From: an uncultured Succinivibrionaceae bacterium
GTDB taxonomy: Bacteria > Pseudomonadota > Gammaproteobacteria > Enterobacterales > Succinivibrionaceae
DNA length: 59,479 nt
NCBI GenBank assembly: GCA_944389835.1
Contig: CALXNU010000004.1
Span: 1 to 59,479 of the forward strand
Direction: 5' to 3'
The notes under the pieces were generated by a model, which worked only from the letters and a program-made list of their open reading frames with translations, did no database searches and had not been told where the DNA came from. The position numbers and the translations under genes were made by a program. Below are positions 1 through 59,479 of the stretch, piece after piece; position 1 is the stretch's first letter; every line of letters starts with the position of its first letter.

Positions 1-74
1 AGCCGTGTGCGATAAAGTCGCACGCACGGTTCGGAGGGAGGGGCAAGGCGCTAAACGCCATCCCCTACCCCTAT
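1..74 (+). mobile_element. 3' end of a group II intron (domains V and VI)
   Basis: Bases 1-32 fold as the compact domain V hairpin: the AGCCGTGTGCG arm pairs with CGCACGCACGGTT around a GATAAAGT-type loop, and it begins with the AGC catalytic triad. Bases 33-74 form domain VI: an outer GGG/CCC pairing, an inner GGGG/CCCC pairing and a GGCG/CGCC tip with loop CTAAA. An unpaired A at 67 sits 7 nt before the end, the usual distance of the lariat branch point. The 3' end CTAT at 71-74 fits the AY boundary rule. The reverse-transcriptase part would lie upstream, outside the window. The class is not decidable from this fragment. Confidence 0.85.
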
Positions 75-373
75 TTTATAGATTTTCTTTTTCCATTCTC
101 TTTAACGATGCTTCTTCTCAAAAAATCTTATTTTCTTTAATTCAATTAATAGTGGCATATACTTAATCAATTCCATTATCACTGTTAGTTACATGCTAGG
201 AAATGAAGAGAGTTATATGTTGTTTTCTTATAAATTCCTCTTTGAGATGGAAAATTTGGTGTAATTAGTAATGTTGAAGGCAATTATGTGTTTAAGATAT
301 TTTCTAATCTAGAGCAGCTAATTTTCTCACATATCAATCCAATTCTGAAGTTGCTGTTAATTTTTAAGGAAAA

Positions 374-389
374 TGTTTCACGTGAAACA
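374..389. promoter_or_regulatory. parS: parS site 1, TGTTTCACGTGAAACA
   Basis: Perfect 16-bp palindrome matching the parS consensus. First site of the array, 300 bp after the group II intron end. Confidence 0.9.
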
Positions 390-585
390 ATTAACGTAGT
401 GCGTAAATCCGACTATATTTACTTTAAATCATTTACCAATAATTAGATTGTGGTTATTTAAGTAATATTTTGTAAAATGAAATATAAAAATTCATTAGGT
501 TAAGTGTATTAGACTAGTTTTAGAATGATCGCGTCCTTCAAATGTAGAAATGTAATTTATTTAATCATGAAGCTAAACATTAAAA

Positions 586-601
586 TGTTTCACGTGAAAC
601 A
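586..601. promoter_or_regulatory. parS: parS site 2, TGTTTCACGTGAAACA
   Basis: Perfect palindrome matching the parS consensus, 212 bp from site 1. Confidence 0.9.
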
Positions 602-807
602 GTCAAAAAAGTTAAATATGAATGTAAATATTGATTCATAGCTTAATATCAATAAAGATTTTCAAGACATTAATGTTAATTGGGAGTAAATTAATCATAA
701 TATCTTCTATGATTTTATACCAGTTAATTAAATAAGAAATAGTTGGGATGAGTAGAAGAGTATAACTATTTAGCAAGATTACAAAAATTTATAGTAATAA
801 AGACTTA

Positions 808-823
808 TGTTTCACGTGAAACA
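808..823. promoter_or_regulatory. parS: parS site 3, TGTTTCACGTGAAACA
   Basis: Perfect palindrome matching the parS consensus, 222 bp from site 2. Confidence 0.9.
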
Positions 824-1041
824 AATTTTTAAAAAAGAATAAGGCGCGAAATTAAATAATCTCCAAATATAGTAGATGATATGTGGTGGTTGGTGCCATT
901 GAGAGAATGGTTAATTATGTTTGAAGAAAATCAATAGATGGTTGAGTATAATACCATCCATAGCATAACTTTTATCATGAAAGATTAGCATAATAGGCTA
1001 GTGAGCGTAATTAAGATTAATTAAACATAACTGAGCAAATG

Positions 1042-1057
1042 TGTTTCACGTGAAACA
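1042..1057. promoter_or_regulatory. parS: parS site 4, TGTTTCACGTGAAACA
   Basis: Perfect palindrome matching the parS consensus, 234 bp from site 3. Confidence 0.9.
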
Positions 1058-1175
1058 AAAAGAAGCAATGATCAAGATTATATTAAGAATCCTGAAGATA
1101 AACGTGTAAGCAAAGTAATAAAAATTATTATGTATGTGCTACATCAACATCGCATAAATAAAGCCAAGGTAAAAA

Positions 1176-1191
1176 TGTTTCACGTGAAACA
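1176..1191. promoter_or_regulatory. parS: parS site 5, TGTTTCACGTGAAACA
   Basis: Perfect palindrome matching the parS consensus, 134 bp from site 4, the shortest spacing in the array. Confidence 0.9.
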
Positions 1192-1329
1192 CTTAAATAT
1201 CACCATAAGAATTTAATAGCATTTGATAAATTAGAAACTGCACTAGTGTAGAAAATAGTAAATAACTGCTAAGCAGTTTAAATATAAATCTACTATTAGG
1301 ATGGGGTTATTATGAGTTTTAAAATTCAA

Positions 1330-1345
1330 TGTGTCATGTGAAACA
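1330..1345. promoter_or_regulatory. parS-like site 6, degenerate (TGTGTCATGTGAAACA)
   Basis: Two differences from the parS consensus: T to G at position 4 and C to T at position 8. The second breaks the central CACGTG core. ParB binding is probably weak or lost. It sits 154 bp after site 5 and 146 bp before site 7, so it fits the array as a decayed copy. Confidence 0.6.
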
Positions 1346-1475
1346 AATAGATCTAATTATCACTAGAAAATTCTAAGGGTAAAATTGTTACTCAAGCAGA
1401 TAATTAAAATTATTAATGAATTGGATAAAGTGGTACATCAGTGTGCATCGCATAAAAATAACAGTCTTAAGTTTA

Positions 1476-1491
1476 TGTTCCACGTGAAACA
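1476..1491. promoter_or_regulatory. parS: parS site 7, TGTTCCACGTGAAACA
   Basis: Matches the consensus with C at the variable fifth position, the same form as well-known Bacillus subtilis parS sites. Confidence 0.9.
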
Positions 1492-1658
1492 AGATTTGAT
1501 AATTAGAAAATGAATATTAATAAATGTATTAAGATTTAATATCAATGGTTGATTGACAATTTTGCTTTCATAATCACATAGTCTAAGGATTATCTTACTG
1601 ATTAAAAAAATCAATTCTTAATAAGGGTCGAGACCGAATCAAAAATTGTAACTTGTAT

Positions 1659-1674
1659 TGTTCCACGTGAAACA
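1659..1674. promoter_or_regulatory. parS: parS site 8, TGTTCCACGTGAAACA
   Basis: Same C5 variant and same orientation as site 7, 183 bp away. Confidence 0.9.
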
Positions 1675-1856
1675 CAAATTGTATTTAATAGATATAGTTA
1701 GTAATTAACAAGATTTAGAATCTTGGTGTTAAAGCACATTAAATAATTAGCAAAATTATTTCGTACTAAAAATCATGTCGAAAAGTATGTGTGAGATTAA
1801 TAGATCAATTAGATAAAATTATGAAAAGAGTTTGTGGTGATCCAATGTGTAAGCAA

Positions 1857-1872
1857 TGTTCCACGTGAAACA
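1857..1872. promoter_or_regulatory. parS: parS site 9, TGTTCCACGTGAAACA
   Basis: Same C5 variant and orientation as sites 7 and 8, 198 bp after site 8. Confidence 0.9.
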
Positions 1873-2132
1873 TGGGATCATGAATTTATGTAGAACAAAC
1901 GTGAGGCTCTTTATGCTTCTAAATAGTTTATGAAGAGATTAATATGAAACTAAAAACTCATCTATATAAATTTTTAATCGCTTTTGAAAAACTTGCTCCG
2001 GTGATCCAGTGAATAGTGAATAAGTATTTATTTTATGGCAGTAACATGAGGATTGATACTATATAAAAAATTAATTTTAATCAAGGACGACGGACTTACA
2101 ATATAGTTACTAGGTTTATAATACAAATTTAA

Positions 2133-2148
2133 TGTTTCACATGAAACA
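2133..2148. promoter_or_regulatory. parS-like site 10 (TGTTTCACATGAAACA)
   Basis: One change in the core (CACGTG to CACATG). Possibly a weakened ParB site. Confidence 0.7.
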
Positions 2149-2515
2149 TAATTTACATCATAAAACTCTTTAAGTTTATTCTCTAACTGCGTCTATAGTT
2201 TTTTGTAGCCATATTTTAGTTTTTGTTATATTGATATTTATTTAATATGAAAATATGAGAAGTTAAATCTCTTCCTTAGAGAGATGAATGATTAAAGAAT
2301 TTTAAAGTCTGTAAGATTTTGCTTAAGTTCAGTATTTAATATTCACATGACTTCATCGCTGAATTATAGTGCCAATAAGAAAACTGTCCTTGGGGAAGGT
2401 GGAGATTTTACATTTAATATTAATTTACTTTCTAGCATTTAAACTACCTTAAATACTAAGAATAACATATGAGTGCTGAATTTAAGTAAATTATTATTTT
2501 GTAATTATATTAATG

Positions 2516-2531
2516 TGTTTCACGTGAAACA
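2516..2531. promoter_or_regulatory. parS: parS site 11, TGTTTCACGTGAAACA
   Basis: Perfect palindrome matching the parS consensus after the widest gap of the array (383 bp). Confidence 0.9.
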
Positions 2532-2771
2532 CTTGAAGAAGTTGCATGAGGAGAATAGGGGGAACAAAAAATTTAGAATAATGTATTACTTATTCATTTA
2601 AAATTATTTTCAGATATTTAAACCAGCAAAGAAAATATTTATATAGATTGCTTATTTTGTATAAAAACTGCGTTAGATGAATTTAAAGCAAACGTCAACT
2701 TCATGAATTGAAAACTGATATATAAAAAACATTTAACCTTATTTACTGAGTTTATTATAAATTCAATGTTA

Positions 2772-2787
2772 TGTTCCACGAGAAACA
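2772..2787. promoter_or_regulatory. parS-like site 12 (TGTTCCACGAGAAACA)
   Basis: C5 variant with one further change in the core (CACGTG to CACGAG). Last recognisable copy; none is seen between here and glyS. Confidence 0.7.
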
Positions 2788-4129
2788 ATGCTCATAAAAA
2801 TGAATAAGTATAAAATTTATTAAACTTAATAGTTGCCTAAATAATTAAAATATAGAGATATTGGTTATTAGATTTGATCCTCTTTAAAGAGAGCTTAGAT
2901 ATTTTATTTATGATGAGTTAAATAAAAATTGTGCTAATTATTGTGTAGTCATATTTGTATTTATGTGAATTGCCTGAAAAGAAAATCGTAGTCATAAAGG
3001 TCCTAGGTATTAAAAGGGTTAATAAATTTAATAGTATTTTGTTTAATAGTAATTAATATACTTAATTTGAAACGATTAAGCTTGAATTTTACTGATAGCA
3101 ACTTTGACTTGCTGAAAAATTATTTAGCTAAATTAGCTAGATTACAAATATCTTTGATGGCGTTTTTATTTTTTTTATTGAAGATTTGAGAATACAAAAT
3201 TTGTTTGAAAGCTTGGATATTATTATTTTAATAAACTTCATGAGGAGCATTTGTTGAGCTGCAATAAGAGCGATAGAGTAGCAAAGATGAAGTGATTTCT
3301 TAACTTAAAGCAGGAATAAAAAATTGTTTAAGATGTAAGTTATGAACATTTTAAATTTTTCTTTTTAAGCTATATAACTTGCATCTGAATATTTACAATA
3401 GCACATTAATAAATATTGCAAAGATCATTGTGTCATAAATTTACAATTATTAATAAGATATAAATGCAGGTAAAATATGACTTAAATTATAAAAAAGTTT
3501 TACTTACTGTATCTTCCAAAGATAGGATGAATTATGAAAAGATATTAGCAACATCTAAAGGTTAAGAAAAGTTATATTAGTTAATTTTATTAAAATAATG
3601 CAACCATATAGCTCTTAATGAATATATGCGATAAGTCGTATAGCTTAAATCATTTAATACGATTATTTTGTATTTGAAATTAACTGGTAGTTATTGTGAG
3701 CTTTAATTTAAAGCTCTTGTGAATTAGAAGCTGAAGTTTACTTAAAATATTTTTTATAAATTTAAAAAATTAAAGATATGCCTAATTAATTTTGTAAAAT
3801 TTATGTAAAAAATAGATTTTATAAAATTTTAAAGCACAACAGTTATACTGCGTCTAATAAAAAAAGTGTACTATGGTTAAAATCTTGTTTGATTAAATGT
3901 GTTTCTAAAAAAATTTTTAAAAGATCTGAAATTAAAAAAGGCTTACACATAATAAGCAATAAACTTTAATTTGATACAGCGCTTTATTATATATGATCTC
4001 AATAAAAATATCAAAATTTATAATTTATGCAAATACATATAGTTTTTAAATGCTTTATATATTGCTTGATAAGAAGGAGGTCTCTATCCTATAAGATTTA
4101 AGCTTAAATTAGCTTTAAATAGGCAAGAT

Positions 4130-4156
4130 AAAAAAAATCCGAGGCAATGCCTCGGA
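4130..4156 (-). terminator. Rho-independent terminator of glyQS
   Basis: The 8-bp stem TCCGAGGC/GCCTCGGA closes a 3-nt loop (4138-4156). It is followed on the minus strand by a run of T residues (the A run at 4130-4137 on the plus strand). It lies 27 bp beyond the glyS stop codon. Confidence 0.9.
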
Positions 4157-4182
4157 CAAAAGAGAGTAATAATCACTAACCA

Positions 4183-6249
4183 CTAGTATAATACAGAAAT
4201 GTCAGCAGTGTTAGAAAAAATTGATGATAAATTTCTCAAAATTGAAATTCTGTTCGTTTTGAGTGCAATATCATCTACGTTAACCATTACATGTTCAAAG
4301 AATGAGTCAACATCATCTTTTAATTCTGCTAACTTGTTTAAAGCTAGATCATATTGGCCATTTGCGTATAAAGCATCAATTTCTGGCTTAATAGCATTAA
4401 AGTGAGCGACTAGTGTCTTTTCTGCCTCATCTTGTAATAAACTTTCGTTAATTACTACAGAATTAATATCTGATTTAGATAAGATGTTTGAGACGCGCTT
4501 ATATGCTGAAGCCAGATCTGCAGCCTCTGGGAGTGCCTTAAATTTTTGTACAGCGTGCATTCTCTTATCAAAATCAAGAAGATTTTCTGGATGTACAGAT
4601 AACACAGCAGAGAAGATTTCAGCACCGATACCTTGATCTTGATAGTAAGCCTTCAAACGACCATAAATATAATCAGTAACGTTACTGTCAGTGTTAGCTG
4701 CTTTAACCTTTTCACCAAGTGCTTCACAAGTATACTTGATAACCTCAACAAGGTTAAAGTTAAGCTTATTCTCAATAATGATACGAATTAAGCCAATCGC
4801 TGCACGACGCAATCCGTAAGGGTCTTTATCTCCCTTTGGTAACTGATTAATACCGAAGATACCAATAAGAGTTACTAATTTTTCAGCTAAACTTACAGCC
4901 ATTTGTACTGGCTTAGTTGGGATCTTATCACCTGCAAAACGTGGTAGATATTGCTCAAAAATAGCTTCAGCTACATTTTGATCTTCGCCATCAAGCTCTG
5001 CATAGTGCATACCCATGATACCTTGAGTATCAGTAAATTCAGTAACTAAGGTGGTGGCTAAATCGCATTTTGCAAGATAGGCAGCTCTTTCGCACAATGC
5101 AGGATCTGCTGAAACATAGCCTGCAATTTGCTTGGCAACTTTAGCGACAATCTCAGATCTAAAAGCAATAGTACCGATATCTTTTTGGTAAACGATACTC
5201 TCAAGTCTTGTATGAAAGTCTGAAAGCTTATGCTTTCTATCAGTGTTGAAGAAGAACTCAGCATCAGATAAACGTGGTCTTACAACACGCTCGTTGCCTG
5301 AAATTAAGGCAGTGGTATCTTCTGGGTTAATATTAGAGACGAAAGCGAACTTAGGAAGGAGTTTGCCTTCTTTGGTATAGATTGGGAAATATTTTTGATC
5401 TCCCTTCATGGTATATACCAAGGCTTCAGATGGAACCTGTAAGAATCTCTCCTCAAATGAGGCTAAGAAGACATGTGGATTCTCAACTAAGGAGGTTACT
5501 TCCTCTAATAAGCTATCATCTAAATCAGCAACTCCGTTGATGGAGTCGGCAAGAGCTTTGACTTGCTTTGCGATAGCCTGCTTTCTTTCCTCATAGTCTG
5601 CAATTACCGCACCACTGTCGCGTAAGGTTTGTAAGTAACTATCAGCATCATTTATAGTCAGTTCTTTTTGACCCATAAAACGATGTCCTTTAATTACTTT
5701 AGATGATTTAACACCTAAAATAGTGCCATCAATTAAATGATCGCCGTAAAGCATGCATAAGGTATGAACAGGACGCACAAATTCTTCGCGTTTATCTCCC
5801 CAGTGCATAAGCTTAGGAATTGGCAAAGCAGCAAGAGACTCTTTGAACATCTGTGGTACTAAATCACAGGTGTTCTCACCCTTTTTTAGAGTTTTAACGT
5901 ATAACCATTCACCTTTATCAGTTTTAAGGCGTGAGGCTTGATCTACAGTAATTCCATTTGCACTTGCCCAACCTAAGGCAGCCTTAGTAGGATTGCCGTT
6001 AGCATCAAAAGCAGCTTTAATAGCAGGACCTTTGATTTCAACTTCCTTATCTTCTTGCTTATCAATTAAACCACTAATAATCAAAGCAAGTCTTCTTGGA
6101 GTTGCATACCATTTACTTTCTTTGAAAGTAAGACCGTGGGAGTTAAGGCGCTTTACAAATTCATCATGTAATGAGGTTGCAAGCTTACGTAAAGCTTTTG
6201 GTGGCAATTCCTCAGTACCAAGCTCTAATAAAAGATTATTTTCTGACAT
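4183..6249 (-). CDS. glyS: Glycine-tRNA ligase beta subunit
   Basis: Beta subunit of the bacterial alpha2-beta2 glycyl-tRNA synthetase, which charges tRNA-Gly in the cytoplasm. The 688-residue product has the usual length and the typical start MSENNLLLELGTEELPPKAL. The central HD-like and C-terminal DALR-type anticodon-binding regions are expected for the family, and the body reads as an unbroken glyS. It lies 14 bp downstream of glyQ, so the two subunits are made from one transcript ending at the terminator at 4130-4156. It borders the gene-free parS region. In Vibrio, glyQS is close to the replication origin, which fits the parS array next door. Confidence 0.97.
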   Translation of the reverse strand: MSENNLLLELGTEELPPKALRKLATSLHDEFVKRLNSHGLTFKESKWYATPRRLALIISGLIDKQEDKEVEIKGPAIKAAFDANGNPTKAALGWASANGITVDQASRLKTDKGEWLYVKTLKKGENTCDLVPQMFKESLAALPIPKLMHWGDKREEFVRPVHTLCMLYGDHLIDGTILGVKSSKVIKGHRFMGQKELTINDADSYLQTLRDSGAVIADYEERKQAIAKQVKALADSINGVADLDDSLLEEVTSLVENPHVFLASFEERFLQVPSEALVYTMKGDQKYFPIYTKEGKLLPKFAFVSNINPEDTTALISGNERVVRPRLSDAEFFFNTDRKHKLSDFHTRLESIVYQKDIGTIAFRSEIVAKVAKQIAGYVSADPALCERAAYLAKCDLATTLVTEFTDTQGIMGMHYAELDGEDQNVAEAIFEQYLPRFAGDKIPTKPVQMAVSLAEKLVTLIGIFGINQLPKGDKDPYGLRRAAIGLIRIIIENKLNFNLVEVIKYTCEALGEKVKAANTDSNVTDYIYGRLKAYYQDQGIGAEIFSAVLSVHPENLLDFDKRMHAVQKFKALPEAADLASAYKRVSNILSKSDINSVVINESLLQDEAEKTLVAHFNAIKPEIDALYANGQYDLALNKLAELKDDVDSFFEHVMVNVDDIALKTNRISILRNLSSIFSNTADISVLY

Positions 6250-6263
6250 CTTAAAATCCTAAA

Positions 6264-7181
6264 TTACTTAGCCTCATTGTGGCACATTGGAAAACCTAAT
6301 GCCTTACGTGACTCATAGTAAGCTTCAGCAACAGAACGAGATAAGGTTCTAATTCTTAGAATGTATCTTTGTCTTTCAGTAACTGAAATTGCGTGACGAG
6401 CATCTAAGAGGTTAAAGCAATGAGCTGCTTTTAATACTCTTTCGTAAGCTGGAAGAGGAAGTGGCTTTTCAAGTTTTAAAAGCTCAGCACTTTCCTTTTC
6501 CATTTGATCAAACATCTTAAAGAGGAATTCAGTATCAGCATATTCAAAGTTATAGGCTGATTGCTCAACTTCGTTTTGATGGAAAATATCACCGTAAGTA
6601 ACAGTGCCAGTCTTGGTATGAGCCCATACTAAATCATAGATTGAGTTCTTACCTTGAATGTACATGGCAAGTCGCTCAAGACCATAAGTAAGCTCGCCTG
6701 TTACTGGGTAGCATTCAAGACCACCTACTTGTTGGAAATAAGTAAATTGTGATACTTCCATGCCATTAAGCCATACTTCCCAGCCTAATCCCCAAGCACC
6801 AAGAGTTGGGTTTTCCCAGTTATCTTCGACGAAACGAATGTCGTTTAAAGTAGGATCAAAACCTAATTCTTTTAAAGAGCCTAAATATAGATCTTGAATA
6901 TCATCTGGAGATGGCTTTAGGATGACTTGAAATTGATAATAGTGTTGTAAGCGATTTGGGTTCTCACCATAACGACCATCAGTAGGACGACGAGATGGTT
7001 GAACATAAGCGCAGTTAATAGGTTCAGGACCTAAGGATCTTAAGAAAGTCATAGGGTGGGAGGTGCCTGCACCAACTTCTAGGTCGAAAGGTTGGGATAC
7101 CATGCATCCCTGTCTCATCCAGTAGTCCTGTAAGGTAAAAATCAAACCTTGGAAGGTTTGAAGGTCGTATGTATTTGGCAT
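6264..7181 (-). CDS. glyQ: Glycine-tRNA ligase alpha subunit
   Basis: Catalytic alpha subunit of the tetrameric class II glycyl-tRNA synthetase, which forms glycyl-adenylate. The 305-residue protein shows the conserved opening [17 protein letters not shown] and the class II motif segment around [20 protein letters not shown] (residues 50-70), followed by [15 protein letters not shown]. No frame disruption is seen. It is the first gene of the glyQ-glyS pair. The 100 bp between it and tusA should hold its promoter. Confidence 0.98.
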
Positions 7182-7282
7182 CTTATTAATCCAGAAACGA
7201 CAATTAAAAAATAATGCAATATTCTACCAAATTTGATGGCAATAACGGCGATAAAACCGCATTATATCGCGCTTTTAGCAGG

Positions 7283-7507
7283 TTAATTAAATTTGGTTTT
7301 AATTAAAAAGCGATGAGGGTGCTCATCATCTGGTAGAGCTATAAGCTCATGACCTATAAAGTTACAAAAAGCGGGAACATCTCGTAATGAAACAGGGTCA
7401 TCAGAGTAGAGCTCAATTAATTCTCCTCCTTCACATTTACGGATCTCATTTCTTAATAACATTAAAGGTTCAGGGCAGCTTAATCCTAAAGCAGTAATTT
7501 TTTTCAT
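7283..7507 (-). CDS. tusA: TusA/SirA-family sulfur carrier protein
   Basis: Small (74 aa) sulfur-transfer protein with the family signature LGLSCPEPLMLLRN near the N-terminus. Cys10 in the CPxP motif is the persulfide carrier. In E. coli TusA takes sulfur from IscS and passes it to TusBCD for 2-thiolation of tRNA wobble uridines, and also influences molybdopterin synthesis. The conserved stretch DDPVSLRDVPAFCNFIGHEL also matches the family. The gene is monocistronic and divergent from the tRNA-Thr promoter; the ribosome-binding site is weak. Assignment as TusA rather than a paralogue (YeeD/YedF type) rests on similarity to E. coli TusA. Confidence 0.88.
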   Translation of the reverse strand: MKKITALGLSCPEPLMLLRNEIRKCEGGELIELYSDDPVSLRDVPAFCNFIGHELIALPDDEHPHRFLIKTKFN

Positions 7508-7512
7508 AAGAG

Positions 7513-7540
7513 TTGCAATTTAAAAAAACACTGCTATAAT
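7513..7540 (+). promoter_or_regulatory. Sigma-70 promoter of the tRNA-Thr gene
   Basis: TTGCAA at 7513-7518 and a perfect TATAAT at 7535-7540, with a 16-bp spacer. The -10 box lies 32 bp before the mature tRNA. It overlaps the upstream region of the divergent tusA gene. Confidence 0.75.
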
Positions 7541-7572
7541 TATACCGCTTTCAACAAGCATAGTCTTCTTGT

Positions 7573-7648
7573 GCTGCCTTAGCTCAGCAGGTAGAGCGCC
7601 TGTTTTGTAAACAGGTGGTCGTGAGTTCGATTCTTACAGGCAGCACCA
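7573..7648 (+). tRNA. tRNA-Thr (anticodon TGT)
   Basis: A 76-nt cloverleaf. The acceptor stem GCTGCCT/AGGCAGC is followed by an encoded ACCA end. The D arm is GCTC...GAGC. The anticodon stem CCTGT/ACAGG encloses the 7-nt loop TTTGTAA with anticodon TGT. The T arm carries GTTCGATTC. TGT reads threonine ACN codons ending in A (and others by wobble). It is followed by an accessory-type ATPase gene, but I see no direct repeat of the tRNA 3' end in that interval that would mark an attachment site. Confidence 0.96.
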
Positions 7649-7942
7649 TTCCTTCTAATGTTCTATAAAAATCCTTTTTGATAACAACTGAATTAGTGTT
7701 TATTTTTTAAGACTATCCTATAAAAATTATTTTACAATCAATTGATTATTTTAATCAAAGTATACAAATACAATGCAATTTTAATTTTAATCTTTTTAAA
7801 TTTCTCTTCTAGAGAACCAGTGTGCGCACTTTGTAGCGCACTTTGTAGCACAAAAAACAAAGAAAAAAGTCTATTTTTATAAGGGGCGTTGATTACCGCC
7901 AAGTTCACTTAGTAGGTTGAGATGCTATTTTAGAAAATTATA
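7649..7942. other. Intergenic stretch with a 12-bp tandem duplication
   Basis: AT-rich interval between tRNA-Thr and the convergent ATPase gene. At 7824-7847 the 12-mer GCGCACTTTGTA occurs twice in tandem. It is flanked by GT and GCAC, so the ends GTGCGC and GCGCAC are also self-complementary. No gene or obvious terminator is seen. Confidence 0.6.
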
Positions 7943-9742
7943 TTAGGCTGTTTGTTTAGAGCTCTCACCTAAACACCTTAAATATTCTTCAACATTTAAG
8001 TATTGAATATTATCGACCTGTTTAGTTTCACCTCGGTATAAAACAAACTTGCCTAAAATAGATCCAAATCGATGCTCTGTAGCTTGGCATTTGTTTTTAT
8101 CAATTAAATGCCGAAATTGCATTGGGACAATTTTATCACTATGCTTAATCTCAAAAATTTTGCAGGTACCAGCATTAGGGTCGAAGCATACCATATCAAA
8201 TTCACCTACTGGAAATTGCAATATAAAAACTTGATGCTTTGGATTTGCTAATTTAGTTTCTAGCAATACAAGATCTTCTAACATTCTGCCGCGAATTTCA
8301 CTTAAAATACGCTCTTCAACGCTTTTACGCTCTAAAAAGGATAAAGAGCTAAACCTTTCATCAAGCAATAAACTATAGATCAGAGCCTTAGCTTGAGCAT
8401 AACGCAAACCCGGTTGTGAAATTAAAGTGCGTGATGATTTTTTACTGACATCAGGTAAAAACAAAATATCTATATCACAAGTCAAATCAAGTAAATCCAA
8501 ATATTCTTTAATTTCCAGCGCATGGGTATTATTTATATGGACTTGTTGTTCTTCTTTATTAAGGATCTCGAGTAATTTCTTAATATTTTGGGTTACTAAA
8601 GGTACATTGACACGATCTAGAATATCGTTTGGATGGTTTTTATCTTTGCGTAAATTATTAGCAGAGATCCCTAAATCGTGAGATTTAAAATTACGTGTTA
8701 AAACATCAAGTGTAAAGCGGTGATTAATATCTTCAACAACTCTATTAACTGCATTTGTTAGCTCATTTTTTTCATATAAATCTCTTAAATTGCGAAAATG
8801 ATCTCCATATTGATAGCAGCGTAATGAATGCTGAATATTACGAGCTATAGCAGTATCTACGTATTCGTCTGCATTTTTCTTATCAGAAAAAGGAGAGTGC
8901 TCATTATAGTTAAGTCCACTCATACTCATAGTTCCGCCATAGCGGATGTATGCGTCTATATCATGAATACCAAGCACATTTTCAAACTCGCGATAAGGTA
9001 TAAAAGTGGTATGAATCAAAATGCAGCGGTCATAAAGTTGCTCATCTTCAGTAAACATAAAGCCTAGAGAATCGGTTCCTGATAAAACTATTTTCATGCC
9101 ACAGGAGGCAAAAATATCAGAAAAAAGTGCAGAACCTTCAATAAAATCATCCATTAAAGTAACTTCATCTAAAAAAACGTATTTTATACCTTGTCTTTTT
9201 AAGATTTTTAAATCGTGATTTACATCAGCAAGTGTATTTTTAGAGGTAACTTGCAAGAAGGCTGAGCTTGATAAATCTTTGTGCGTCATCTCTGAGATGA
9301 TTTGGCGAATGATGGTAGTTTTTCCAGTACGACGCAATCCGTAAAGAATTAAAACCTTATCATTAAAATCACCGTAAATATAATCATGAACTTTGAAGAA
9401 GCACTCGCGCTTTTTGTAAGATTTAACAGGATTGGCAAATGAGATTAAATCCTCATCTTTGAGAATGTTCGTGATAAAGGATTCCTCTTGAAGATGAGTT
9501 ATGGATTTTACTGTCAAATTTTTGAGCTCCTTTTCAAGTTCTTTGCGAAGATCAATTTTAGTTTTTAAAGTTTCAAGCTCTTGATGTGCAATAAATTTTT
9601 CTTTGCGCTGGTTATTTTCTTTATAGCGATAATAAAAATAAGTGTGACCTTTGATGTTTTTTTTAGTTATGGAGCCCTGGGGTAATGAGGCAAGCTCATT
9701 TTTTAGGGTTGTTATACGGTTTTGAAGTTCAGAAGCATCCAT
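7943..9742 (-). CDS. AAA+ ATPase of the AAA_14/DUF4143 type with C-terminal nuclease-like domain
   Basis: A 599-residue protein. Residues 1-75 resemble a small DUF6788-like N-terminal module (SLPQGSITKK...GHTYFYYRY) followed by a charged helix. Residues 130-150 hold Walker A (GLRRTGKTT, Lys141) and about 190 holds Walker B (YVFLDEVTL). The C-terminal part carries GEFDMVCFD...FEIKHSD (about 535-560), the D...ExK pattern of PD-(D/E)xK-like folds seen in DUF4143 and archaeal-type ATPases. These families are widespread, patchily distributed and poorly characterised; some are linked to toxin-antitoxin or defence loci. It stands alone next to a tRNA gene with long AT-rich flanks, which suggests acquired DNA. 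The actual role is unknown. Confidence 0.8.
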   Translation of the reverse strand: MDASELQNRITTLKNELASLPQGSITKKNIKGHTYFYYRYKENNQRKEKFIAHQELETLKTKIDLRKELEKELKNLTVKSITHLQEESFITNILKDEDLISFANPVKSYKKRECFFKVHDYIYGDFNDKVLILYGLRRTGKTTIIRQIISEMTHKDLSSSAFLQVTSKNTLADVNHDLKILKRQGIKYVFLDEVTLMDDFIEGSALFSDIFASCGMKIVLSGTDSLGFMFTEDEQLYDRCILIHTTFIPYREFENVLGIHDIDAYIRYGGTMSMSGLNYNEHSPFSDKKNADEYVDTAIARNIQHSLRCYQYGDHFRNLRDLYEKNELTNAVNRVVEDINHRFTLDVLTRNFKSHDLGISANNLRKDKNHPNDILDRVNVPLVTQNIKKLLEILNKEEQQVHINNTHALEIKEYLDLLDLTCDIDILFLPDVSKKSSRTLISQPGLRYAQAKALIYSLLLDERFSSLSFLERKSVEERILSEIRGRMLEDLVLLETKLANPKHQVFILQFPVGEFDMVCFDPNAGTCKIFEIKHSDKIVPMQFRHLIDKNKCQATEHRFGSILGKFVLYRGETKQVDNIQYLNVEEYLRCLGESSKQTA

Positions 9743-10069
9743 AATTCAACCTCTGTATAATCTTTTATATAAGTAATTATACCCAGATAATTTAAAAAGG
9801 GTATAAAGGGTATAAGCTTATATAGTGTATTAGTGTTTTATGTAAAGGTGAGTTTTTTTTAAAGATGATAATTTTATGCAAGTGTTTTTAAAAGTTAGGT
9901 ATTACTATCTTTTTTAAAACAGCAAGTTAACGACACTTTTAAAAACTTTAGGTTTAAAAAAAAATTTATTTATGTTTTATAAATTGTTTTTAAAAATTAT
10001 AATGTAATGGTTAGGGGTGCGTTTTACGTATCAATATTATAAGAAAGAATAAAAGAAGGGACTTTAGCT
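9743..10069. promoter_or_regulatory. Divergent intergenic region upstream of ompA
   Basis: A 327-bp AT-rich region between the ATPase gene (minus) and ompA (plus). A perfect -10 hexamer TATAAT at 9998-10003 lies about 70 bp before the ompA start, but I see no good -35 box at 16-18 bp. An AAGAAGGGA ribosome-binding site precedes the ompA ATG. The implied long 5' leader is typical of ompA mRNAs. Poly-A and poly-T tracts at 9840-9965 may be bent DNA. Confidence 0.5.
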
Positions 10070-11128
10070 ATGAAGAGAACTTTACTTGCACTATCTGTGG
10101 CCGTAGGTTTAGCTTCAATTTCTGCAGCATCCTATGCCGCCTTGCCTGGAACTTGGGATATAGGTTTACGCGGTGGTTGGGCTCATACCAACTTTGATTC
10201 TAATCAATATGTTACCGATGACGATGATAATGGTTTTGGTCTCGGTCTTAATGTCGGTTATAACTTTACCTCTTGGTTTGGCTTAGAGTTAGGTTATAAC
10301 TATTTTGATGGTTTCTCAACTAAGGGCAAAGAAGGCACTGAGATCGGCTCTGCTGATTATACCTTCCACGGCCCAGAACTTGCCTTACGCTTTGCAATTC
10401 CGCTTGATGATAAGGGCAGTGATGTTTATTTACGTGCCGGTGGCATGTACGTTATTGCTGATAATGATGATGTTGGCGGTAATGAGACTAATTTATCTCC
10501 ATTTGCAGGTGTTGGTGTTAAATACAACTTCACTAAGAGCTTCTCTGCTCGTTTAGGCTATGACTATTACTTTGATGTCTATGACGAGGATTGTGAGGCT
10601 TATAACGGTGTAGATACTGATATTGGCTTCTTATATTTAGGCTTTGCTTATACCTTTGGTGGTGAGCCTGATCCAGTACCAGTTGCAGAGCCTGCACCAC
10701 AACCACAGCATGTCAATGAGACTTTCTCATTAGAGGCTGGTGCTTTATTCCCATTTGATGGCTCTAATTTAACTGATGAAGGTAATAAGGCTGTTTCCGA
10801 TGTAGTAGCTGAAGTTCAAGCTAAGAATGTAACTAATGCTACTTATACCGTAAAGGGCTATACCGACAGATTAGGTGCTGAAGCTTACAATCAGAAGTTA
10901 TCTGCAAAGCGTGCTGATACCGTTGCTAATGCTTTAATTACCTCAGGTGTCCCACAAGATGCTATTGTTTCAGTAGAAGGTTTAGGTGAGGCTAATCCTG
11001 TAACTGGAACTTCATGCGATGGACTTAAAGGTAATGATCTCAAGCAATGCTTAGCCCCAGATCGTCGTGTAGAGATCTCAGTAGAGGGTGATATTGTTGT
11101 AGAGCAAGCTCCAGCTCAAGCAATCTAG
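10070..11128 (+). CDS. ompA: OmpA-family outer membrane porin/anchor protein
   Basis: A 352-residue protein. The Sec signal peptide (about residues 1-23, ending SAASYA) is followed by an eight-strand beta-barrel domain with alternating aromatic strands (for example GLGLNVGYNF and FFDVY-type ends) to about residue 200. A Pro-rich hinge (PDPVPVAEPAPQPQ) leads to a C-terminal OmpA domain that contacts peptidoglycan: YTVKGYTDRLGAEAYNQKLS, then KRADTVANAL, and the final RRVEISVEG. A Cys pair in the C-terminal domain (SCDGLKG...QCL) matches the disulfide in E. coli OmpA. It has its own promoter region and terminator. Expected roles are envelope stability and slow porin activity. Confidence 0.92.
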   Translation: MKRTLLALSVAVGLASISAASYAALPGTWDIGLRGGWAHTNFDSNQYVTDDDDNGFGLGLNVGYNFTSWFGLELGYNYFDGFSTKGKEGTEIGSADYTFHGPELALRFAIPLDDKGSDVYLRAGGMYVIADNDDVGGNETNLSPFAGVGVKYNFTKSFSARLGYDYYFDVYDEDCEAYNGVDTDIGFLYLGFAYTFGGEPDPVPVAEPAPQPQHVNETFSLEAGALFPFDGSNLTDEGNKAVSDVVAEVQAKNVTNATYTVKGYTDRLGAEAYNQKLSAKRADTVANALITSGVPQDAIVSVEGLGEANPVTGTSCDGLKGNDLKQCLAPDRRVEISVEGDIVVEQAPAQAI

Positions 11129-11151
11129 AATTAGTTAAGTAAAACTAAAAG

Positions 11152-11180
11152 ACAACCTCAAGGAAATTTTGAGGTTGTTT
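11152..11180 (+). terminator. Rho-independent terminator of ompA
   Basis: The 10-bp stem ACAACCTCAA/TTGAGGTTGT encloses a 7-nt loop and ends in a short T run, 23 bp after the ompA stop codon. Confidence 0.8.
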
Positions 11181-11188
11181 GGTAAAAG

Positions 11189-11215
11189 AAAAATCCCCAA
11201 ATTTTGGGGATTTTT
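11189..11215. terminator. Bidirectional terminator between ompA and the COG0523 GTPase gene
   Basis: Near-perfect inverted repeat AAAAATCCCCAAA/TTTGGGGATTTTT with A and T runs on both sides. It lies 7 bp beyond the minus-strand GTPase stop codon and just after the ompA hairpin, so it can serve both convergent transcripts. Confidence 0.85.
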
Positions 11216-11221
11216 AAATTC

Positions 11222-12370
11222 TTATTTAGGCTTATTGCTACTTTCGTCAATATCAGCTGCATTAATTATCTCTTGATAATATTTTATTGCAGCCTCATCT
11301 GGATGCTCTAAAGCTTGAGTAAAAATATGTCTTATTTGCTCAAGAACAGTAGCTCTTACAATAAAGACCAATTTTGATTCTTTTTTACCTTCTGGCCATT
11401 GAGGTAGCTCAGATAAAGGATAGAGATTACCTTGTACACCATGCACAATTACAGGATTCTCTTGTCCTTCAAGATTTAAAATACCTTTAATTCTTAAGAT
11501 AGAGTCACCGTATTGTTCTTGGGTGATGGCAATAGCTGAAAGCAGAGCAATTGGAGGTAGTGGTTTTTCTACCACTAAAGAGAAGCTTTCAATATTGGAG
11601 TGAGCAATAATCTTCGGTTTTGCAAAGCCTAAAGTATTGTCTACCTGGGCAGGTCTTATAGGAGAGGCAAGAGAGTTATCATTAAAAGTTAACCAAGATG
11701 ACACCATATTTTGATTACGACTGTCTCCATCTTTATAAGGTCCAATCTCAGAAATAATTGAAGGATTAATCTGGCCTTTTAAGACAGGGAAAATCTTTGC
11801 TGAATGGTTAATTTTTCTTGAAACTTCTTCGATAGCATCAATTTCATCACTATCTATAAGATCGGTTTTGGAGATCAAGATTAAATCAGCTAAAGCAATT
11901 TGTTTTACAGCTTCATACTGATTTTTTAATTGCTCTCGGATATGTTGACCATCAAGAATAGTGATAGTGCCTGCAAAATTAAAATGGGAGTAGACGAAAT
12001 CGTCATTATTTAAAGTTGTGATCACTCCTGAAGGATCTGCAAGACCGGTGGTTTCAATTAAAACGCGTTTAAATTTTGGAATAGTGCCTTTAACGGCTCT
12101 TACGAAGTTCTGTACTAAAGCGTCAATAAGTTCGCCTTGTAAGCTACAGCAAATGCAACCTGATCCTAAAAGGACTACGGTATCATCTACAGCCTGCACT
12201 AATTCGTGATCAAGGCCAACATCACCAAATTCATTGATTAAAACTAAGGTGTCTTTAAATTCCTCAGTATTAACCCAGTGATTTAAGAGGGTAGTTTTAC
12301 CACTACCTAAAAAACCAGTTACGATATAAACTGGAATTGTTTCAAAATTGTTGGAAGTAGTATCTGACAA
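11222..12370 (-). CDS. COG0523/CobW-family metal-chaperone GTPase
   Basis: G3E-class P-loop GTPase with the Walker A motif TGFLGSGKTTLLNHW near the N-terminus, the CxCC metal-binding motif (SGCICCSLQGEL), the ETTGLADPS segment and the SKTDLID guanine-specificity motif. A CobW C-terminal domain occupies the last 100 residues. Members of this family (YjiA, ZNG1, YeiR) bind zinc or other metals and hand them to client enzymes. No client is visible here. A TTG at 12385 gives a longer frame overlapping the upstream gene by 14 bp. I prefer the TTG at 12370, which has GGAG nine bases upstream; no ATG is available before the P-loop. The gene is coupled to the hydrolase upstream. Confidence 0.85.
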   Translation of the reverse strand: MSDTTSNNFETIPVYIVTGFLGSGKTTLLNHWVNTEEFKDTLVLINEFGDVGLDHELVQAVDDTVVLLGSGCICCSLQGELIDALVQNFVRAVKGTIPKFKRVLIETTGLADPSGVITTLNNDDFVYSHFNFAGTITILDGQHIREQLKNQYEAVKQIALADLILISKTDLIDSDEIDAIEEVSRKINHSAKIFPVLKGQINPSIISEIGPYKDGDSRNQNMVSSWLTFNDNSLASPIRPAQVDNTLGFAKPKIIAHSNIESFSLVVEKPLPPIALLSAIAITQEQYGDSILRIKGILNLEGQENPVIVHGVQGNLYPLSELPQWPEGKKESKLVFIVRATVLEQIRHIFTQALEHPDEAAIKYYQEIINAADIDESSNKPK

Positions 12371-12371
12371 T

Positions 12372-13343
12372 TTAATTTGCTCCAAATACTAAAAAATCAA
12401 GGGCTTTGTTTAATGCTACCTGGCGGTAGGCATCATCCTCGTTTAAAAGATCATGATACGCGTGTGGAATGGATATTACCACAGGTGGAATAATGTCTTT
12501 TTCATGCTTGCGCATAAAGTTTATGCAGTGAGCAGTACTTACTACCTGATCATCTCCTGCGCATATACATAATACAGGCGTTGTAAAATCAAAATTGCTC
12601 TTCATCAACTCTTCTTGCTTTCTTGTAGCTTCGCTTACAAAACTAAAAGTAGGCCCGCCTAAAGCAAGCTCTGGGTGTTGTTGATAGTAAAGATGATATC
12701 TTTCATAACGAAATTGATCGTGACTGTGAATATTATCTTTAAATTCTACTTTTTTATACTCTTTGCCATGAGAGGTATATGCGGTGTTAAAAAGAGGCAT
12801 TTTACCCAAACTGTGGACAAAGGTTTTTAAAACTGAATCAGGTACTTTTACATATGGCCATAAATATGGAGCAAGTAAGGCAAGTTTCTTAGGTTTTAAA
12901 GGTGCATTTTTAAGGTAATCTAAGCAAATTAAACCACCTAAGGAAAAACCCATCATTACAAATTCAGTAACGCCAAGTGTCTCAAGCATAAAAGAGACAT
13001 CTTCAGTGTAGTCTTCAAAGCGCGTTAAATGACATTTAGGTGAGTTTTTTATAAGTCTTGTAGAAGATCCCTGTCCTCTTACAAATAAGACTAAAACTCG
13101 AATTGAACGGCGCTTTAGGTTATATAAAAGCTCGGCATATTTATGTTCAATTTCCGCTCGTCCAGGAATAATTACGAGAGTCATTTTAGGCTTTTTAGGC
13201 CCTTTTAACTCAACGGCAGAGAGAGTTATATTTTCATCACGCTTAATTTTATGAAAGATGAGATCGTTTTGATAAAACCCTTCAATCGCATCTATATCTT
13301 TAGCGTAGTCAGTTACAGTTGAGAGCGTAAATTTATAAGCCAT
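12372..13343 (-). CDS. Alpha/beta hydrolase, lysophospholipase (PldB)-like
   Basis: A 323-residue cytoplasmic alpha/beta hydrolase. The nucleophile elbow is GFSLGG with Ser134. The likely acid is Asp in CAGDDQVVS (about 275) and the base is His in HAYHDLL (about 298). The oxyanion segment VIIPGRAEIEHKYAEL and LFVRGQGSSTRL are typical of the PldB/monoglyceride-lipase group. No signal peptide is seen. It starts after a strong AAAGGAG site. The COG0523 GTPase gene follows at once, so the two are an operon, but no biochemical link is apparent. Substrate specificity cannot be read from the sequence. Confidence 0.8.
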   Translation of the reverse strand: MAYKFTLSTVTDYAKDIDAIEGFYQNDLIFHKIKRDENITLSAVELKGPKKPKMTLVIIPGRAEIEHKYAELLYNLKRRSIRVLVLFVRGQGSSTRLIKNSPKCHLTRFEDYTEDVSFMLETLGVTEFVMMGFSLGGLICLDYLKNAPLKPKKLALLAPYLWPYVKVPDSVLKTFVHSLGKMPLFNTAYTSHGKEYKKVEFKDNIHSHDQFRYERYHLYYQQHPELALGGPTFSFVSEATRKQEELMKSNFDFTTPVLCICAGDDQVVSTAHCINFMRKHEKDIIPPVVISIPHAYHDLLNEDDAYRQVALNKALDFLVFGAN

Positions 13344-13380
13344 ATGTCGCTCCTTTTTATGCTGTAACTAAGCTTATATC

Positions 13381-15588
13381 TTAGCGTCGGCGGAAGATCT
13401 TAAGCACATTAGGTACCGCCTTAATGCGGCGCATAACACCGGCTAAATGTAGGCGATCCCTGACAGTTACAGTTAGGTTAATAATATAAGTTGATTCATC
13501 TTTAATATCAGAATTGATAGATTCAATTCTAGAACCGGCAACGTCTACAGCGTTTGAGATTTCGCTTAAGATACCTTGGCGGTTTTCAAGTTCTATTCTA
13601 AGCCCAGTTTGAAATTCAAGGTTTGCGGTAACTTGCAAATCCCACTCAACGTTTAAGAATTTGTCAGCATCTTTAACTTTATCGCGTACATTTGAGCAAT
13701 TGTAATTATGAATGACAAGACCTTTACCAGGTGAAACGTGGGCAATAATATGATCGCCTGGAATTGGTAAGCAACATTGAGCAAAGGTATAAGGCAAACC
13801 GCCGGTGCCGGTGATGGGTAAGCCTTCCTCTTCTGGGACATTTAAATCTGTTTGTAATTTCTTAGCAACAATTACGGTCATGATATTACCAAGGGCAATA
13901 TCTACTAAAAGTGCACTTAAATCAGGCTCTTTAAATTCTTTTAAAATCGCGTTAATGGTTTCTTTTGGAATAGTATCTAATCTTACACCGCCTTTTAAGG
14001 CATTTTGTAAGAGACGACGACCAATAAGTACACACTCTTGAGTACGCAGGCTCTTTAGATATTGCCTAATCTTAGAACGTGCCCTTGAGGTTACAGCAGA
14101 GGAGAGCCATAAGGCACTAGGTTGAGCATGAGGTGAGGTGATAATTTCTACGGATTGTCCGCTTTCAAGAGGTCTTGAAAGAGGGAAAATCCTGTGGTTT
14201 ACACGGGCACCGATACAATGCTCACCAATTTCAGTATGCACGGCATAGGCAAAATCAACCGGGGTGGCTCCAGCTGGTAGATCGTAAATCTTACCTTCAG
14301 GAGTGAAAACATAAATCGCATCCGGGAAGAGATCTGTTTTAACCCCTTCAATGAATTCCATGGAGCTACCTGCACTTTGCTGAAGATCTATAAGGTTTTT
14401 GATCCAGCGTTGGGCATTTCTTTGTGCTGTTGTGGAGGTAGGCTCTGAACCATTCTCTTTATAAGACCAATGTGCAGCAACACCACGGGCTGACATTTGA
14501 TCCATAAATTCGGTTCTAATTTGAATTTCAATGGGTACCCCGTGAGGTCCTACAAGTGAGGTATGTAGTGATTGATAGCCATTGATTTTTGGAATTGCAA
14601 TATAGTCTTTAAAGGTTCCAGGGCGCGGTTTAAAAAGATTATGCATTTGCCCTAAAACGCGATAACAGGTATCAACGTCTTTTAAGATAATTCTAAAGGC
14701 ATAAACATCCATAATTTCGCGAAATTGCAATTCTTTATTAACCATTTTTTTATAAATGGAATAAATTCTTTTTTCGCGACCTAAAACACGACCTTCGATA
14801 CCAACTTCTTTAAGACGCCTTTTAATAGCTTCTAAAATTGAATTAACTATTTCTTTGCGATTGTTTCGAGCTTTAGTGACAGCAGCTTTTAAAACGCGAT
14901 AACGCATTGGGTATAAAGCGGCAATGCCTAATTCTTCAAGCTCGGTTTTGATTTCAGAAATACCAAGACGATTGGCAATAGGAGCGAAAACATCTAAAGT
15001 TTCACGAGCAATACGCTTTCTTTTATCTGGGCGTAAGTTTCCGATAGTTCGCATATTATGGGTTCTATCGGCAAGCTTAATTAAAATTACACGAATATCT
15101 CGGGTCATCGCCAAGATCATTTTACGAAAGTTTTCAGCTTGAGCTTCACGATAATCATGGAAACGTAATTTATCAAGTTTGGTAACACCATCTACAAGAT
15201 CTTTTACTTGTTTTCCAAAAAGCTCTTCAATATCTTTGCCACTAAATTCGGTATCTTCTACTACATCATGAAGGAGAGCGGCTGCAATTGATTCAGTATC
15301 AAGATGCATTTGGGCAATAATCGTAGCAACGGCTATAGGGTGAATAATATAAGGCTCCCCTGAAGCACGTTTTTGCCCACTGTGTGCTTTATCTGCTAAA
15401 ACAAAAGCACGATCAACAACTTCTAGTTGGGAATTTTGTAAGTATCCGGCACAAAGGTCACGTAGTGACCAATAATAGCTAACATTAGGTGAGGCTAAAA
15501 GTTCAGGTGACGGCGCAAGGGTAGCTCCTTGGATTGGTGTTTGATTGTTTTCCTTGGGATCTTCTACCTTAATATCACTTGCGCCCAT
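13381..15588 (-). CDS. spoT: Bifunctional (p)ppGpp synthetase/hydrolase
   Basis: RelA/SpoT homologue of 735 residues. The HD hydrolase domain is intact (LLHDVVEDTEF, His107-Asp108 and Glu111-Asp112). The synthetase domain follows (GREKRIYSIYKKM, about 270; NGYQSLHTSLVGPHG, about 336). After that come a TGS domain (VFTPEGKIYDLPAGATPVDFA), a helical region with a Cys pair, and a C-terminal ACT domain (GLRIELENRQGILSEI). The loop that is RXKD in bifunctional enzymes and EXDD in RelA reads TFKD here (325-328), keeping the Lys-Asp half. The rpoZ-spoT order matches E. coli and supports SpoT. The N-terminus is about 35 residues longer than in E. coli, and AGGAG before this ATG supports the start. 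Confidence 0.95.
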   Translation of the reverse strand: MGASDIKVEDPKENNQTPIQGATLAPSPELLASPNVSYYWSLRDLCAGYLQNSQLEVVDRAFVLADKAHSGQKRASGEPYIIHPIAVATIIAQMHLDTESIAAALLHDVVEDTEFSGKDIEELFGKQVKDLVDGVTKLDKLRFHDYREAQAENFRKMILAMTRDIRVILIKLADRTHNMRTIGNLRPDKRKRIARETLDVFAPIANRLGISEIKTELEELGIAALYPMRYRVLKAAVTKARNNRKEIVNSILEAIKRRLKEVGIEGRVLGREKRIYSIYKKMVNKELQFREIMDVYAFRIILKDVDTCYRVLGQMHNLFKPRPGTFKDYIAIPKINGYQSLHTSLVGPHGVPIEIQIRTEFMDQMSARGVAAHWSYKENGSEPTSTTAQRNAQRWIKNLIDLQQSAGSSMEFIEGVKTDLFPDAIYVFTPEGKIYDLPAGATPVDFAYAVHTEIGEHCIGARVNHRIFPLSRPLESGQSVEIITSPHAQPSALWLSSAVTSRARSKIRQYLKSLRTQECVLIGRRLLQNALKGGVRLDTIPKETINAILKEFKEPDLSALLVDIALGNIMTVIVAKKLQTDLNVPEEEGLPITGTGGLPYTFAQCCLPIPGDHIIAHVSPGKGLVIHNYNCSNVRDKVKDADKFLNVEWDLQVTANLEFQTGLRIELENRQGILSEISNAVDVAGSRIESINSDIKDESTYIINLTVTVRDRLHLAGVMRRIKAVPNVLKIFRRR

Positions 15589-15612
15589 GGTAATTGCTCC
15601 TAGAACATCTAG

Positions 15613-15906
15613 TTAGACCACGTTAAACATTTCAGCACCATCAATTGGAGCGAAATCATTGTCAGCAGGGCGAGCTGAATTATCACGCATATGCTCTTTA
15701 CGATCTTGCTTATCAAGAAATTCCTCAGAAATTAAACCTTCTTCAATTTCTCTTAAAGCAATAACGGTTGGCTTATCATTTTCTTCCTCCACTAAGGGTT
15801 TAGAGCCGTTCATGGAGATTTGGCGTGCGCGACGTGCTGCAATTAGTACTAGATCAAAACGATTGCCAATCTTTGCAACCGCATCTTCGACCGTAACTCT
15901 TGCCAT
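15613..15906 (-). CDS. rpoZ: RNA polymerase omega subunit
   Basis: A 97-residue omega subunit. It begins [20 protein letters not shown] and contains the helix RRARQI and the segment [16 protein letters not shown], both diagnostic. Omega helps fold and hold beta prime and forms one ppGpp site on RNA polymerase, which fits its place just before spoT (24-bp gap). The acidic C-terminal tail is variable in the family. Confidence 0.97.
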
Positions 15907-16011
15907 TTAGGACATCCTCTAAAATATTAATGCAAAAATATTTACTGCAAATGTTTATTATACAGTATCTAAACTTAGATCTTCTAACAAATGCAAAATT
16001 GAAATTCAATT

Positions 16012-16659
16012 TTAATCATCTTGTGCAACATAATCTTGTAAAAGACTATTAATTAGATCTTCATGGATTAGTTGTTGCTGCTCTCGTTTTTGACGATTGG
16101 CTAAAATAATAGAGCGCAAGGCTAAGAGAGCCTCATCAAAATTATCATTGACTATAAGATAGTCATATTCGTCAAAGTGAGAAATTTCGCGTTTGGCTTT
16201 ATCCATGCGTGAGGCAATGACCTCTGCATTATCGCGACCTCTTTTTTCAAGACGACTTTGTAGCTCTTCAAGAGAAGGAGGGAGAATAAAAATACCTTTT
16301 GCATCAGGTGTCTTCTCGCGAATAATTCGTGCGCCTTGCCAATCAATATCTAAAAGCACATCAAAGCCTTCATTAAGCCATTGCTCGACGATCTCTTTTG
16401 AGGTGCCATAGTAATGATCAAAAACTTTAGCATATTCATAAAAAGCATCGCGCTCAATTAGTGCTTCAAATTCTTGATTGGAAATGAAGTGATAGCTTTT
16501 ATCTTGTGTTTCACCAGGTCTCATTTCTCTTGTAGTATGAGAAATGGAAAGCTTAAGGGGCATAGTTGAGGCAAAACGGTTTAAAAGTGCATCAATTAGA
16601 GATGACTTACCAGCTCCACTTGGAGCGGAAACAATGTAAAGACAGCCTTTAGCTTGCAT
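16012..16659 (-). CDS. gmk: Guanylate kinase
   Basis: Converts GMP to GDP with ATP. The 215-residue protein has the P-loop [17 protein letters not shown], the GMP-binding segment [11 protein letters not shown]...YHFIS and the [13 protein letters not shown] motif. Family length is normal. GAGGA stands 6 bp before the ATG. The stop codon of engB lies inside this ribosome-binding region (2-bp gap), indicating translational coupling. It shares the direction of rpoZ and spoT but is separated from rpoZ by 105 bp, room for a separate promoter. Confidence 0.97.
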
Positions 16660-16661
16660 GT

Positions 16662-17300
16662 TTATTCCTCATTTTGCTCTTGAGCACTATGGAATTGCTG
16701 ATACCAAGAAGTTAAAACTTGACGAGTCTCTTCAACACCAATTTTTTTAAGTGATGAAAAAGCAATTAAAGTAAAGTTGCCGCCAAACTCTGAAAGCTGA
16801 TATTTAAGCTCACCTATGATTTCTTTACTTTTATTAATGCCAATTTTATCGCATTTAGTTAAAAGCAATAAGCAAGGTAGGTTTGCGGCAATAGACCAAT
16901 CAATAATTAGGCGATCATGATCTTTTAGAGGATGTCTAATATCCATAACAACCACAAGGCCACGTAAAGCCATGCGTTTTTGGAGATATTCTGACATGGA
17001 TTTTTGCCACTCACGTTTCATACTATCTGAAACTTTAGCATAGCCATAGCCTGGTAAATCTACGAGCGTAAAGTCTTTTAGTACTTGAAAGAGATTAATA
17101 AGACGAGTACGACCCGGAGTTTTAGAGGTTTTAGCTAAATTACTTTGATCACAAATAGTATTTAAGGCTGAGGATTTCCCAGCATTAGAGCGTCCTGCAA
17201 AAGCAATTTCGATACCTAAATCTTTAGGTAGACGCGCTAAATCTGGTGATGAGGTAAGAAACCTTGTTTTTCTATAATCAATTGCAGGTAGGTTATCCAT
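16662..17300 (-). CDS. engB: Ribosome biogenesis GTPase EngB (YihA/YsxC)
   Basis: TrmE-Era-EngA-EngB-type GTPase of 212 residues that acts in late assembly of the 50S subunit. Motifs are G1 [13 protein letters not shown]2 [10 protein letters not shown]3 [10 protein letters not shown] and G4 LLTKCDK. The C-terminal helix has the usual length. The start ATG follows AGAGGATC. It is upstream of and coupled to gmk. In E. coli yihA is in the same general chromosomal region, near glnALG. Confidence 0.96.
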
Positions 17301-17336
17301 TTGATCCTCTAAAAATTAGTTAAAAGAGCGCTTATA

Positions 17337-17999
17337 TTAGAGATTTCCTAACACAGATTCAAGAATATCATCAGGAGAAGCCTCTTCTGATTCATTTTCC
17401 CCTTCCATGACAGTAAATTCAGTATCATCCATGGCAAATTCAACATAGAAGACATTGTTATCTTGAGTTAGGAAGGTCACACGATTAACTTTTGGCTTAT
17501 CAAGTGTCATATTGATACTAATCTTAACTTCATGAGGTAAAGTTAACATTTTAGGTTGAGATTGCTGAATTCTTGAGTGCAAAGTAGTACTCATGCCACG
17601 GGTAAAATTACCTAAAATTTGATTCATTAACTCACCTAAGGTCCCTGCAACTTCCTCTGAGGTGTAATTAGTGGCTATCTCATTTTCAGGAATGGTCATA
17701 GCTTTCATATAAGTGCTATAAATTTCCATAGCAGCCTCTTTTGGAAAGTTAATTACGACCATACCCGAAAAAGAACCTGTAAATAATACAAATGTGCCAA
17801 TATCAGGACGTAGCGCAGTTTCATTAATACGTTGAATCATGGGCGTATAGTGAATTTTACGAGCTGTGGCTTCTGATAGAACGCTACTTACGCTGTCACA
17901 AAGATAGAGCATGATGTCTTGGCAATTTAAAGTGCGAGAATTTGATTTAATGCTTTCTTGATTCACGATAGAACTCCTTGTATTAATTTTTTCTATCAT
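17337..17999 (-). CDS. DUF3334 family protein (CheC/CheX-like fold)
   Basis: A 220-residue cytoplasmic protein resembling the DUF3334 family found in Vibrio, Shewanella and Aeromonas relatives. Key conserved stretches are DIMLYLCDSVSSVLSEATA, LRPDIGTFVLFTGSFSGMVV and EEVAGTLGELMNQILGNFTR. The last resembles the helix of CheC/CheX phosphatases (ExxN-type, here E-L-M-N), so phosphatase activity on a response regulator is possible. No chemotaxis genes are nearby; the neighbour upstream is the NtrC-type regulator gene. The C-terminal acidic tail is low-complexity. Function is not known. Confidence 0.75.
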   Translation of the reverse strand: MIEKINTRSSIVNQESIKSNSRTLNCQDIMLYLCDSVSSVLSEATARKIHYTPMIQRINETALRPDIGTFVLFTGSFSGMVVINFPKEAAMEIYSTYMKAMTIPENEIATNYTSEEVAGTLGELMNQILGNFTRGMSTTLHSRIQQSQPKMLTLPHEVKISINMTLDKPKVNRVTFLTQDNNVFYVEFAMDDTEFTVMEGENESEEASPDDILESVLGNL

Positions 18000-18103
18000 A
18001 GCTTAGCTTTATCTTACTTGTTGTTTTAGATGTCACAATCAGAACAATTTAGACTAAAGCTTAAGCTTTTGGATATTAGATGGAGAGAGTTTTAGCTAAA
18101 AAG

Positions 18104-18127
18104 AAGCTCCCATAAGTCTGGGAGCTT
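18104..18127 (-). terminator. Terminator of ntrBC
   Basis: The 9-bp stem AAGCTCCCA/TGGGAGCTT with a 6-nt loop has a T-rich tail on both strands. It lies 7 bp beyond the ntrC stop codon. Confidence 0.88.
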
Positions 18128-18134
18128 TTTTAAA

Positions 18135-19568
18135 TTAGCGAAGGTTAAGCTCTTTGAGCTTTCTTGTTAGAGTATTGCGACCCCAACCTAGAAGTTTGGC
18201 CGCTTCTTGTTTGTGATTTGAAGTAAAAGATAGGGCAGCCTCAAGCATGACTCTTTCAAACTCTGGGGTAGCTTCAGAGAGAATATCATGCTCTCCGGCC
18301 TTTAATCTGCCATCGACCCAATTTCTAAGTTGTTCTTGCCAAGATGTAGGCTCTCTTGAACTGCCTGTAATTGAGGTGGTGATCCTGTTTTGTAGGTTAC
18401 GCTCTTGTTGGAACTCTGAAGGTAAATCGGTAAGCTGAATATCACGACCTGTGACCATGATAGTTAAATACTTACAAAGATTTTTAAGTTGTCTAACATT
18501 TCCAGGCCAGCTTTGACGACATAAGAAAACTAAAACCTCAGAGGTTAATTTCTTAGGTTCCGTGCCTGTTTCTAAAGCACTTTGCGTTAAAAAGTGTTTG
18601 GCAAGCATTGGAATGTCATTATTACGATCTCTAAGTGGTGGCATATTAATATGAATGACATTTAATCTATAGAAAAGATCTGAAATAAATGTGCCTTCCT
18701 TTACCATTTCTTCAAGATCGCGTGAGGTTGCAGCCACAATCCTCACATTAGTTTTAATAGGATGAGATGCGCCAACTGGTGTGTATTCATTGTGCTGTAA
18801 TACTTGTAGGAGTCTAGTTTGGGCACTCATTGGCATTTCACAAATTTCATTAATAAATAAAGTGCCATCTTTACATCTTTTTAGTGCACAATCGCTAACT
18901 TGCCCATCTTCATTTATTTTGCCAAAAAGATCCGCCTCGACAGTTTCTTGAGGAATTGAGGACATGTTAATTGAGATAAAAGGTAAATCCTTTCTTTCTG
19001 AGTGATTATGCATGGCAACTGCCACAAGCTCTCTTCCAGTTCCTGTTTCACCATGAATTAAAACCGGAACTTTAGTGCGTGAGACACGGCCTATAAATTT
19101 GAAAACTTCCTGCATGGCAGGAGATTTACCAATAATTTCCGCATCTGCATTATCTTTAGACTCTTCAATAACTAAAGGCTCATCACGACGCTTTAGCATA
19201 TTATAACGATGCACAGCAGCACGTCTTATTAAGGAAATTGCCTGCTCAATATCAAAAGGCTTTGGGAGATATTCAAAGGTGCCTTTTTCATATGAATCAA
19301 TGGCGGCAGTTAAATCAGAGTGTGCGGTCATGATGATGACTGGAATATTTGGATCCTTTTCATGAACTTTCTGAATCAAAGTTAAACCATCAACGCCAGG
19401 CATTTTGATATCAGAGACAATAACATCAGGTATCTCACTTTCAAGTGCATTTAGGGCAGATTGACCATCTTCAAATAAACGATGGCTAATACGATTAACC
19501 TCAAGAGCACGATCAAAGACGAAGCGAATTGAGCTGTCGTCATCAATGACCCAAATTTTAGGATCCAT
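18135..19568 (-). CDS. ntrC: NtrC-type nitrogen response regulator with degenerate AAA+ domain
   Basis: A 477-residue partner of NtrB. The receiver domain is intact (acidic residues D9-D11, phospho-acceptor Asp53 in SDIKMP, LPKPFD). The C-terminal Fis-type helix-turn-helix (KQEAAKLLGWGRNTLTRKL) is almost identical to E. coli NtrC. The central sigma-54 activation domain is altered. Walker A reads GETGTGRE with Arg179 in place of Lys. The GAFTGA loop is absent, replaced by a shorter segment (residues 217-233). Walker B reads TLFINE, with Asn240 in place of Asp. The first arginine finger is Ile295. WPGNVRQLKN is kept. The frame is open and the other domains are under evident constraint, so this is not a decaying gene. 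It probably binds DNA normally but cannot act as a standard sigma-54 activator. It lies 12 bp after ntrB. Confidence 0.93.
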   Translation of the reverse strand: MDPKIWVIDDDSSIRFVFDRALEVNRISHRLFEDGQSALNALESEIPDVIVSDIKMPGVDGLTLIQKVHEKDPNIPVIIMTAHSDLTAAIDSYEKGTFEYLPKPFDIEQAISLIRRAAVHRYNMLKRRDEPLVIEESKDNADAEIIGKSPAMQEVFKFIGRVSRTKVPVLIHGETGTGRELVAVAMHNHSERKDLPFISINMSSIPQETVEADLFGKINEDGQVSDCALKRCKDGTLFINEICEMPMSAQTRLLQVLQHNEYTPVGASHPIKTNVRIVAATSRDLEEMVKEGTFISDLFYRLNVIHINMPPLRDRNNDIPMLAKHFLTQSALETGTEPKKLTSEVLVFLCRQSWPGNVRQLKNLCKYLTIMVTGRDIQLTDLPSEFQQERNLQNRITTSITGSSREPTSWQEQLRNWVDGRLKAGEHDILSEATPEFERVMLEAALSFTSNHKQEAAKLLGWGRNTLTRKLKELNLR

Positions 19569-19580
19569 TTTGGGTTATCC

Positions 19581-20663
19581 TCACTTTGATGAAAATTTAT
19601 CTTTTTGATATGGCAAAATTATTTTAAAAATAGTTTTACCAGGCACGCTTTGGCATTCAATCATGCCGTTATGCCGTTCAACTATACTTTGCGCAATTGA
19701 AAGTCCTAAACCATTTCCAGAGGCTCTTGATGTCACCATTGGATAAAACAAGGTTTCTTTAATATTTTCAGGGATCCCAGGTCCATTATCAGTTACGACA
19801 ATCACCAAAGAAGTTGGGATCTTAATTCCGTTTATCCAAGCTCCATGACGAGCTCTAGTTTTAAGTTCAATTGCAGGATGTGGAGTTTTGTTTTCAGTCA
19901 ACGCTTGAACTGCATTGCTTATAATATTAATTAAAGCCTGTTCCATGGCATTAACATCAAGAGGCAATTCAGGTAAAGAAGGATCATAATCTTTTTTAAA
20001 CCTAATCTTACCGCGGGTTTCCATGGTTTCTAAAGACAATACTTTTTCAATTACATAGTGAATATTGCAAAGCGTTAAAGGATTAGGTCTTTGCGGGCCT
20101 AAAAGATTATTGACTAAGGTTTTAAGTCTATCGGCTTGCTCAATAATTACTTTGGTATATTCATGTAAGGCTTGATCTGAGCCATAGGTCATATCAACTA
20201 ATTGAGCAGCCCCTCTAATTCCACCTAAAGGATTTTTAATCTCGTGGGCTAAACTTCTAATTAAATCACGGGCGGCAAGATGTTGAGAGCGTCTTTGTAT
20301 TTCATCATTAATCTTTTGCTGATAATCTACACTGCGACATTCCACAACTAAACCTTTTCCCTTGCCTGAGTAGTGGGCAATAGAAAGATCTGCCGTAATG
20401 CAACGATTAGGTTCTGGAACGAATAAAACCTTTGAGGCAAAAAAGCCTGTTGAGTATGGTTTTGTTGCACTGTAAATTGAATCAATTAAATTTTTTTGCT
20501 CTTTATCTAAAAGGTCAGTAAGTTTTAGTTGTAAAAGTTTACTTCTTGAAAGTAAAAATAATTGTTGTGCTGCAGAATTGGCGTAGACAATACGTAAATT
20601 GCTGTCGGTCAAAAGAACGGCAGTAGCTAGACTTTCTATAAGAGCCTGAGCATCGTATTGCAT
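19581..20663 (-). CDS. ntrB: Nitrogen regulation sensor kinase/phosphatase NtrB
   Basis: A 360-residue soluble histidine kinase. An N-terminal PAS domain (residues 1-110) is followed by a HisKA domain with the H box SLAHEIKNPLGGIRGAAQL (His near 141) and an HATPase domain with N box NIISNAVQAL, G1 DNGPGIP and G2 GNGLGLSIA. It phosphorylates and dephosphorylates NtrC under control of PII. All catalytic motifs are intact, unlike those of its partner. It is the first gene of an ntrB-ntrC operon that is separated from glnA, in contrast to the glnA-ntrB-ntrC order of E. coli. Confidence 0.95.
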   Translation of the reverse strand: MQYDAQALIESLATAVLLTDSNLRIVYANSAAQQLFLLSRSKLLQLKLTDLLDKEQKNLIDSIYSATKPYSTGFFASKVLFVPEPNRCITADLSIAHYSGKGKGLVVECRSVDYQQKINDEIQRRSQHLAARDLIRSLAHEIKNPLGGIRGAAQLVDMTYGSDQALHEYTKVIIEQADRLKTLVNNLLGPQRPNPLTLCNIHYVIEKVLSLETMETRGKIRFKKDYDPSLPELPLDVNAMEQALINIISNAVQALTENKTPHPAIELKTRARHGAWINGIKIPTSLVIVVTDNGPGIPENIKETLFYPMVTSRASGNGLGLSIAQSIVERHNGMIECQSVPGKTIFKIILPYQKDKFSSK

Positions 20664-20947
20664 AACTAGATCTCCACATTTAAATAGCTGTTCAATAATA
20701 GTGCAAAAAACTTAAAAAGTAATTACTAAAACTAAATAAAAATATAAATTGCACTTTTATTGAGCTATATTTTATGGTTTTGGTGCACTAGGTTTAAAGC
20801 TTTGGTGCACCTGTAAAAGCTTGAAAATTGTTTATCTTGGATATTTTGTGTTAAATTTTAGTAAGTTAATTAAATCTTGAGTTTTGCACTAATTTATAGC
20901 TTAAAAATTTATTATAAATTTTCTAAATCTTAGGCTTAGTTTTTATT
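20664..20947 (-). promoter_or_regulatory. ntrBC upstream region with NtrC-like half-sites
   Basis: A 284-bp AT-rich region. On the minus strand the NtrC half-site TGCACCA (plus-strand TGGTGCA) occurs at 20781-20787 and 20803-20809 inside a direct repeat TTTGGTGCAC spaced 23 bp, about two helical turns. A 17-bp element at 20689-20705 (minus strand TGCACTATTATTGAACA) keeps most positions of the NtrC consensus and lies 26 bp before the ntrB start. A further TGCACTA is at 20885-20891. This suggests autoregulation of ntrBC; no -24/-12 promoter was recognised. Confidence 0.5.
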
Positions 20948-21619
20948 TTAGTTGTAAATTAAGTTTATCAAATCACAATTAGGCATAAGTTCTTTATCGT
21001 TTTTATGTACAGTGGCAATAACTTTTATTTGAGTCAAATCCTCAATCATAAAGCGATTGTCTTGATGCATGAGATTTTGCTCTTCATATGAGTTTAAAAT
21101 AATGCCCTTTACTTTGATGCCAAGCGTTTTTAAATAATGCACAGTTAATACCGTATGATTGATAGTGCCAAGTCCTGCACGAGCGACTAAGATAGTATCA
21201 AGCTTTAAAGCGTAAATTAGATCGGTTAGGATAATTTTTTCATCTTTTTCATAGGTTATAGGACAGATAATGCCACCTGATCCTTCAACAACCGTTACAT
21301 CATGCTCTAAGCAGACTTGATTAAAATCCTTTTGTACTTTATCAAGTTTTACAAAATTATGATTTATTCTGCCTGCAAGATGGGGGGAGAGAGGTTCTTG
21401 ATAAATATATGAAAGCATTGTGCTTCTATCTTGAGTTAAATTAGCAAAACTTTTAACAAAACCTGCATCACTTTTTATAAATTCACCTTCGCCACTTGCT
21501 GCAGCTTTATAGTAGGCAACCTTAAGCTTGTGCTCTTTTAGATATTTACACATTAGGGCGCAAACATAGGTTTTTCCAATTTCAGTATCGGTGCCGACAA
21601 TAAAGATCCCATGTCCCAT
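20948..21619 (-). CDS. bioD: ATP-dependent dethiobiotin synthetase
   Basis: A 223-residue P-loop enzyme that carboxylates 7,8-diaminopelargonate to dethiobiotin, the penultimate biotin step. The N-terminus has IVGTDTEIGKTYVCAL (P-loop). YYKAAASGEGE corresponds to the substrate Lys region (KPVASG in E. coli, altered here to KAAASG). VVEGSGGIICPI is the family GAGG-type segment. The usual Thr/Asn nucleotide-base motif is ILNSYEE. No other bio gene is nearby, so it is either part of a dispersed pathway or a salvage/orphan copy. It starts 22 bp after the typA terminator with AAGGA before the ATG. Confidence 0.88.
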   Translation of the reverse strand: MGHGIFIVGTDTEIGKTYVCALMCKYLKEHKLKVAYYKAAASGEGEFIKSDAGFVKSFANLTQDRSTMLSYIYQEPLSPHLAGRINHNFVKLDKVQKDFNQVCLEHDVTVVEGSGGIICPITYEKDEKIILTDLIYALKLDTILVARAGLGTINHTVLTVHYLKTLGIKVKGIILNSYEEQNLMHQDNRFMIEDLTQIKVIATVHKNDKELMPNCDLINLIYN

Positions 21620-21641
21620 AACTTATCCTTGTTCTTTATAG

Positions 21642-21667
21642 AAAAAAACACCGCCTTGCGGCGGTGT
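21642..21667 (-). terminator. Terminator of typA
   Basis: The 8-bp GC-rich stem ACACCGCC/GGCGGTGT with loop TTGC is followed on the minus strand by seven Ts. It sits between typA and bioD, so bioD needs read-through or its own promoter. Confidence 0.92.
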
Positions 21668-21685
21668 GATATGCAATTTTGTTTA

Positions 21686-23527
21686 TTATTCTTTTGCAGC
21701 TTTACCACCTGCCGCTCTAAAGGCTCTAATACGCTCAAGTTCTGATAAGAACTTCTTGCGAATACGAATGCTCTTTGGAGTGACTTCTACTAATTCATCA
21801 TCATTGATGAATTCTAAGGCTTGCTCTAAGCTCATATGCACAGCTGGAGTTAGGATAATATTATCATCAGATCCTGCTGCACGAACGTTAGTTAATTTCT
21901 TAGTCTTAAGGCAGTTGACGGTAAGATCATTGGATCTTACATGAAGGCCGATAATTTGTCCTTCATAGACATCTTCACCAGCATCCACAAATAAACGTCC
22001 ACGCTCTTGTAAGAACCAAAGAGCATAAGGTACTGCTTTACCTGTGTCATTAGAAATTAAGACACCATTAGTTCTTTCACCAATTGAGCCACCAACAAAC
22101 TCATCATAACTGTCAAAGGTATGGTACATAAGACCAGTACCTGAGGTTAGGGTTAAATAGAGTGATTGGAAGCCAATAAGGCCACGGGCCGGGATGCGAT
22201 AGTCAAGACGCACACGACCTTTGCCATCTGGGTTCATGTTCTTAAGCTCACCCTTACGGCGACCTAATTCTTCCATAACCCCACCTTGATTCTCCTCATT
22301 AAGATCAAGGGTTAAAACTTCGTATGGCTCTAAGACTTTACCGTCTTTATCTTTGTGTAAAATTACTTCAGGACGAGAGACACCAAGCTCATAACCTTCA
22401 CGGCGCATCTGCTCAATTAACACTGAAAGATGTAATTCACCACGGCCTGAGACTCTAAATCTATCAGCATCCTCGGTGTTTTCAACGCGTAAAGCCACAT
22501 TGTGTACTAACTCTTGGCGCAATCTTTCCTCAATATTGCGGGAGGTAATAAATTTACCTTCTTTTCCTGCAAAAGGTGAAGTATTAACGCAGAAGTTCAT
22601 AGCCACAGTAGGCTCATCTACAGTAAGTGCAGGTAATGGCTCTACGGCACCTGTGGCACAAATTGTATCTGAGATCTTAAGTTCACCTAATCCTGTGACA
22701 GCAATAATGTCACCTGCGGAGGCCTCTGGTACTTCTTGACGGTGAAGACCTAAATAGCCTAAAACTTGGCCGATTTTGCCTTGACGCTCTTTTCCGTCAG
22801 CTCCGACGATGACCACGCTTTGATTAGTTTTAGCAGTGCCACGGGTCACTCTTCCTACACCAATTACTCCGACATAAGAAGTAAAATCTAAAGAGGAGAT
22901 TTGCATCTGGAAAGGACCATCGCGATTAGCCTCAGGGGGGGTTACCTTTTCAATAATGGTCTCAAATAAAGGTTCCATGCTATCTCCTGGATTGTTGACA
23001 TCTAAAGAGGCCCATCCAGATAAAGCTGAAGCATAGACAATTGGGAAGTCTAATTGTTCGTCAGTTGCGCCTAAATTATCGAAAAGATCAAAAACCTGAT
23101 CTATAACCCAATCAGGACGAGCACCAGGTCTGTCACATTTATTGATAACGACAATTGGTTTTAAGCCTCTTGCAAATGCCTTTTGGGTTACAAAGCGAGT
23201 TTGTGGCATTGGACCGTCTACAGCGTCAACTAAAAGTAGAACAGAGTCCACCATTGACATGACACGTTCTACTTCACCACCAAAGTCTGCGTGGCCTGGG
23301 GTATCAACGATGTTAATACGATAACCTTTCCAATTAATAGCAGTGTTTTTAGAAAGAATTGTGATACCACGTTCTTTTTCAATAGCGTTTGAGTCCATGA
23401 CGCGCTCTTGACCTAATTCACTACGATCGAGCGTGCCAGACTGGCGAAGTAGTTTGTCGACTAAGGTTGTTTTACCGTGGTCAACGTGAGCAATGATCGC
23501 GATATTGCGGATCTTTTGAACATCCAT
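21686..23527 (-). CDS. typA: Translational GTPase TypA/BipA
   Basis: A 613-residue ribosome-associated GTPase of the EF-G family. G1 is [16 protein letters not shown]2 RGITI, G3 [15 protein letters not shown] and G4 [13 protein letters not shown]-like domains III and V and the TypA-specific C-terminal domain (around [16 protein letters not shown]) follow. It is needed for 50S assembly and growth under stress or cold. It is divergent from glnA, as in E. coli. Confidence 0.98.
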
Positions 23528-23838
23528 GGATATTAACCTGTGTTGAAAAAAAATTGCCTGCGGCGGGCGGGTTGCTCATAAAAATTTTGGGCTATTTTAC
23601 CTTAAACAAGCCCACAAATTGCAATTTTGTGCGCAAACTCGCATTATTTTTTTGGATTTTGGAACCTTTGAGCTTAATAAAAATAGAACTATTTGTCCTA
23701 AGATCAATACTTGATAAAAATGATTAAATTTTTTGCTACAAAATGGTGCTTTAAGTCGTTAAGTTTAAGGAGTTTTGGCCTTTGATCTGGTAAAATTATG
23801 CATCATTTTATTTCATGATTTTTGGAGATTAAAAGGTC
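23528..23838 (+). promoter_or_regulatory. glnA promoter region with NtrC-like site
   Basis: A 311-bp divergent region. At 23734-23750 TGCTACAAAATGGTGCT keeps 14 of 17 positions of the NtrC consensus TGCACYANNNTRGTGCA. TAAAAT at 23791-23796 is a good -10 box with no good -35. The NtrC-like site is then centred near -61 of the predicted start (about 23803). TTGGCC at 23775-23780 with TGG at 23788-23790 resembles a -24/-12 promoter, but the invariant -12 GC reads GG. GGAG and AAGG precede the glnA ATG. The typA promoter should be in the left half; it is not assigned. Confidence 0.5.
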
Positions 23839-25248
23839 ATGTCTGTTACCGAAGTTTTAGAGCTTATTAAAGCTGAAGGAGTTAAATTTGCCGATTTACG
23901 CTTTACTGACACTCGTGGCAAAGAACAGCACGTTACTATTCCTGCTAAAGCCGTAACTGAGGATTTCTTCTCAGAAGGTAAGATGTTTGATGGCTCATCA
24001 ATGGAAGGCTGGAAGGGTGTTGATAAGTCAGACATGATCCTAATGCCAGATGTTGAGACTGTACGTCTTGATCCTTTCTATCAGCATCCAACTATTGTAG
24101 TGCGCTGCGATGTTTTAGAAGCCGATACAATGAGTGGTTATGATAGAGATCCTCGTTCTGTTGCAAAGCGCGCTGAGAATTATTTACGTTCCACAGGCAT
24201 TGGTGATGAGGCTTATTTTGGTCCTGAGCCTGAGTTCTTTATCTTTGATGATGTGAGATTCTCCTGTGAGATGGGCAGTGCCATGTATAAGGTTGATGAT
24301 TATGAGGCTGCCTGGAACTCTAAGAAGAAGTATGAAGGCGGTAATTTAGGTCATCGTCCTGGTGTTAAAGGCGGTTACTTCCCAGTACCTCCTGTAGATC
24401 CTTCACAAGATTTACGCTCTGCCATGTGTGAAGTGATGGAGCAGATGGGCTTGGTAATTGAGGCTCACCATCACGAAGTGGCAACTTGTGGTCAAAATGA
24501 AATTGCAACTCGTTACAACACCTTAACTCGTAAAGCTGACGAGGTGATGGTTTATAAGTATGTAGTGCAAAATGTTGCAGATCAATGGGGTAAGACCGTA
24601 ACCTTTATGCCAAAGCCAATTCGTGGCGATAATGGTTCTGGTATGCATTGCCATATTTCAATTGGTCGTGATGGTCAGAATATTTTTGCAGGCAACATGT
24701 ACGGTGGCTTATCTCAAGAAGCTTTATGGTTCATTGGTGGTGTAATTAAGCACGCAAGAGCTTTAAATGCATTTACTAATCCTTCAACTAACTCCTATAA
24801 GAGATTAGTTCCAGGTTTTGAAGCTCCAGTCATGTTAGCTTATTCAGCATCCAATCGTTCAGCTTCAATTCGCATCCCGGTATCACAAAATCCAAAGGCT
24901 GCTCACTTTGAGGTGCGTTTCCCAGATTGCTTGGCCAATCCATACTTAGCTTTCGCAGCTTTATTAATGGCAGGTCTTGATGGTATTTTAAATCGCATCA
25001 ATCCAGGTGATCCTATGGATAAGAATCTTTATGATTTACCACCTGAGGAAGCTGCAAATATTCCACAAGTTTGTGGTTCATTAAATGAAGCTTTAAATGC
25101 TCTTGAAGAAGATTACTCCTTCTTAACAGAAGGTGGTGTTTTCACTGAGGATATGATCAAGGCTTATATTGGAATTAAGCGTGCTGAGGTGGATAAGCTT
25201 CGCACTGCTCCTCATCCAATTGAGTTTGAAATGTATTACTCACTTTAA
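23839..25248 (+). CDS. glnA: Glutamine synthetase type I
   Basis: A 469-residue GSI-beta enzyme that makes glutamine from glutamate, ammonia and ATP as a dodecamer. Visible motifs are the early latch region ([15 protein letters not shown]), [17 protein letters not shown] (Asp50 loop), the metal-binding [11 protein letters not shown], the ATP-site [14 protein letters not shown] and NRSASIRIP. The adenylylation tyrosine is Tyr398 in NLYDLPPEE, implying control by GlnE and PII. It is monocistronic, with two hairpins downstream. The ntrBC genes lie 3 kb away beyond typA and bioD rather than directly downstream. Confidence 0.98.
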
Positions 25249-25263
25249 ACTTAAAAATTTGAT

Positions 25264-25340
25264 AAAGCGCGCGAATGCGCTTTAAACACTTTAAAAAATA
25301 GACCTTCCTAGTATAAGATTAGGAAGGTTTTTTATTTTTA
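25264..25340 (+). terminator. Double hairpin terminator of glnA
   Basis: The first hairpin is AAAGCGC/GCGCTTT at 25264-25283. The second and stronger has the 9-bp stem ACCTTCCTA/TAGGAAGGT (25302-25328) followed by TTTTTTATTTTT. Confidence 0.92.
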
Positions 25341-25368
25341 GTAAAAATTTAAGTTGAGGAAGAAGTCT

Positions 25369-26295
25369 ATGCGTGAACTCATCCGCTATTTTATTCATCG
25401 TGTCAAAAGAGATGAGTTGATGTTAGAGGCCGCTTCTTTATCTTTTACAACTATCCTAGCTTTAATCCCCGCTTTAACCATAGTGGTGTCAATCTTTACT
25501 ATGGCACCATCTTTTGAGCCTTTAAAAAAGAGTTTGCAAGAATTTGTCGCGCAAAACTTTATGCCGGTGTTTTCTGATGCAATTTCTGAGTATGCAGGAA
25601 ATTTTATAGAAAAAGCAGGCTCCATGACGGTCACAGGCTCAGTAGTTTTAGTGGCTATTTCTTTATTACTTGTAAGATCGATTGATAAAAGTATTAATCG
25701 CATCTGGCGAGGTGGTAAAAGAAAAAAGACTATGACTTTTGCTATTTATTGGACTTTATTAACTGTAGGTCCATTAGCTACTGCTTTAACTTTATGGCTT
25801 TTTTCTAAATTACTTACGGTTTCAATTTTAGATTTAGATCTCTCTCTTGCAAGCCAAGTACTTTATTTCTTATTGCCAATCTTTATTGAAATGGCTGTTG
25901 TGACCACTTTATATGTTACGGTGCCTGTTGCCCTAGTGCGCTTTACTGATGCTTTAATTGGTGCCTTTTTTGTGACGATTTTATTTGAGCTATCCAAAAA
26001 GATTTTCTCAGTTTTTATTTTGAACTTCTCAAGTTATGAAGCAATTTATGGCGCTCTTGCTGCAATTCCGGTATTAATGATTTGGATTAATATTAATTGG
26101 TGTATTATTCTTTTTGGTGCTGAATTTACCTCCTGCTTGGGGATGGTAAGAAGTGGTAACGTTAATGATGTCCCAAGGCTTATGGTGATGTTAGCAAGTG
26201 TTACAGGCAATAATTTAGGCTCAAAAGATGTGGTAAACCACAAACGAGCCCCTTCAGTTAGAGTTAGGATTTCAAAATATAATCCGCGTCGCTAA
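25369..26295 (+). CDS. yihY: YihY/virulence factor BrkB family inner membrane protein
   Basis: Inner membrane protein of 308 residues with six predicted transmembrane helices (for example LSFTTILALIPALTIVVSIF, GSVVLVAISLLLVRSI and LFELSKKIFSVFILNF). The family signature AASLSFTTILALIPAL is present. It was once called RNase BN by mistake; its real function is unsettled. The frame can be opened at TTG 25354, but GAGGAAGAAG lies inside that extension at the right distance from the ATG at 25369, which I take as the start. The C-terminal 50 residues are basic and cytoplasmic. Confidence 0.9.
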   Translation: MRELIRYFIHRVKRDELMLEAASLSFTTILALIPALTIVVSIFTMAPSFEPLKKSLQEFVAQNFMPVFSDAISEYAGNFIEKAGSMTVTGSVVLVAISLLLVRSIDKSINRIWRGGKRKKTMTFAIYWTLLTVGPLATALTLWLFSKLLTVSILDLDLSLASQVLYFLLPIFIEMAVVTTLYVTVPVALVRFTDALIGAFFVTILFELSKKIFSVFILNFSSYEAIYGALAAIPVLMIWININWCIILFGAEFTSCLGMVRSGNVNDVPRLMVMLASVTGNNLGSKDVVNHKRAPSVRVRISKYNPRR

Positions 26296-26311
26296 GTTTT
26301 TTGTATGCCCT

Positions 26312-28630
26312 TTATTTTAAAAGAGGGGTGAATTTTATGGGCTCTGCTGTGGGAAGATTAGATTTTCCCACACCTTTAATTGGGTAAAGAACCTCTTGAT
26401 TTTGCTTAAAATCATGCTTTTTATCTAAGGTTTGCCCACTTGTTTTAAACAAAGATCCCACAGCTTTTCCCACAAGTAGATCTGCCGAGGTTAAAAGCTT
26501 TGGTTCATAAGTGCTTTTCTTTTGCGCTTTAGTTTGTTGGCTCTTTGTAGTGTACACTTGAGAGATCTGCTTATCTTTTTGTTCTTCTTGATTAGCATTT
26601 AAGTTTTGTATAAAAAGACCTGGGCGCAATTCACCGCGTTTTTTCGCGTTAAGCTTAATAAGGGGGTCTTTAAGATCGCCTGTAATTTCTAAAGTAGTAA
26701 TACTATCTTTTGAATGAGAGGTAAAAGTCGAAAGTCCGTCTAAAGTAAATTTATTAAGATCTAAAGCTTGATTTACAAAGACATGGGAGACTGGTAAGTC
26801 AAAGTTACCGGCAAGTCTTGCTCTTTGATTTTGTAAGTTTAGATTTAAATTAAGATCGTAAATTCCACAATCTTGAGCCTCAAGCGCACTTAAAAATTCG
26901 CTTAAAGATAAAGTTAAATTATTCTTTTTACCGCCATTGATTAAATCTAAACCAAATTTAGAGACTAAAAGCGCTTGGGCATTAAAGGTTGCCTGACCTT
27001 CAAGGGTATTTTTTAAGGTTGTAAAATCACCACCTTCAGCGCTAAGTGAGATTTCAGCCGTTAATTTTCCGGCAAAAAGATGAGGGAAAAGGTTAGAGTT
27101 TAAATTGCCTAAATCAAAATCATGAGCCCAAAGTAAAAAATAACTTTGTGCGGTTTGATTATTAGCTAAAGTTGCAGAAAATGATAGATCTGAGTCTTTA
27201 AAGGTGATTTGTGGGGCGGAGATGGTAATTAAATTGTCAGAGAGAGTCCCCATTAAAGTAATTTTTCTTAAAAGCAAATCAGAGTATAAAAAGTTTTGAA
27301 CATTTAAGTTAATAAGTCCGGTATTAAGACCTTTAATTTTATTTTCTTTAATACTCAATTCTGAGGCTTTAATGCTTAATTTTTCGGCAGAAATAGGTAG
27401 TGTATTAATATAAGAGAGTACTTCTATATCTTGAATTTGACTTTGATTTAAAATAACTTGCCAATCGTTAAGCTTTTGAGAGAAGAGCTTTAAGACAGCA
27501 TCTTTTAGTTCAAGCTTGTTTTGTTTAAGCTCTAAATTATCAATAATTAAGCTTTTATCTTTAAAATTTACACTTGAGGTAAGCTTATATTCTCCATCTT
27601 GAAAGTTTCCCTGTAACTTAAAATTAAGCTTATCTTTGGTATTAATAATTTCACCTTGATTGTAAGTTAAAATGATTTCTTCTTGTGGTTTGGAAATTTC
27701 ATCAATTTGTCCTTGAAAGTTAGTATAGAGCAAACCATTTTCAGCAAAAGATAAGTTTTCAAATTGACCGTTGATCCCAGATAAAATAAGCTCGTCATTT
27801 AAAGTTGTGTAAAAAATATCACTTAAGTTGCCTTGCTTGGCCGTTATTTTAAAGGGTAAAGTTTTAAGATTTTGCGTTCTTAAAATTGTTTTAGCTAAAT
27901 TTAGATTTGTAAAATCAAGAGTTTTATTATTTAGATCTAAAGTTGCCTCTCCTGTTAAGTTGCCACCTAAAAGTCTACCTTGTAGATCTTGTAAGTTAAA
28001 CTTTAATAAGTCTTGCTCCTTAAAATTAAATGCTAGTTGATGATAGGGAAGATTTAAGATTTGTCCTTCATTTAAGATGACACTTCCATTTTGAAATTTA
28101 AGTTTGTCATTTGCAAAAGTTACTTCTTGAAGGCGTAAAGATGAGCTTTTAGTAGTAATTTGCGGCAGATCAAGCGACCAATCGTCTAAACGAAAGGTCT
28201 TAAAATAAAGCGAGGATTTAGGCAAATGATCTGCCGCTTGAAGAAAAAAATCGGGCGTGAAATTAATGCCACGCAAGTAGAGATCATCAAAGAAAAGGGT
28301 GTTATTAAAAATTGAATCAATGAGCGCTACCTCAACATAGCACTCAGCTATTTTATAGGAGTTGTTTTCCTGTTTTAAAAGGACATTATTAAGTTTGATC
28401 GTATCAGGATAGAGAGGTGAGAACTCTGCAGTCTCAATAGTTACTTGACTGTCAGTTATTTTGCCTAAAGTGTTTTCAACTGTAGCTTTGATACTATTTC
28501 CATTAATTAAAACCAAACATAAAATGACTATGACACTTAACAGGAAGGCGATAATTGCACTTACCCTTAAGCAAATAGTAAGCATCTTACTTTCAGATCT
28601 CTTGGAAGTATGATGATAACGTAGAGCCAT
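26312..28630 (-). CDS. AsmA-family envelope protein
   Basis: A 772-residue protein with one N-terminal transmembrane helix (about residues 20-42, IIAFLLSVIVILCLVLI) followed by a long periplasmic part rich in short beta-strands and repeated patterns such as LKLKDAVLKL and LTGEATLDLNNKTLDF. This is the layout of AsmA/TamB/YhdP-type bridge proteins that move phospholipids between membranes. An AsmA C-terminal-like segment (about 490-650) includes the GLDLINGGKKN region. The last 100 residues are low-complexity and polar. An AAGGA site precedes the ATG. It follows recG by 15 bp. Which AsmA paralogue this is cannot be settled by eye. Confidence 0.78.
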   Translation of the reverse strand: MALRYHHTSKRSESKMLTICLRVSAIIAFLLSVIVILCLVLINGNSIKATVENTLGKITDSQVTIETAEFSPLYPDTIKLNNVLLKQENNSYKIAECYVEVALIDSIFNNTLFFDDLYLRGINFTPDFFLQAADHLPKSSLYFKTFRLDDWSLDLPQITTKSSSLRLQEVTFANDKLKFQNGSVILNEGQILNLPYHQLAFNFKEQDLLKFNLQDLQGRLLGGNLTGEATLDLNNKTLDFTNLNLAKTILRTQNLKTLPFKITAKQGNLSDIFYTTLNDELILSGINGQFENLSFAENGLLYTNFQGQIDEISKPQEEIILTYNQGEIINTKDKLNFKLQGNFQDGEYKLTSSVNFKDKSLIIDNLELKQNKLELKDAVLKLFSQKLNDWQVILNQSQIQDIEVLSYINTLPISAEKLSIKASELSIKENKIKGLNTGLINLNVQNFLYSDLLLRKITLMGTLSDNLITISAPQITFKDSDLSFSATLANNQTAQSYFLLWAHDFDLGNLNSNLFPHLFAGKLTAEISLSAEGGDFTTLKNTLEGQATFNAQALLVSKFGLDLINGGKKNNLTLSLSEFLSALEAQDCGIYDLNLNLNLQNQRARLAGNFDLPVSHVFVNQALDLNKFTLDGLSTFTSHSKDSITTLEITGDLKDPLIKLNAKKRGELRPGLFIQNLNANQEEQKDKQISQVYTTKSQQTKAQKKSTYEPKLLTSADLLVGKAVGSLFKTSGQTLDKKHDFKQNQEVLYPIKGVGKSNLPTAEPIKFTPLLK

Positions 28631-28645
28631 AGGTCGATCCTTAAA

Positions 28646-30718
28646 TTACAAATATTGTGGAAACCAGCGCTGAATTAAGCTTTTAGCAATATCTTGATGG
28701 TGCTCAATAAGCTCTAAAGCACAAGTGCGTGCTTCTTTTATTAATGGAAAATCACGGCCTACATCTGCAACTTTAAAAATGTCAAAGCCGGTTTGTTTAT
28801 CTCCAATAATATCACCAGGGCCTCTTAAAATAAGATCCTCTGTGGCTATTTTAAATCCATCAGTAGTATTGCGCATGGTCTGAAGTCTCTTTTCTGCAAT
28901 TTCAGTGCATTCAGCATTAGTATAAAGAAGAAGACAAAATGAAGCTTTATCACCACGTCCAACGCGACCTCTTAATTGATGTAATTGCGCAAGGCCTAAG
29001 CGGTGGCTACCTTCAATAATCATAATTGAAGCATTTGGCACATCAACTCCAACTTCAATTACGGTAGTAGAAACTAAGATTGAGTATTTTTTATCAATGA
29101 AATCCTGCATGACTTCATTTTTTTGTTTAGAGTTAAGTTGCCCATGTAAAAGACCTATTGATAGATCAGGTAAAGCTTCTGTTAATTGTTTAAATCTTTT
29201 TTTTACAGAAGCACTTTCATCTTCTTCTGATTCTTCAATGCGCGGACAAACCCAATACACCTGTACGCCTTGTTCACAACTTTGTTTAACGTGAGCTATG
29301 ACTTCATTTAATCTACTATCATCAATGACGGCGGTTTTAATCGGGATTCTGCCTTTTGGTAACTCATTGATGATTGAGACATCTAAATCTGAGTATAGGG
29401 CAAGCTGTAGGGTTCTTGGGATTGGGGTTGCGGTCATGGCAAGCTGATGAGGAGACGTGCCATCTTGGGCTTTTTGTAAAAGCTTAGCTCTTTGATCAAG
29501 GCCGAAGCGGTGTTGCTCATCGATGATACAAAGACAAAGGTTTTTGAAAATTACCTCATCGCCAACTAGAGCATGAGTGCCAACTACAATTTGCGCCTGT
29601 CCTGAGGCAATATGAGCTAAGGTTTCACGACGTGCCTTAGCCGTCATCTTACCTGCAAGATATACAACCTTAATGCCAAGTTGTGATAGTAGGTTATAGG
29701 CGGTAGTGTAGTGTTGTTTGGCAAGAAGCTCAGTTGGAGCCATAATCGAACACTGCCCCAAATTTGCCGTAACTTGTAAAGCGGCCATTAAAGCCACTAA
29801 GGTTTTACCTGAACCTACATCACCTTGAACTAAACGCGACATGGGGCTTGATTGTTTTAGATCTTCTAAGATTTCATTAAAGACTCTAAGCTGAGCATTA
29901 GTGGGAGTAAAAGGTAATGTTTTGATAAACTCATCTTGTAGATCAAGATGTGGTTTAATTTCAAGTGCGGTTTTTTTAGCATTGCGATTTTTTAAAGATA
30001 ATAAAGAGATTTGATAGGCGGTAAGTTCTTCAAAACAAATTCTTGAAAAAGCTTTATGAGATTCAGGATTGCCATTTATAAGATCACAAGGTTTAGGATG
30101 GTGAATGGTAAGCAAGGCATCATTTAGAGTATAAGAAAAGGGATTTAGCTTTTGGGGAATAAGCTCAGTTATAGCTTGTTTTTTTAAGATCTCCAAAGCA
30201 CTATCTATAACTTTTCTAAGTTTTTTTTGTGTAAGTTTTGCAGTGAGATGATAAACCGGGGTTAGGTATTCTTCAGTTTTATAATCATTTAGATCTTTAA
30301 TAATGGTATATTCAGGTTGGGCTATTGAATAAGTTCTAATTCCTTGAAACTCATAAACTCTGACGTTTCCATAAGCTTGGACAAATTTGCCAAAAGTTAA
30401 TTGTTGTGTAGTATTAGGCCAATAATTAAAAAAAGCTAAATTTAATGATCTTAAAGAATTATCGCTTATTGAAACATTATAGACTTTAGGGCGCACTTGC
30501 GTGCTCATAATTTTTCCCACAACTAAGGCGGGCTGTCCATTTTTAAGCTCAGCTATGGGAGTGATTTTAGTTTTATCTTCATAACGAAATGGCAAATGGA
30601 TAAAAAGATCAAAATAGCTTTTTAAGCCAAAATTTTTAAAAACTTGAGCAGATTTATCACCGATACCTTTTAAAGTATCAACTTCAAGACTTTGGTATTG
30701 TAAAGCTAGATCGAGCAT
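28646..30718 (-). CDS. recG: ATP-dependent DNA helicase RecG
   Basis: A 690-residue fork-reversal helicase. The N-terminal wedge/OB domain (residues 1-250, with FIHLPFRYEDKTKI) is followed by superfamily II motifs: I GDVGSGKTLVALMA, Ia MAPTELLAKQHY, II DEQHRFGLDQR, III MTATPIPRTL, V STTVIEVGVDVPNA and VI HQLRGRVGRGD. Length and domain order are normal. RecG remodels stalled forks and processes R-loops and recombination intermediates. It sits 3 bp after the MFS gene in a three-gene operon (MFS, recG, asmA-like). Confidence 0.97.
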   Translation of the reverse strand: MLDLALQYQSLEVDTLKGIGDKSAQVFKNFGLKSYFDLFIHLPFRYEDKTKITPIAELKNGQPALVVGKIMSTQVRPKVYNVSISDNSLRSLNLAFFNYWPNTTQQLTFGKFVQAYGNVRVYEFQGIRTYSIAQPEYTIIKDLNDYKTEEYLTPVYHLTAKLTQKKLRKVIDSALEILKKQAITELIPQKLNPFSYTLNDALLTIHHPKPCDLINGNPESHKAFSRICFEELTAYQISLLSLKNRNAKKTALEIKPHLDLQDEFIKTLPFTPTNAQLRVFNEILEDLKQSSPMSRLVQGDVGSGKTLVALMAALQVTANLGQCSIMAPTELLAKQHYTTAYNLLSQLGIKVVYLAGKMTAKARRETLAHIASGQAQIVVGTHALVGDEVIFKNLCLCIIDEQHRFGLDQRAKLLQKAQDGTSPHQLAMTATPIPRTLQLALYSDLDVSIINELPKGRIPIKTAVIDDSRLNEVIAHVKQSCEQGVQVYWVCPRIEESEEDESASVKKRFKQLTEALPDLSIGLLHGQLNSKQKNEVMQDFIDKKYSILVSTTVIEVGVDVPNASIMIIEGSHRLGLAQLHQLRGRVGRGDKASFCLLLYTNAECTEIAEKRLQTMRNTTDGFKIATEDLILRGPGDIIGDKQTGFDIFKVADVGRDFPLIKEARTCALELIEHHQDIAKSLIQRWFPQYL

Positions 30719-30721
30719 TTT

Positions 30722-31924
30722 TTATCCTGCCTTTTTCTTTGCAATTTTGTCATGATGACGCTTAAGCGTGTAAATGCCTAAGATTACAAGCAAGGAGCCT
30801 GAGACCATAAATTGAGTCGCTAAATTTAAGTAGTGGGCAATACTGCCACTTAGAAGCGGGCCTGCCATAGCGCCAAATTGTCCTGCCATAGTCATCATAC
30901 CAAAGCCACGACCTCTAAATTCAGGTTTAGTACTCAAGCTTAATGCGGCATTTAAAGAGGGGACGATGCCTACAATAAATAGTCCCATAAAGCCTGAAAG
31001 AATTAATAAAGCTGTAACCGAATCTATTAAGCCTTGCGAGAAAATAAAGATCCCAGAACCAAAGAGGGCAAAAGACATCGCAAGAAAGAAGCCTTTGCTT
31101 TGTCCAAAAGAACCCCACCAAGGAGAGGTTAGCGCTCCAATAAAAGGCGGTAATGAGCAGGCAATCCCCGAGAGTAGTTCCACATTTTCAAGAGATCCCG
31201 ACAGTTCTGCCACATATAAGGACAAAATAGGTTGAATAGCCACCATGACTGCATTAAAGGCAAAAAAGAGTAATAGAAGCTCTCTTATGGCTAAATCTTC
31301 AAAGCTTAGTTTAATATCGCCAAGAATGCTTGAAGAGGAGGCTACTTTGGCATTATTTTCATTTTTATCAGAAGGTACTAAAAAAGTGGTAATGATAAAA
31401 ACAAAAAATAAAGCTGCGCCTGCAATGAAAAAAGAAGCTCTAAGACCAAAAAAGTGAGCTAGGCTTCCGCCTATAATTGGGCCGCTTACGGTGCCTATTA
31501 ATTGTGCAGATTGTATAACTCCAAGCGAAGGGCCAAGTCTATCTTTTGGCGCTAAAGATGAGACCATAGATAAAACTGAAGGCAAAAAGCCATTTGCAAA
31601 GCCTTGCAGGACCCTCATAAAGAAAAGTTGTAGGGGAGTGGTAACTAGACCTCCTAGAGTGTAGGCAAAAAAGAGCATAAATGAAGATCTAACTGCCATA
31701 GTTTTTTGGCCATTTTTATCTGCAAGGCGGCCCCAAATTGGAGCCATGATGCCACCTATTAAAAAGCTTACTGAAAATACGATAGTTGACCAAAATTCGA
31801 TATTATCTTCGCTTGCGCCTAAATCTAAGAGATAAATTGGTAAGAATGGCACACACATCGTATAACTTGCTGATGTGAAATATATACAAAAAGCAAAAAT
31901 ACCAAGTCGTGTACGCCAACTCAT
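30722..31924 (-). CDS. MFS drug efflux transporter, MdtG-like
   Basis: A 400-residue transporter with twelve predicted helices. The loop 2-3 motif GRLADKNGQKTMAVRSS is the MFS signature, and the N-terminal half (FLPIYLLDLGASEDNIEFWS, MAPIWGRLADKNG, RVLQGFANGFLPSVLSMVS) resembles E. coli MdtG, a proton-driven drug exporter. It starts after AAAAGGA. As first gene of the operon with recG it may supply the promoter. The substrate is inferred from similarity only. Confidence 0.82.
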   Translation of the reverse strand: MSWRTRLGIFAFCIYFTSASYTMCVPFLPIYLLDLGASEDNIEFWSTIVFSVSFLIGGIMAPIWGRLADKNGQKTMAVRSSFMLFFAYTLGGLVTTPLQLFFMRVLQGFANGFLPSVLSMVSSLAPKDRLGPSLGVIQSAQLIGTVSGPIIGGSLAHFFGLRASFFIAGAALFFVFIITTFLVPSDKNENNAKVASSSSILGDIKLSFEDLAIRELLLLFFAFNAVMVAIQPILSLYVAELSGSLENVELLSGIACSLPPFIGALTSPWWGSFGQSKGFFLAMSFALFGSGIFIFSQGLIDSVTALLILSGFMGLFIVGIVPSLNAALSLSTKPEFRGRGFGMMTMAGQFGAMAGPLLSGSIAHYLNLATQFMVSGSLLVILGIYTLKRHHDKIAKKKAG

Positions 31925-32082
31925 AAAAGTAATCCTTTTTGCAATTAATTTAATAAAAAAATTTTAGGTAAAACTTTTTAGTCAATAATTATCACCTTGG
32001 AGCTTTTATACTTAACTATTTGATATTTAACAATCAAGCAACAAGGTGAGTTTTAATTGTTTGAAGCTTATTTTACTAAAAT

Positions 32083-32118
32083 AAGACTTATGCGATGCAT
32101 GTTCCACATAAGTCTTTT
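32083..32118 (-). terminator. Hairpin terminator after pssA
   Basis: The 10-bp stem AAGACTTATG/CATAAGTCTT with a 14-nt loop is followed on the minus strand by a modest T-rich stretch. It lies just downstream of the pssA stop. Confidence 0.7.
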
Positions 32119-32123
32119 TAGGT

Positions 32124-33494
32124 TTATAAGAGCTGTTTTATAAAAATAGAAGCTCTAAAACGTCTGACGCGCTCTAAAATTTTACGTACCGCTTCAGGAT
32201 AATTATCTATTGCTTCAAGATCTTCTATTTTTTCAATTTGATGGGTATGCCGTAAAATATATTGCTTTTCATGCATAAATTTCTCAAGCATCAGATGATG
32301 CGGATCATGCACTAAAAGTCCATTTTCTAAATCAAGTTTCCATGCTCTTGGATTTAAATTATTACCGGTAATTAAGGCTAAGCCCTTATCAACAAAAATC
32401 CCTTTTAAATGATAGGTATTGTTATGATCTTCCCATAACATGACCTTAAGATTGCCGTTTTTGATTTGCTCGGCGTGGTTTTGAATAAAAAGGCGCAAAT
32501 TTTGTTCATAGATATAGGGAATAGCACCTACTGCTGAAAATTTTTCAGTTTCTGGAATATAAAAGTCATTAGCTTTTTTATCTCCCACCACTAAGGTTAC
32601 TTTTACTCCACGCGATAGCGTTGAGTTTAAAGCCTCAAGGATGGGCTTTGGCGGATTAAAATAAGGTGTACAGATAAAAAGCTCTTCTTTTGCTGAATTT
32701 ATCAGCCATAAAATAGTACGATTTAAAAGGTTATTGCGCTTGCCAAGTCCCACAAGTGGGGTAATTCCTACTTCATCATTTTTAATTTTAGAGTCTTTAA
32801 AAGTGTATTGTTGTTCTGTTAAGTGCCGTCTTAGGACTCTTTGATCATCTTTAATATCGCGGATCCCTTTTACCTCTCCTTGAGAGAAGTCTTGTACGGC
32901 ATAATTAATATGAAAAGCTGCATTTACATAGTTACAAAGACAGTCGGCTAACTCTTTGGAGTTAATTTCATGATAACGATCTAAGCGATATTTATTTTTA
33001 GCACCAAGATAAACATCATTAATACTAGCCCCTGAATAAAGTACAGTATTATCGAATACACAACCTTTAAGGTGCATCACGCCAAAAATTTCTCTCTTTT
33101 TAACCGGAACACCATAAATGGCAGGACTGTGTGTAGCATCTTTGGCCATTTGATAGTATAAGGCTGCGTTACCTAAACTTTTTTCTTGCCCAATAAGTCC
33201 ACGTTGTGCGCGGTGATAATCAACGTAAATCATAATATGTAAACGTGGATTTTTGGCTAAAGCCTCATAGAGCGCATTTAAAATTTCTCTGCCTGAATCA
33301 TCGTTTTGCAAATACAAAACGGTCATCATAATCCGCTCTTTAGCAGAAGCGATAAGCTCTAAGAGGCGTTTGTGAAAACGCTCTGGGCGCTCTAAAATTT
33401 CATAAGATGCAGCTTTAACACTAATTACTGGTAATTGTTGTAAACGACGTTGGCAGTAAAGTGTTGTGGGGGCATTTTTTTTAAACCAACACAT
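32124..33494 (-). CDS. pssA: CDP-diacylglycerol-serine O-phosphatidyltransferase, PLD-type
   Basis: A 456-residue ribosome- and membrane-associated enzyme that makes phosphatidylserine, the precursor of phosphatidylethanolamine. It has two HKD motifs: HLKGCVFD...YSGASIND (about 145) and HLKGIFVDKG...TGNNLNPRA (about 365). The body matches E. coli PssA closely, including LVGLGKRNNLLNRTI and KANDFYIPE. AGAGGA precedes the ATG. It lies 11 bp after the M24 aminopeptidase gene, so they are co-transcribed. Confidence 0.96.
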   Translation of the reverse strand: MCWFKKNAPTTLYCQRRLQQLPVISVKAASYEILERPERFHKRLLELIASAKERIMMTVLYLQNDDSGREILNALYEALAKNPRLHIMIYVDYHRAQRGLIGQEKSLGNAALYYQMAKDATHSPAIYGVPVKKREIFGVMHLKGCVFDNTVLYSGASINDVYLGAKNKYRLDRYHEINSKELADCLCNYVNAAFHINYAVQDFSQGEVKGIRDIKDDQRVLRRHLTEQQYTFKDSKIKNDEVGITPLVGLGKRNNLLNRTILWLINSAKEELFICTPYFNPPKPILEALNSTLSRGVKVTLVVGDKKANDFYIPETEKFSAVGAIPYIYEQNLRLFIQNHAEQIKNGNLKVMLWEDHNNTYHLKGIFVDKGLALITGNNLNPRAWKLDLENGLLVHDPHHLMLEKFMHEKQYILRHTHQIEKIEDLEAIDNYPEAVRKILERVRRFRASIFIKQLL

Positions 33495-33505
33495 GTAAGA
33501 TCCTC

Positions 33506-35482
33506 TTAGATGGTAGCTGTTGCGTCATTTAGCCAATTAATTTCCATTTCAGATAAGGTAGTTCCATTGCCTGAAATAATTTCTTTTACATGCTGATGAA
33601 AATTATTTAGCCACTCACGTTCTTTTGCAGTAAGCATATCACGCATGATAAGTCGTTTATCAAAAGGAACAAAGGTTAGTGGTGAAAAACATAACATATG
33701 TGAAAACATCGGGGTAATACATGGTTCTACGACCACTAAGTTTTCAAGACGGATACCAAATCCTCCCTCTTTATAAAAGCCAGGTTCAATAGATACCACC
33801 ATGCCGGGCTCAAGAGGAATATCTGAGTGACGAGAGGATATAGCTTCAGGGCCTTCATGTACTGAAAGTAAATGACCTACACCATGTCCTGTCCCATGTG
33901 CGTAATCCATACCATGGTCCCAAAGTGGACGGCGGGCTATAGCATCAAGCTGTAAACCTGAAGTGCCACGTGGGAAAACAGTAGTTGCAAGAGCGATATG
34001 TGATTTTAAAACTAAAGTATAAGCAAGGCGCATTTCATCCGTAACATTAGGGCCTACTTGTACGGTACGAGTAATATCTGTGGTACCTTCGATAAAATGG
34101 GCACCTGAGTCAATAAGGTATAAAGGATCAAGTCCTAAAGCCCTAGGTTTGGGAGCATTTTCATGATTATAGTGACACATAGCCGCATTTGGGCCTAAAG
34201 CTGAGATGGTGTCAAAGGAAGGTTCTAGAAAATCACCTTCAACTTTACGAAAACTCTCAGCTTTTTGGGCTAATACTGCCTCATCAATATCTTCAACGCG
34301 TCTTTGATAAGCATCTTCTTCAAAGTTATTATTAAGGGCAGTTACATCATCAAGCCAGGCTAAAAATCTGCATTGAGCAATTCCGTCTTTAATATGTGCT
34401 TTGCGTTCATTTTCAATTTCAGTTTCGTTTTTAATAGCTTTTGGAAGTTCACATAAGCCTAAACCCTCAATTACGTGAGCTCCACCTTCATAGAGATTTT
34501 TTAAGGTTAAAGCATTAGTGGTTTTAGGATCGATATAAACGGTGGCAGAGGAGTTGCATAGACGATCTAAAACCTCATCAAAACGATTTTCTTGGAAGAT
34601 ATCAAGATGGCCGCAATGATTTTCAAGATCACTTTCAATGCCATCAGTTTCAAGATGTCCACGGTCGACATACCATTCAAGAGCTTCATTAGCATAAGCT
34701 ACTAGGCGACAATTTATGACGGGCAGCCCCTTTCTATCATTGCCTCGAATATTAAGTAACCAACAAATAGTTTCAGGAGATGAAATAACAGTTGCATCAA
34801 TGCCTTTTGCGCGCATGGTTTCAGCTAAAGCTTGGCGTTTTTGCATAACCGGGCAGCCATTATATTCATCAACATAGATAAATACTTGTGAAAGTTGAGG
34901 TTTAGGTCTGTCTTCCCAAACTGTATCAACTAAAGATTCAGACAAACCCACTAAAGTAATATCGCAACTTTCAAGGAGTTTTTGCATCTTCAGAAATTCT
35001 TTATAAGAGATGCATCTTAAATCAATACCTATTTTGGAATTGCGAGGCATTAAGGCATTTAAATAGGTACAAGGATCTACTTGCCTTAAATTAAAAGTAT
35101 TGAAAATCTCTAGATCTACTTGTTCATCAACTTGCACTGTATAGCGACCATCGACAAAAACTGCACAGTTTTTGGTAATTTCAAAATCTTTACCATCAAG
35201 GCCTTTAGCACTTAGAGGGTGCTCAATACTAAATTCTTCTTGAAAGGAAGTTTGAGGATCAGTGATTACTGCAAAACCTGCCGAGCCTGTAAATCCTGTA
35301 AGATAAGCAATTCTTTCACATTCAGGAGTGAGCTCATAGGATAAATATTCATCATCGTGGGGCACAATTAAGCCATCTAACTCTTTTTCACGTAAAAGAG
35401 AGTAGAGATCTTCTAGAATATCTGTAGTCTCACGCTTTGAGGCGGAGTTTAAATCTTGGTCTGTCATAGCATTATTACACAT
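33506..35482 (-). CDS. M24B-family Xaa-Pro aminopeptidase
   Basis: A 658-residue creatinase-fold metallopeptidase that removes an N-terminal residue before proline. Two creatinase-N domains (residues 25-340) precede the catalytic domain with the metal ligands DSGAHFIEGTTDITRTV (two Asp), GTGHGVGHLLSVHEGP (His), SIEPGFY (Glu) and IRLENLVVV (Glu). A C-terminal M24-C extension follows, as in eukaryotic-type aminopeptidase P of about 600 residues rather than short PepP. Either Met1 or Met6 could be the start; neither has a strong ribosome-binding site. It is cytoplasmic with no signal peptide. Confidence 0.9.
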   Translation of the reverse strand: MCNNAMTDQDLNSASKRETTDILEDLYSLLREKELDGLIVPHDDEYLSYELTPECERIAYLTGFTGSAGFAVITDPQTSFQEEFSIEHPLSAKGLDGKDFEITKNCAVFVDGRYTVQVDEQVDLEIFNTFNLRQVDPCTYLNALMPRNSKIGIDLRCISYKEFLKMQKLLESCDITLVGLSESLVDTVWEDRPKPQLSQVFIYVDEYNGCPVMQKRQALAETMRAKGIDATVISSPETICWLLNIRGNDRKGLPVINCRLVAYANEALEWYVDRGHLETDGIESDLENHCGHLDIFQENRFDEVLDRLCNSSATVYIDPKTTNALTLKNLYEGGAHVIEGLGLCELPKAIKNETEIENERKAHIKDGIAQCRFLAWLDDVTALNNNFEEDAYQRRVEDIDEAVLAQKAESFRKVEGDFLEPSFDTISALGPNAAMCHYNHENAPKPRALGLDPLYLIDSGAHFIEGTTDITRTVQVGPNVTDEMRLAYTLVLKSHIALATTVFPRGTSGLQLDAIARRPLWDHGMDYAHGTGHGVGHLLSVHEGPEAISSRHSDIPLEPGMVVSIEPGFYKEGGFGIRLENLVVVEPCITPMFSHMLCFSPLTFVPFDKRLIMRDMLTAKEREWLNNFHQHVKEIISGNGTTLSEMEINWLNDATATI

Positions 35483-35684
35483 AAAACTTATAATCTATGC
35501 GCATCTTAGCACAGTCCGTTATCATTTCAGATGTATCTTTTGTTAAAGCTTCTTCCCTCACATTGTAGAGTATTTAATTTTGGCTTTAGATAAAGATTAA
35601 GTTATTATGAGAACAGCAAAATAGTTTAGAAAATACAAGTTAGCAATACTTTTTTGCTAATTGTAAAACAAGGAGTTTTAAGAC

Positions 35685-37748
35685 ATGAGTGATAACGATT
35701 TTAATCCTTTATTACATATTGAAGGATTACCGCATTTTGGTGCTGTGAAGCCTGAGCATATTAAAGTTGCAGTTGAAAAAGCGATTAATGAGTCAGTACG
35801 TGTGATTAAAGAGGTTACTTCAAAACCAAAAACTCGTTTGACTTGGGATAATACCGTAGCACCAATTGAAGAGGCTGATGATAGATTTTCTAAGATATGG
35901 TCAGTAGTCTCTCATTTAAATTCTGTAGTAAATACCAAGCAATTACGTGAAGCTCATGATGAATGCTTGCCTCTTATTTCTGACTATGCAACTTTTGTTG
36001 GACAATATAAACCTTTATTTGAGGTTATGTCACGCTTAGCTGCAAGTGATGAGTTCTCTCTTTTTTCCAAAGCTCAAAGAAAGTCTATTTTAAATTCAAT
36101 TCGAGATTTCAAGCTTTCAGGTATTGATTTACCACAAGATAAGCAAAAACGTTTTGGCGAGATTAATGCTCGCTTGGCGCAATTACAATCAGATTTTGCC
36201 AATCACGTTTTAGATGCCACTCACTCTTGGGTAAAACATGTAAGTGATCCTTCTTTAGTTGAAGGTTTACCTTCTGGGGCTTTAAGACTTGCTAGAGAGG
36301 AAGCTTCAAAGCGCAACCTTGAAGGTTATGTGTTTACTTTAGATATTCCATCTTATTTACCAGTTTTAACTTATGCTAAAAACAGAAGCCTAAGACAAGA
36401 ACTCTACGAGGCTTATAATACTCGGGCCTCAGAATTAGGTCCTGATGCGAATAAATTTGATAATGCCGCCATCATGGAAGAGATTTTAGGTCTACGTCAT
36501 GAAATGGCAGGTCTTTTAGGCTTTAAAACTTATGCCCATTATTCATTAGCCACCAAGATGGCCAAAGATCCTCAAGAGGTGATGGGCTTTTTAATGGATC
36601 TTGCCCATAAATCTAAACAACAAGGTTTAAAGGAAATCCAAACTTTAAGTGAGTATGCTAAAAAACAGGGGCTTGAAGATGAATTAAAGCCTTGGGATGT
36701 GGCTTTTTATGCTGAGAAATTGCGCCAAGAGCAATATTCATATGATGCAGAAAGTTTAAGACCATATTTCCCGGCAGGTAAGGTTTTAGCAGGTGTCTTT
36801 GAGTGTGCTCATCGCCTTTACGATATCTCATTTAGACCTCATTTTGGTGTAGATGTGTGGCATCCAAGTGTTGAGTGCTACGACGTCTATGATCACTTTG
36901 GCTCCAAGATCGGCACTTTTTATGTTGATTTGTATGCTCGCGAGGGAAAACGCGGTGGCGCTTGGATGGATGAGTGCCAAAGTCGACGCTTCAGAAGCGA
37001 TGGAGCATTGCAATTACCTGTAACCTATTTAGTTTGTAATTTTACCCCACCAGTTGGGGATAAGCCTGCTCAACTTACTCATGATGAGGTAGTAACTTTA
37101 TTCCATGAGTTTGGACATGGGCTTAATCAATTATTAACTAGAATTGATATTGCTGATGTTTCAGGTATTAATGGCGTACCTTGGGATGCTGTGGAATTGC
37201 CAAGTCAGTTTAATGAGAATTTTGCCTGGCAAGAGGAGGTTTTAAAATTCTTATCTTCAAAAGTTGGCACCGGAGAGAGTTTACCTAAAGATAAACTTGA
37301 TGCTTTAATTGCTGCACGTAATTTTGAGTCGGCTATGGCGATGTTAAGGCAACTTGAATTTGCTTTATTTGATTTTAGGATCCACCTTGAATATGACCCA
37401 AGTAAGGGCGGGCGGATTATGGAAATTTTAAAGGAAGTAAAAGATCAAGTAGCAGTTACTCCTCAGTATGAAAACTCGCGCTTCCCAAATTGTTTTACCC
37501 ATATTTTTGCAGGAGGTTATGCTGCAGGTTACTATAGTTATAAGTATGCCGAAGTTTTAGCAGCCGATGCTTTTGGTCGTTTTGAGGAAGAGGGAATTTT
37601 AAATCCTAAGGTCGGTGCTGATTTTAGAGATTATATTTTAGCAACAGGTGGCGCTTGTGATCCTATGGAGTCATTTGTTTCCTTTAGAGGACGTAAACCT
37701 TCTGTTGATGCCTTGTTAAAGCAAAGTGGAATTAGTCAAAATTGTTAA
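35685..37748 (+). CDS. prlC: Oligopeptidase A (M3 family)
   Basis: A 687-residue zinc metallopeptidase that degrades short peptides, including cleaved signal peptides, in the cytosol. The zinc motif HEFGHGLNQLLT (HExxH form HEFGH) lies near residue 473. The N-terminal helical half (LLHIEGLPHFGAVKPEHI) and the C-terminal IFAGGYAAGYYSYKYAEVLA are typical of M3A enzymes. AAGGAG precedes the ATG. It is separated from the M24 peptidase gene by a 200-bp divergent spacer, so the two peptidase genes may share regulation. Confidence 0.95.
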   Translation: MSDNDFNPLLHIEGLPHFGAVKPEHIKVAVEKAINESVRVIKEVTSKPKTRLTWDNTVAPIEEADDRFSKIWSVVSHLNSVVNTKQLREAHDECLPLISDYATFVGQYKPLFEVMSRLAASDEFSLFSKAQRKSILNSIRDFKLSGIDLPQDKQKRFGEINARLAQLQSDFANHVLDATHSWVKHVSDPSLVEGLPSGALRLAREEASKRNLEGYVFTLDIPSYLPVLTYAKNRSLRQELYEAYNTRASELGPDANKFDNAAIMEEILGLRHEMAGLLGFKTYAHYSLATKMAKDPQEVMGFLMDLAHKSKQQGLKEIQTLSEYAKKQGLEDELKPWDVAFYAEKLRQEQYSYDAESLRPYFPAGKVLAGVFECAHRLYDISFRPHFGVDVWHPSVECYDVYDHFGSKIGTFYVDLYAREGKRGGAWMDECQSRRFRSDGALQLPVTYLVCNFTPPVGDKPAQLTHDEVVTLFHEFGHGLNQLLTRIDIADVSGINGVPWDAVELPSQFNENFAWQEEVLKFLSSKVGTGESLPKDKLDALIAARNFESAMAMLRQLEFALFDFRIHLEYDPSKGGRIMEILKEVKDQVAVTPQYENSRFPNCFTHIFAGGYAAGYYSYKYAEVLAADAFGRFEEEGILNPKVGADFRDYILATGGACDPMESFVSFRGRKPSVDALLKQSGISQNC

Positions 37749-37821
37749 AATTAAGAGCAAGTTAAGAAATATTCTGTAAAATAGAGGTAGGTTTATCCTA
37801 CCTTTATTTTTTGGAGCTTAT

Positions 37822-38538
37822 ATGTGGCAACAGGTGGCAGTGGGTGCCATATTTTTCGTGGCGATGGTAGTTAATGCTATCACCGGTTTTGCAGGAAATC
37901 TTTTAGCTATGCCAGGTACCATTCAGTTGATTGGTATGACAGATGCTAAAGTCATCTCAACCCTAATTGGTACTTACAATTGTGTGGTTTTAGCTTTTAT
38001 GACTTGGCGTTTTGTCAATTGGCATGAAGTTAAAAAAATTACCGTTTTGATAATTCCAGGCATGTTAGTAGGCTTTTGGCTATATTACTTCCTCGATGTT
38101 AAAGTCCTTCTCTATATTTACGGATCTGTGATTGTTGCAGTTGCCATTAGAACCTTTTTAAAACAAGACGGCCCTCGTAAAATGGGGCTTATAACTACTT
38201 TATTAGTGATGTTTTTTGCAGGACTTATGCAAAGTTTGTTTGTCTCAGGTGGTGCCTTTGTCGTCTTATATGCAGTTTGTGTGTTTAAAGATAAAGATGA
38301 GTTTAGAGCAACTTTATCTACCTTATGGGTGTTTTTAAATTTAATTGTTTTAGCTCAAGAAGGGATCGCCGGGGAAATAAATACTGATAATTTTCTTTTA
38401 AGTTTATATGTGGGGATCCCCGCTTTATTTGGTATTTATTTTGGCAATCGTATTCATCATAAAGTAAGTGGTAAGACTTTCTTTAATATTGCCAATGTCT
38501 TATTACTAATTTCAGGTTTAAGTTGCTTCTTAAAATAA
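37822..38538 (+). CDS. TauE/SafE-family sulfite/organosulfonate exporter-like permease
   Basis: A 238-residue inner membrane protein with seven or eight predicted helices. The first helix carries AITGFAGNLLAMPG, the N-terminal half-repeat motif (G-x-G/A-G) of the family, and FAGLMQSLFVSGGAFVVLYA (about residue 140) is the second half-repeat. The family (COG0730) exports sulfite, sulfoacetate or taurine-related anions in studied cases; the substrate here is not known. TTGGAG precedes the ATG. It follows prlC by 73 bp. Confidence 0.85.
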   Translation: MWQQVAVGAIFFVAMVVNAITGFAGNLLAMPGTIQLIGMTDAKVISTLIGTYNCVVLAFMTWRFVNWHEVKKITVLIIPGMLVGFWLYYFLDVKVLLYIYGSVIVAVAIRTFLKQDGPRKMGLITTLLVMFFAGLMQSLFVSGGAFVVLYAVCVFKDKDEFRATLSTLWVFLNLIVLAQEGIAGEINTDNFLLSLYVGIPALFGIYFGNRIHHKVSGKTFFNIANVLLLISGLSCFLK

Positions 38539-38541
38539 GCA

Positions 38542-38590
38542 TAAGGTCCAATTTTTAATAAAAATGGCAATTGGACCTTAAGTTGTTTTT
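38542..38590. terminator. Convergent hairpin terminator
   Basis: The stem TAAGGTCCAA/TTGGACCTTA (38542-38551 with 38571-38580) encloses an AT-rich loop, with a T run on the plus strand just beyond. It separates the convergent permease and phosphoesterase genes. Confidence 0.75.
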
Positions 38591-38595
38591 TTAAG

Positions 38596-39705
38596 TTATT
38601 TACCTTGAGTTAAGGTGAAAAGTGATATTTCAGCAGGCACTAAGAAGCGGCAGGAAAAACCTGACCAAATTCCAGTACCGTTGCTTACATAAAGAGAAGT
38701 CTCATCGTTTATTTGATACATCCCGCTTACAAAGCCATTATTATAAGAGGCAATAAGAGGTTGTAAGAAGATCATCGTGCCTCCATGCGTATGCCCTGAA
38801 AGGATGAAGTTAGCTAAAAGTTGTTTAGTACCATCCCAAGGCTCATGCGCCATTAAAATGCGGGGCGTATTTTCTTTGGCGTTTAAAAATGCTTTAACAA
38901 GGTTACTATCGCCACTTCTCCTGTCGTTAACTCCGGCTACAATTAAAGAATCAGTGCCTTTTTTAAGTAAAGTATGTTCGTTTTGTAAAAAACGTACTCC
39001 GTAATCTTTTAAAGCTTCAATCCAAGCTGAAGCTCCAGAATAGTACTCATGATTGCCTGTGACTGCCAAAATGCCAAAGGGAGCTTTAATCTTGGTCAAA
39101 GCTTGAAATTCTGTTTTTAAAGCGCTAACTCTTCCGTCTACAAAATCTCCTGTAATAAGAACTAAATCAGGGTCTAATTCATTAACTTTAGCGACTACGT
39201 CCTCAATAAAATCACCTTTTAAAATTGGGCCTACATGAAGATCGGTTAATTGAACGATCTTAAAGCCCTCAAAATTAGTACCTAAATTTTTAATTGCAAC
39301 TTCATGGGCTTTAACTTCTGGCACAAAGATTTGACTTATCGTGCCATAAAAGCCAAAACCAAAAGCACAAAGTGCAATGGTGGCATTTATTTTTAAACGA
39401 TTGACTTTAAATGAAATAACACGTAACTTTTTTAAGATGAAATAGATAAAGGATAAAACATCTTTAATTAAACAAAAAAAGACGCAAAGCATTAAAGAGC
39501 CATATAAAGCCTCTAAGATTAAGACAAGATAGGGAGGTAGCTGTGGACTCATAATGCCACCTACTTGTTTATAGATATAAAATTTAAGTCCACAAATAAA
39601 CGGAATAATTAAAAGGAAAAGTCTTTTGTACCATTTAATAGGTAAAGGAAGAATAAGAGATAGTGCTGCATAAATTGCGATAATCAAGCCTTGAAGTTCA
39701 ATCAT
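38596..39705 (-). CDS. Membrane-anchored metallophosphoesterase (YaeI/YkuE type)
   Basis: A 369-residue protein. Residues 1-130 contain four predicted membrane helices. Residues 145-365 form a calcineurin-like phosphoesterase with motifs QLTDLHVGP (D-x-H), VLITGDFVDG (GDxxD), VTGNHEYYSG (GNHE) and LSGHTHGG (GHTH). These are the metal ligands of the class. Relatives act on lipid phosphates (for example UDP-diacylglucosamine or phosphatidylglycerol phosphate) at the membrane; the substrate is unknown here. It is a single gene with AAGAGA before the ATG. Confidence 0.87.
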   Translation of the reverse strand: MIELQGLIIAIYAALSLILPLPIKWYKRLFLLIIPFICGLKFYIYKQVGGIMSPQLPPYLVLILEALYGSLMLCVFFCLIKDVLSFIYFILKKLRVISFKVNRLKINATIALCAFGFGFYGTISQIFVPEVKAHEVAIKNLGTNFEGFKIVQLTDLHVGPILKGDFIEDVVAKVNELDPDLVLITGDFVDGRVSALKTEFQALTKIKAPFGILAVTGNHEYYSGASAWIEALKDYGVRFLQNEHTLLKKGTDSLIVAGVNDRRSGDSNLVKAFLNAKENTPRILMAHEPWDGTKQLLANFILSGHTHGGTMIFLQPLIASYNNGFVSGMYQINDETSLYVSNGTGIWSGFSCRFLVPAEISLFTLTQGK

Positions 39706-39836
39706 AGTCGGTAGATCTCTTAATGGGGTAAGTGTAATTTTTATAGCATATTGACTTTAAGATACAAGCTTAAAGTCAATTAAGTAAGAGAAATTAGCCA
39801 AATATTAACAGAATTAAGCAAGCGATAAACCTAGAC

Positions 39837-40673
39837 TTAGTAACTTATTTTAAAACCCGGCAAAAGCATTCTATATGGTTCATTATCAATCTTAAGAGAT
39901 GCAAAACCAAAAGCATTTAAAATGTCTTGCCAGTTTTCATTATGGGCCAATTGCAAAGTAAAATTTTGAGCCATTTCCTTTTGTGAGGTGTTTTTTAAGA
40001 TAATACTGTAATAGAGAAGATCTGGGTGATAGGCACGAGGTACTTCCCAGTAGGAGCCATTAGCGATTTTAGTTTTTGAGCTTATAAGGGGTTTAGTTAT
40101 AAAACCGCATTCGACATAGCCTGCACTTAACATTCCCAAAATTTGATATTCATGAGAAGCCCGGTAAATATGATCTTTAAGATAAGAGGTCTTAAAGGCT
40201 TTATTAGAAACGATAAGATGTGTGGCATAACCTACAGGTGTAAGTCTTGGATCGGCTAAGGCTAATGATTTTATTTTCTGTTGGGTGATAACCTTAATTC
40301 CATCTTTAAAATATAAAGGATCTTGCGACCAGAGAATTAAAGGGGCCCTAGTAAACGGCTCCATGGTCACAGCATCAGCTTTATCACTTCTTACTAAAGT
40401 TAAAGGTAATCTTTCATCTGAGGATAGTACTACATCACAGACTTTCTCATTGTTGGCAATTTTGGCATAAATTTCATTTGCGGTGCCATAAAAGGCTTCA
40501 AAAGGAATAGTTGAGTGCTTTTTAATTTGCTCTAAGCTCTCATAAAGTTGTGTTACAGCACAAACTTGAAGTTTAGGGCTTTCTTGTTCTTTAGCAAAGG
40601 AATTAGCACTTAAAAGTAAGCTTAAACATAAAAGGCCACTTATTTTAATTAATTTGTGCATCGTATATTTCAT
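39837..40673 (-). CDS. ModA-like periplasmic substrate-binding protein
   Basis: A 278-residue protein with a Sec signal peptide (about 1-27, LCLSLLLSANSFA). The mature part follows ModA: YESLEQIKK near the N-terminus, FYGTANEIYAKI, DVVLSSDERLP, LALADPRLTPVGYATHLIV, GYVECGFITK and NGSYWEVPRAYHPDL. ModA binds molybdate or tungstate. No modB or modC permease genes are nearby. Instead the ATG overlaps the stop codon of the permease-EIIA gene (ATGA), so the two are translationally coupled. The ligand may therefore be something other than molybdate. I am sure of the fold but not of the ligand. Confidence 0.78.
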   Translation of the reverse strand: MKYTMHKLIKISGLLCLSLLLSANSFAKEQESPKLQVCAVTQLYESLEQIKKHSTIPFEAFYGTANEIYAKIANNEKVCDVVLSSDERLPLTLVRSDKADAVTMEPFTRAPLILWSQDPLYFKDGIKVITQQKIKSLALADPRLTPVGYATHLIVSNKAFKTSYLKDHIYRASHEYQILGMLSAGYVECGFITKPLISSKTKIANGSYWEVPRAYHPDLLYYSIILKNTSQKEMAQNFTLQLAHNENWQDILNAFGFASLKIDNEPYRMLLPGFKISY

Positions 40674-42523
40674 AAGGAATATCTTCTAGGTTTAGAACAA
40701 ATCGAGATGGAAGTTTGGATCATGCGCTCATAAATCTCATCTGCAGATCCTGCTTGTCTTAGTTTATCAGCAAAACCTCTTTCATTAAGCATTAAAGAGA
40801 GTCTGCCTAAAAGATTTAAATGTAAATCACTATCAAGCGGGCTTGCAATTAGGAAAAAGAGATCACATTTACGTCCATCTGAGGATTTGCAATCAAAAGC
40901 TTTAACTGTAGTTGCAACAGCAATGGTCGGCCTTAAAACTTGGGCAGATTTAGCATGAGGAATGGCTATACCTTCTGCAATACCACAAGGGCTATTTGCC
41001 AGACGTGTCAGTACGTCTTTTTCAAATAATTTGACATCATAAAGTGCGCCTGCCTTTTCAAGTTTTAGACATAAAAAATGAATAATATCTTCAATTTTAT
41101 TAATTTCTTGATTTAAATCTAATTGATAACAAATCGCATTTTTTTGTAAAGCATAACGTACAACAACCGGATCTTGTGAGTCTAGCTCATCTTGATTCTT
41201 TTCTTTAAGCTTCTCAAGTACTGAGAGGGTATTTTTAAAAAATGCACTATTTAATTTACAGTATTTGCGATAAACCACGAGCATTAATAAAGCAAGCAAG
41301 GTAGCGCTAATTAAAGGTATTTCATTGATTAATTCAATTTTAGTTAAATTTTCATATTCACCTTTTATAACATAAAGAGATGATATTAAAGACATAGTTA
41401 AAAAGGTATTAATCGCAAAACTTAATTTTGCACAGGCAGTTTGGAAAGAGAAAGCCAGATTTGCAAGTTTAAATCCGGTTTTAAATTCTCCATAATCTAC
41501 ACTATCTGCAGTCATGACTGAGGTTTGAACTAAAGATAAGGCAGAGCCTACTCCAAATAAGCAAAAAAGCAATATAAACAGGGTTGAGCTTAAAGGGTCA
41601 TTGGGCACAATGAAGGCTAAAATAAAAGTACTTAGCGCCATTAATAATGCAGAAGCACTAAACACTGTCTTGCAAGAGAAGATCCGATTTAAGCTTGGAA
41701 TAGAAACGAAGGCGATAAGCTGACAGAGCGCTGATGAGATTAAAGCTAAATATTGGTAGCTACTGTCTTGGAGGCGATTTAATATAGTGACTGAGGCTAT
41801 GGCAATAATAATTTGCTGTAAGAGCATAATAAGCGCAGTATTTTTAAGTGCATCATTAGCTTTAAGACTTGATAAAGTATTTTTTAAAGTTAGGTTTTTA
41901 GTGTTTTCATCTATAAGTGGATCTTTGATGCCTTTTAGCATTAAAACTTCACAAAGACAAAAGAATAGGGCACTTATAAAAGCTAAAGTAAGATAAGAGT
42001 TACCAAAGAGATCATGACTTATAAAAAAGGGTGAGGCTAAAATAAAAAGATGCTGACCAATTAAAGCGCCCGCTCTTGGTACTGAAGACATGACATCTCT
42101 TACTGAGGTATCTGAACCAAAAGAGGCAATTAAGCCCCAAAAAGGAACATCTATAATTGAATAAGTACTTGTAAAAACTAAAAATAAAAAAGTTACAAGA
42201 ATGATATTGACTAAGGGACTAAAATTAAAAGGTATAAATAATAAAATTGCGCTTAGAGATGATAAAACTGTGCCTGTGAAAATAAAAAAACTAAAGCCAA
42301 GTTTTTTCTTCGAGGCTACATCTGCAAGATAACCTATAAAAGGATCACTTAGTGCATCAAAAACTCTACCTAGGGCATAAATACAACCTGCAAGGTAGGG
42401 AGAAATCCCTAATACCTTGACTGCTTGTACCATAAAACCTATAGCTACTAAATTAAAAATGACATCTTTGCCAATAGCGCCTAAACCGTAAGCTATAGAT
42501 TCTTTAAAAAATATGTTATGCAC
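40670..42523 (-). CDS. GPH-family sugar:cation symporter fused to a PTS EIIA (fructose/mannitol-type) domain
   Basis: A 617-residue fusion. Residues 1-440 form a 12-helix GPH/MelB-type permease (SIAYGLGAIGKD at the N-terminus; DALSDPFIGYLAD in loop 2-3; TADSVDYGEFKTG, the MelB-type central segment). Residues 460-605 are a PTS EIIA type-2 domain with phosphorylatable His523 in GIAEGIAIPHAKS. LacS-type permeases carry a glucose-type EIIA for control by HPr; here the EIIA belongs to the fructose/mannitol class, so transport may respond to the PTS. The start is GTG with AGGGA six bases upstream. It is coupled to the ModA-like gene. The sugar substrate is unknown. Confidence 0.87.
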   Translation of the reverse strand: MHNIFFKESIAYGLGAIGKDVIFNLVAIGFMVQAVKVLGISPYLAGCIYALGRVFDALSDPFIGYLADVASKKKLGFSFFIFTGTVLSSLSAILLFIPFNFSPLVNIILVTFLFLVFTSTYSIIDVPFWGLIASFGSDTSVRDVMSSVPRAGALIGQHLFILASPFFISHDLFGNSYLTLAFISALFFCLCEVLMLKGIKDPLIDENTKNLTLKNTLSSLKANDALKNTALIMLLQQIIIAIASVTILNRLQDSSYQYLALISSALCQLIAFVSIPSLNRIFSCKTVFSASALLMALSTFILAFIVPNDPLSSTLFILLFCLFGVGSALSLVQTSVMTADSVDYGEFKTGFKLANLAFSFQTACAKLSFAINTFLTMSLISSLYVIKGEYENLTKIELINEIPLISATLLALLMLVVYRKYCKLNSAFFKNTLSVLEKLKEKNQDELDSQDPVVVRYALQKNAICYQLDLNQEINKIEDIIHFLCLKLEKAGALYDVKLFEKDVLTRLANSPCGIAEGIAIPHAKSAQVLRPTIAVATTVKAFDCKSSDGRKCDLFFLIASPLDSDLHLNLLGRLSLMLNERGFADKLRQAGSADEIYERMIQTSISICSKPRRYSL

Positions 42524-42623
42524 TTAATATCCCTATCTAAAATTTTAAAAAAGTTCTAGGTGTTTTAACTTAAATTGATATTTTTCCTACAATATAATCT
42601 TATCAAAAAGAAAAGGTTATCTC

Positions 42624-42650
42624 AAACAAAGGGCAGAAGCCCTTTGTTTT
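42624..42650. terminator. Hairpin downstream of glmS
   Basis: The 11-bp stem AAACAAAGGGC/GCCCTTTGTTT with a 4-nt loop lies 9 bp beyond the glmS stop codon. T residues follow on the plus strand; the minus-strand tail is less T-rich. Confidence 0.75.
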
Positions 42651-42658
42651 CTAAGTTA

Positions 42659-44494
42659 TTATTCGACGGTAACAGATTTAGCTAAATTTCTTGGCTGATC
42701 TACGTCGGTACCATTAATAATAGCTACATGGTAGGCTAAAAGCTGCAAAGCCACAGTAAAGACAATAGGCTCAAGTAACTCGTTTTTGCAATCAATTCTA
42801 ATTACCCTAGTGTTGCAAGACTCAGGAATTTGCACACTAGTTGAGGCAAAGATATAAAGTTGTCCACCGCGAGCTTTTACCTCCTCAACGTTTGAGAGAA
42901 GCTTTGATAAGTGAGCATTATCCGGGGCGACAACAACTACAGGCATATTAGAGTCAATAAGCGCAATAGGGCCATGTTTGAGCTCGCCTGAGGCATAGCC
43001 TTCAGCGTGAATATAACTTATTTCCTTAAGTTTTAAAGCACCTTCTAAAGCAATTGGGTACATCATGCCACGACCTAAGAATAAGGTGTGCTCTTTTCCG
43101 GCAAAATCTTGGGCAATCTCTTGGATCTGTGGATTGATATTAAGTGCCTTTTGCGCAAGCTCAGGGAGGGTTCTAATTGAGTTTATAAGCTCTTTACCTA
43201 AAGCCTCATCAATTTGTCCATTATTGCGACCTAAAAAGATAGTTAAAAGCAAGAGGGCAAGCAGTTGAGTGGTAAATGCTTTAGTTGAGGCAACACCAAT
43301 TTCAGAACCTGCACGAGTTAAAAGCACAAGATCGCTTTCTCTTACAATACTTGAGTTTGAAACATTACAAATAGCAAGAGTAGTTTTAAAGCCTATCTTT
43401 TTAGCTAAAGCTAAAGCAGCTCTAGTGTCTGCAGTTTCTCCTGATTGTGAAATGGTGATAAAAAGTGAGTTTTTAGGAACTACCGCATGGCGATAGCGAT
43501 ACTCAGAGGCAATCTCTACTGAGGTGTGGATTTTAGCAAGTTCCTCAAGATAGTATTTACCTACTAAGCCTGCATGATAAGAGGTACCGCAGGCTACAAT
43601 TTGAATATGCTCAATATTTTTGAGATTCTCAAGTTTTAAGCCATGAAAAGCCTCATTTTCAACGCCGCTTGCATTAAGTCTTCCAAGGCAGGTATTAAAT
43701 AAAGCTTGAGGTTGCTCAAAAATTTCTTTTTCCATAAAATGTCGATACTTACCTTTGCTGATAGTTTCGACGCCTTCAGTACAAATCGTAGAGTGTTTAA
43801 CTAAGCGATGGCCTTCTTGATTGAAAACTTCAACATTTTTACGTTTAACCACGCAAAGCTCGCCATCATCAAGATAAATGAATCTTGAGGTAACGGGTAA
43901 TAAAGCTAGGACATCTGAGGCTAAAAAATTTTCGCCAATTCCAATGCCAATTACTAAAGGACTATGGTTTTTAGCTCCAACTATGACATCAGGTTCATTA
44001 GCATCAATAACTGCAATGGCATATGATCCTGTGACATCTTTTAGAGCTAAACGTACTGCCTCTTCTAAAGAGTTAGTTTGTTTTCGATAGTTAGCAATAA
44101 GATGGGCTAAAACTTCAGTATCAGTTGTTGACTTAAATTCATAGCCTAAAGCTTGGAGTTTTTCTTTTAAAGGACGGTAGTTTTCGATAATGCCGTTGTG
44201 AACTACCGCAATGGTGCCTGAAATTTGAGGATGGGCGTTTTCTTTGGTAGGCTCACCATGGGTTGCCCATCTAGTATGGGCAATACCGATATTACCTTGA
44301 TCATTGAAGTGTTCATCTTGGATGGCTTTTTCAAGCTCAAACACTTTGCCTGGAGTTTTTATAGTATGAAGTTTACCTTCATTAATAACGGCAAGACCTG
44401 CTGAGTCATAGCCTCGATATTCAAGGCTATGAAGACCTGCAAGTAAAATATCTAAAATATCGCGTTTGGCGATAGCACCTACAATTCCACACAT
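42659..44494 (-). CDS. glmS: Glutamine-fructose-6-phosphate aminotransferase
   Basis: A 611-residue enzyme that makes glucosamine-6-phosphate for peptidoglycan and LPS. The N-terminal nucleophile amidotransferase domain starts MCGIVGAIAKRD (Cys2 catalytic), with HTRWATHGEPT. Two SIS isomerase domains follow (CGTSYHAGL...SQSGETADTRAAL; KLKEISYIHAEGYASGELKHG), and the C-terminus DQPRNLAKSVTVE is conserved. Its ATG overlaps the glmU stop by one base. No ribozyme or GlmZ-type site was recognised. It is the last gene of lgt-glmU-glmS. Confidence 0.98.
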   Translation of the reverse strand: MCGIVGAIAKRDILDILLAGLHSLEYRGYDSAGLAVINEGKLHTIKTPGKVFELEKAIQDEHFNDQGNIGIAHTRWATHGEPTKENAHPQISGTIAVVHNGIIENYRPLKEKLQALGYEFKSTTDTEVLAHLIANYRKQTNSLEEAVRLALKDVTGSYAIAVIDANEPDVIVGAKNHSPLVIGIGIGENFLASDVLALLPVTSRFIYLDDGELCVVKRKNVEVFNQEGHRLVKHSTICTEGVETISKGKYRHFMEKEIFEQPQALFNTCLGRLNASGVENEAFHGLKLENLKNIEHIQIVACGTSYHAGLVGKYYLEELAKIHTSVEIASEYRYRHAVVPKNSLFITISQSGETADTRAALALAKKIGFKTTLAICNVSNSSIVRESDLVLLTRAGSEIGVASTKAFTTQLLALLLLTIFLGRNNGQIDEALGKELINSIRTLPELAQKALNINPQIQEIAQDFAGKEHTLFLGRGMMYPIALEGALKLKEISYIHAEGYASGELKHGPIALIDSNMPVVVVAPDNAHLSKLLSNVEEVKARGGQLYIFASTSVQIPESCNTRVIRIDCKNELLEPIVFTVALQLLAYHVAIINGTDVDQPRNLAKSVTVE

Positions 44495-45876
44495 TATTTT
44501 TTCTCCTTACGCGGACGCTCATAGCCTTCTAAAATTCTTGGGCGGGCGCGTGAAACCATAAGAGCATGAGCTGGGATCTCGCGCGTTACAGTACTACCTG
44601 CTCCTATAGTGGCACCTTCTTTTACCTCAACTGGGGCTACAAGTTGGGTATCAGAGCCTACAAAGACATCATCCCCGATAATGGTTTTATGTTTGTTTGC
44701 GCCATCGTAATTGCAGGTAATAGTACCAGCGCCAATATTAACATCCTTACCAATTTCACTATCGCCAAGATAGCTTAAATGCCCAGCTTTAGTTCCTAAA
44801 CCAATATGGCTCTTTTTAACTTCAACAAAGTTGCCAATATGTACTTCATCTTCAAGCACATTGCCAGGCCTTAATCTGGCAAAAGGTCCTATGGTGTTAT
44901 GTACTTTAAGCGTACTGTCTTCCATAATGGTATATGGAGAAATTATACTATTATCACCAATCTTGCAGTTTTTAATAATGCATCCTGCACCAATTGTGAC
45001 ATTATTCCCAAGCTCAACTTCACCTTCTAAGATCACGTTAACATCAATTATACAATCTTGACCGTGAGTTAAAGTGCCTCGCAAATCAAAGCGCTTAGGA
45101 TCGATTAAGGTTACACCTTCTTCCATAAGTTTTTGCGCTTGTAAGGTGCGATAGGTATTTTCAATCTCACTTAGTTGTATTTTATTATTAACACCTGCAG
45201 TGCGTTTTTCATCGTAAGTGACTTGAGCGCTAACCTTAAGTCCTGCTTTTACAACAAGTTCTGTTAAATCAGTTAAATAATATTCTTGTTGGGCATTTAG
45301 ATTTTGAATTTTAGGTAAATATTGTTTTAAGATTTTAGATGAAGTTGCGATGATTCCACTGTTTATTTCATGAATAGCCTTTTCTTGAGGATTAGCATCT
45401 TTCTCTTCTACAATGCGCAAAATATTTTGCTCCTCATCGCGAATAATTCTGCCGTAGCCAAAAGGATTTTGCATGATGACAGTTAAAAGCTTAAGGGAGC
45501 TTTCACCTAAATCTAAAAGAGGCTCTAAAAGTTCTTTATTTACTAATGGGGTATCACCGTATAAAACTAAGCACTTACTGTCTTGATTTAGGTAGTTTAA
45601 AACACAAGATACGGCATGAGCAGTACCAAGTTGCTTCTCTTGAGTATGGAAAGTTAAAAGATTTTGTATGTCTTGAGGTAGTTTTTTACAATACTCTTTA
45701 ACTATTTCTCCACCATGACCTACTACGACATGCACTTTAGAGGCATTTAAAGAACAAGCAGTTTCTATAACATGAAAGAGCATGGGTTTGCCTGCAACTT
45801 GATGGAGTACCTTAGGTAAGGAAGAATGCATGCGTTTGCCCATTCCTGCGGCTAAAATAATTACTTCACAACTCAT
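44494..45876 (-). CDS. glmU: Bifunctional GlcN-1-P acetyltransferase / GlcNAc-1-P uridylyltransferase
   Basis: Two-domain enzyme producing UDP-GlcNAc. The N-terminal pyrophosphorylase domain has ILAAGMGKRMHSSLPKVLH and LYGDTPLV. The C-terminal left-handed beta-helix acetyltransferase has hexapeptide repeats (VTIGAGCIIKNC, DVNIGAGTITCNYDG) and the catalytic His segment ARLRPGN...HIGNFVEVKKS. A frame opens at ATG 45888 overlapping the lgt stop, but GGAG lies between it and the ATG at 45876 (MSCEVIILAAG), which aligns with family starts. It is followed directly by glmS, so both steps to UDP-GlcNAc are coupled. Confidence 0.97.
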   Translation of the reverse strand: MSCEVIILAAGMGKRMHSSLPKVLHQVAGKPMLFHVIETACSLNASKVHVVVGHGGEIVKEYCKKLPQDIQNLLTFHTQEKQLGTAHAVSCVLNYLNQDSKCLVLYGDTPLVNKELLEPLLDLGESSLKLLTVIMQNPFGYGRIIRDEEQNILRIVEEKDANPQEKAIHEINSGIIATSSKILKQYLPKIQNLNAQQEYYLTDLTELVVKAGLKVSAQVTYDEKRTAGVNNKIQLSEIENTYRTLQAQKLMEEGVTLIDPKRFDLRGTLTHGQDCIIDVNVILEGEVELGNNVTIGAGCIIKNCKIGDNSIISPYTIMEDSTLKVHNTIGPFARLRPGNVLEDEVHIGNFVEVKKSHIGLGTKAGHLSYLGDSEIGKDVNIGAGTITCNYDGANKHKTIIGDDVFVGSDTQLVAPVEVKEGATIGAGSTVTREIPAHALMVSRARPRILEGYERPRKEKK

Positions 45877-45887
45877 AAACATCTCCA

Positions 45888-46673
45888 TTAATTACGTTTC
45901 CCACGCTTTAAAACATAAATCATTAAGATTAAAGCGCCTAAAATAAAAGGTATAGATAAAAGTTGGCCTACATTGAGAGCAATCCCCAAGGTGTAATCTG
46001 CTTGTTCTTCTTTAAAGGGCTCGATGATAAAGCGGGCGGTGAAGATGAGTAAGAAGAATAAGGAAAATAAAAAGCCGTGGGGGAGTTTTTTATTAAATTT
46101 TATATAAAGCAAAGCTAAGACAATAAAGCTTATAAAGTAGGAACAGGCTTCAAAAAGTTGGGCAGGGTAGCGTGGAAAATCTTCACCTAATCTTAAGAAG
46201 ACCACTCCAAAATCGCCTTGCGTTGGAATGCCTAAAATTTCAGAGTTCATGAAGTTGCCAACTCTAATTAATGTCGCCACTAAGGCTACTGGCACACACA
46301 ACATGTCACAAAGCTCAAGAAAAGTGTATTTGCTTTTGCGCACAAATAGGAAAATTGCAATTAATACGCCAAGAGTTCCTCCGTGACTTGCCAGTCCCCC
46401 TTTCCAAATTTTTAAGATTTCCAAAGGATAACGTAGATAATAATCAGGTTCATAAATTAGGCAATGACCTAAACGAGCACCTAAAATAGTACCGATAAAA
46501 ATATAAATTAAAAGTTTATCAAGATCTTGGGTATTATAATTTTTCCTTTTAAACATCCACTGCATAATAAAGTAGCCTAGAATAAAGCCACCTGAGAAAA
46601 GTAGACCATACCAACGTAAGGTAAGAGGGCCGATACTAAAGGCTATAGGATCTACGCTTGAGTAAAATAACAT
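45888..46673 (-). CDS. lgt: Phosphatidylglycerol-prolipoprotein diacylglyceryl transferase
   Basis: A 261-residue inner membrane enzyme with seven predicted helices that adds diacylglycerol to the lipobox cysteine of prolipoproteins. Conserved segments are GPLTLRWYGLLFSGGF, GARLGHCLIYEP, GGLASHGGTLGV (catalytic His region) and the signature RVGNFMNSEILGIPT, plus the C-terminal FTARFIIEPFKEEQ. AAGGAAG precedes the ATG. It heads the lgt-glmU-glmS operon; a likely client lipoprotein is encoded at 55406-56155. Confidence 0.97.
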   Translation of the reverse strand: MLFYSSVDPIAFSIGPLTLRWYGLLFSGGFILGYFIMQWMFKRKNYNTQDLDKLLIYIFIGTILGARLGHCLIYEPDYYLRYPLEILKIWKGGLASHGGTLGVLIAIFLFVRKSKYTFLELCDMLCVPVALVATLIRVGNFMNSEILGIPTQGDFGVVFLRLGEDFPRYPAQLFEACSYFISFIVLALLYIKFNKKLPHGFLFSLFFLLIFTARFIIEPFKEEQADYTLGIALNVGQLLSIPFILGALILMIYVLKRGKRN

Positions 46674-46806
46674 TGCTCTTCCTTAACAAATATGCAATTT
46701 AAGTGTTGTTGATTATAAGCTATTGTATAAGCTCTTGCAGGCTTATCAAGGTAAAGCTTAGATTATTAAGTATAATAGGCGCTATATTGGATTACAGGAG
46801 CTTTTA

Positions 46807-47271
46807 ATGCTACTTGAGATAGAAAACCTCTTTTTTTATGCAGGACTTTTAGCTTTTAGTGCTGGAGTTTTACAGATTGTGTTTGCGCTTTTTAAAAGAG
46901 GCTATGGATTTTTTAAATCTGGAGTCGTAGCGATGTTTTTAGGAGATGCCTCCTTCGCAGTCGCTATCGCCTTCCCTAAAAAAGCACTTGCTTTATTTGA
47001 GCAAATGGGAATGAATAGCCTCCCTTTGCCGTCCCTTGTGGCAGGAATTATTTTTGGCGTGCTTTTAATTTTGGTAGGGGGCTTTTTATTTGTAAGATCG
47101 AAAAAGAAAAATGCGCTTAAGAGCAAGACATCTGCTAACAGTCAAGAAACCTTGTCAAATACAGCTCCCACTATTTTAGATAATCAAGAGAAAAAAGCCG
47201 ATCCTGCTTTATTCTCTAAAGTAATTCAAACTCAAGGCTCAAAAGATATTGAGCAGAATAACAAAGCTTAG
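46807..47271 (+). CDS. Small membrane protein of unknown function
   Basis: A 154-residue protein with three predicted membrane helices (about residues 8-28, 38-58 and 76-97) and a hydrophilic Lys/Gln/Asn-rich tail from 98 onward. It starts after CAGGAG. TATAAT at 46771-46776 is a likely -10 box. It lies 8 bp before the phosphopantetheinyl transferase gene and shares its transcript. I do not recognise the family. Confidence 0.75.
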   Translation: MLLEIENLFFYAGLLAFSAGVLQIVFALFKRGYGFFKSGVVAMFLGDASFAVAIAFPKKALALFEQMGMNSLPLPSLVAGIIFGVLLILVGGFLFVRSKKKNALKSKTSANSQETLSNTAPTILDNQEKKADPALFSKVIQTQGSKDIEQNNKA

Positions 47272-47279
47272 GATTTTAG

Positions 47280-48032
47280 ATGCAGGTTTTTATAACTACG
47301 CTTAGCACTGCTTTAGCTTTAACTCCCCAAGGATTTGAGCGCAAAGTTGAGGGAGAAGAGAGATTTGTAGGTAAAAGACAACGAACCTTTAGGGCCGGAC
47401 GAGAGCTTCTTTTAACTGTTTTAGACAAATTTTATGGTCCTCAACAAAAGTTACCTTCAATGTTTTATGGGGAGCATGGCAAGCCCTATTTTGTACAAAG
47501 TCCAAGATTTTTTAATTTAAGTCATTCAGGAGACTATTTAGCCTTAAGTGTGGGAGATGTTGAGCAAGGCCTTGATCTTGAAGTTTGCAAGCCTCGGAAA
47601 ATGTTAGATGAGATTATTAAGAAAAATCTAAGTCTAGGCGAGATTGATTATCTTTTAGCAAAAGATGAGGCGCAAAAGGTTAAAGAATTTGGTTTATTTT
47701 GGACTTTACGGGAGTCTTTGATTAAAGAGTCAGGTTTAGGCTTAGTAGGTTTGTCTAAGATTAAAGTTAATTTACAAGCTTTTAAAGTAAGTTGTGAGGA
47801 TAACTCTCAAGGTCAAGTATTCTCTTATTATTTACCGCATCTTTTAGAAAATGTGGCTAATGAAGTTAAGCCTTCCTGGTTGTCTTTTTTTGTAAATCAA
47901 AAGCTTCTTTTACAAAATCCTCTGCCTTTTGAAATTTATACTTTAAGCCTTAAAGCTCAAAAAGCAGGGGCTATTGAATTTACTAAGCTTGATGCAAGCT
48001 TATATAAAAGCGTTTTTAAAATTAATCTTTAA
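47280..48032 (+). CDS. 4'-phosphopantetheinyl transferase superfamily protein
   Basis: A 250-residue Sfp/AcpT-type enzyme that loads the phosphopantetheine arm onto carrier proteins. It has the family motifs MFYGEHGKPYF (motif 1a), FFNLSHSGDYLALSV (motif 1), GLDLEVCKPR (motif 2, metal Asp and Glu) and FGLFWTLRESLIKESGLGL (motif 3, W-x-x-x-E-S-x-x-K). No NRPS or PKS gene lies in the window, so the target may be ACP or a distant pathway. The 3' end overlaps the convergent Cys-rich gene by 11 bp. Confidence 0.87.
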   Translation: MQVFITTLSTALALTPQGFERKVEGEERFVGKRQRTFRAGRELLLTVLDKFYGPQQKLPSMFYGEHGKPYFVQSPRFFNLSHSGDYLALSVGDVEQGLDLEVCKPRKMLDEIIKKNLSLGEIDYLLAKDEAQKVKEFGLFWTLRESLIKESGLGLVGLSKIKVNLQAFKVSCEDNSQGQVFSYYLPHLLENVANEVKPSWLSFFVNQKLLLQNPLPFEIYTLSLKAQKAGAIEFTKLDASLYKSVFKINL

Positions 48033-48219
48033 AAACAGTACAGCAAATTTCCTGCTCTTTTTGAGGATGCGCTTTTAAAGGCTTGTGGGTTTGTTTATTA
48101 CATTCCTTGGCTAAAGAGCAAAAAGAACATTTTCTTTGGCGCTTTCTTAAAAGAATTTGCCTTAACGCAAAAAATGAGGCTAAGGCAAGTAGCGCGAGTA
48201 ACAAAAAATTTATCAGCAT
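48022..48219 (-). CDS. FeoB-associated Cys-rich membrane protein
   Basis: A 65-residue protein. One N-terminal membrane helix (residues 3-22) is followed by a basic stretch and five cysteines (31, 34, 40, 59, 60) in CSFCSLAKEC and ICC. This is the pattern of the small FeoB-associated Cys-rich proteins that take the place of FeoC in many bacteria. The ATG lies 1 bp after the feoB stop, and the ribosome-binding region is inside feoB. A role in iron handling or regulation of FeoB is inferred from position. Confidence 0.85.
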   Translation of the reverse strand: MLINFLLLALLALASFFALRQILLRKRQRKCSFCSLAKECNKQTHKPLKAHPQKEQEICCTVFKD

Positions 48220-48220
48220 C

Positions 48221-50272
48221 TTAAAAGTACAGTTTACCTATTTGATAGATAAGGGCAGTTACTATCCAGGCTGTGGCAAATTGGAAAAGCGCGGCAAAGA
48301 GCATAAAGGCAGTTGAGTTAGCTTCTTTTCTTATTGTTGCAAGTGTTGCTGCACAAGGGGTATATAAAAGGCAGAACACCATTAAACAGAAGGCATTAAA
48401 AGAGGTAAAACTAATTGCATTTAAAGCTTCAGAAAATTCTATCATGCCAGCTTTAGATGAGGAGTTAACTACTCCAAAAAGCACGGCACAACTTGAGACT
48501 ACTACTTCTTTTGCTGAAATGCCTGCGATTAAAGCAAGAGTGATTTGCCAAAATCCCAAGCCTACTGGTGCTAAAAGAGGGGCTAAGATCTTGCCAAGAC
48601 TTGCTCCAAAGCTTTGGCTTATATCATCTACAAATCCTGAAAAGTTTAAATTTAAAATCGCCCAGATAAGTAAAGTTGCAATAAAGATAGTGGTGCCTGC
48701 TTTTTCTAAATAGTCGCGAATTTTCTCCCAGACATAAATAGCTACCGTTCTTGCATCAGGCATTTTATAGTCTGGAAGTTCAATTAAGAGGTAATTTACA
48801 TTCTTTTTTCTATCTATAAGATGCACAATGGCACAGACGATAATAGCCACGATGATTCCTATAATGTACATGGAATAAGCCGCAAACATCGCGTTATTTC
48901 CAAAGAACATTTCAGAAAATAAAATATAGATAGTAAGTCTTGCGTTACAACTCATAAAAGGGGTGACGAGCATAACTTTGATTCTATCGCGTTTATTTTC
49001 AAGAGCTCGTGAGGACATGATGGCAGGTACTGTACAACCAAAGCCTAAGAGCATAGGAATAAAAGCTCTTCCTGAAAGGCCAAGCTTACTCATAATTTCT
49101 TCCATAATATATGCCACACGTGACATATATCCAGAATCTTCAAGTAAAGCAAGACACACAAATAAGATTAAGATATTAGGCAGGAAAGTTACAATAGTGC
49201 CAACGCCTGCAATAATACCATCGACAATTAATGAGGAAAGGGTGGCATTTGCTCCAAGATAACTTAAGCCCAAATTGGTATAAAACGAGATGAGATCTAT
49301 GCCTAGTTCAAAATAACCTTTTATAAAATCACCAATATTAAAAGTTAAAAAGAAAATTACCGCCATTATGGCTAAAAATACCGGAATACTTAAATAACGG
49401 TGAGTTAAAAGAGCATCCACTTTTTCAGTTAATAAGGCTTGTTTTTTCTGATTGACTAAAACTTCGTCAATAATCTCACCTATGAAGTTATATTTTTCAT
49501 TAATGATGACTGAGCCGTAATCTTGTTTTAGATCAGTTGGTAAATCAAGCGGATATTTGTTGGTTATTTCTTGGTCTTTTTCTAAGATTTTTATAGCGTG
49601 CCAACGATAATTCTCAAGGTTTGGATATTTTTGTTTAAGCGCATTTATAATTTTATCAATCCGATCTTCAATTTGGTCTGAATAGACCATGGCATATTCT
49701 TGGTGATGATTGTGTTTGTGATGAGATACTTGATTGTGGTGTTGGTGAATTAGACAGTCTGGGTTGTGGCAATCTTTATGGTGAGCTGCGGCATGTAAAA
49801 GGATTTCAAGACCGCGTCTTTGTCTTGCAGAAACTTCAACCACCGGAACTCCTAACATTTCAGGTAAACGGTGCATGTCAATTTCCATGCCACGCTTTTC
49901 TACAATGTCCATCATGTTAAGAGCTACTACAATTGGTTTGCCAAGCTCTAAAAGTTGTAAAGTAAGATAAAGACTTCTCTCTAAGGTGGAGGCATCAACG
50001 ACATTAATAATGACATCAACTTCATCACTTAGGATAAATTGCCGAGTGACAGTTTCCTCCATGGTATAGGAAGTAAGGCTATAGGTACCAGGCAGGTCAA
50101 CTAAGTGAATGTTAAGATCGTGATCTTTAATTGCGCCTTCTACTTTTTCAACCGTAACGCCAGGCCAGTTGGCAACTTTTAAATTAGCCCCCGTGTAAGC
50201 ATTAAAAAGAGTAGTTTTTCCACAGTTTGGATTGCCTATAAAACCAATAGTAAGTTCATGTTCAGAGCTCAT
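48221..50272 (-). CDS. feoB: Ferrous iron transporter FeoB
   Basis: A 683-residue inner membrane Fe(II) transporter. The N-terminal G domain has GNPNCGKTTLFNAYTG, VANWPGVTVEK, DLPGTYSL and ALNMMDIV, and its GDI helix region is followed by the gate domains with TVPAIMSSRAL and a C-terminal AGISAKEVVVSS...YTPCAATLA. Residues 164-195 (numbered from the TTG at 50284) contain twelve His and two Cys, an unusual cytoplasmic metal-binding-like insertion between the G domain and the membrane part. The ATG at 50272 is preferred over TTG 50284. It follows feoA by about 25 bp. No clear Fur box was recognised. Confidence 0.96.
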   Translation of the reverse strand: MSSEHELTIGFIGNPNCGKTTLFNAYTGANLKVANWPGVTVEKVEGAIKDHDLNIHLVDLPGTYSLTSYTMEETVTRQFILSDEVDVIINVVDASTLERSLYLTLQLLELGKPIVVALNMMDIVEKRGMEIDMHRLPEMLGVPVVEVSARQRRGLEILLHAAAHHKDCHNPDCLIHQHHNQVSHHKHNHHQEYAMVYSDQIEDRIDKIINALKQKYPNLENYRWHAIKILEKDQEITNKYPLDLPTDLKQDYGSVIINEKYNFIGEIIDEVLVNQKKQALLTEKVDALLTHRYLSIPVFLAIMAVIFFLTFNIGDFIKGYFELGIDLISFYTNLGLSYLGANATLSSLIVDGIIAGVGTIVTFLPNILILFVCLALLEDSGYMSRVAYIMEEIMSKLGLSGRAFIPMLLGFGCTVPAIMSSRALENKRDRIKVMLVTPFMSCNARLTIYILFSEMFFGNNAMFAAYSMYIIGIIVAIIVCAIVHLIDRKKNVNYLLIELPDYKMPDARTVAIYVWEKIRDYLEKAGTTIFIATLLIWAILNLNFSGFVDDISQSFGASLGKILAPLLAPVGLGFWQITLALIAGISAKEVVVSSCAVLFGVVNSSSKAGMIEFSEALNAISFTSFNAFCLMVFCLLYTPCAATLATIRKEANSTAFMLFAALFQFATAWIVTALIYQIGKLYF

Positions 50273-50296
50273 AATAAAATCCAAAATTTAATGTTT

Positions 50297-50515
50297 TTAA
50301 GCTGCTACTTCAATTTTAGAGGTGATGTTATAACCTAAGGCATAACGAGTTCCACGCAATTTGATAATTAAGATCCCGTGTCCTTTACGGTTTAAGATTT
50401 GCAGAGAACACCCTTGAGTAATACCTAGTGCTTCAAGACGATGTTGGAGCATGTCAGGTAAATTAAGATTTAATACGGAACAAACTTGTCCCTTAGTAGC
50501 ATCAGAAAGTAGCAT
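50297..50515 (-). CDS. feoA: Ferrous iron transport protein FeoA
   Basis: A 72-residue SH3-like protein that interacts with FeoB. It shows the family pattern LPDMLQHRLEALGITQGC, then ILIIKLRGTRYALG. It is the first gene of feoA-feoB-Cys-rich partner. The upstream 100 bp are AT-rich with no confident promoter or Fur site. Confidence 0.94.
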   Translation of the reverse strand: MLLSDATKGQVCSVLNLNLPDMLQHRLEALGITQGCSLQILNRKGHGILIIKLRGTRYALGYNITSKIEVAA

Positions 50516-50621
50516 AGAAAAAATCTTGCAAGATATAACCTATAAATTTACGGCTATATTATAGAAGTGAAGAATTACACGTCAATTAGTAATTAAATTT
50601 TCTATGCGTTTAGATGTTTTC

Positions 50622-50861
50622 TTAGTCTTTGTTTCCTAATACACTTTGTAATCTTGTGCGCCAGGAATTAAGAGTTTCATTTAATTTTTGGTTTTTAAGT
50701 TGTTCTTTCTTCAATTGATCTTGCAAAGAAGCAATTTGCTGATCACGCTTTGCAAGTTCATCCCCATAAGTTTTACAGACTGCTGCCATCTTGTTTATCT
50801 CAGCGATAGCTTTATTAATGCGTTTGAGTAAAAGTTGTTCATTTTCTGTGACAGCAGCCAT
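50622..50861 (-). CDS. zapB: Cell division protein ZapB-like coiled-coil
   Basis: A 79-residue protein, almost entirely coiled coil (about residues 5-65), ending LNSWRTRLQSVLGNKD. This closely resembles the C-terminus of E. coli ZapB (WQERLQALLG). ZapB links FtsZ-bound ZapA to the Ter-MatP complex and stabilises the Z ring. AAGGAG precedes the ATG. It lies 16 bp after hslU, a last gene of the hslVU transcript. In E. coli zapB is also close to hslVU. Confidence 0.82.
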   Translation of the reverse strand: MAAVTENEQLLLKRINKAIAEINKMAAVCKTYGDELAKRDQQIASLQDQLKKEQLKNQKLNETLNSWRTRLQSVLGNKD

Positions 50862-50877
50862 GGGGTACTCCTTAAGA

Positions 50878-52203
50878 TTAGAGAATATATCTGCTTAAGT
50901 CTTCATTTTTTACCAGATCTGCAAGGTGTTCGTCAACATAACTTGCATCAATAGTAATGGTGCTTCCTGATTTATCAGGAGCCTCAAATGAAATATTCTC
51001 TAAAAGTTTTTCCATTAGAGTATGTAAACGACGAGCTCCGATGTTTTCAGTGCGCTCATTTACCATAAAGGCATCTTCAGCAATACGTCTTATGGCATCT
51101 TCAGTAAAGACAATATCTACACCTTCAGTTTTTAAAAGCATCTCATACTGTTTAGTTAAAGAAGCATGAGGCTCTTTTAAGATCCTTTCAAAATCATCAG
51201 TGCTTAAGGCTTGAAGTTCAACGCGAATTGGAAGTCTGCCTTGCAATTCTGGAATTAAATCAGAGGGCTTTGCCATAGAGAAAGCACCTGAGGCAATAAA
51301 GAGAATATGATCAGTTCTTACCATGCCATAGCGAGTATTTACCTGACAGCCTTCAATTAAAGGTAACAAGTCACGTTGTACGCCTTGTCTTGAGACTTCG
51401 CCTCTAGAACCTGTATTATCGTTACCACAGATTTTGTCTATTTCATCAATAAAGACAATACCATGGTTTTCCACAAGCTCAATTGCTTCAGCGCGCAGAT
51501 CGTCAGTTTTAGTCATCTTATCTGCCTCTTCTTCGACTAATTCACGAAGAGCATCTTTTACCTTCATCTTGCGTGAGATAGTACGCCCTGCGGTCATGCT
51601 GTCGAAAATAGATTGCAATTGATTGTTCATATCCTCCATAGCTGAGGAGCCACCAATGACACTAATTCCAGGTGATTTATCTGCAATTTCAATCTCAATT
51701 TCTTTGTCATCAAGTTCATGCTCGCGAAGCTTTTTGCGGAAAATCTGACGGGTGCCATTTTGCGCCTTTTCCTCAGCACTCATCGTTCCAGGAGGAATTA
51801 GGGCATCTAAAATGCGCTCTTCAGCAGCATCCTCTGCACGCACACGATTTTTTTGGAAGGCCTTTTCTTTTACCATTTTCATGGACACTGCCGTAAGCTC
51901 ACGAATAATGGAGTCTACTTCTTTGCCCACATAACCTACTTCTGTATATTTAGTAGCTTCAACTTTGATAAAAGGTGCTTTTGCAAGGGAGGCTAAGCGT
52001 CTTGCAATTTCTGTTTTACCAACGCCAGTAGGTCCAATCATTAAAATATTTTTAGGATAAATTTCTGCTCTAAGCTTAGGGTCGATCTGCATTCTGCGCC
52101 AGCGATTACGCAAAGCAATAGCTACAGCTTTTTTAGCTTCATGTTGACCTATGATGTAACGATCAAGTTCGCCTACAATTTCACGAGGAGTAAGTTCGCT
52201 CAT
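50878..52203 (-). CDS. hslU: HslU ATPase, unfoldase of the HslVU protease
   Basis: A 441-residue AAA+ unfoldase that feeds substrates to HslV. Motifs are [20 protein letters not shown], Walker [14 protein letters not shown], the pore loop EVGYVGKEV, Walker [11 protein letters not shown] and a sensor-2 [14 protein letters not shown]. The intermediate (I) domain lies at about 110-230. It ends with DLSRYIL, the tail that docks in HslV. A GTG at 52218 gives five extra residues, but the ATG at 52203 ([10 protein letters not shown]) matches the family. Confidence 0.97.
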
Positions 52204-52207
52204 AAGC

Positions 52208-52741
52208 TTAATTCTCACTATCTAAAGTTTCTATAATATGATTTTGATTAGTGTAAATGCAGATATCACCTGCAATCTCAAGAGATTTTTTAACAATTTC
52301 TTGAGCACTCAATTGTGTGTTTTGACATAAGGCACGAGCTGCGGCTAGGGCATAGTTACCACCAGATCCAGTAGCTAGAATATCATCATCCATGCGTACC
52401 ACATCTCCAGTTCCTGAAATGAGGAAAGAGTCTTTTTTGTCAGCCACAATTAAAATAGCCTCAAGCTTTCTTAAAGCTCTATCTGTACGCCAAGATTTTA
52501 CTAAGGAGACGCAAGCCCGCTCTAAAATGCCTTGATGTTCTTCTAATTTACTTTCAAAAAGATCAAGAAGAGTAAAGGCATCAGCAGTAGATCCTGCAAA
52601 ACCTGCAATAACCTTACCGTGGAAGAGTTTACGAACTTTAATGGCGTTGCCTTTTAATACGGAGGTCTGCCCCATAGTTACTTGGCCATCACCACCTACT
52701 GCAACCTTACCGCCACGTCTTACTGATACAATGGTTGTCAC
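52208..52741 (-). CDS. hslV: HslV peptidase of the HslVU protease
   Basis: A 177-residue proteasome-like N-terminal-threonine peptidase. After removal of the start Met (GTG codon) the mature protein begins [19 protein letters not shown], with Thr as the nucleophile. Lys in the GNAIKVRKL segment and [14 protein letters not shown] are conserved. It is cytoplasmic and forms a dodecamer capped by HslU. It overlaps the possible GTG extension of hslU but not its preferred start. Confidence 0.97.
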
Positions 52742-52758
52742 TTATGATTTCCTCTTTA

Positions 52759-53445
52759 TTAATTTGCTTTAGCTTCATCTACTAAGGCACAGCGCTCAAC
52801 AAGACCTGCCTCGCCTAACTTATTAAATTCGCTACGACCAATCTCACGATTAGCAAAAGGTCCAATTTTAAGCTGATATTTACCTTCACTATTTTGTACA
52901 ACAGTAGAGCTTGCGCCTTGGAATGCGATTAAGGCTTTATGCTCTTGAGCTTGATTTTCACTATCAAAACTGTCGCAGTACAGCCAAGATTCAACTTCTT
53001 GAGTAGCAGGTAGTGTCTCTTGAGGGGCACTTACCTCGCCCATATTTTGCTCCTGTGACAGAGCATTTTGTGAGGTTGAGCTTTGATTTGAAGTTGCATT
53101 TAATTGCTGATTATCTGCATTTTGTGGGCGCATGTTAGCAAAAGGATCGGCAATTTCGCTTTGCTTTAAAGGTTCCTCTTCAGTATTGTTTAAAAGGTTA
53201 GTATAGTCATACTTTTGGGCAGCAGGGACTTTTGCTGTTTGATTAAGATCCAAAGAACCACTTGCCTGCTTGCTTTGTGCTGTATTATTTGTTGTGACTT
53301 CTTGTACCTTACTTTCATCTTCTGAGGATAAGGAAGTTAAAAAGATAATGAAGGCTAGGATAATTACTGCTAAAAGAGCAAGAAGTAAAACTCTTTTCTT
53401 ATCTTCTTTAAGCTTTTTATTAAGAAGCTTTTTTAAATCTTTCAT
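52759..53445 (-). CDS. ftsN: Cell division protein FtsN (SPOR domain)
   Basis: A 228-residue bitopic protein: a short basic cytoplasmic N-terminus, a transmembrane helix (about 18-38, VLLLALLAVIILAFIIFL), a long Gln/Asn/Ser-rich periplasmic linker, and a C-terminal SPOR domain (about 150-225, WLYCDSFDSENQAQEHKALI...YQLKIGPFANREIGRSEF) that binds denuded septal glycan. FtsN triggers septal peptidoglycan synthesis. It lies 17 bp upstream of hslV, as in E. coli. The conserved order supports FtsN over other SPOR proteins. Confidence 0.9.
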   Translation of the reverse strand: MKDLKKLLNKKLKEDKKRVLLLALLAVIILAFIIFLTSLSSEDESKVQEVTTNNTAQSKQASGSLDLNQTAKVPAAQKYDYTNLLNNTEEEPLKQSEIADPFANMRPQNADNQQLNATSNQSSTSQNALSQEQNMGEVSAPQETLPATQEVESWLYCDSFDSENQAQEHKALIAFQGASSTVVQNSEGKYQLKIGPFANREIGRSEFNKLGEAGLVERCALVDEAKAN

Positions 53446-53524
53446 AAAATCAGGCCATTAAGAAATTTACCGCACTTATCTAATATATATGGGGATAGTG
53501 CGGCAATTTTTAAAGAGGGGAGGT

Positions 53525-55261
53525 TTACATTTGCTCCATGACATTAATGCCAAGCAAAGCTAGACCTTGTTTTAAAACTCTAGAGGTGAGTGAGCATAAA
53601 GCTAAACGGCTTCTCTTAATCTCTTCATCAACACCTTCTTTTAAGACTGGGCAGGCTTCATAGAAGCGCATAAATAGACCAGATAACTCAAAAAGATAAG
53701 TGCAAAGAAGATGCGGCATTGCCTTGCTGGCTACTTGATTTATTACCTCAGGGAAAGCTAAAAGCTTAGTTGCTAAATCATTTTCAGCTTCTTCATTTAA
53801 AATGAAGTTACCTAAAGTTAAATCAGTCTTTCTTTGAATAGATCTAATTCTTGAATAGGCATATTGCAAATAAGGAGCAGTATTACCTTCAAAAGAGAGC
53901 ATGAGATCCCAATCAAAGATATAGTCTGTGTTTCTGTTTTTAGACAGATCTGCATACTTTACGGCACCGATAGCAATATTATGGATGACAGCCTTTTTAG
54001 CCTCATCATCTAAAGTACAATTACGCTCTTCAAGCAATTTGCCAACTCTAAGTTCAGCTTCATCTAATAAGTCTTTAAGCTTAACTGTACCACCTGATCT
54101 TGTTTTATAAGGCTTACCATCTTTACCTAACATCATACCAAAGGCATCATGCTCGATTTCAATGGAGTCATCTGCATATCCTGCCATACGCGCAATAGTC
54201 CAGGCAGCATCAAGATGTTGATGTTGTCTTGAATCAATAAAGTACATTAGGCGATTGGCGTGTAAGTTTTGTACGCGATATTTAACGCAGGCAATATCTG
54301 TGGTGGTATAGAGGTAACCGCCATCTTGTTTGCGCACAATTTCGCCATAAGGTTTGCCATCTTTATTTTTATACTTATCAAGATAGACAACAATTGCTCC
54401 TTGATCCTCAACTGCAATTCCTTTGGCAATTAAATCATCTACAATTTGTGGGAGCATATCGTTATATAAAGATTCACCCATAATATCTTTAGAACTTAAG
54501 GTGACATCTAAGCGGTCATAGATCTTTTGATTTTGATCCATGGTCATTTTAACGAGTTTTTTCCACATGCTAAGGCAATACTTATCGCCACCTTGTAATA
54601 GGACAACATAATGGCGAGCTTTTACAGCAAACTCTTGATCTTCATCATAGCAAGCTTTAGCTTCACGATAGAAAGCCTCAAAATCACTTAAATCAAGGCC
54701 TTGACCTGCTTCGTTTTCTTTTTTCTCAAGATAGGCTATAAGCATACCAAATTGAGTACCCCAGTCTCCAACATGGTTGGCTCTTATAACTTTATGGCCT
54801 AAAAATTCAAGGACTCTTACACAGGCATCACCAATTACTGTGGAGCGAATATGGTGGACAGCCATTTCTTTGGCCACATTAGGAGCTGAGTAGTCAACGA
54901 CTATGGTATCTGCCTTTTCAACCGTTTTAACTCCTAAACGTTCGTCATCTGCCATTGCTTGTAAAGAAGAGGTGAGGAAGTTATCACTTATAAAGAAGTT
55001 AATAAAACCAGGACCTGCAATCTCAGTTTTTGCAATAAAGGCACTCTCATCTAAATTATCCACAAGCATTTGGGCAATTTCGCGTGGATTTTTATGAAGA
55101 ACCTTAGTTAACATCATCGCAAGATTAGTAGCAAAGTCTCCATGACTTTTATCTTTAGTGCGATCAAGTCGGATATTCTCTGCAATATTTTCTGGAATAT
55201 CATAGTTTAAAGAAAGCTTTGCTAGGCTTTTTTGAAGAAGTTCTTGGATATGGTTTTTCAT
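53525..55261 (-). CDS. argS: Arginine-tRNA ligase
   Basis: A class Ia synthetase of 578 residues from the ATG at 55261 (E. coli 577); the longer frame from TTG 55279 lacks support. The N-terminal Add1 domain, NVAKEM...[29 protein letters not shown], the KMSKS-equivalent loop [16 protein letters not shown] and the anticodon-domain signature [12 protein letters not shown] all match. The HIGH motif, HVGH in E. coli, reads AVHH here (54851-54862): the first His and the Gly are both changed. The rest of the enzyme looks conserved and functional. It lies 80 bp before ftsN. Confidence 0.95.
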
Positions 55262-55405
55262 AGAAAAAAAAGATCTCAAATATGAGGACTGTCCCTAAAA
55301 ATATCGAATAAAACTTACTTAGCATACCATAAAAGCAGTATGCTAAAGCGTTTTTTCTTAATTCTTAAGCGTAGAAGTTAATTTACTAGAATGTGCTAAG
55401 TTCCT

Positions 55406-56155
55406 TTACTTTCTAAGGGCAGTATAAGGATCAAAAGGTTTACTAAAAGCTTTTGCTCTATCAGATGTTGACCAACCGCTTGAACCTTCAAAATAGTAAA
55501 GATTAAAATGATCAAGATAGATGCCGTCTGGAACTTTAAAGAGTTCTTTTAGTACCTTGGAGTTTTCAACCCATTGCGGAATACTCTTTAATTTATAGCT
55601 ATAACATACTTTTGAACGCTTAAAACCTAAGCCATCAGAGGTTGCAGAATCTCGAACCGTGGTACTTCCTAAATACTCATCAAAAACCCATTCCCCAACA
55701 TCAACTTTCATTGTAGGTTTTTTGCCAAATAGCTTTTCACCTCTTTTAGTTAAACTATAGGTAGTGACTTGCTCTTTGTTTTGTAAAGTGCTTGGAGTTG
55801 AGGTCACAAAACCAAGACGTACCATCTCATTTAAGGCGGTGATAAGTTCTGGCTCTTGAGTTTTTTCTCTTTTTGAGATTCTATCTAAAACATCTTTATT
55901 AGCTGTGACGACTATAGGAAAGCCTTGTGGGATCTTTCCGTCAGGAAAAAGCATGCCATCTGAGAGAGTGTTAAAATCTAAGTCATAGTGACCACGATTT
56001 GAACTTTTAGCTTTTTCTTCGTCAAAATTACTATGCGCAATTTGTGCAAAGTTTTCCGCAGTTGCTGCATGCCGATCAGTGCCGCAAGAGGCGGATAGCA
56101 TTAAAGCTGACAAAGTCAGCGCTACCCACAGTAGGGTGTGCTGTCTTGCTTTCAT
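55406..56155 (-). CDS. Hypothetical lipoprotein
   Basis: A 249-residue protein with a lipoprotein signal peptide (basic start, hydrophobic LLWVALTLSALML and lipobox LSASC) that should be processed by Lgt/LspA. The mature part includes a helical segment (LITALNEMVRLGFVT...YSLTKRGEKLF) that resembles a winged-helix wing pair, and a C-terminal beta-rich part. AGGGG lies 6 bp before the second ATG at 56155, preferred over the one at 56161. I do not recognise the family. It is monocistronic. Confidence 0.8.
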   Translation of the reverse strand: MKARQHTLLWVALTLSALMLSASCGTDRHAATAENFAQIAHSNFDEEKAKSSNRGHYDLDFNTLSDGMLFPDGKIPQGFPIVVTANKDVLDRISKREKTQEPELITALNEMVRLGFVTSTPSTLQNKEQVTTYSLTKRGEKLFGKKPTMKVDVGEWVFDEYLGSTTVRDSATSDGLGFKRSKVCYSYKLKSIPQWVENSKVLKELFKVPDGIYLDHFNLYYFEGSSGWSTSDRAKAFSKPFDPYTALRK

Positions 56156-56161
56156 GATCAT

Positions 56162-56514
56162 TCCCCTCTAGCAAATTGTTATAAATATTCTTTCTGTCTA
56201 GGATTTCATTATATTCCTTAAAGTTATTTAGGTTAAGTTAATAAAATATTTAATATGTGCATTGTGTGAAAGTGCACGTGCAATAGTTGCATAAAAAAGC
56301 ACAGAGCAAATAAATGAAAAAATTATTTTCTTAATTTTATTCAAATGCTTATTTATATAAGTACATCAAATGTGCTTTTTTACCGTTAAATTAGTTACAA
56401 GTTTTTTACGAAAAATTTGCATCTAATAAAAAAAATCAAATTATAAAATTGTGTATTAGATCGCACTATTTTAGACAGTTTTATAGTACAAATACTGAAA
56501 TTTGACTTTATGTT
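56162..56514. other. AT-rich intergenic region between the lipoprotein gene and priA
   Basis: A 353-bp region without a gene. It contains the 10-bp palindrome TGCACGTGCA at 56273-56282, flanked by TGTGCATTGTGTGAAAG and TTGCAT, which could be a regulator site for the minus-strand lipoprotein gene. The remainder is AT-rich with no clear terminator for priA. Confidence 0.45.
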
Positions 56515-58800
56515 TTAGGTCATGATTAAAGGATCAACATCAATAGCAAATCTAACCTTAGGTGGGATCTGCAATTGCGTGACAATTAAAACTATTTTAT
56601 CAAGATAGGCTTTTCTGTCTTGTAGGCTGTGACAGGTAATGACTACATGAAAGTAATGACGATTTTGTCTTTTTTCTATTTTATCTGGTAAAACAGGTGT
56701 CGCCTCAACAGTTAAAGCTTCAGGTAATTGATTGATCTTTGTCATAATCTCTAGCAAAAAGAGATGGGCTTTTTCGCGATCTTCACTATTGGTGCTAATT
56801 GATGCTTGATAGGTAAAAGGCGGTAGATGTAGTTGTTCACGCATATTAATTAAAAGATGCGCGATCTCCATATAAGAGCGTCTTTCCTCAATTAGACCGT
56901 AAATTAAAAAGTTTTCTGGATGATGGCTTTGAATAATAACTTTACCTTGTTTTAAAGCCCGACCCGCTCGACCTGCAACTTGAGTAATTAATTGCGCAGT
57001 AAACTCTAAAGAGCGAAAGTCATCAGAGAACAGTCCTGCATCTATATCTAAGATCCCAACCAAGGTTACATCAGGGAAGTCATGGCCTTTTGCGAGCATT
57101 TGTGTTCCAACTATAATGCAAGTTTTACCACTTCTGATGCGGTTTATTTTAGCTTCAAGATCTTCGCGATTTTTAACTGTATCACGATCGATTCTCTCAA
57201 CTGTTACATCAGGATAGCGATTGTGTAAAAACTCTTCGACCTGTTCAGTGCCAAAACCTGTTTCTAAAAGTTCATTGCAATTGCACTCAGGACAAATGCG
57301 AGGTAGGTTTTCTCTATGATCGCAAATATGACAGATTAAGGCATTTTCTTGCCGATGCACAGTCATGACATTATCACAGTGTGGACAAGTAAAGATTTTT
57401 CCACAACGGTGACAAAACAAATGTCTAGAGTAACCTCTACGGTTTAAAAAAAGTAAGACTTGATTGCCTTTTACGGTTTCCTCGCCGATAGCATTTTCAA
57501 GAGTGGTACCAATACCACAATTCATGCCGTGGCTCATAGGCTCTAGAGTTAAATTTATAAGCTCAAAGTTTGGAAGAGAGGCTCCTCCTGCACGATTTAT
57601 AAGATCAAGACGCTCATAAATTCCAAGATCGGCATTATGAATAGTTTCAAGACAAGGAGTTGCAGAACCTAAAACAATTGGACAATTACAAAGTTGAGCC
57701 CGTTTAATAGCAAGGGTGCGGGCGTGGTAGCGTAAATTATCGGTTTGTTTAAAGGAGCTGTCATGTTCCTCATCTAGGATAATTAAACCTAAATTTGGGA
57801 TTGGCGTAAAAAGTGCGGATCTAGTGCCCACAAGAACTCCGCCTTTACCAAACTTCATGGCAAGATATGCTTCAAAGCGTTCTTTATCGCTTAAAGCAGA
57901 GTGCATGGAGATTACTGGCACATTAAAGCGCTTTTGAAAGCGCTCAAAGGTTTGAGGGGTCAAAGCAATTTCTGGAATTAAAACTAAAACTGCTTTACCT
58001 TTTTTAAGAATATTGGCAATGACGTTAAGATAAACTTCAGTTTTGCCAGATCCGGTAATGCCATTTAAAAGAAAAGTTTTAAACTCAAGTATGGAGCTTA
58101 TAGTATCTACAGCAATTTGTTGTTCAGCATTTAAAATAGGTCCTGAAGTTTTGATAATTTCTAATGTATCAAGTTTTTCAGACCAATTCAGCTCCCCTAG
58201 ATCGCTTTTTACTTTCTTAGCAATACCTTTTTCAATTAATGCATTAATAATGGGGGTGCCAATGCCACGATCTTTAATGGCGCTAATAGGCATGGCACCT
58301 TGAGCTTTATTTTCAGTTAGGATCTCTATAAGTTTTAATTGTAAGGGGGCTCTAAGTTTGCCTTTTTCTTTATAGCTTGCAATAAGAGTAGGGGCTTTTT
58401 CAGTAAGAGTGAGTCCTTCAATCTTAGGTAAGGCACATTCCTTACCTTCGCGTAAAGCTAGAGGTAGAGCGGCGAAAAAACATTGTCCTATAGGATAGTG
58501 ACAATATTCTGAGGCAAACATAATCGTTTTAAAAATATCCTCTCCAAAAGGACATTCTTCATCAATTAAGGTTGCCTCATTTAAGCTTGCAACTTGAGTA
58601 AACGAATGATCTTTAAAAGCGGTAATAATACCAAGGCTTGTGGCACCTTTTTTGGTTATTTGATGTTGAGAAAAGGGCACTAATACTCTAGAGCCAATCA
58701 GTTTTTCAGGATCGTGGTGTTTTTTTAAGTTTAATCGATAGTCATAAGTTGTAAAAATAGGACGGTTTACGAGTGCAACACTGACAATGCTGACAGACAT
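56515..58800 (-). CDS. priA: Primosomal replication helicase PriA
   Basis: A 761-residue superfamily II helicase that restarts replication at stalled forks. The N-terminal 3' DNA-binding domain is followed by Walker A GITGSGKTEVYLNV, DEEH box ILDEEHDSSFKQ, and the zinc-binding Cys cluster CHRCGKIFTCPHCD...CHICDHRENLPRICPEC. Then come GTEQVEEFLHNRYP, GTQMLAKGHDFPDVTLVG and QVAGRAGR. A TTG at 58818 opens the frame earlier, but AGGAGG precedes the ATG at 58800 (MSVSIVSVALV), which matches the family. With recG in the same window, both main fork-restart helicases are origin-proximal here. Confidence 0.96.
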   Translation of the reverse strand: MSVSIVSVALVNRPIFTTYDYRLNLKKHHDPEKLIGSRVLVPFSQHQITKKGATSLGIITAFKDHSFTQVASLNEATLIDEECPFGEDIFKTIMFASEYCHYPIGQCFFAALPLALREGKECALPKIEGLTLTEKAPTLIASYKEKGKLRAPLQLKLIEILTENKAQGAMPISAIKDRGIGTPIINALIEKGIAKKVKSDLGELNWSEKLDTLEIIKTSGPILNAEQQIAVDTISSILEFKTFLLNGITGSGKTEVYLNVIANILKKGKAVLVLIPEIALTPQTFERFQKRFNVPVISMHSALSDKERFEAYLAMKFGKGGVLVGTRSALFTPIPNLGLIILDEEHDSSFKQTDNLRYHARTLAIKRAQLCNCPIVLGSATPCLETIHNADLGIYERLDLINRAGGASLPNFELINLTLEPMSHGMNCGIGTTLENAIGEETVKGNQVLLFLNRRGYSRHLFCHRCGKIFTCPHCDNVMTVHRQENALICHICDHRENLPRICPECNCNELLETGFGTEQVEEFLHNRYPDVTVERIDRDTVKNREDLEAKINRIRSGKTCIIVGTQMLAKGHDFPDVTLVGILDIDAGLFSDDFRSLEFTAQLITQVAGRAGRALKQGKVIIQSHHPENFLIYGLIEERRSYMEIAHLLINMREQLHLPPFTYQASISTNSEDREKAHLFLLEIMTKINQLPEALTVEATPVLPDKIEKRQNRHYFHVVITCHSLQDRKAYLDKIVLIVTQLQIPPKVRFAIDVDPLIMT

Positions 58801-58951
58801 ATAACCTCCTTTTGACAATTTTTAGCTAACAAATATGCTTAAATTTATTGTAGCAGTGAAATTTGGTTTCTAAAAGTAAAAATTCCTTTTTGATACAAAC
58901 AATAGTATTTTGATTAGCTTATAGGACTTAGCATGTTTCTTAAGTCAAAAT

Positions 58952-58978
58952 AAAGCCCCGCATAAGTCGGGGCTTAGA
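58952..58978 (-). terminator. Terminator of the terC-like gene
   Basis: The 8-bp stem AAGCCCCG/CGGGGCTT with loop CATAAGT is followed on the minus strand by TTATTTT. It lies 38 bp beyond the terC-like stop codon. Confidence 0.85.
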
Positions 58979-59011
58979 ACTACTTTAGGAACATGCGTAT
59001 GCAATGTTTTT

Positions 59012-59479
59012 TTATTTCTTTTTCGGGAAGACTAAGCTTGAGCTAACGCCTAAGCCTAAAATAACGGCGATGATAATAAGCGAGGTGTAAACGCTAATAT
59101 CGTAGCCGACACCAAATAAGTGTAAGGAAGCGCCTAAGGCTAACTTAATAGCGATAAAGAAGAGTAAAACAATTACCGCTTTTTCAAGGTGGACCAAATA
59201 TTGTCTTAAGGCATCAAGCACGAAGTACATTGAGCGCAAGCCTAAGACTGCGAAGATCATCGCTGAATAGACGATAAGTGGCTCACGGCTAATGGCGATC
59301 ACAGCTGGCACGGAGTCAAAGGCGAACATCACGTCAGTAGTCTCGATGACTGCAAGGCATAAAAAGAGCGGCGTGGCGAAGATAGGTCCTGAGCGCTTTA
59401 ACACTAGTAGCCTGTAATAATTAATTTTTCACTTGATGTATGGTGATACAATGAAGGGGCAGTAAATGATTTTGCTAAG
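59012..59479 (-). pseudogene. TerC/Alx-family membrane protein, C-terminal part, with in-frame TGA
   Basis: Residues after GTG 59404 read as the C-terminal half of a TerC-family membrane protein: ATPLFLCLAVIETTDVMFAF, DSVPAVIAI, FAVLGLRSMYFVLDAL and two more helices. The family is implicated in metal (Mn) export and tellurite resistance. Upstream, the same frame continues as LSKIIYCPFIVSPYIK, then TGA at 59429-59431, then KINYYRLLVLKRSGP. This resembles the family's inter-helix loop, so the stop appears to interrupt one gene. It may be a nonsense pseudogene, a sequencing error or a short remnant. The N-terminal half is outside the window. Confidence 0.65.

Follow-up and report, generated by a model that had tools for sequence, protein, structure and literature searches.

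A GAFTGA-less NtrC with altered catalytic residues in Succinivibrionaceae that retain sigma-54

Known GAFTGA-less regulators and the ntrBC locus

EBPs that lack the GAFTGA motif and act with sigma-70 are already known, and include NtrC of Rhodobacter capsulatus and Caulobacter crescentus, Vibrio cholerae VpsR, HupR, TyrR, and DhaR. TyrR, DhaR, and HupR are EBP paralogues that have lost contact with sigma-54 (PMC3162934) and belong to other paralogous families, whereas in the locus described here it is the core nitrogen regulator itself that has been converted. R. capsulatus NtrC resembles the present protein in being paired with NtrB and in the deletion of GAFTGA. According to Bowman and Kranz (1998, as cited in PMC10274813), it activates transcription by the housekeeping RNA polymerase, and ATP binding, but not hydrolysis, is reported as essential (as cited in PMC10274813). 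That protein, however, is alphaproteobacterial and carries a different deletion, and the form found here has substitutions at the Walker A Lys and, in most copies, at the Walker B Asp as well. VpsR is, like the present protein, a gammaproteobacterial EBP homologue without GAFTGA. It acts together with sigma-70 and needs no ATP (as cited in PMC10274813), but it is no orthologue of NtrC, has c-di-GMP as its signal, and is not known as a target of phosphorylation by NtrB.

Caulobacter NtrC also lacks GAFTGA and coexists with canonical activators (PMC10274813). This protein acts at sigma-70 promoters, autorepresses ntrBC, and depends on the Asp that is phosphorylated to activate glnBA fully, and mutation of either Walker A K178 or Walker B D235 abolished growth on ammonium (PMC10274813). 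Its deletion comprises eight residues, in contrast to the net loss of four described below, and the Succinivibrionaceae form goes one step beyond it because both Walker positions are replaced in the protein studied here. Among the papers searched, none combined NtrC with Succinivibrionaceae. What is new is a gammaproteobacterial NtrC orthologue that was converted once, with altered catalytic residues, beside a living sigma-54 system. The family offers a natural experiment, in which canonical sisters with a sigma-54 glnA promoter can be compared with genera in which NtrC and promoter alike have switched while sigma-54 was kept, allowing study of the shift from sigma-54 activator to sigma-70 regulator and of the role of an AAA+ domain after loss of its motor. 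It also makes the annotation "sigma-54-dependent regulator" misleading for NtrC of rumen and gut Succinivibrionaceae.

The window, i.e., the whole stretch of 59,479 nucleotides that was analyzed, comes from an uncultured Succinivibrionaceae bacterium (contig CALXNU010000004.1). ORF calling and domain and profile searches identified in it a GAFTGA-less NtrC variant of 477 aa (18135..19568, minus strand). The protein matches the TIGR01818 equivalog over its full length (563.2 bits vs. a cutoff of 558.6) and, together with the adjoining ntrB, this places it in the NtrC ortholog family; with the narrower PRK10923 model it scored below threshold (555.5 vs. a cutoff of 620). The neighboring ntrB (19581..20663, minus strand) encodes a 360-aa protein with HisKA and HATPase_c domains that passed the NtrB profile model. 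The receiver domain of NtrC (residues 1–120; 19209..19568, minus strand; Pfam PF00072) keeps D53, T81, and K103, as do all 38 derived NtrCs aligned. At the other end, the Fis-type helix-turn-helix (HTH; residues 431–477; 18138..18278, minus strand; Pfam PF02954) has a recognition segment, GWGRNTLTRKLKEL, like that of canonical NtrC, and the HTH is nearly identical between derived and canonical proteins. Domain order, phosphorylation site, HTH, DNA box, and the TIGR01818 assignment are shared with canonical enterobacterial NtrC, from which this derived form differs in lacking the sigma-54 loop and the intact ATPase residues, and in a glnA without a -24/-12 promoter. Directly downstream of ntrC, a 220-aa ORF (17337–17999, minus strand) resembles by eye a CheX-like chemotaxis phosphatase.

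Altered activation and ATPase motifs in eight genera of the family

The changes were located by aligning 38 derived copies from eight genera with 44 canonical ones from the family and the order, including 33 sampled across the order. In the window protein, the Walker A Lys is replaced by Arg179 (GETGTGR; 19032..19034, minus strand), an Arg that is invariant in the derived copies (38/38). Loop 1 is shortened at the GAFTGA position (residues 213–229; 18882..18932, minus strand), where the canonical 21-residue ELFGHEKGAFTGAxxxxxGRF has become the 17-residue DLFGKINEDGQVSDCAL, a net loss of four. Asn240 stands in place of the Walker B Asp (FINEI; 18849..18851, minus strand) and Ile295 in place of arginine finger 1 (FISDLFYRL; 18684..18686, minus strand). 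All these residues, as well as the missing GAFTGA and the loss of about four residues, had been named in a sequence-only reading of the locus and were borne out by the alignment. Hence the window protein lacks the intact Walker A Lys, Walker B Asp-Glu, and pair of arginine fingers of a functional bEBP, while retaining the catalytic Glu241, the second arginine finger R301, the sensor-II R359, and the P-loop glycines.

Loss of the loop and the Walker A Lys-to-Arg change are found together in 38/38 derived orthologues. The Walker B Asp is replaced by Asn or Ser in 37/38 (L036 retains Asp), and arginine finger 1 is replaced in 37/38 (L017 retains Arg), whereas K, D, E, and R are intact in 44/44 canonical NtrCs. 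The absence of the GAFTGA loop from every derived copy upholds the earlier proposal that output to sigma-54 has been lost. That reading had further regarded the ATPase center as dead. The altered catalytic residues agree with it, and ATP hydrolysis by derived NtrC is predicted to be absent, but a dead center is only inferred, since one relative retains the Walker B Asp and another arginine finger 1. Moreover, with Arg179 invariant and with the P-loop glycines, Glu241, R301, and the sensor-II Arg all retained, derived NtrC may still hold ATP or ADP in a structural role.

Scanning of named genomes gave 32 close orthologues, in Succinatimonas, Anaerobiospirillum, Succinivibrio, Candidatus Avisuccinivibrio, and other Succinivibrionaceae, the nearest to the window protein being that of Ca. 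Avisuccinivibrio pullicola (82%). In a survey of 57 Succinivibrionaceae genomes, the derived form occurred in eight genera and canonical NtrC with GAFTGA or GSFTGA in five (g6, g8, g10, g13, and g14), and no NtrC orthologue was found among the genomes searched of genus g12 (G049–G053). In a quick maximum-likelihood search, all derived copies formed one branch inside the family group (SH-aLRT 100; length 1.28 substitutions per site), which indicates that NtrC was converted once in this gammaproteobacterial family. The proposal of an independent conversion holds on this basis. Close sister genera are canonical, which separates the event from the alphaproteobacterial cases; a common origin with alphaproteobacterial GAFTGA-less NtrCs was not supported, judging only from the canonical sisters beside which the derived clade groups within its family.

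Sigma-54 and the promoters of nitrogen genes

The sequence-only reading had suggested that the change in NtrC perhaps came after loss of rpoN. This was ruled out: the genome of the window has an intact rpoN (G000, contig C1) encoding 520 aa with the RpoN box ARRTIAKYRE, and RpoN was found in 41/41 good family genomes. Two canonical activators, of the FleQ/FlrA and FlrC types as judged by eye, remain in the window's genome, and other family genomes retain further EBPs. Thus, as in the Rhodobacter and Caulobacter type, loss of GAFTGA goes with a conserved receiver and HTH and with other canonical EBPs in the cell. Sigma-54 pattern matches were in excess (161 vs. 36 for the reversed pattern), and perfect sites lie upstream of a FliL-like gene and a FlgO-like lipoprotein gene (names by eye). 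Since rpoN, canonical activators, and sites at flagellar genes are all present, the sequences indicate that sigma-54 is now used for flagella and other targets rather than by NtrC. Genome G026, a match to Succinatimonas hippei (L007), encodes an RpoN that is shorter and lower-scoring than in relatives, with only one other strong canonical EBP among the matches listed; on both grounds, sigma-54 may be decaying there.

The glnA promoter differs between the two groups of genera. A -24/-12 element was detected at -70 to -78 from the ATG in canonical g6, g8, g13, and g14 (e.g., TGGCACATTTCTCGCA, TGGCATAAAAATCGCA, and TGGCACGGATTAAGCT), no clear one was seen in canonical g10, and none was found in the eight derived genera, i.e., 4/5 canonical vs. 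0/8 derived (Fisher p about 0.007). The element is also absent from g12, the genus without NtrC. In the window, glnA (23839..25248, plus strand) is preceded by a putative promoter with an extended -10 (TGGTAAAAT; 23788..23796, plus strand) that is conserved in related genera, without -24/-12. A degenerate NtrC box (TGCTACAAAATGGTGCT; 23734..23750, plus strand) is centered about -61 from the inferred start site. The conserved extended -10, TGnTAAAAT, is present at derived glnA of g1, g3, g4, and g5, and glnA of g11 has a TTGACn-17-nAAAAT promoter. Gene order has changed as well: glnA lies less than 4 kb from ntrBC on the same strand in canonical g6, g8, and g14, whereas in the window it stands apart, with typA and bioD in between.

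NtrC boxes were sought with the palindrome TGCACYAnnnTRGTGCA, a strong box having at least 12 of 14 matches in the best 17-mer. Strong boxes were present upstream of 20/35 derived ntrB genes compared with 0.19 in dinucleotide shuffles, and the mean score gave a z of 17.9, although such z-scores overstate significance because related sequences are not independent. These boxes lie about 35–180 bp before the start codon, several of them near or over -10-like elements, and one in Succinivibrio is centered near -38 of an extended -10. In the window, the box-like site TGCACTATTATTGAACA (20689..20705, minus strand) is situated 42 nt upstream of the ntrB start and overlaps a TATTAT -10-like hexamer. 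No -24/-12 element was found upstream of derived ntrB genes. Derived glnA genes have weak boxes, all below 12 of 14.

Of the box-like sites chosen by sequence alone in two derived genomes, most lay between genes (10/15, p 1.5e-5; and 15/20, p 4e-6 with 25% taken as intergenic). Several of them precede genes for amino-acid ABC binding proteins and BrnQ, AbgT, and NhaC-type transporters (names by eye), whose upstream regions showed no sigma-54 element. In G002, contigs C89 and C158 carry perfect boxes within DNA-methylase-like coding sequence, and these are left out of the intergenic tally. In two derived genera, genes for NhaC-family antiporters (L126 and L270) have box-like sites upstream at differing distances. 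Genome-wide, box-like palindromes far exceeded the reversed pattern in g4, g7, and g2 (e.g., 67 vs. 3 and 45 vs. 1), perhaps reflecting an enlarged regulon in these genera. However, such counts do not prove a larger regulon, because g12, which is without an NtrC orthologue, also exceeds the reversed-pattern control, and another factor may be involved in these palindromes.

Domain constraint and the likely mode of action

Identities were compared between derived genera and canonical sister genera of similar overall divergence. The AAA core was less conserved in the derived than in the canonical group (63% vs. 88%), whereas the receiver (78% vs. 72%), lid (81% vs. 63%), linker (64% vs. 42%), and HTH (85% vs. 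73%) were more conserved. Constraint is thus inverted, with the AAA+ core now the least conserved folded domain and the receiver, lid, and HTH more conserved than before. The derived core, with a median dN/dS of 0.195, is relaxed yet still under purifying selection, and the values of 0.07–0.2 for every domain, with a near-invariant receiver and HTH, vindicate the earlier view that the protein is under selection. In AlphaFold modeling with 31 relatives, the AAA core (pLDDT 80–93) resembled NtrC1 (1ny6; Z 25.6, rmsd 2.0 over 172), while the lid fell below a pLDDT of 50, so that the lid and the domain arrangement are unreliable. The constraint pattern and the modeled NtrC1-like fold would fit an AAA core that serves as scaffold, with receiver, lid, and HTH carrying function.

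Given the lost sigma-54 parts and the changed target promoters, derived NtrC most likely regulates ordinary, sigma-70 promoters as a phosphorylation-switched, hydrolysis-incompetent protein. The promoter architecture agrees with the sigma-70 regulator envisaged in the sequence-only reading, in that glnA has lost its -24/-12 element and boxes lie near sigma-70-like promoters. As the sequences show, NtrC of the ancestor shared by the eight genera lost GAFTGA, the Walker A Lys and, in nearly all copies, the Walker B Asp together with arginine finger 1, whereas sigma-54 and its flagellar sites were kept; glnA lost its -24/-12 element and moved out of the ntrBC operon. Under the mechanism that we favor, NtrB would still phosphorylate D53 and thereby alter the oligomeric state of NtrC, the AAA+ core being no longer a motor but a scaffold for oligomerization and relay. 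NtrC~P would bind the same boxes as before, about -38 to -61 from, or over, sigma-70-type promoters, and would regulate the sigma-70 polymerase by ordinary contact or occlusion. Autoregulation of ntrBC is almost surely among its predicted functions, regulation of glnA and of amino-acid or ion transporter genes is probable, and activation at nitrogen genes is likely. A stricter and less probable version is put forward tentatively, in which the scaffold is nucleotide-independent and phosphorylation alone sets the oligomers, a rebuilt lid-linker-HTH contacts the sigma-70 polymerase, the set of promoter-near boxes is enlarged in some genera, and sigma-54 is kept for flagella.

Derived NtrC could instead do no more than repress when phosphorylated, chiefly at ntrBC, preserving the DNA-binding side function of canonical NtrC without any activation. 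The closeness of ntrB boxes to -10/-35-like elements, which they may overlap, the weakness of the glnA boxes, and the autorepression described for the GAFTGA-less NtrC of Caulobacter (PMC10274813) all speak for it. Nevertheless, the distances of about -61 at the window glnA and of 150–260 bp upstream of transporter genes are activator-like, and the raised constraint on lid and linker seems beyond the needs of a bare DNA-binding repressor, so that pure repression is conceivable but less likely. Continued activation at sigma-54 promoters, whether by a different surface of the protein or by mixed rings in which derived NtrC would be a regulatory subunit beside a canonical activator, is very unlikely: canonical activators and rpoN do occur in the same cells, and R301, Glu241, and the sensor-II Arg are retained, but GAFTGA is missing in all copies, the -24/-12 element is gone from glnA and not found at ntrB, and constraint on the AAA core has fallen. 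A joint change of several catalytic motifs might also raise suspicion of gene decay or of sequencing or assembly errors, to which we assign a negligible probability; pseudogene, frameshift, and assembly error are ruled out by the identical changes in 38 separately assembled sequences, isolates included, by family ntrC matches in which no internal stops were found, and by the low dN/dS.

Upstream of the P-II gene, no clear sigma-54 site was seen in most genera, and these regions do not discriminate because this is also true of canonical ones. The amtB upstream regions of four derived genomes were of too little length to serve as a comparison. The window's genome has a second glnA (G000:C2:29512-30918; L090, L134) with 71% identity to the window copy and likewise without a sigma-54 promoter, and two glnA genes occur in several derived genera. 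A single P-II protein is encoded in the window's genome (G000:C8, L229) without amtB alongside, and some genomes of the Succinivibrio group have amtB followed by the P-II gene.
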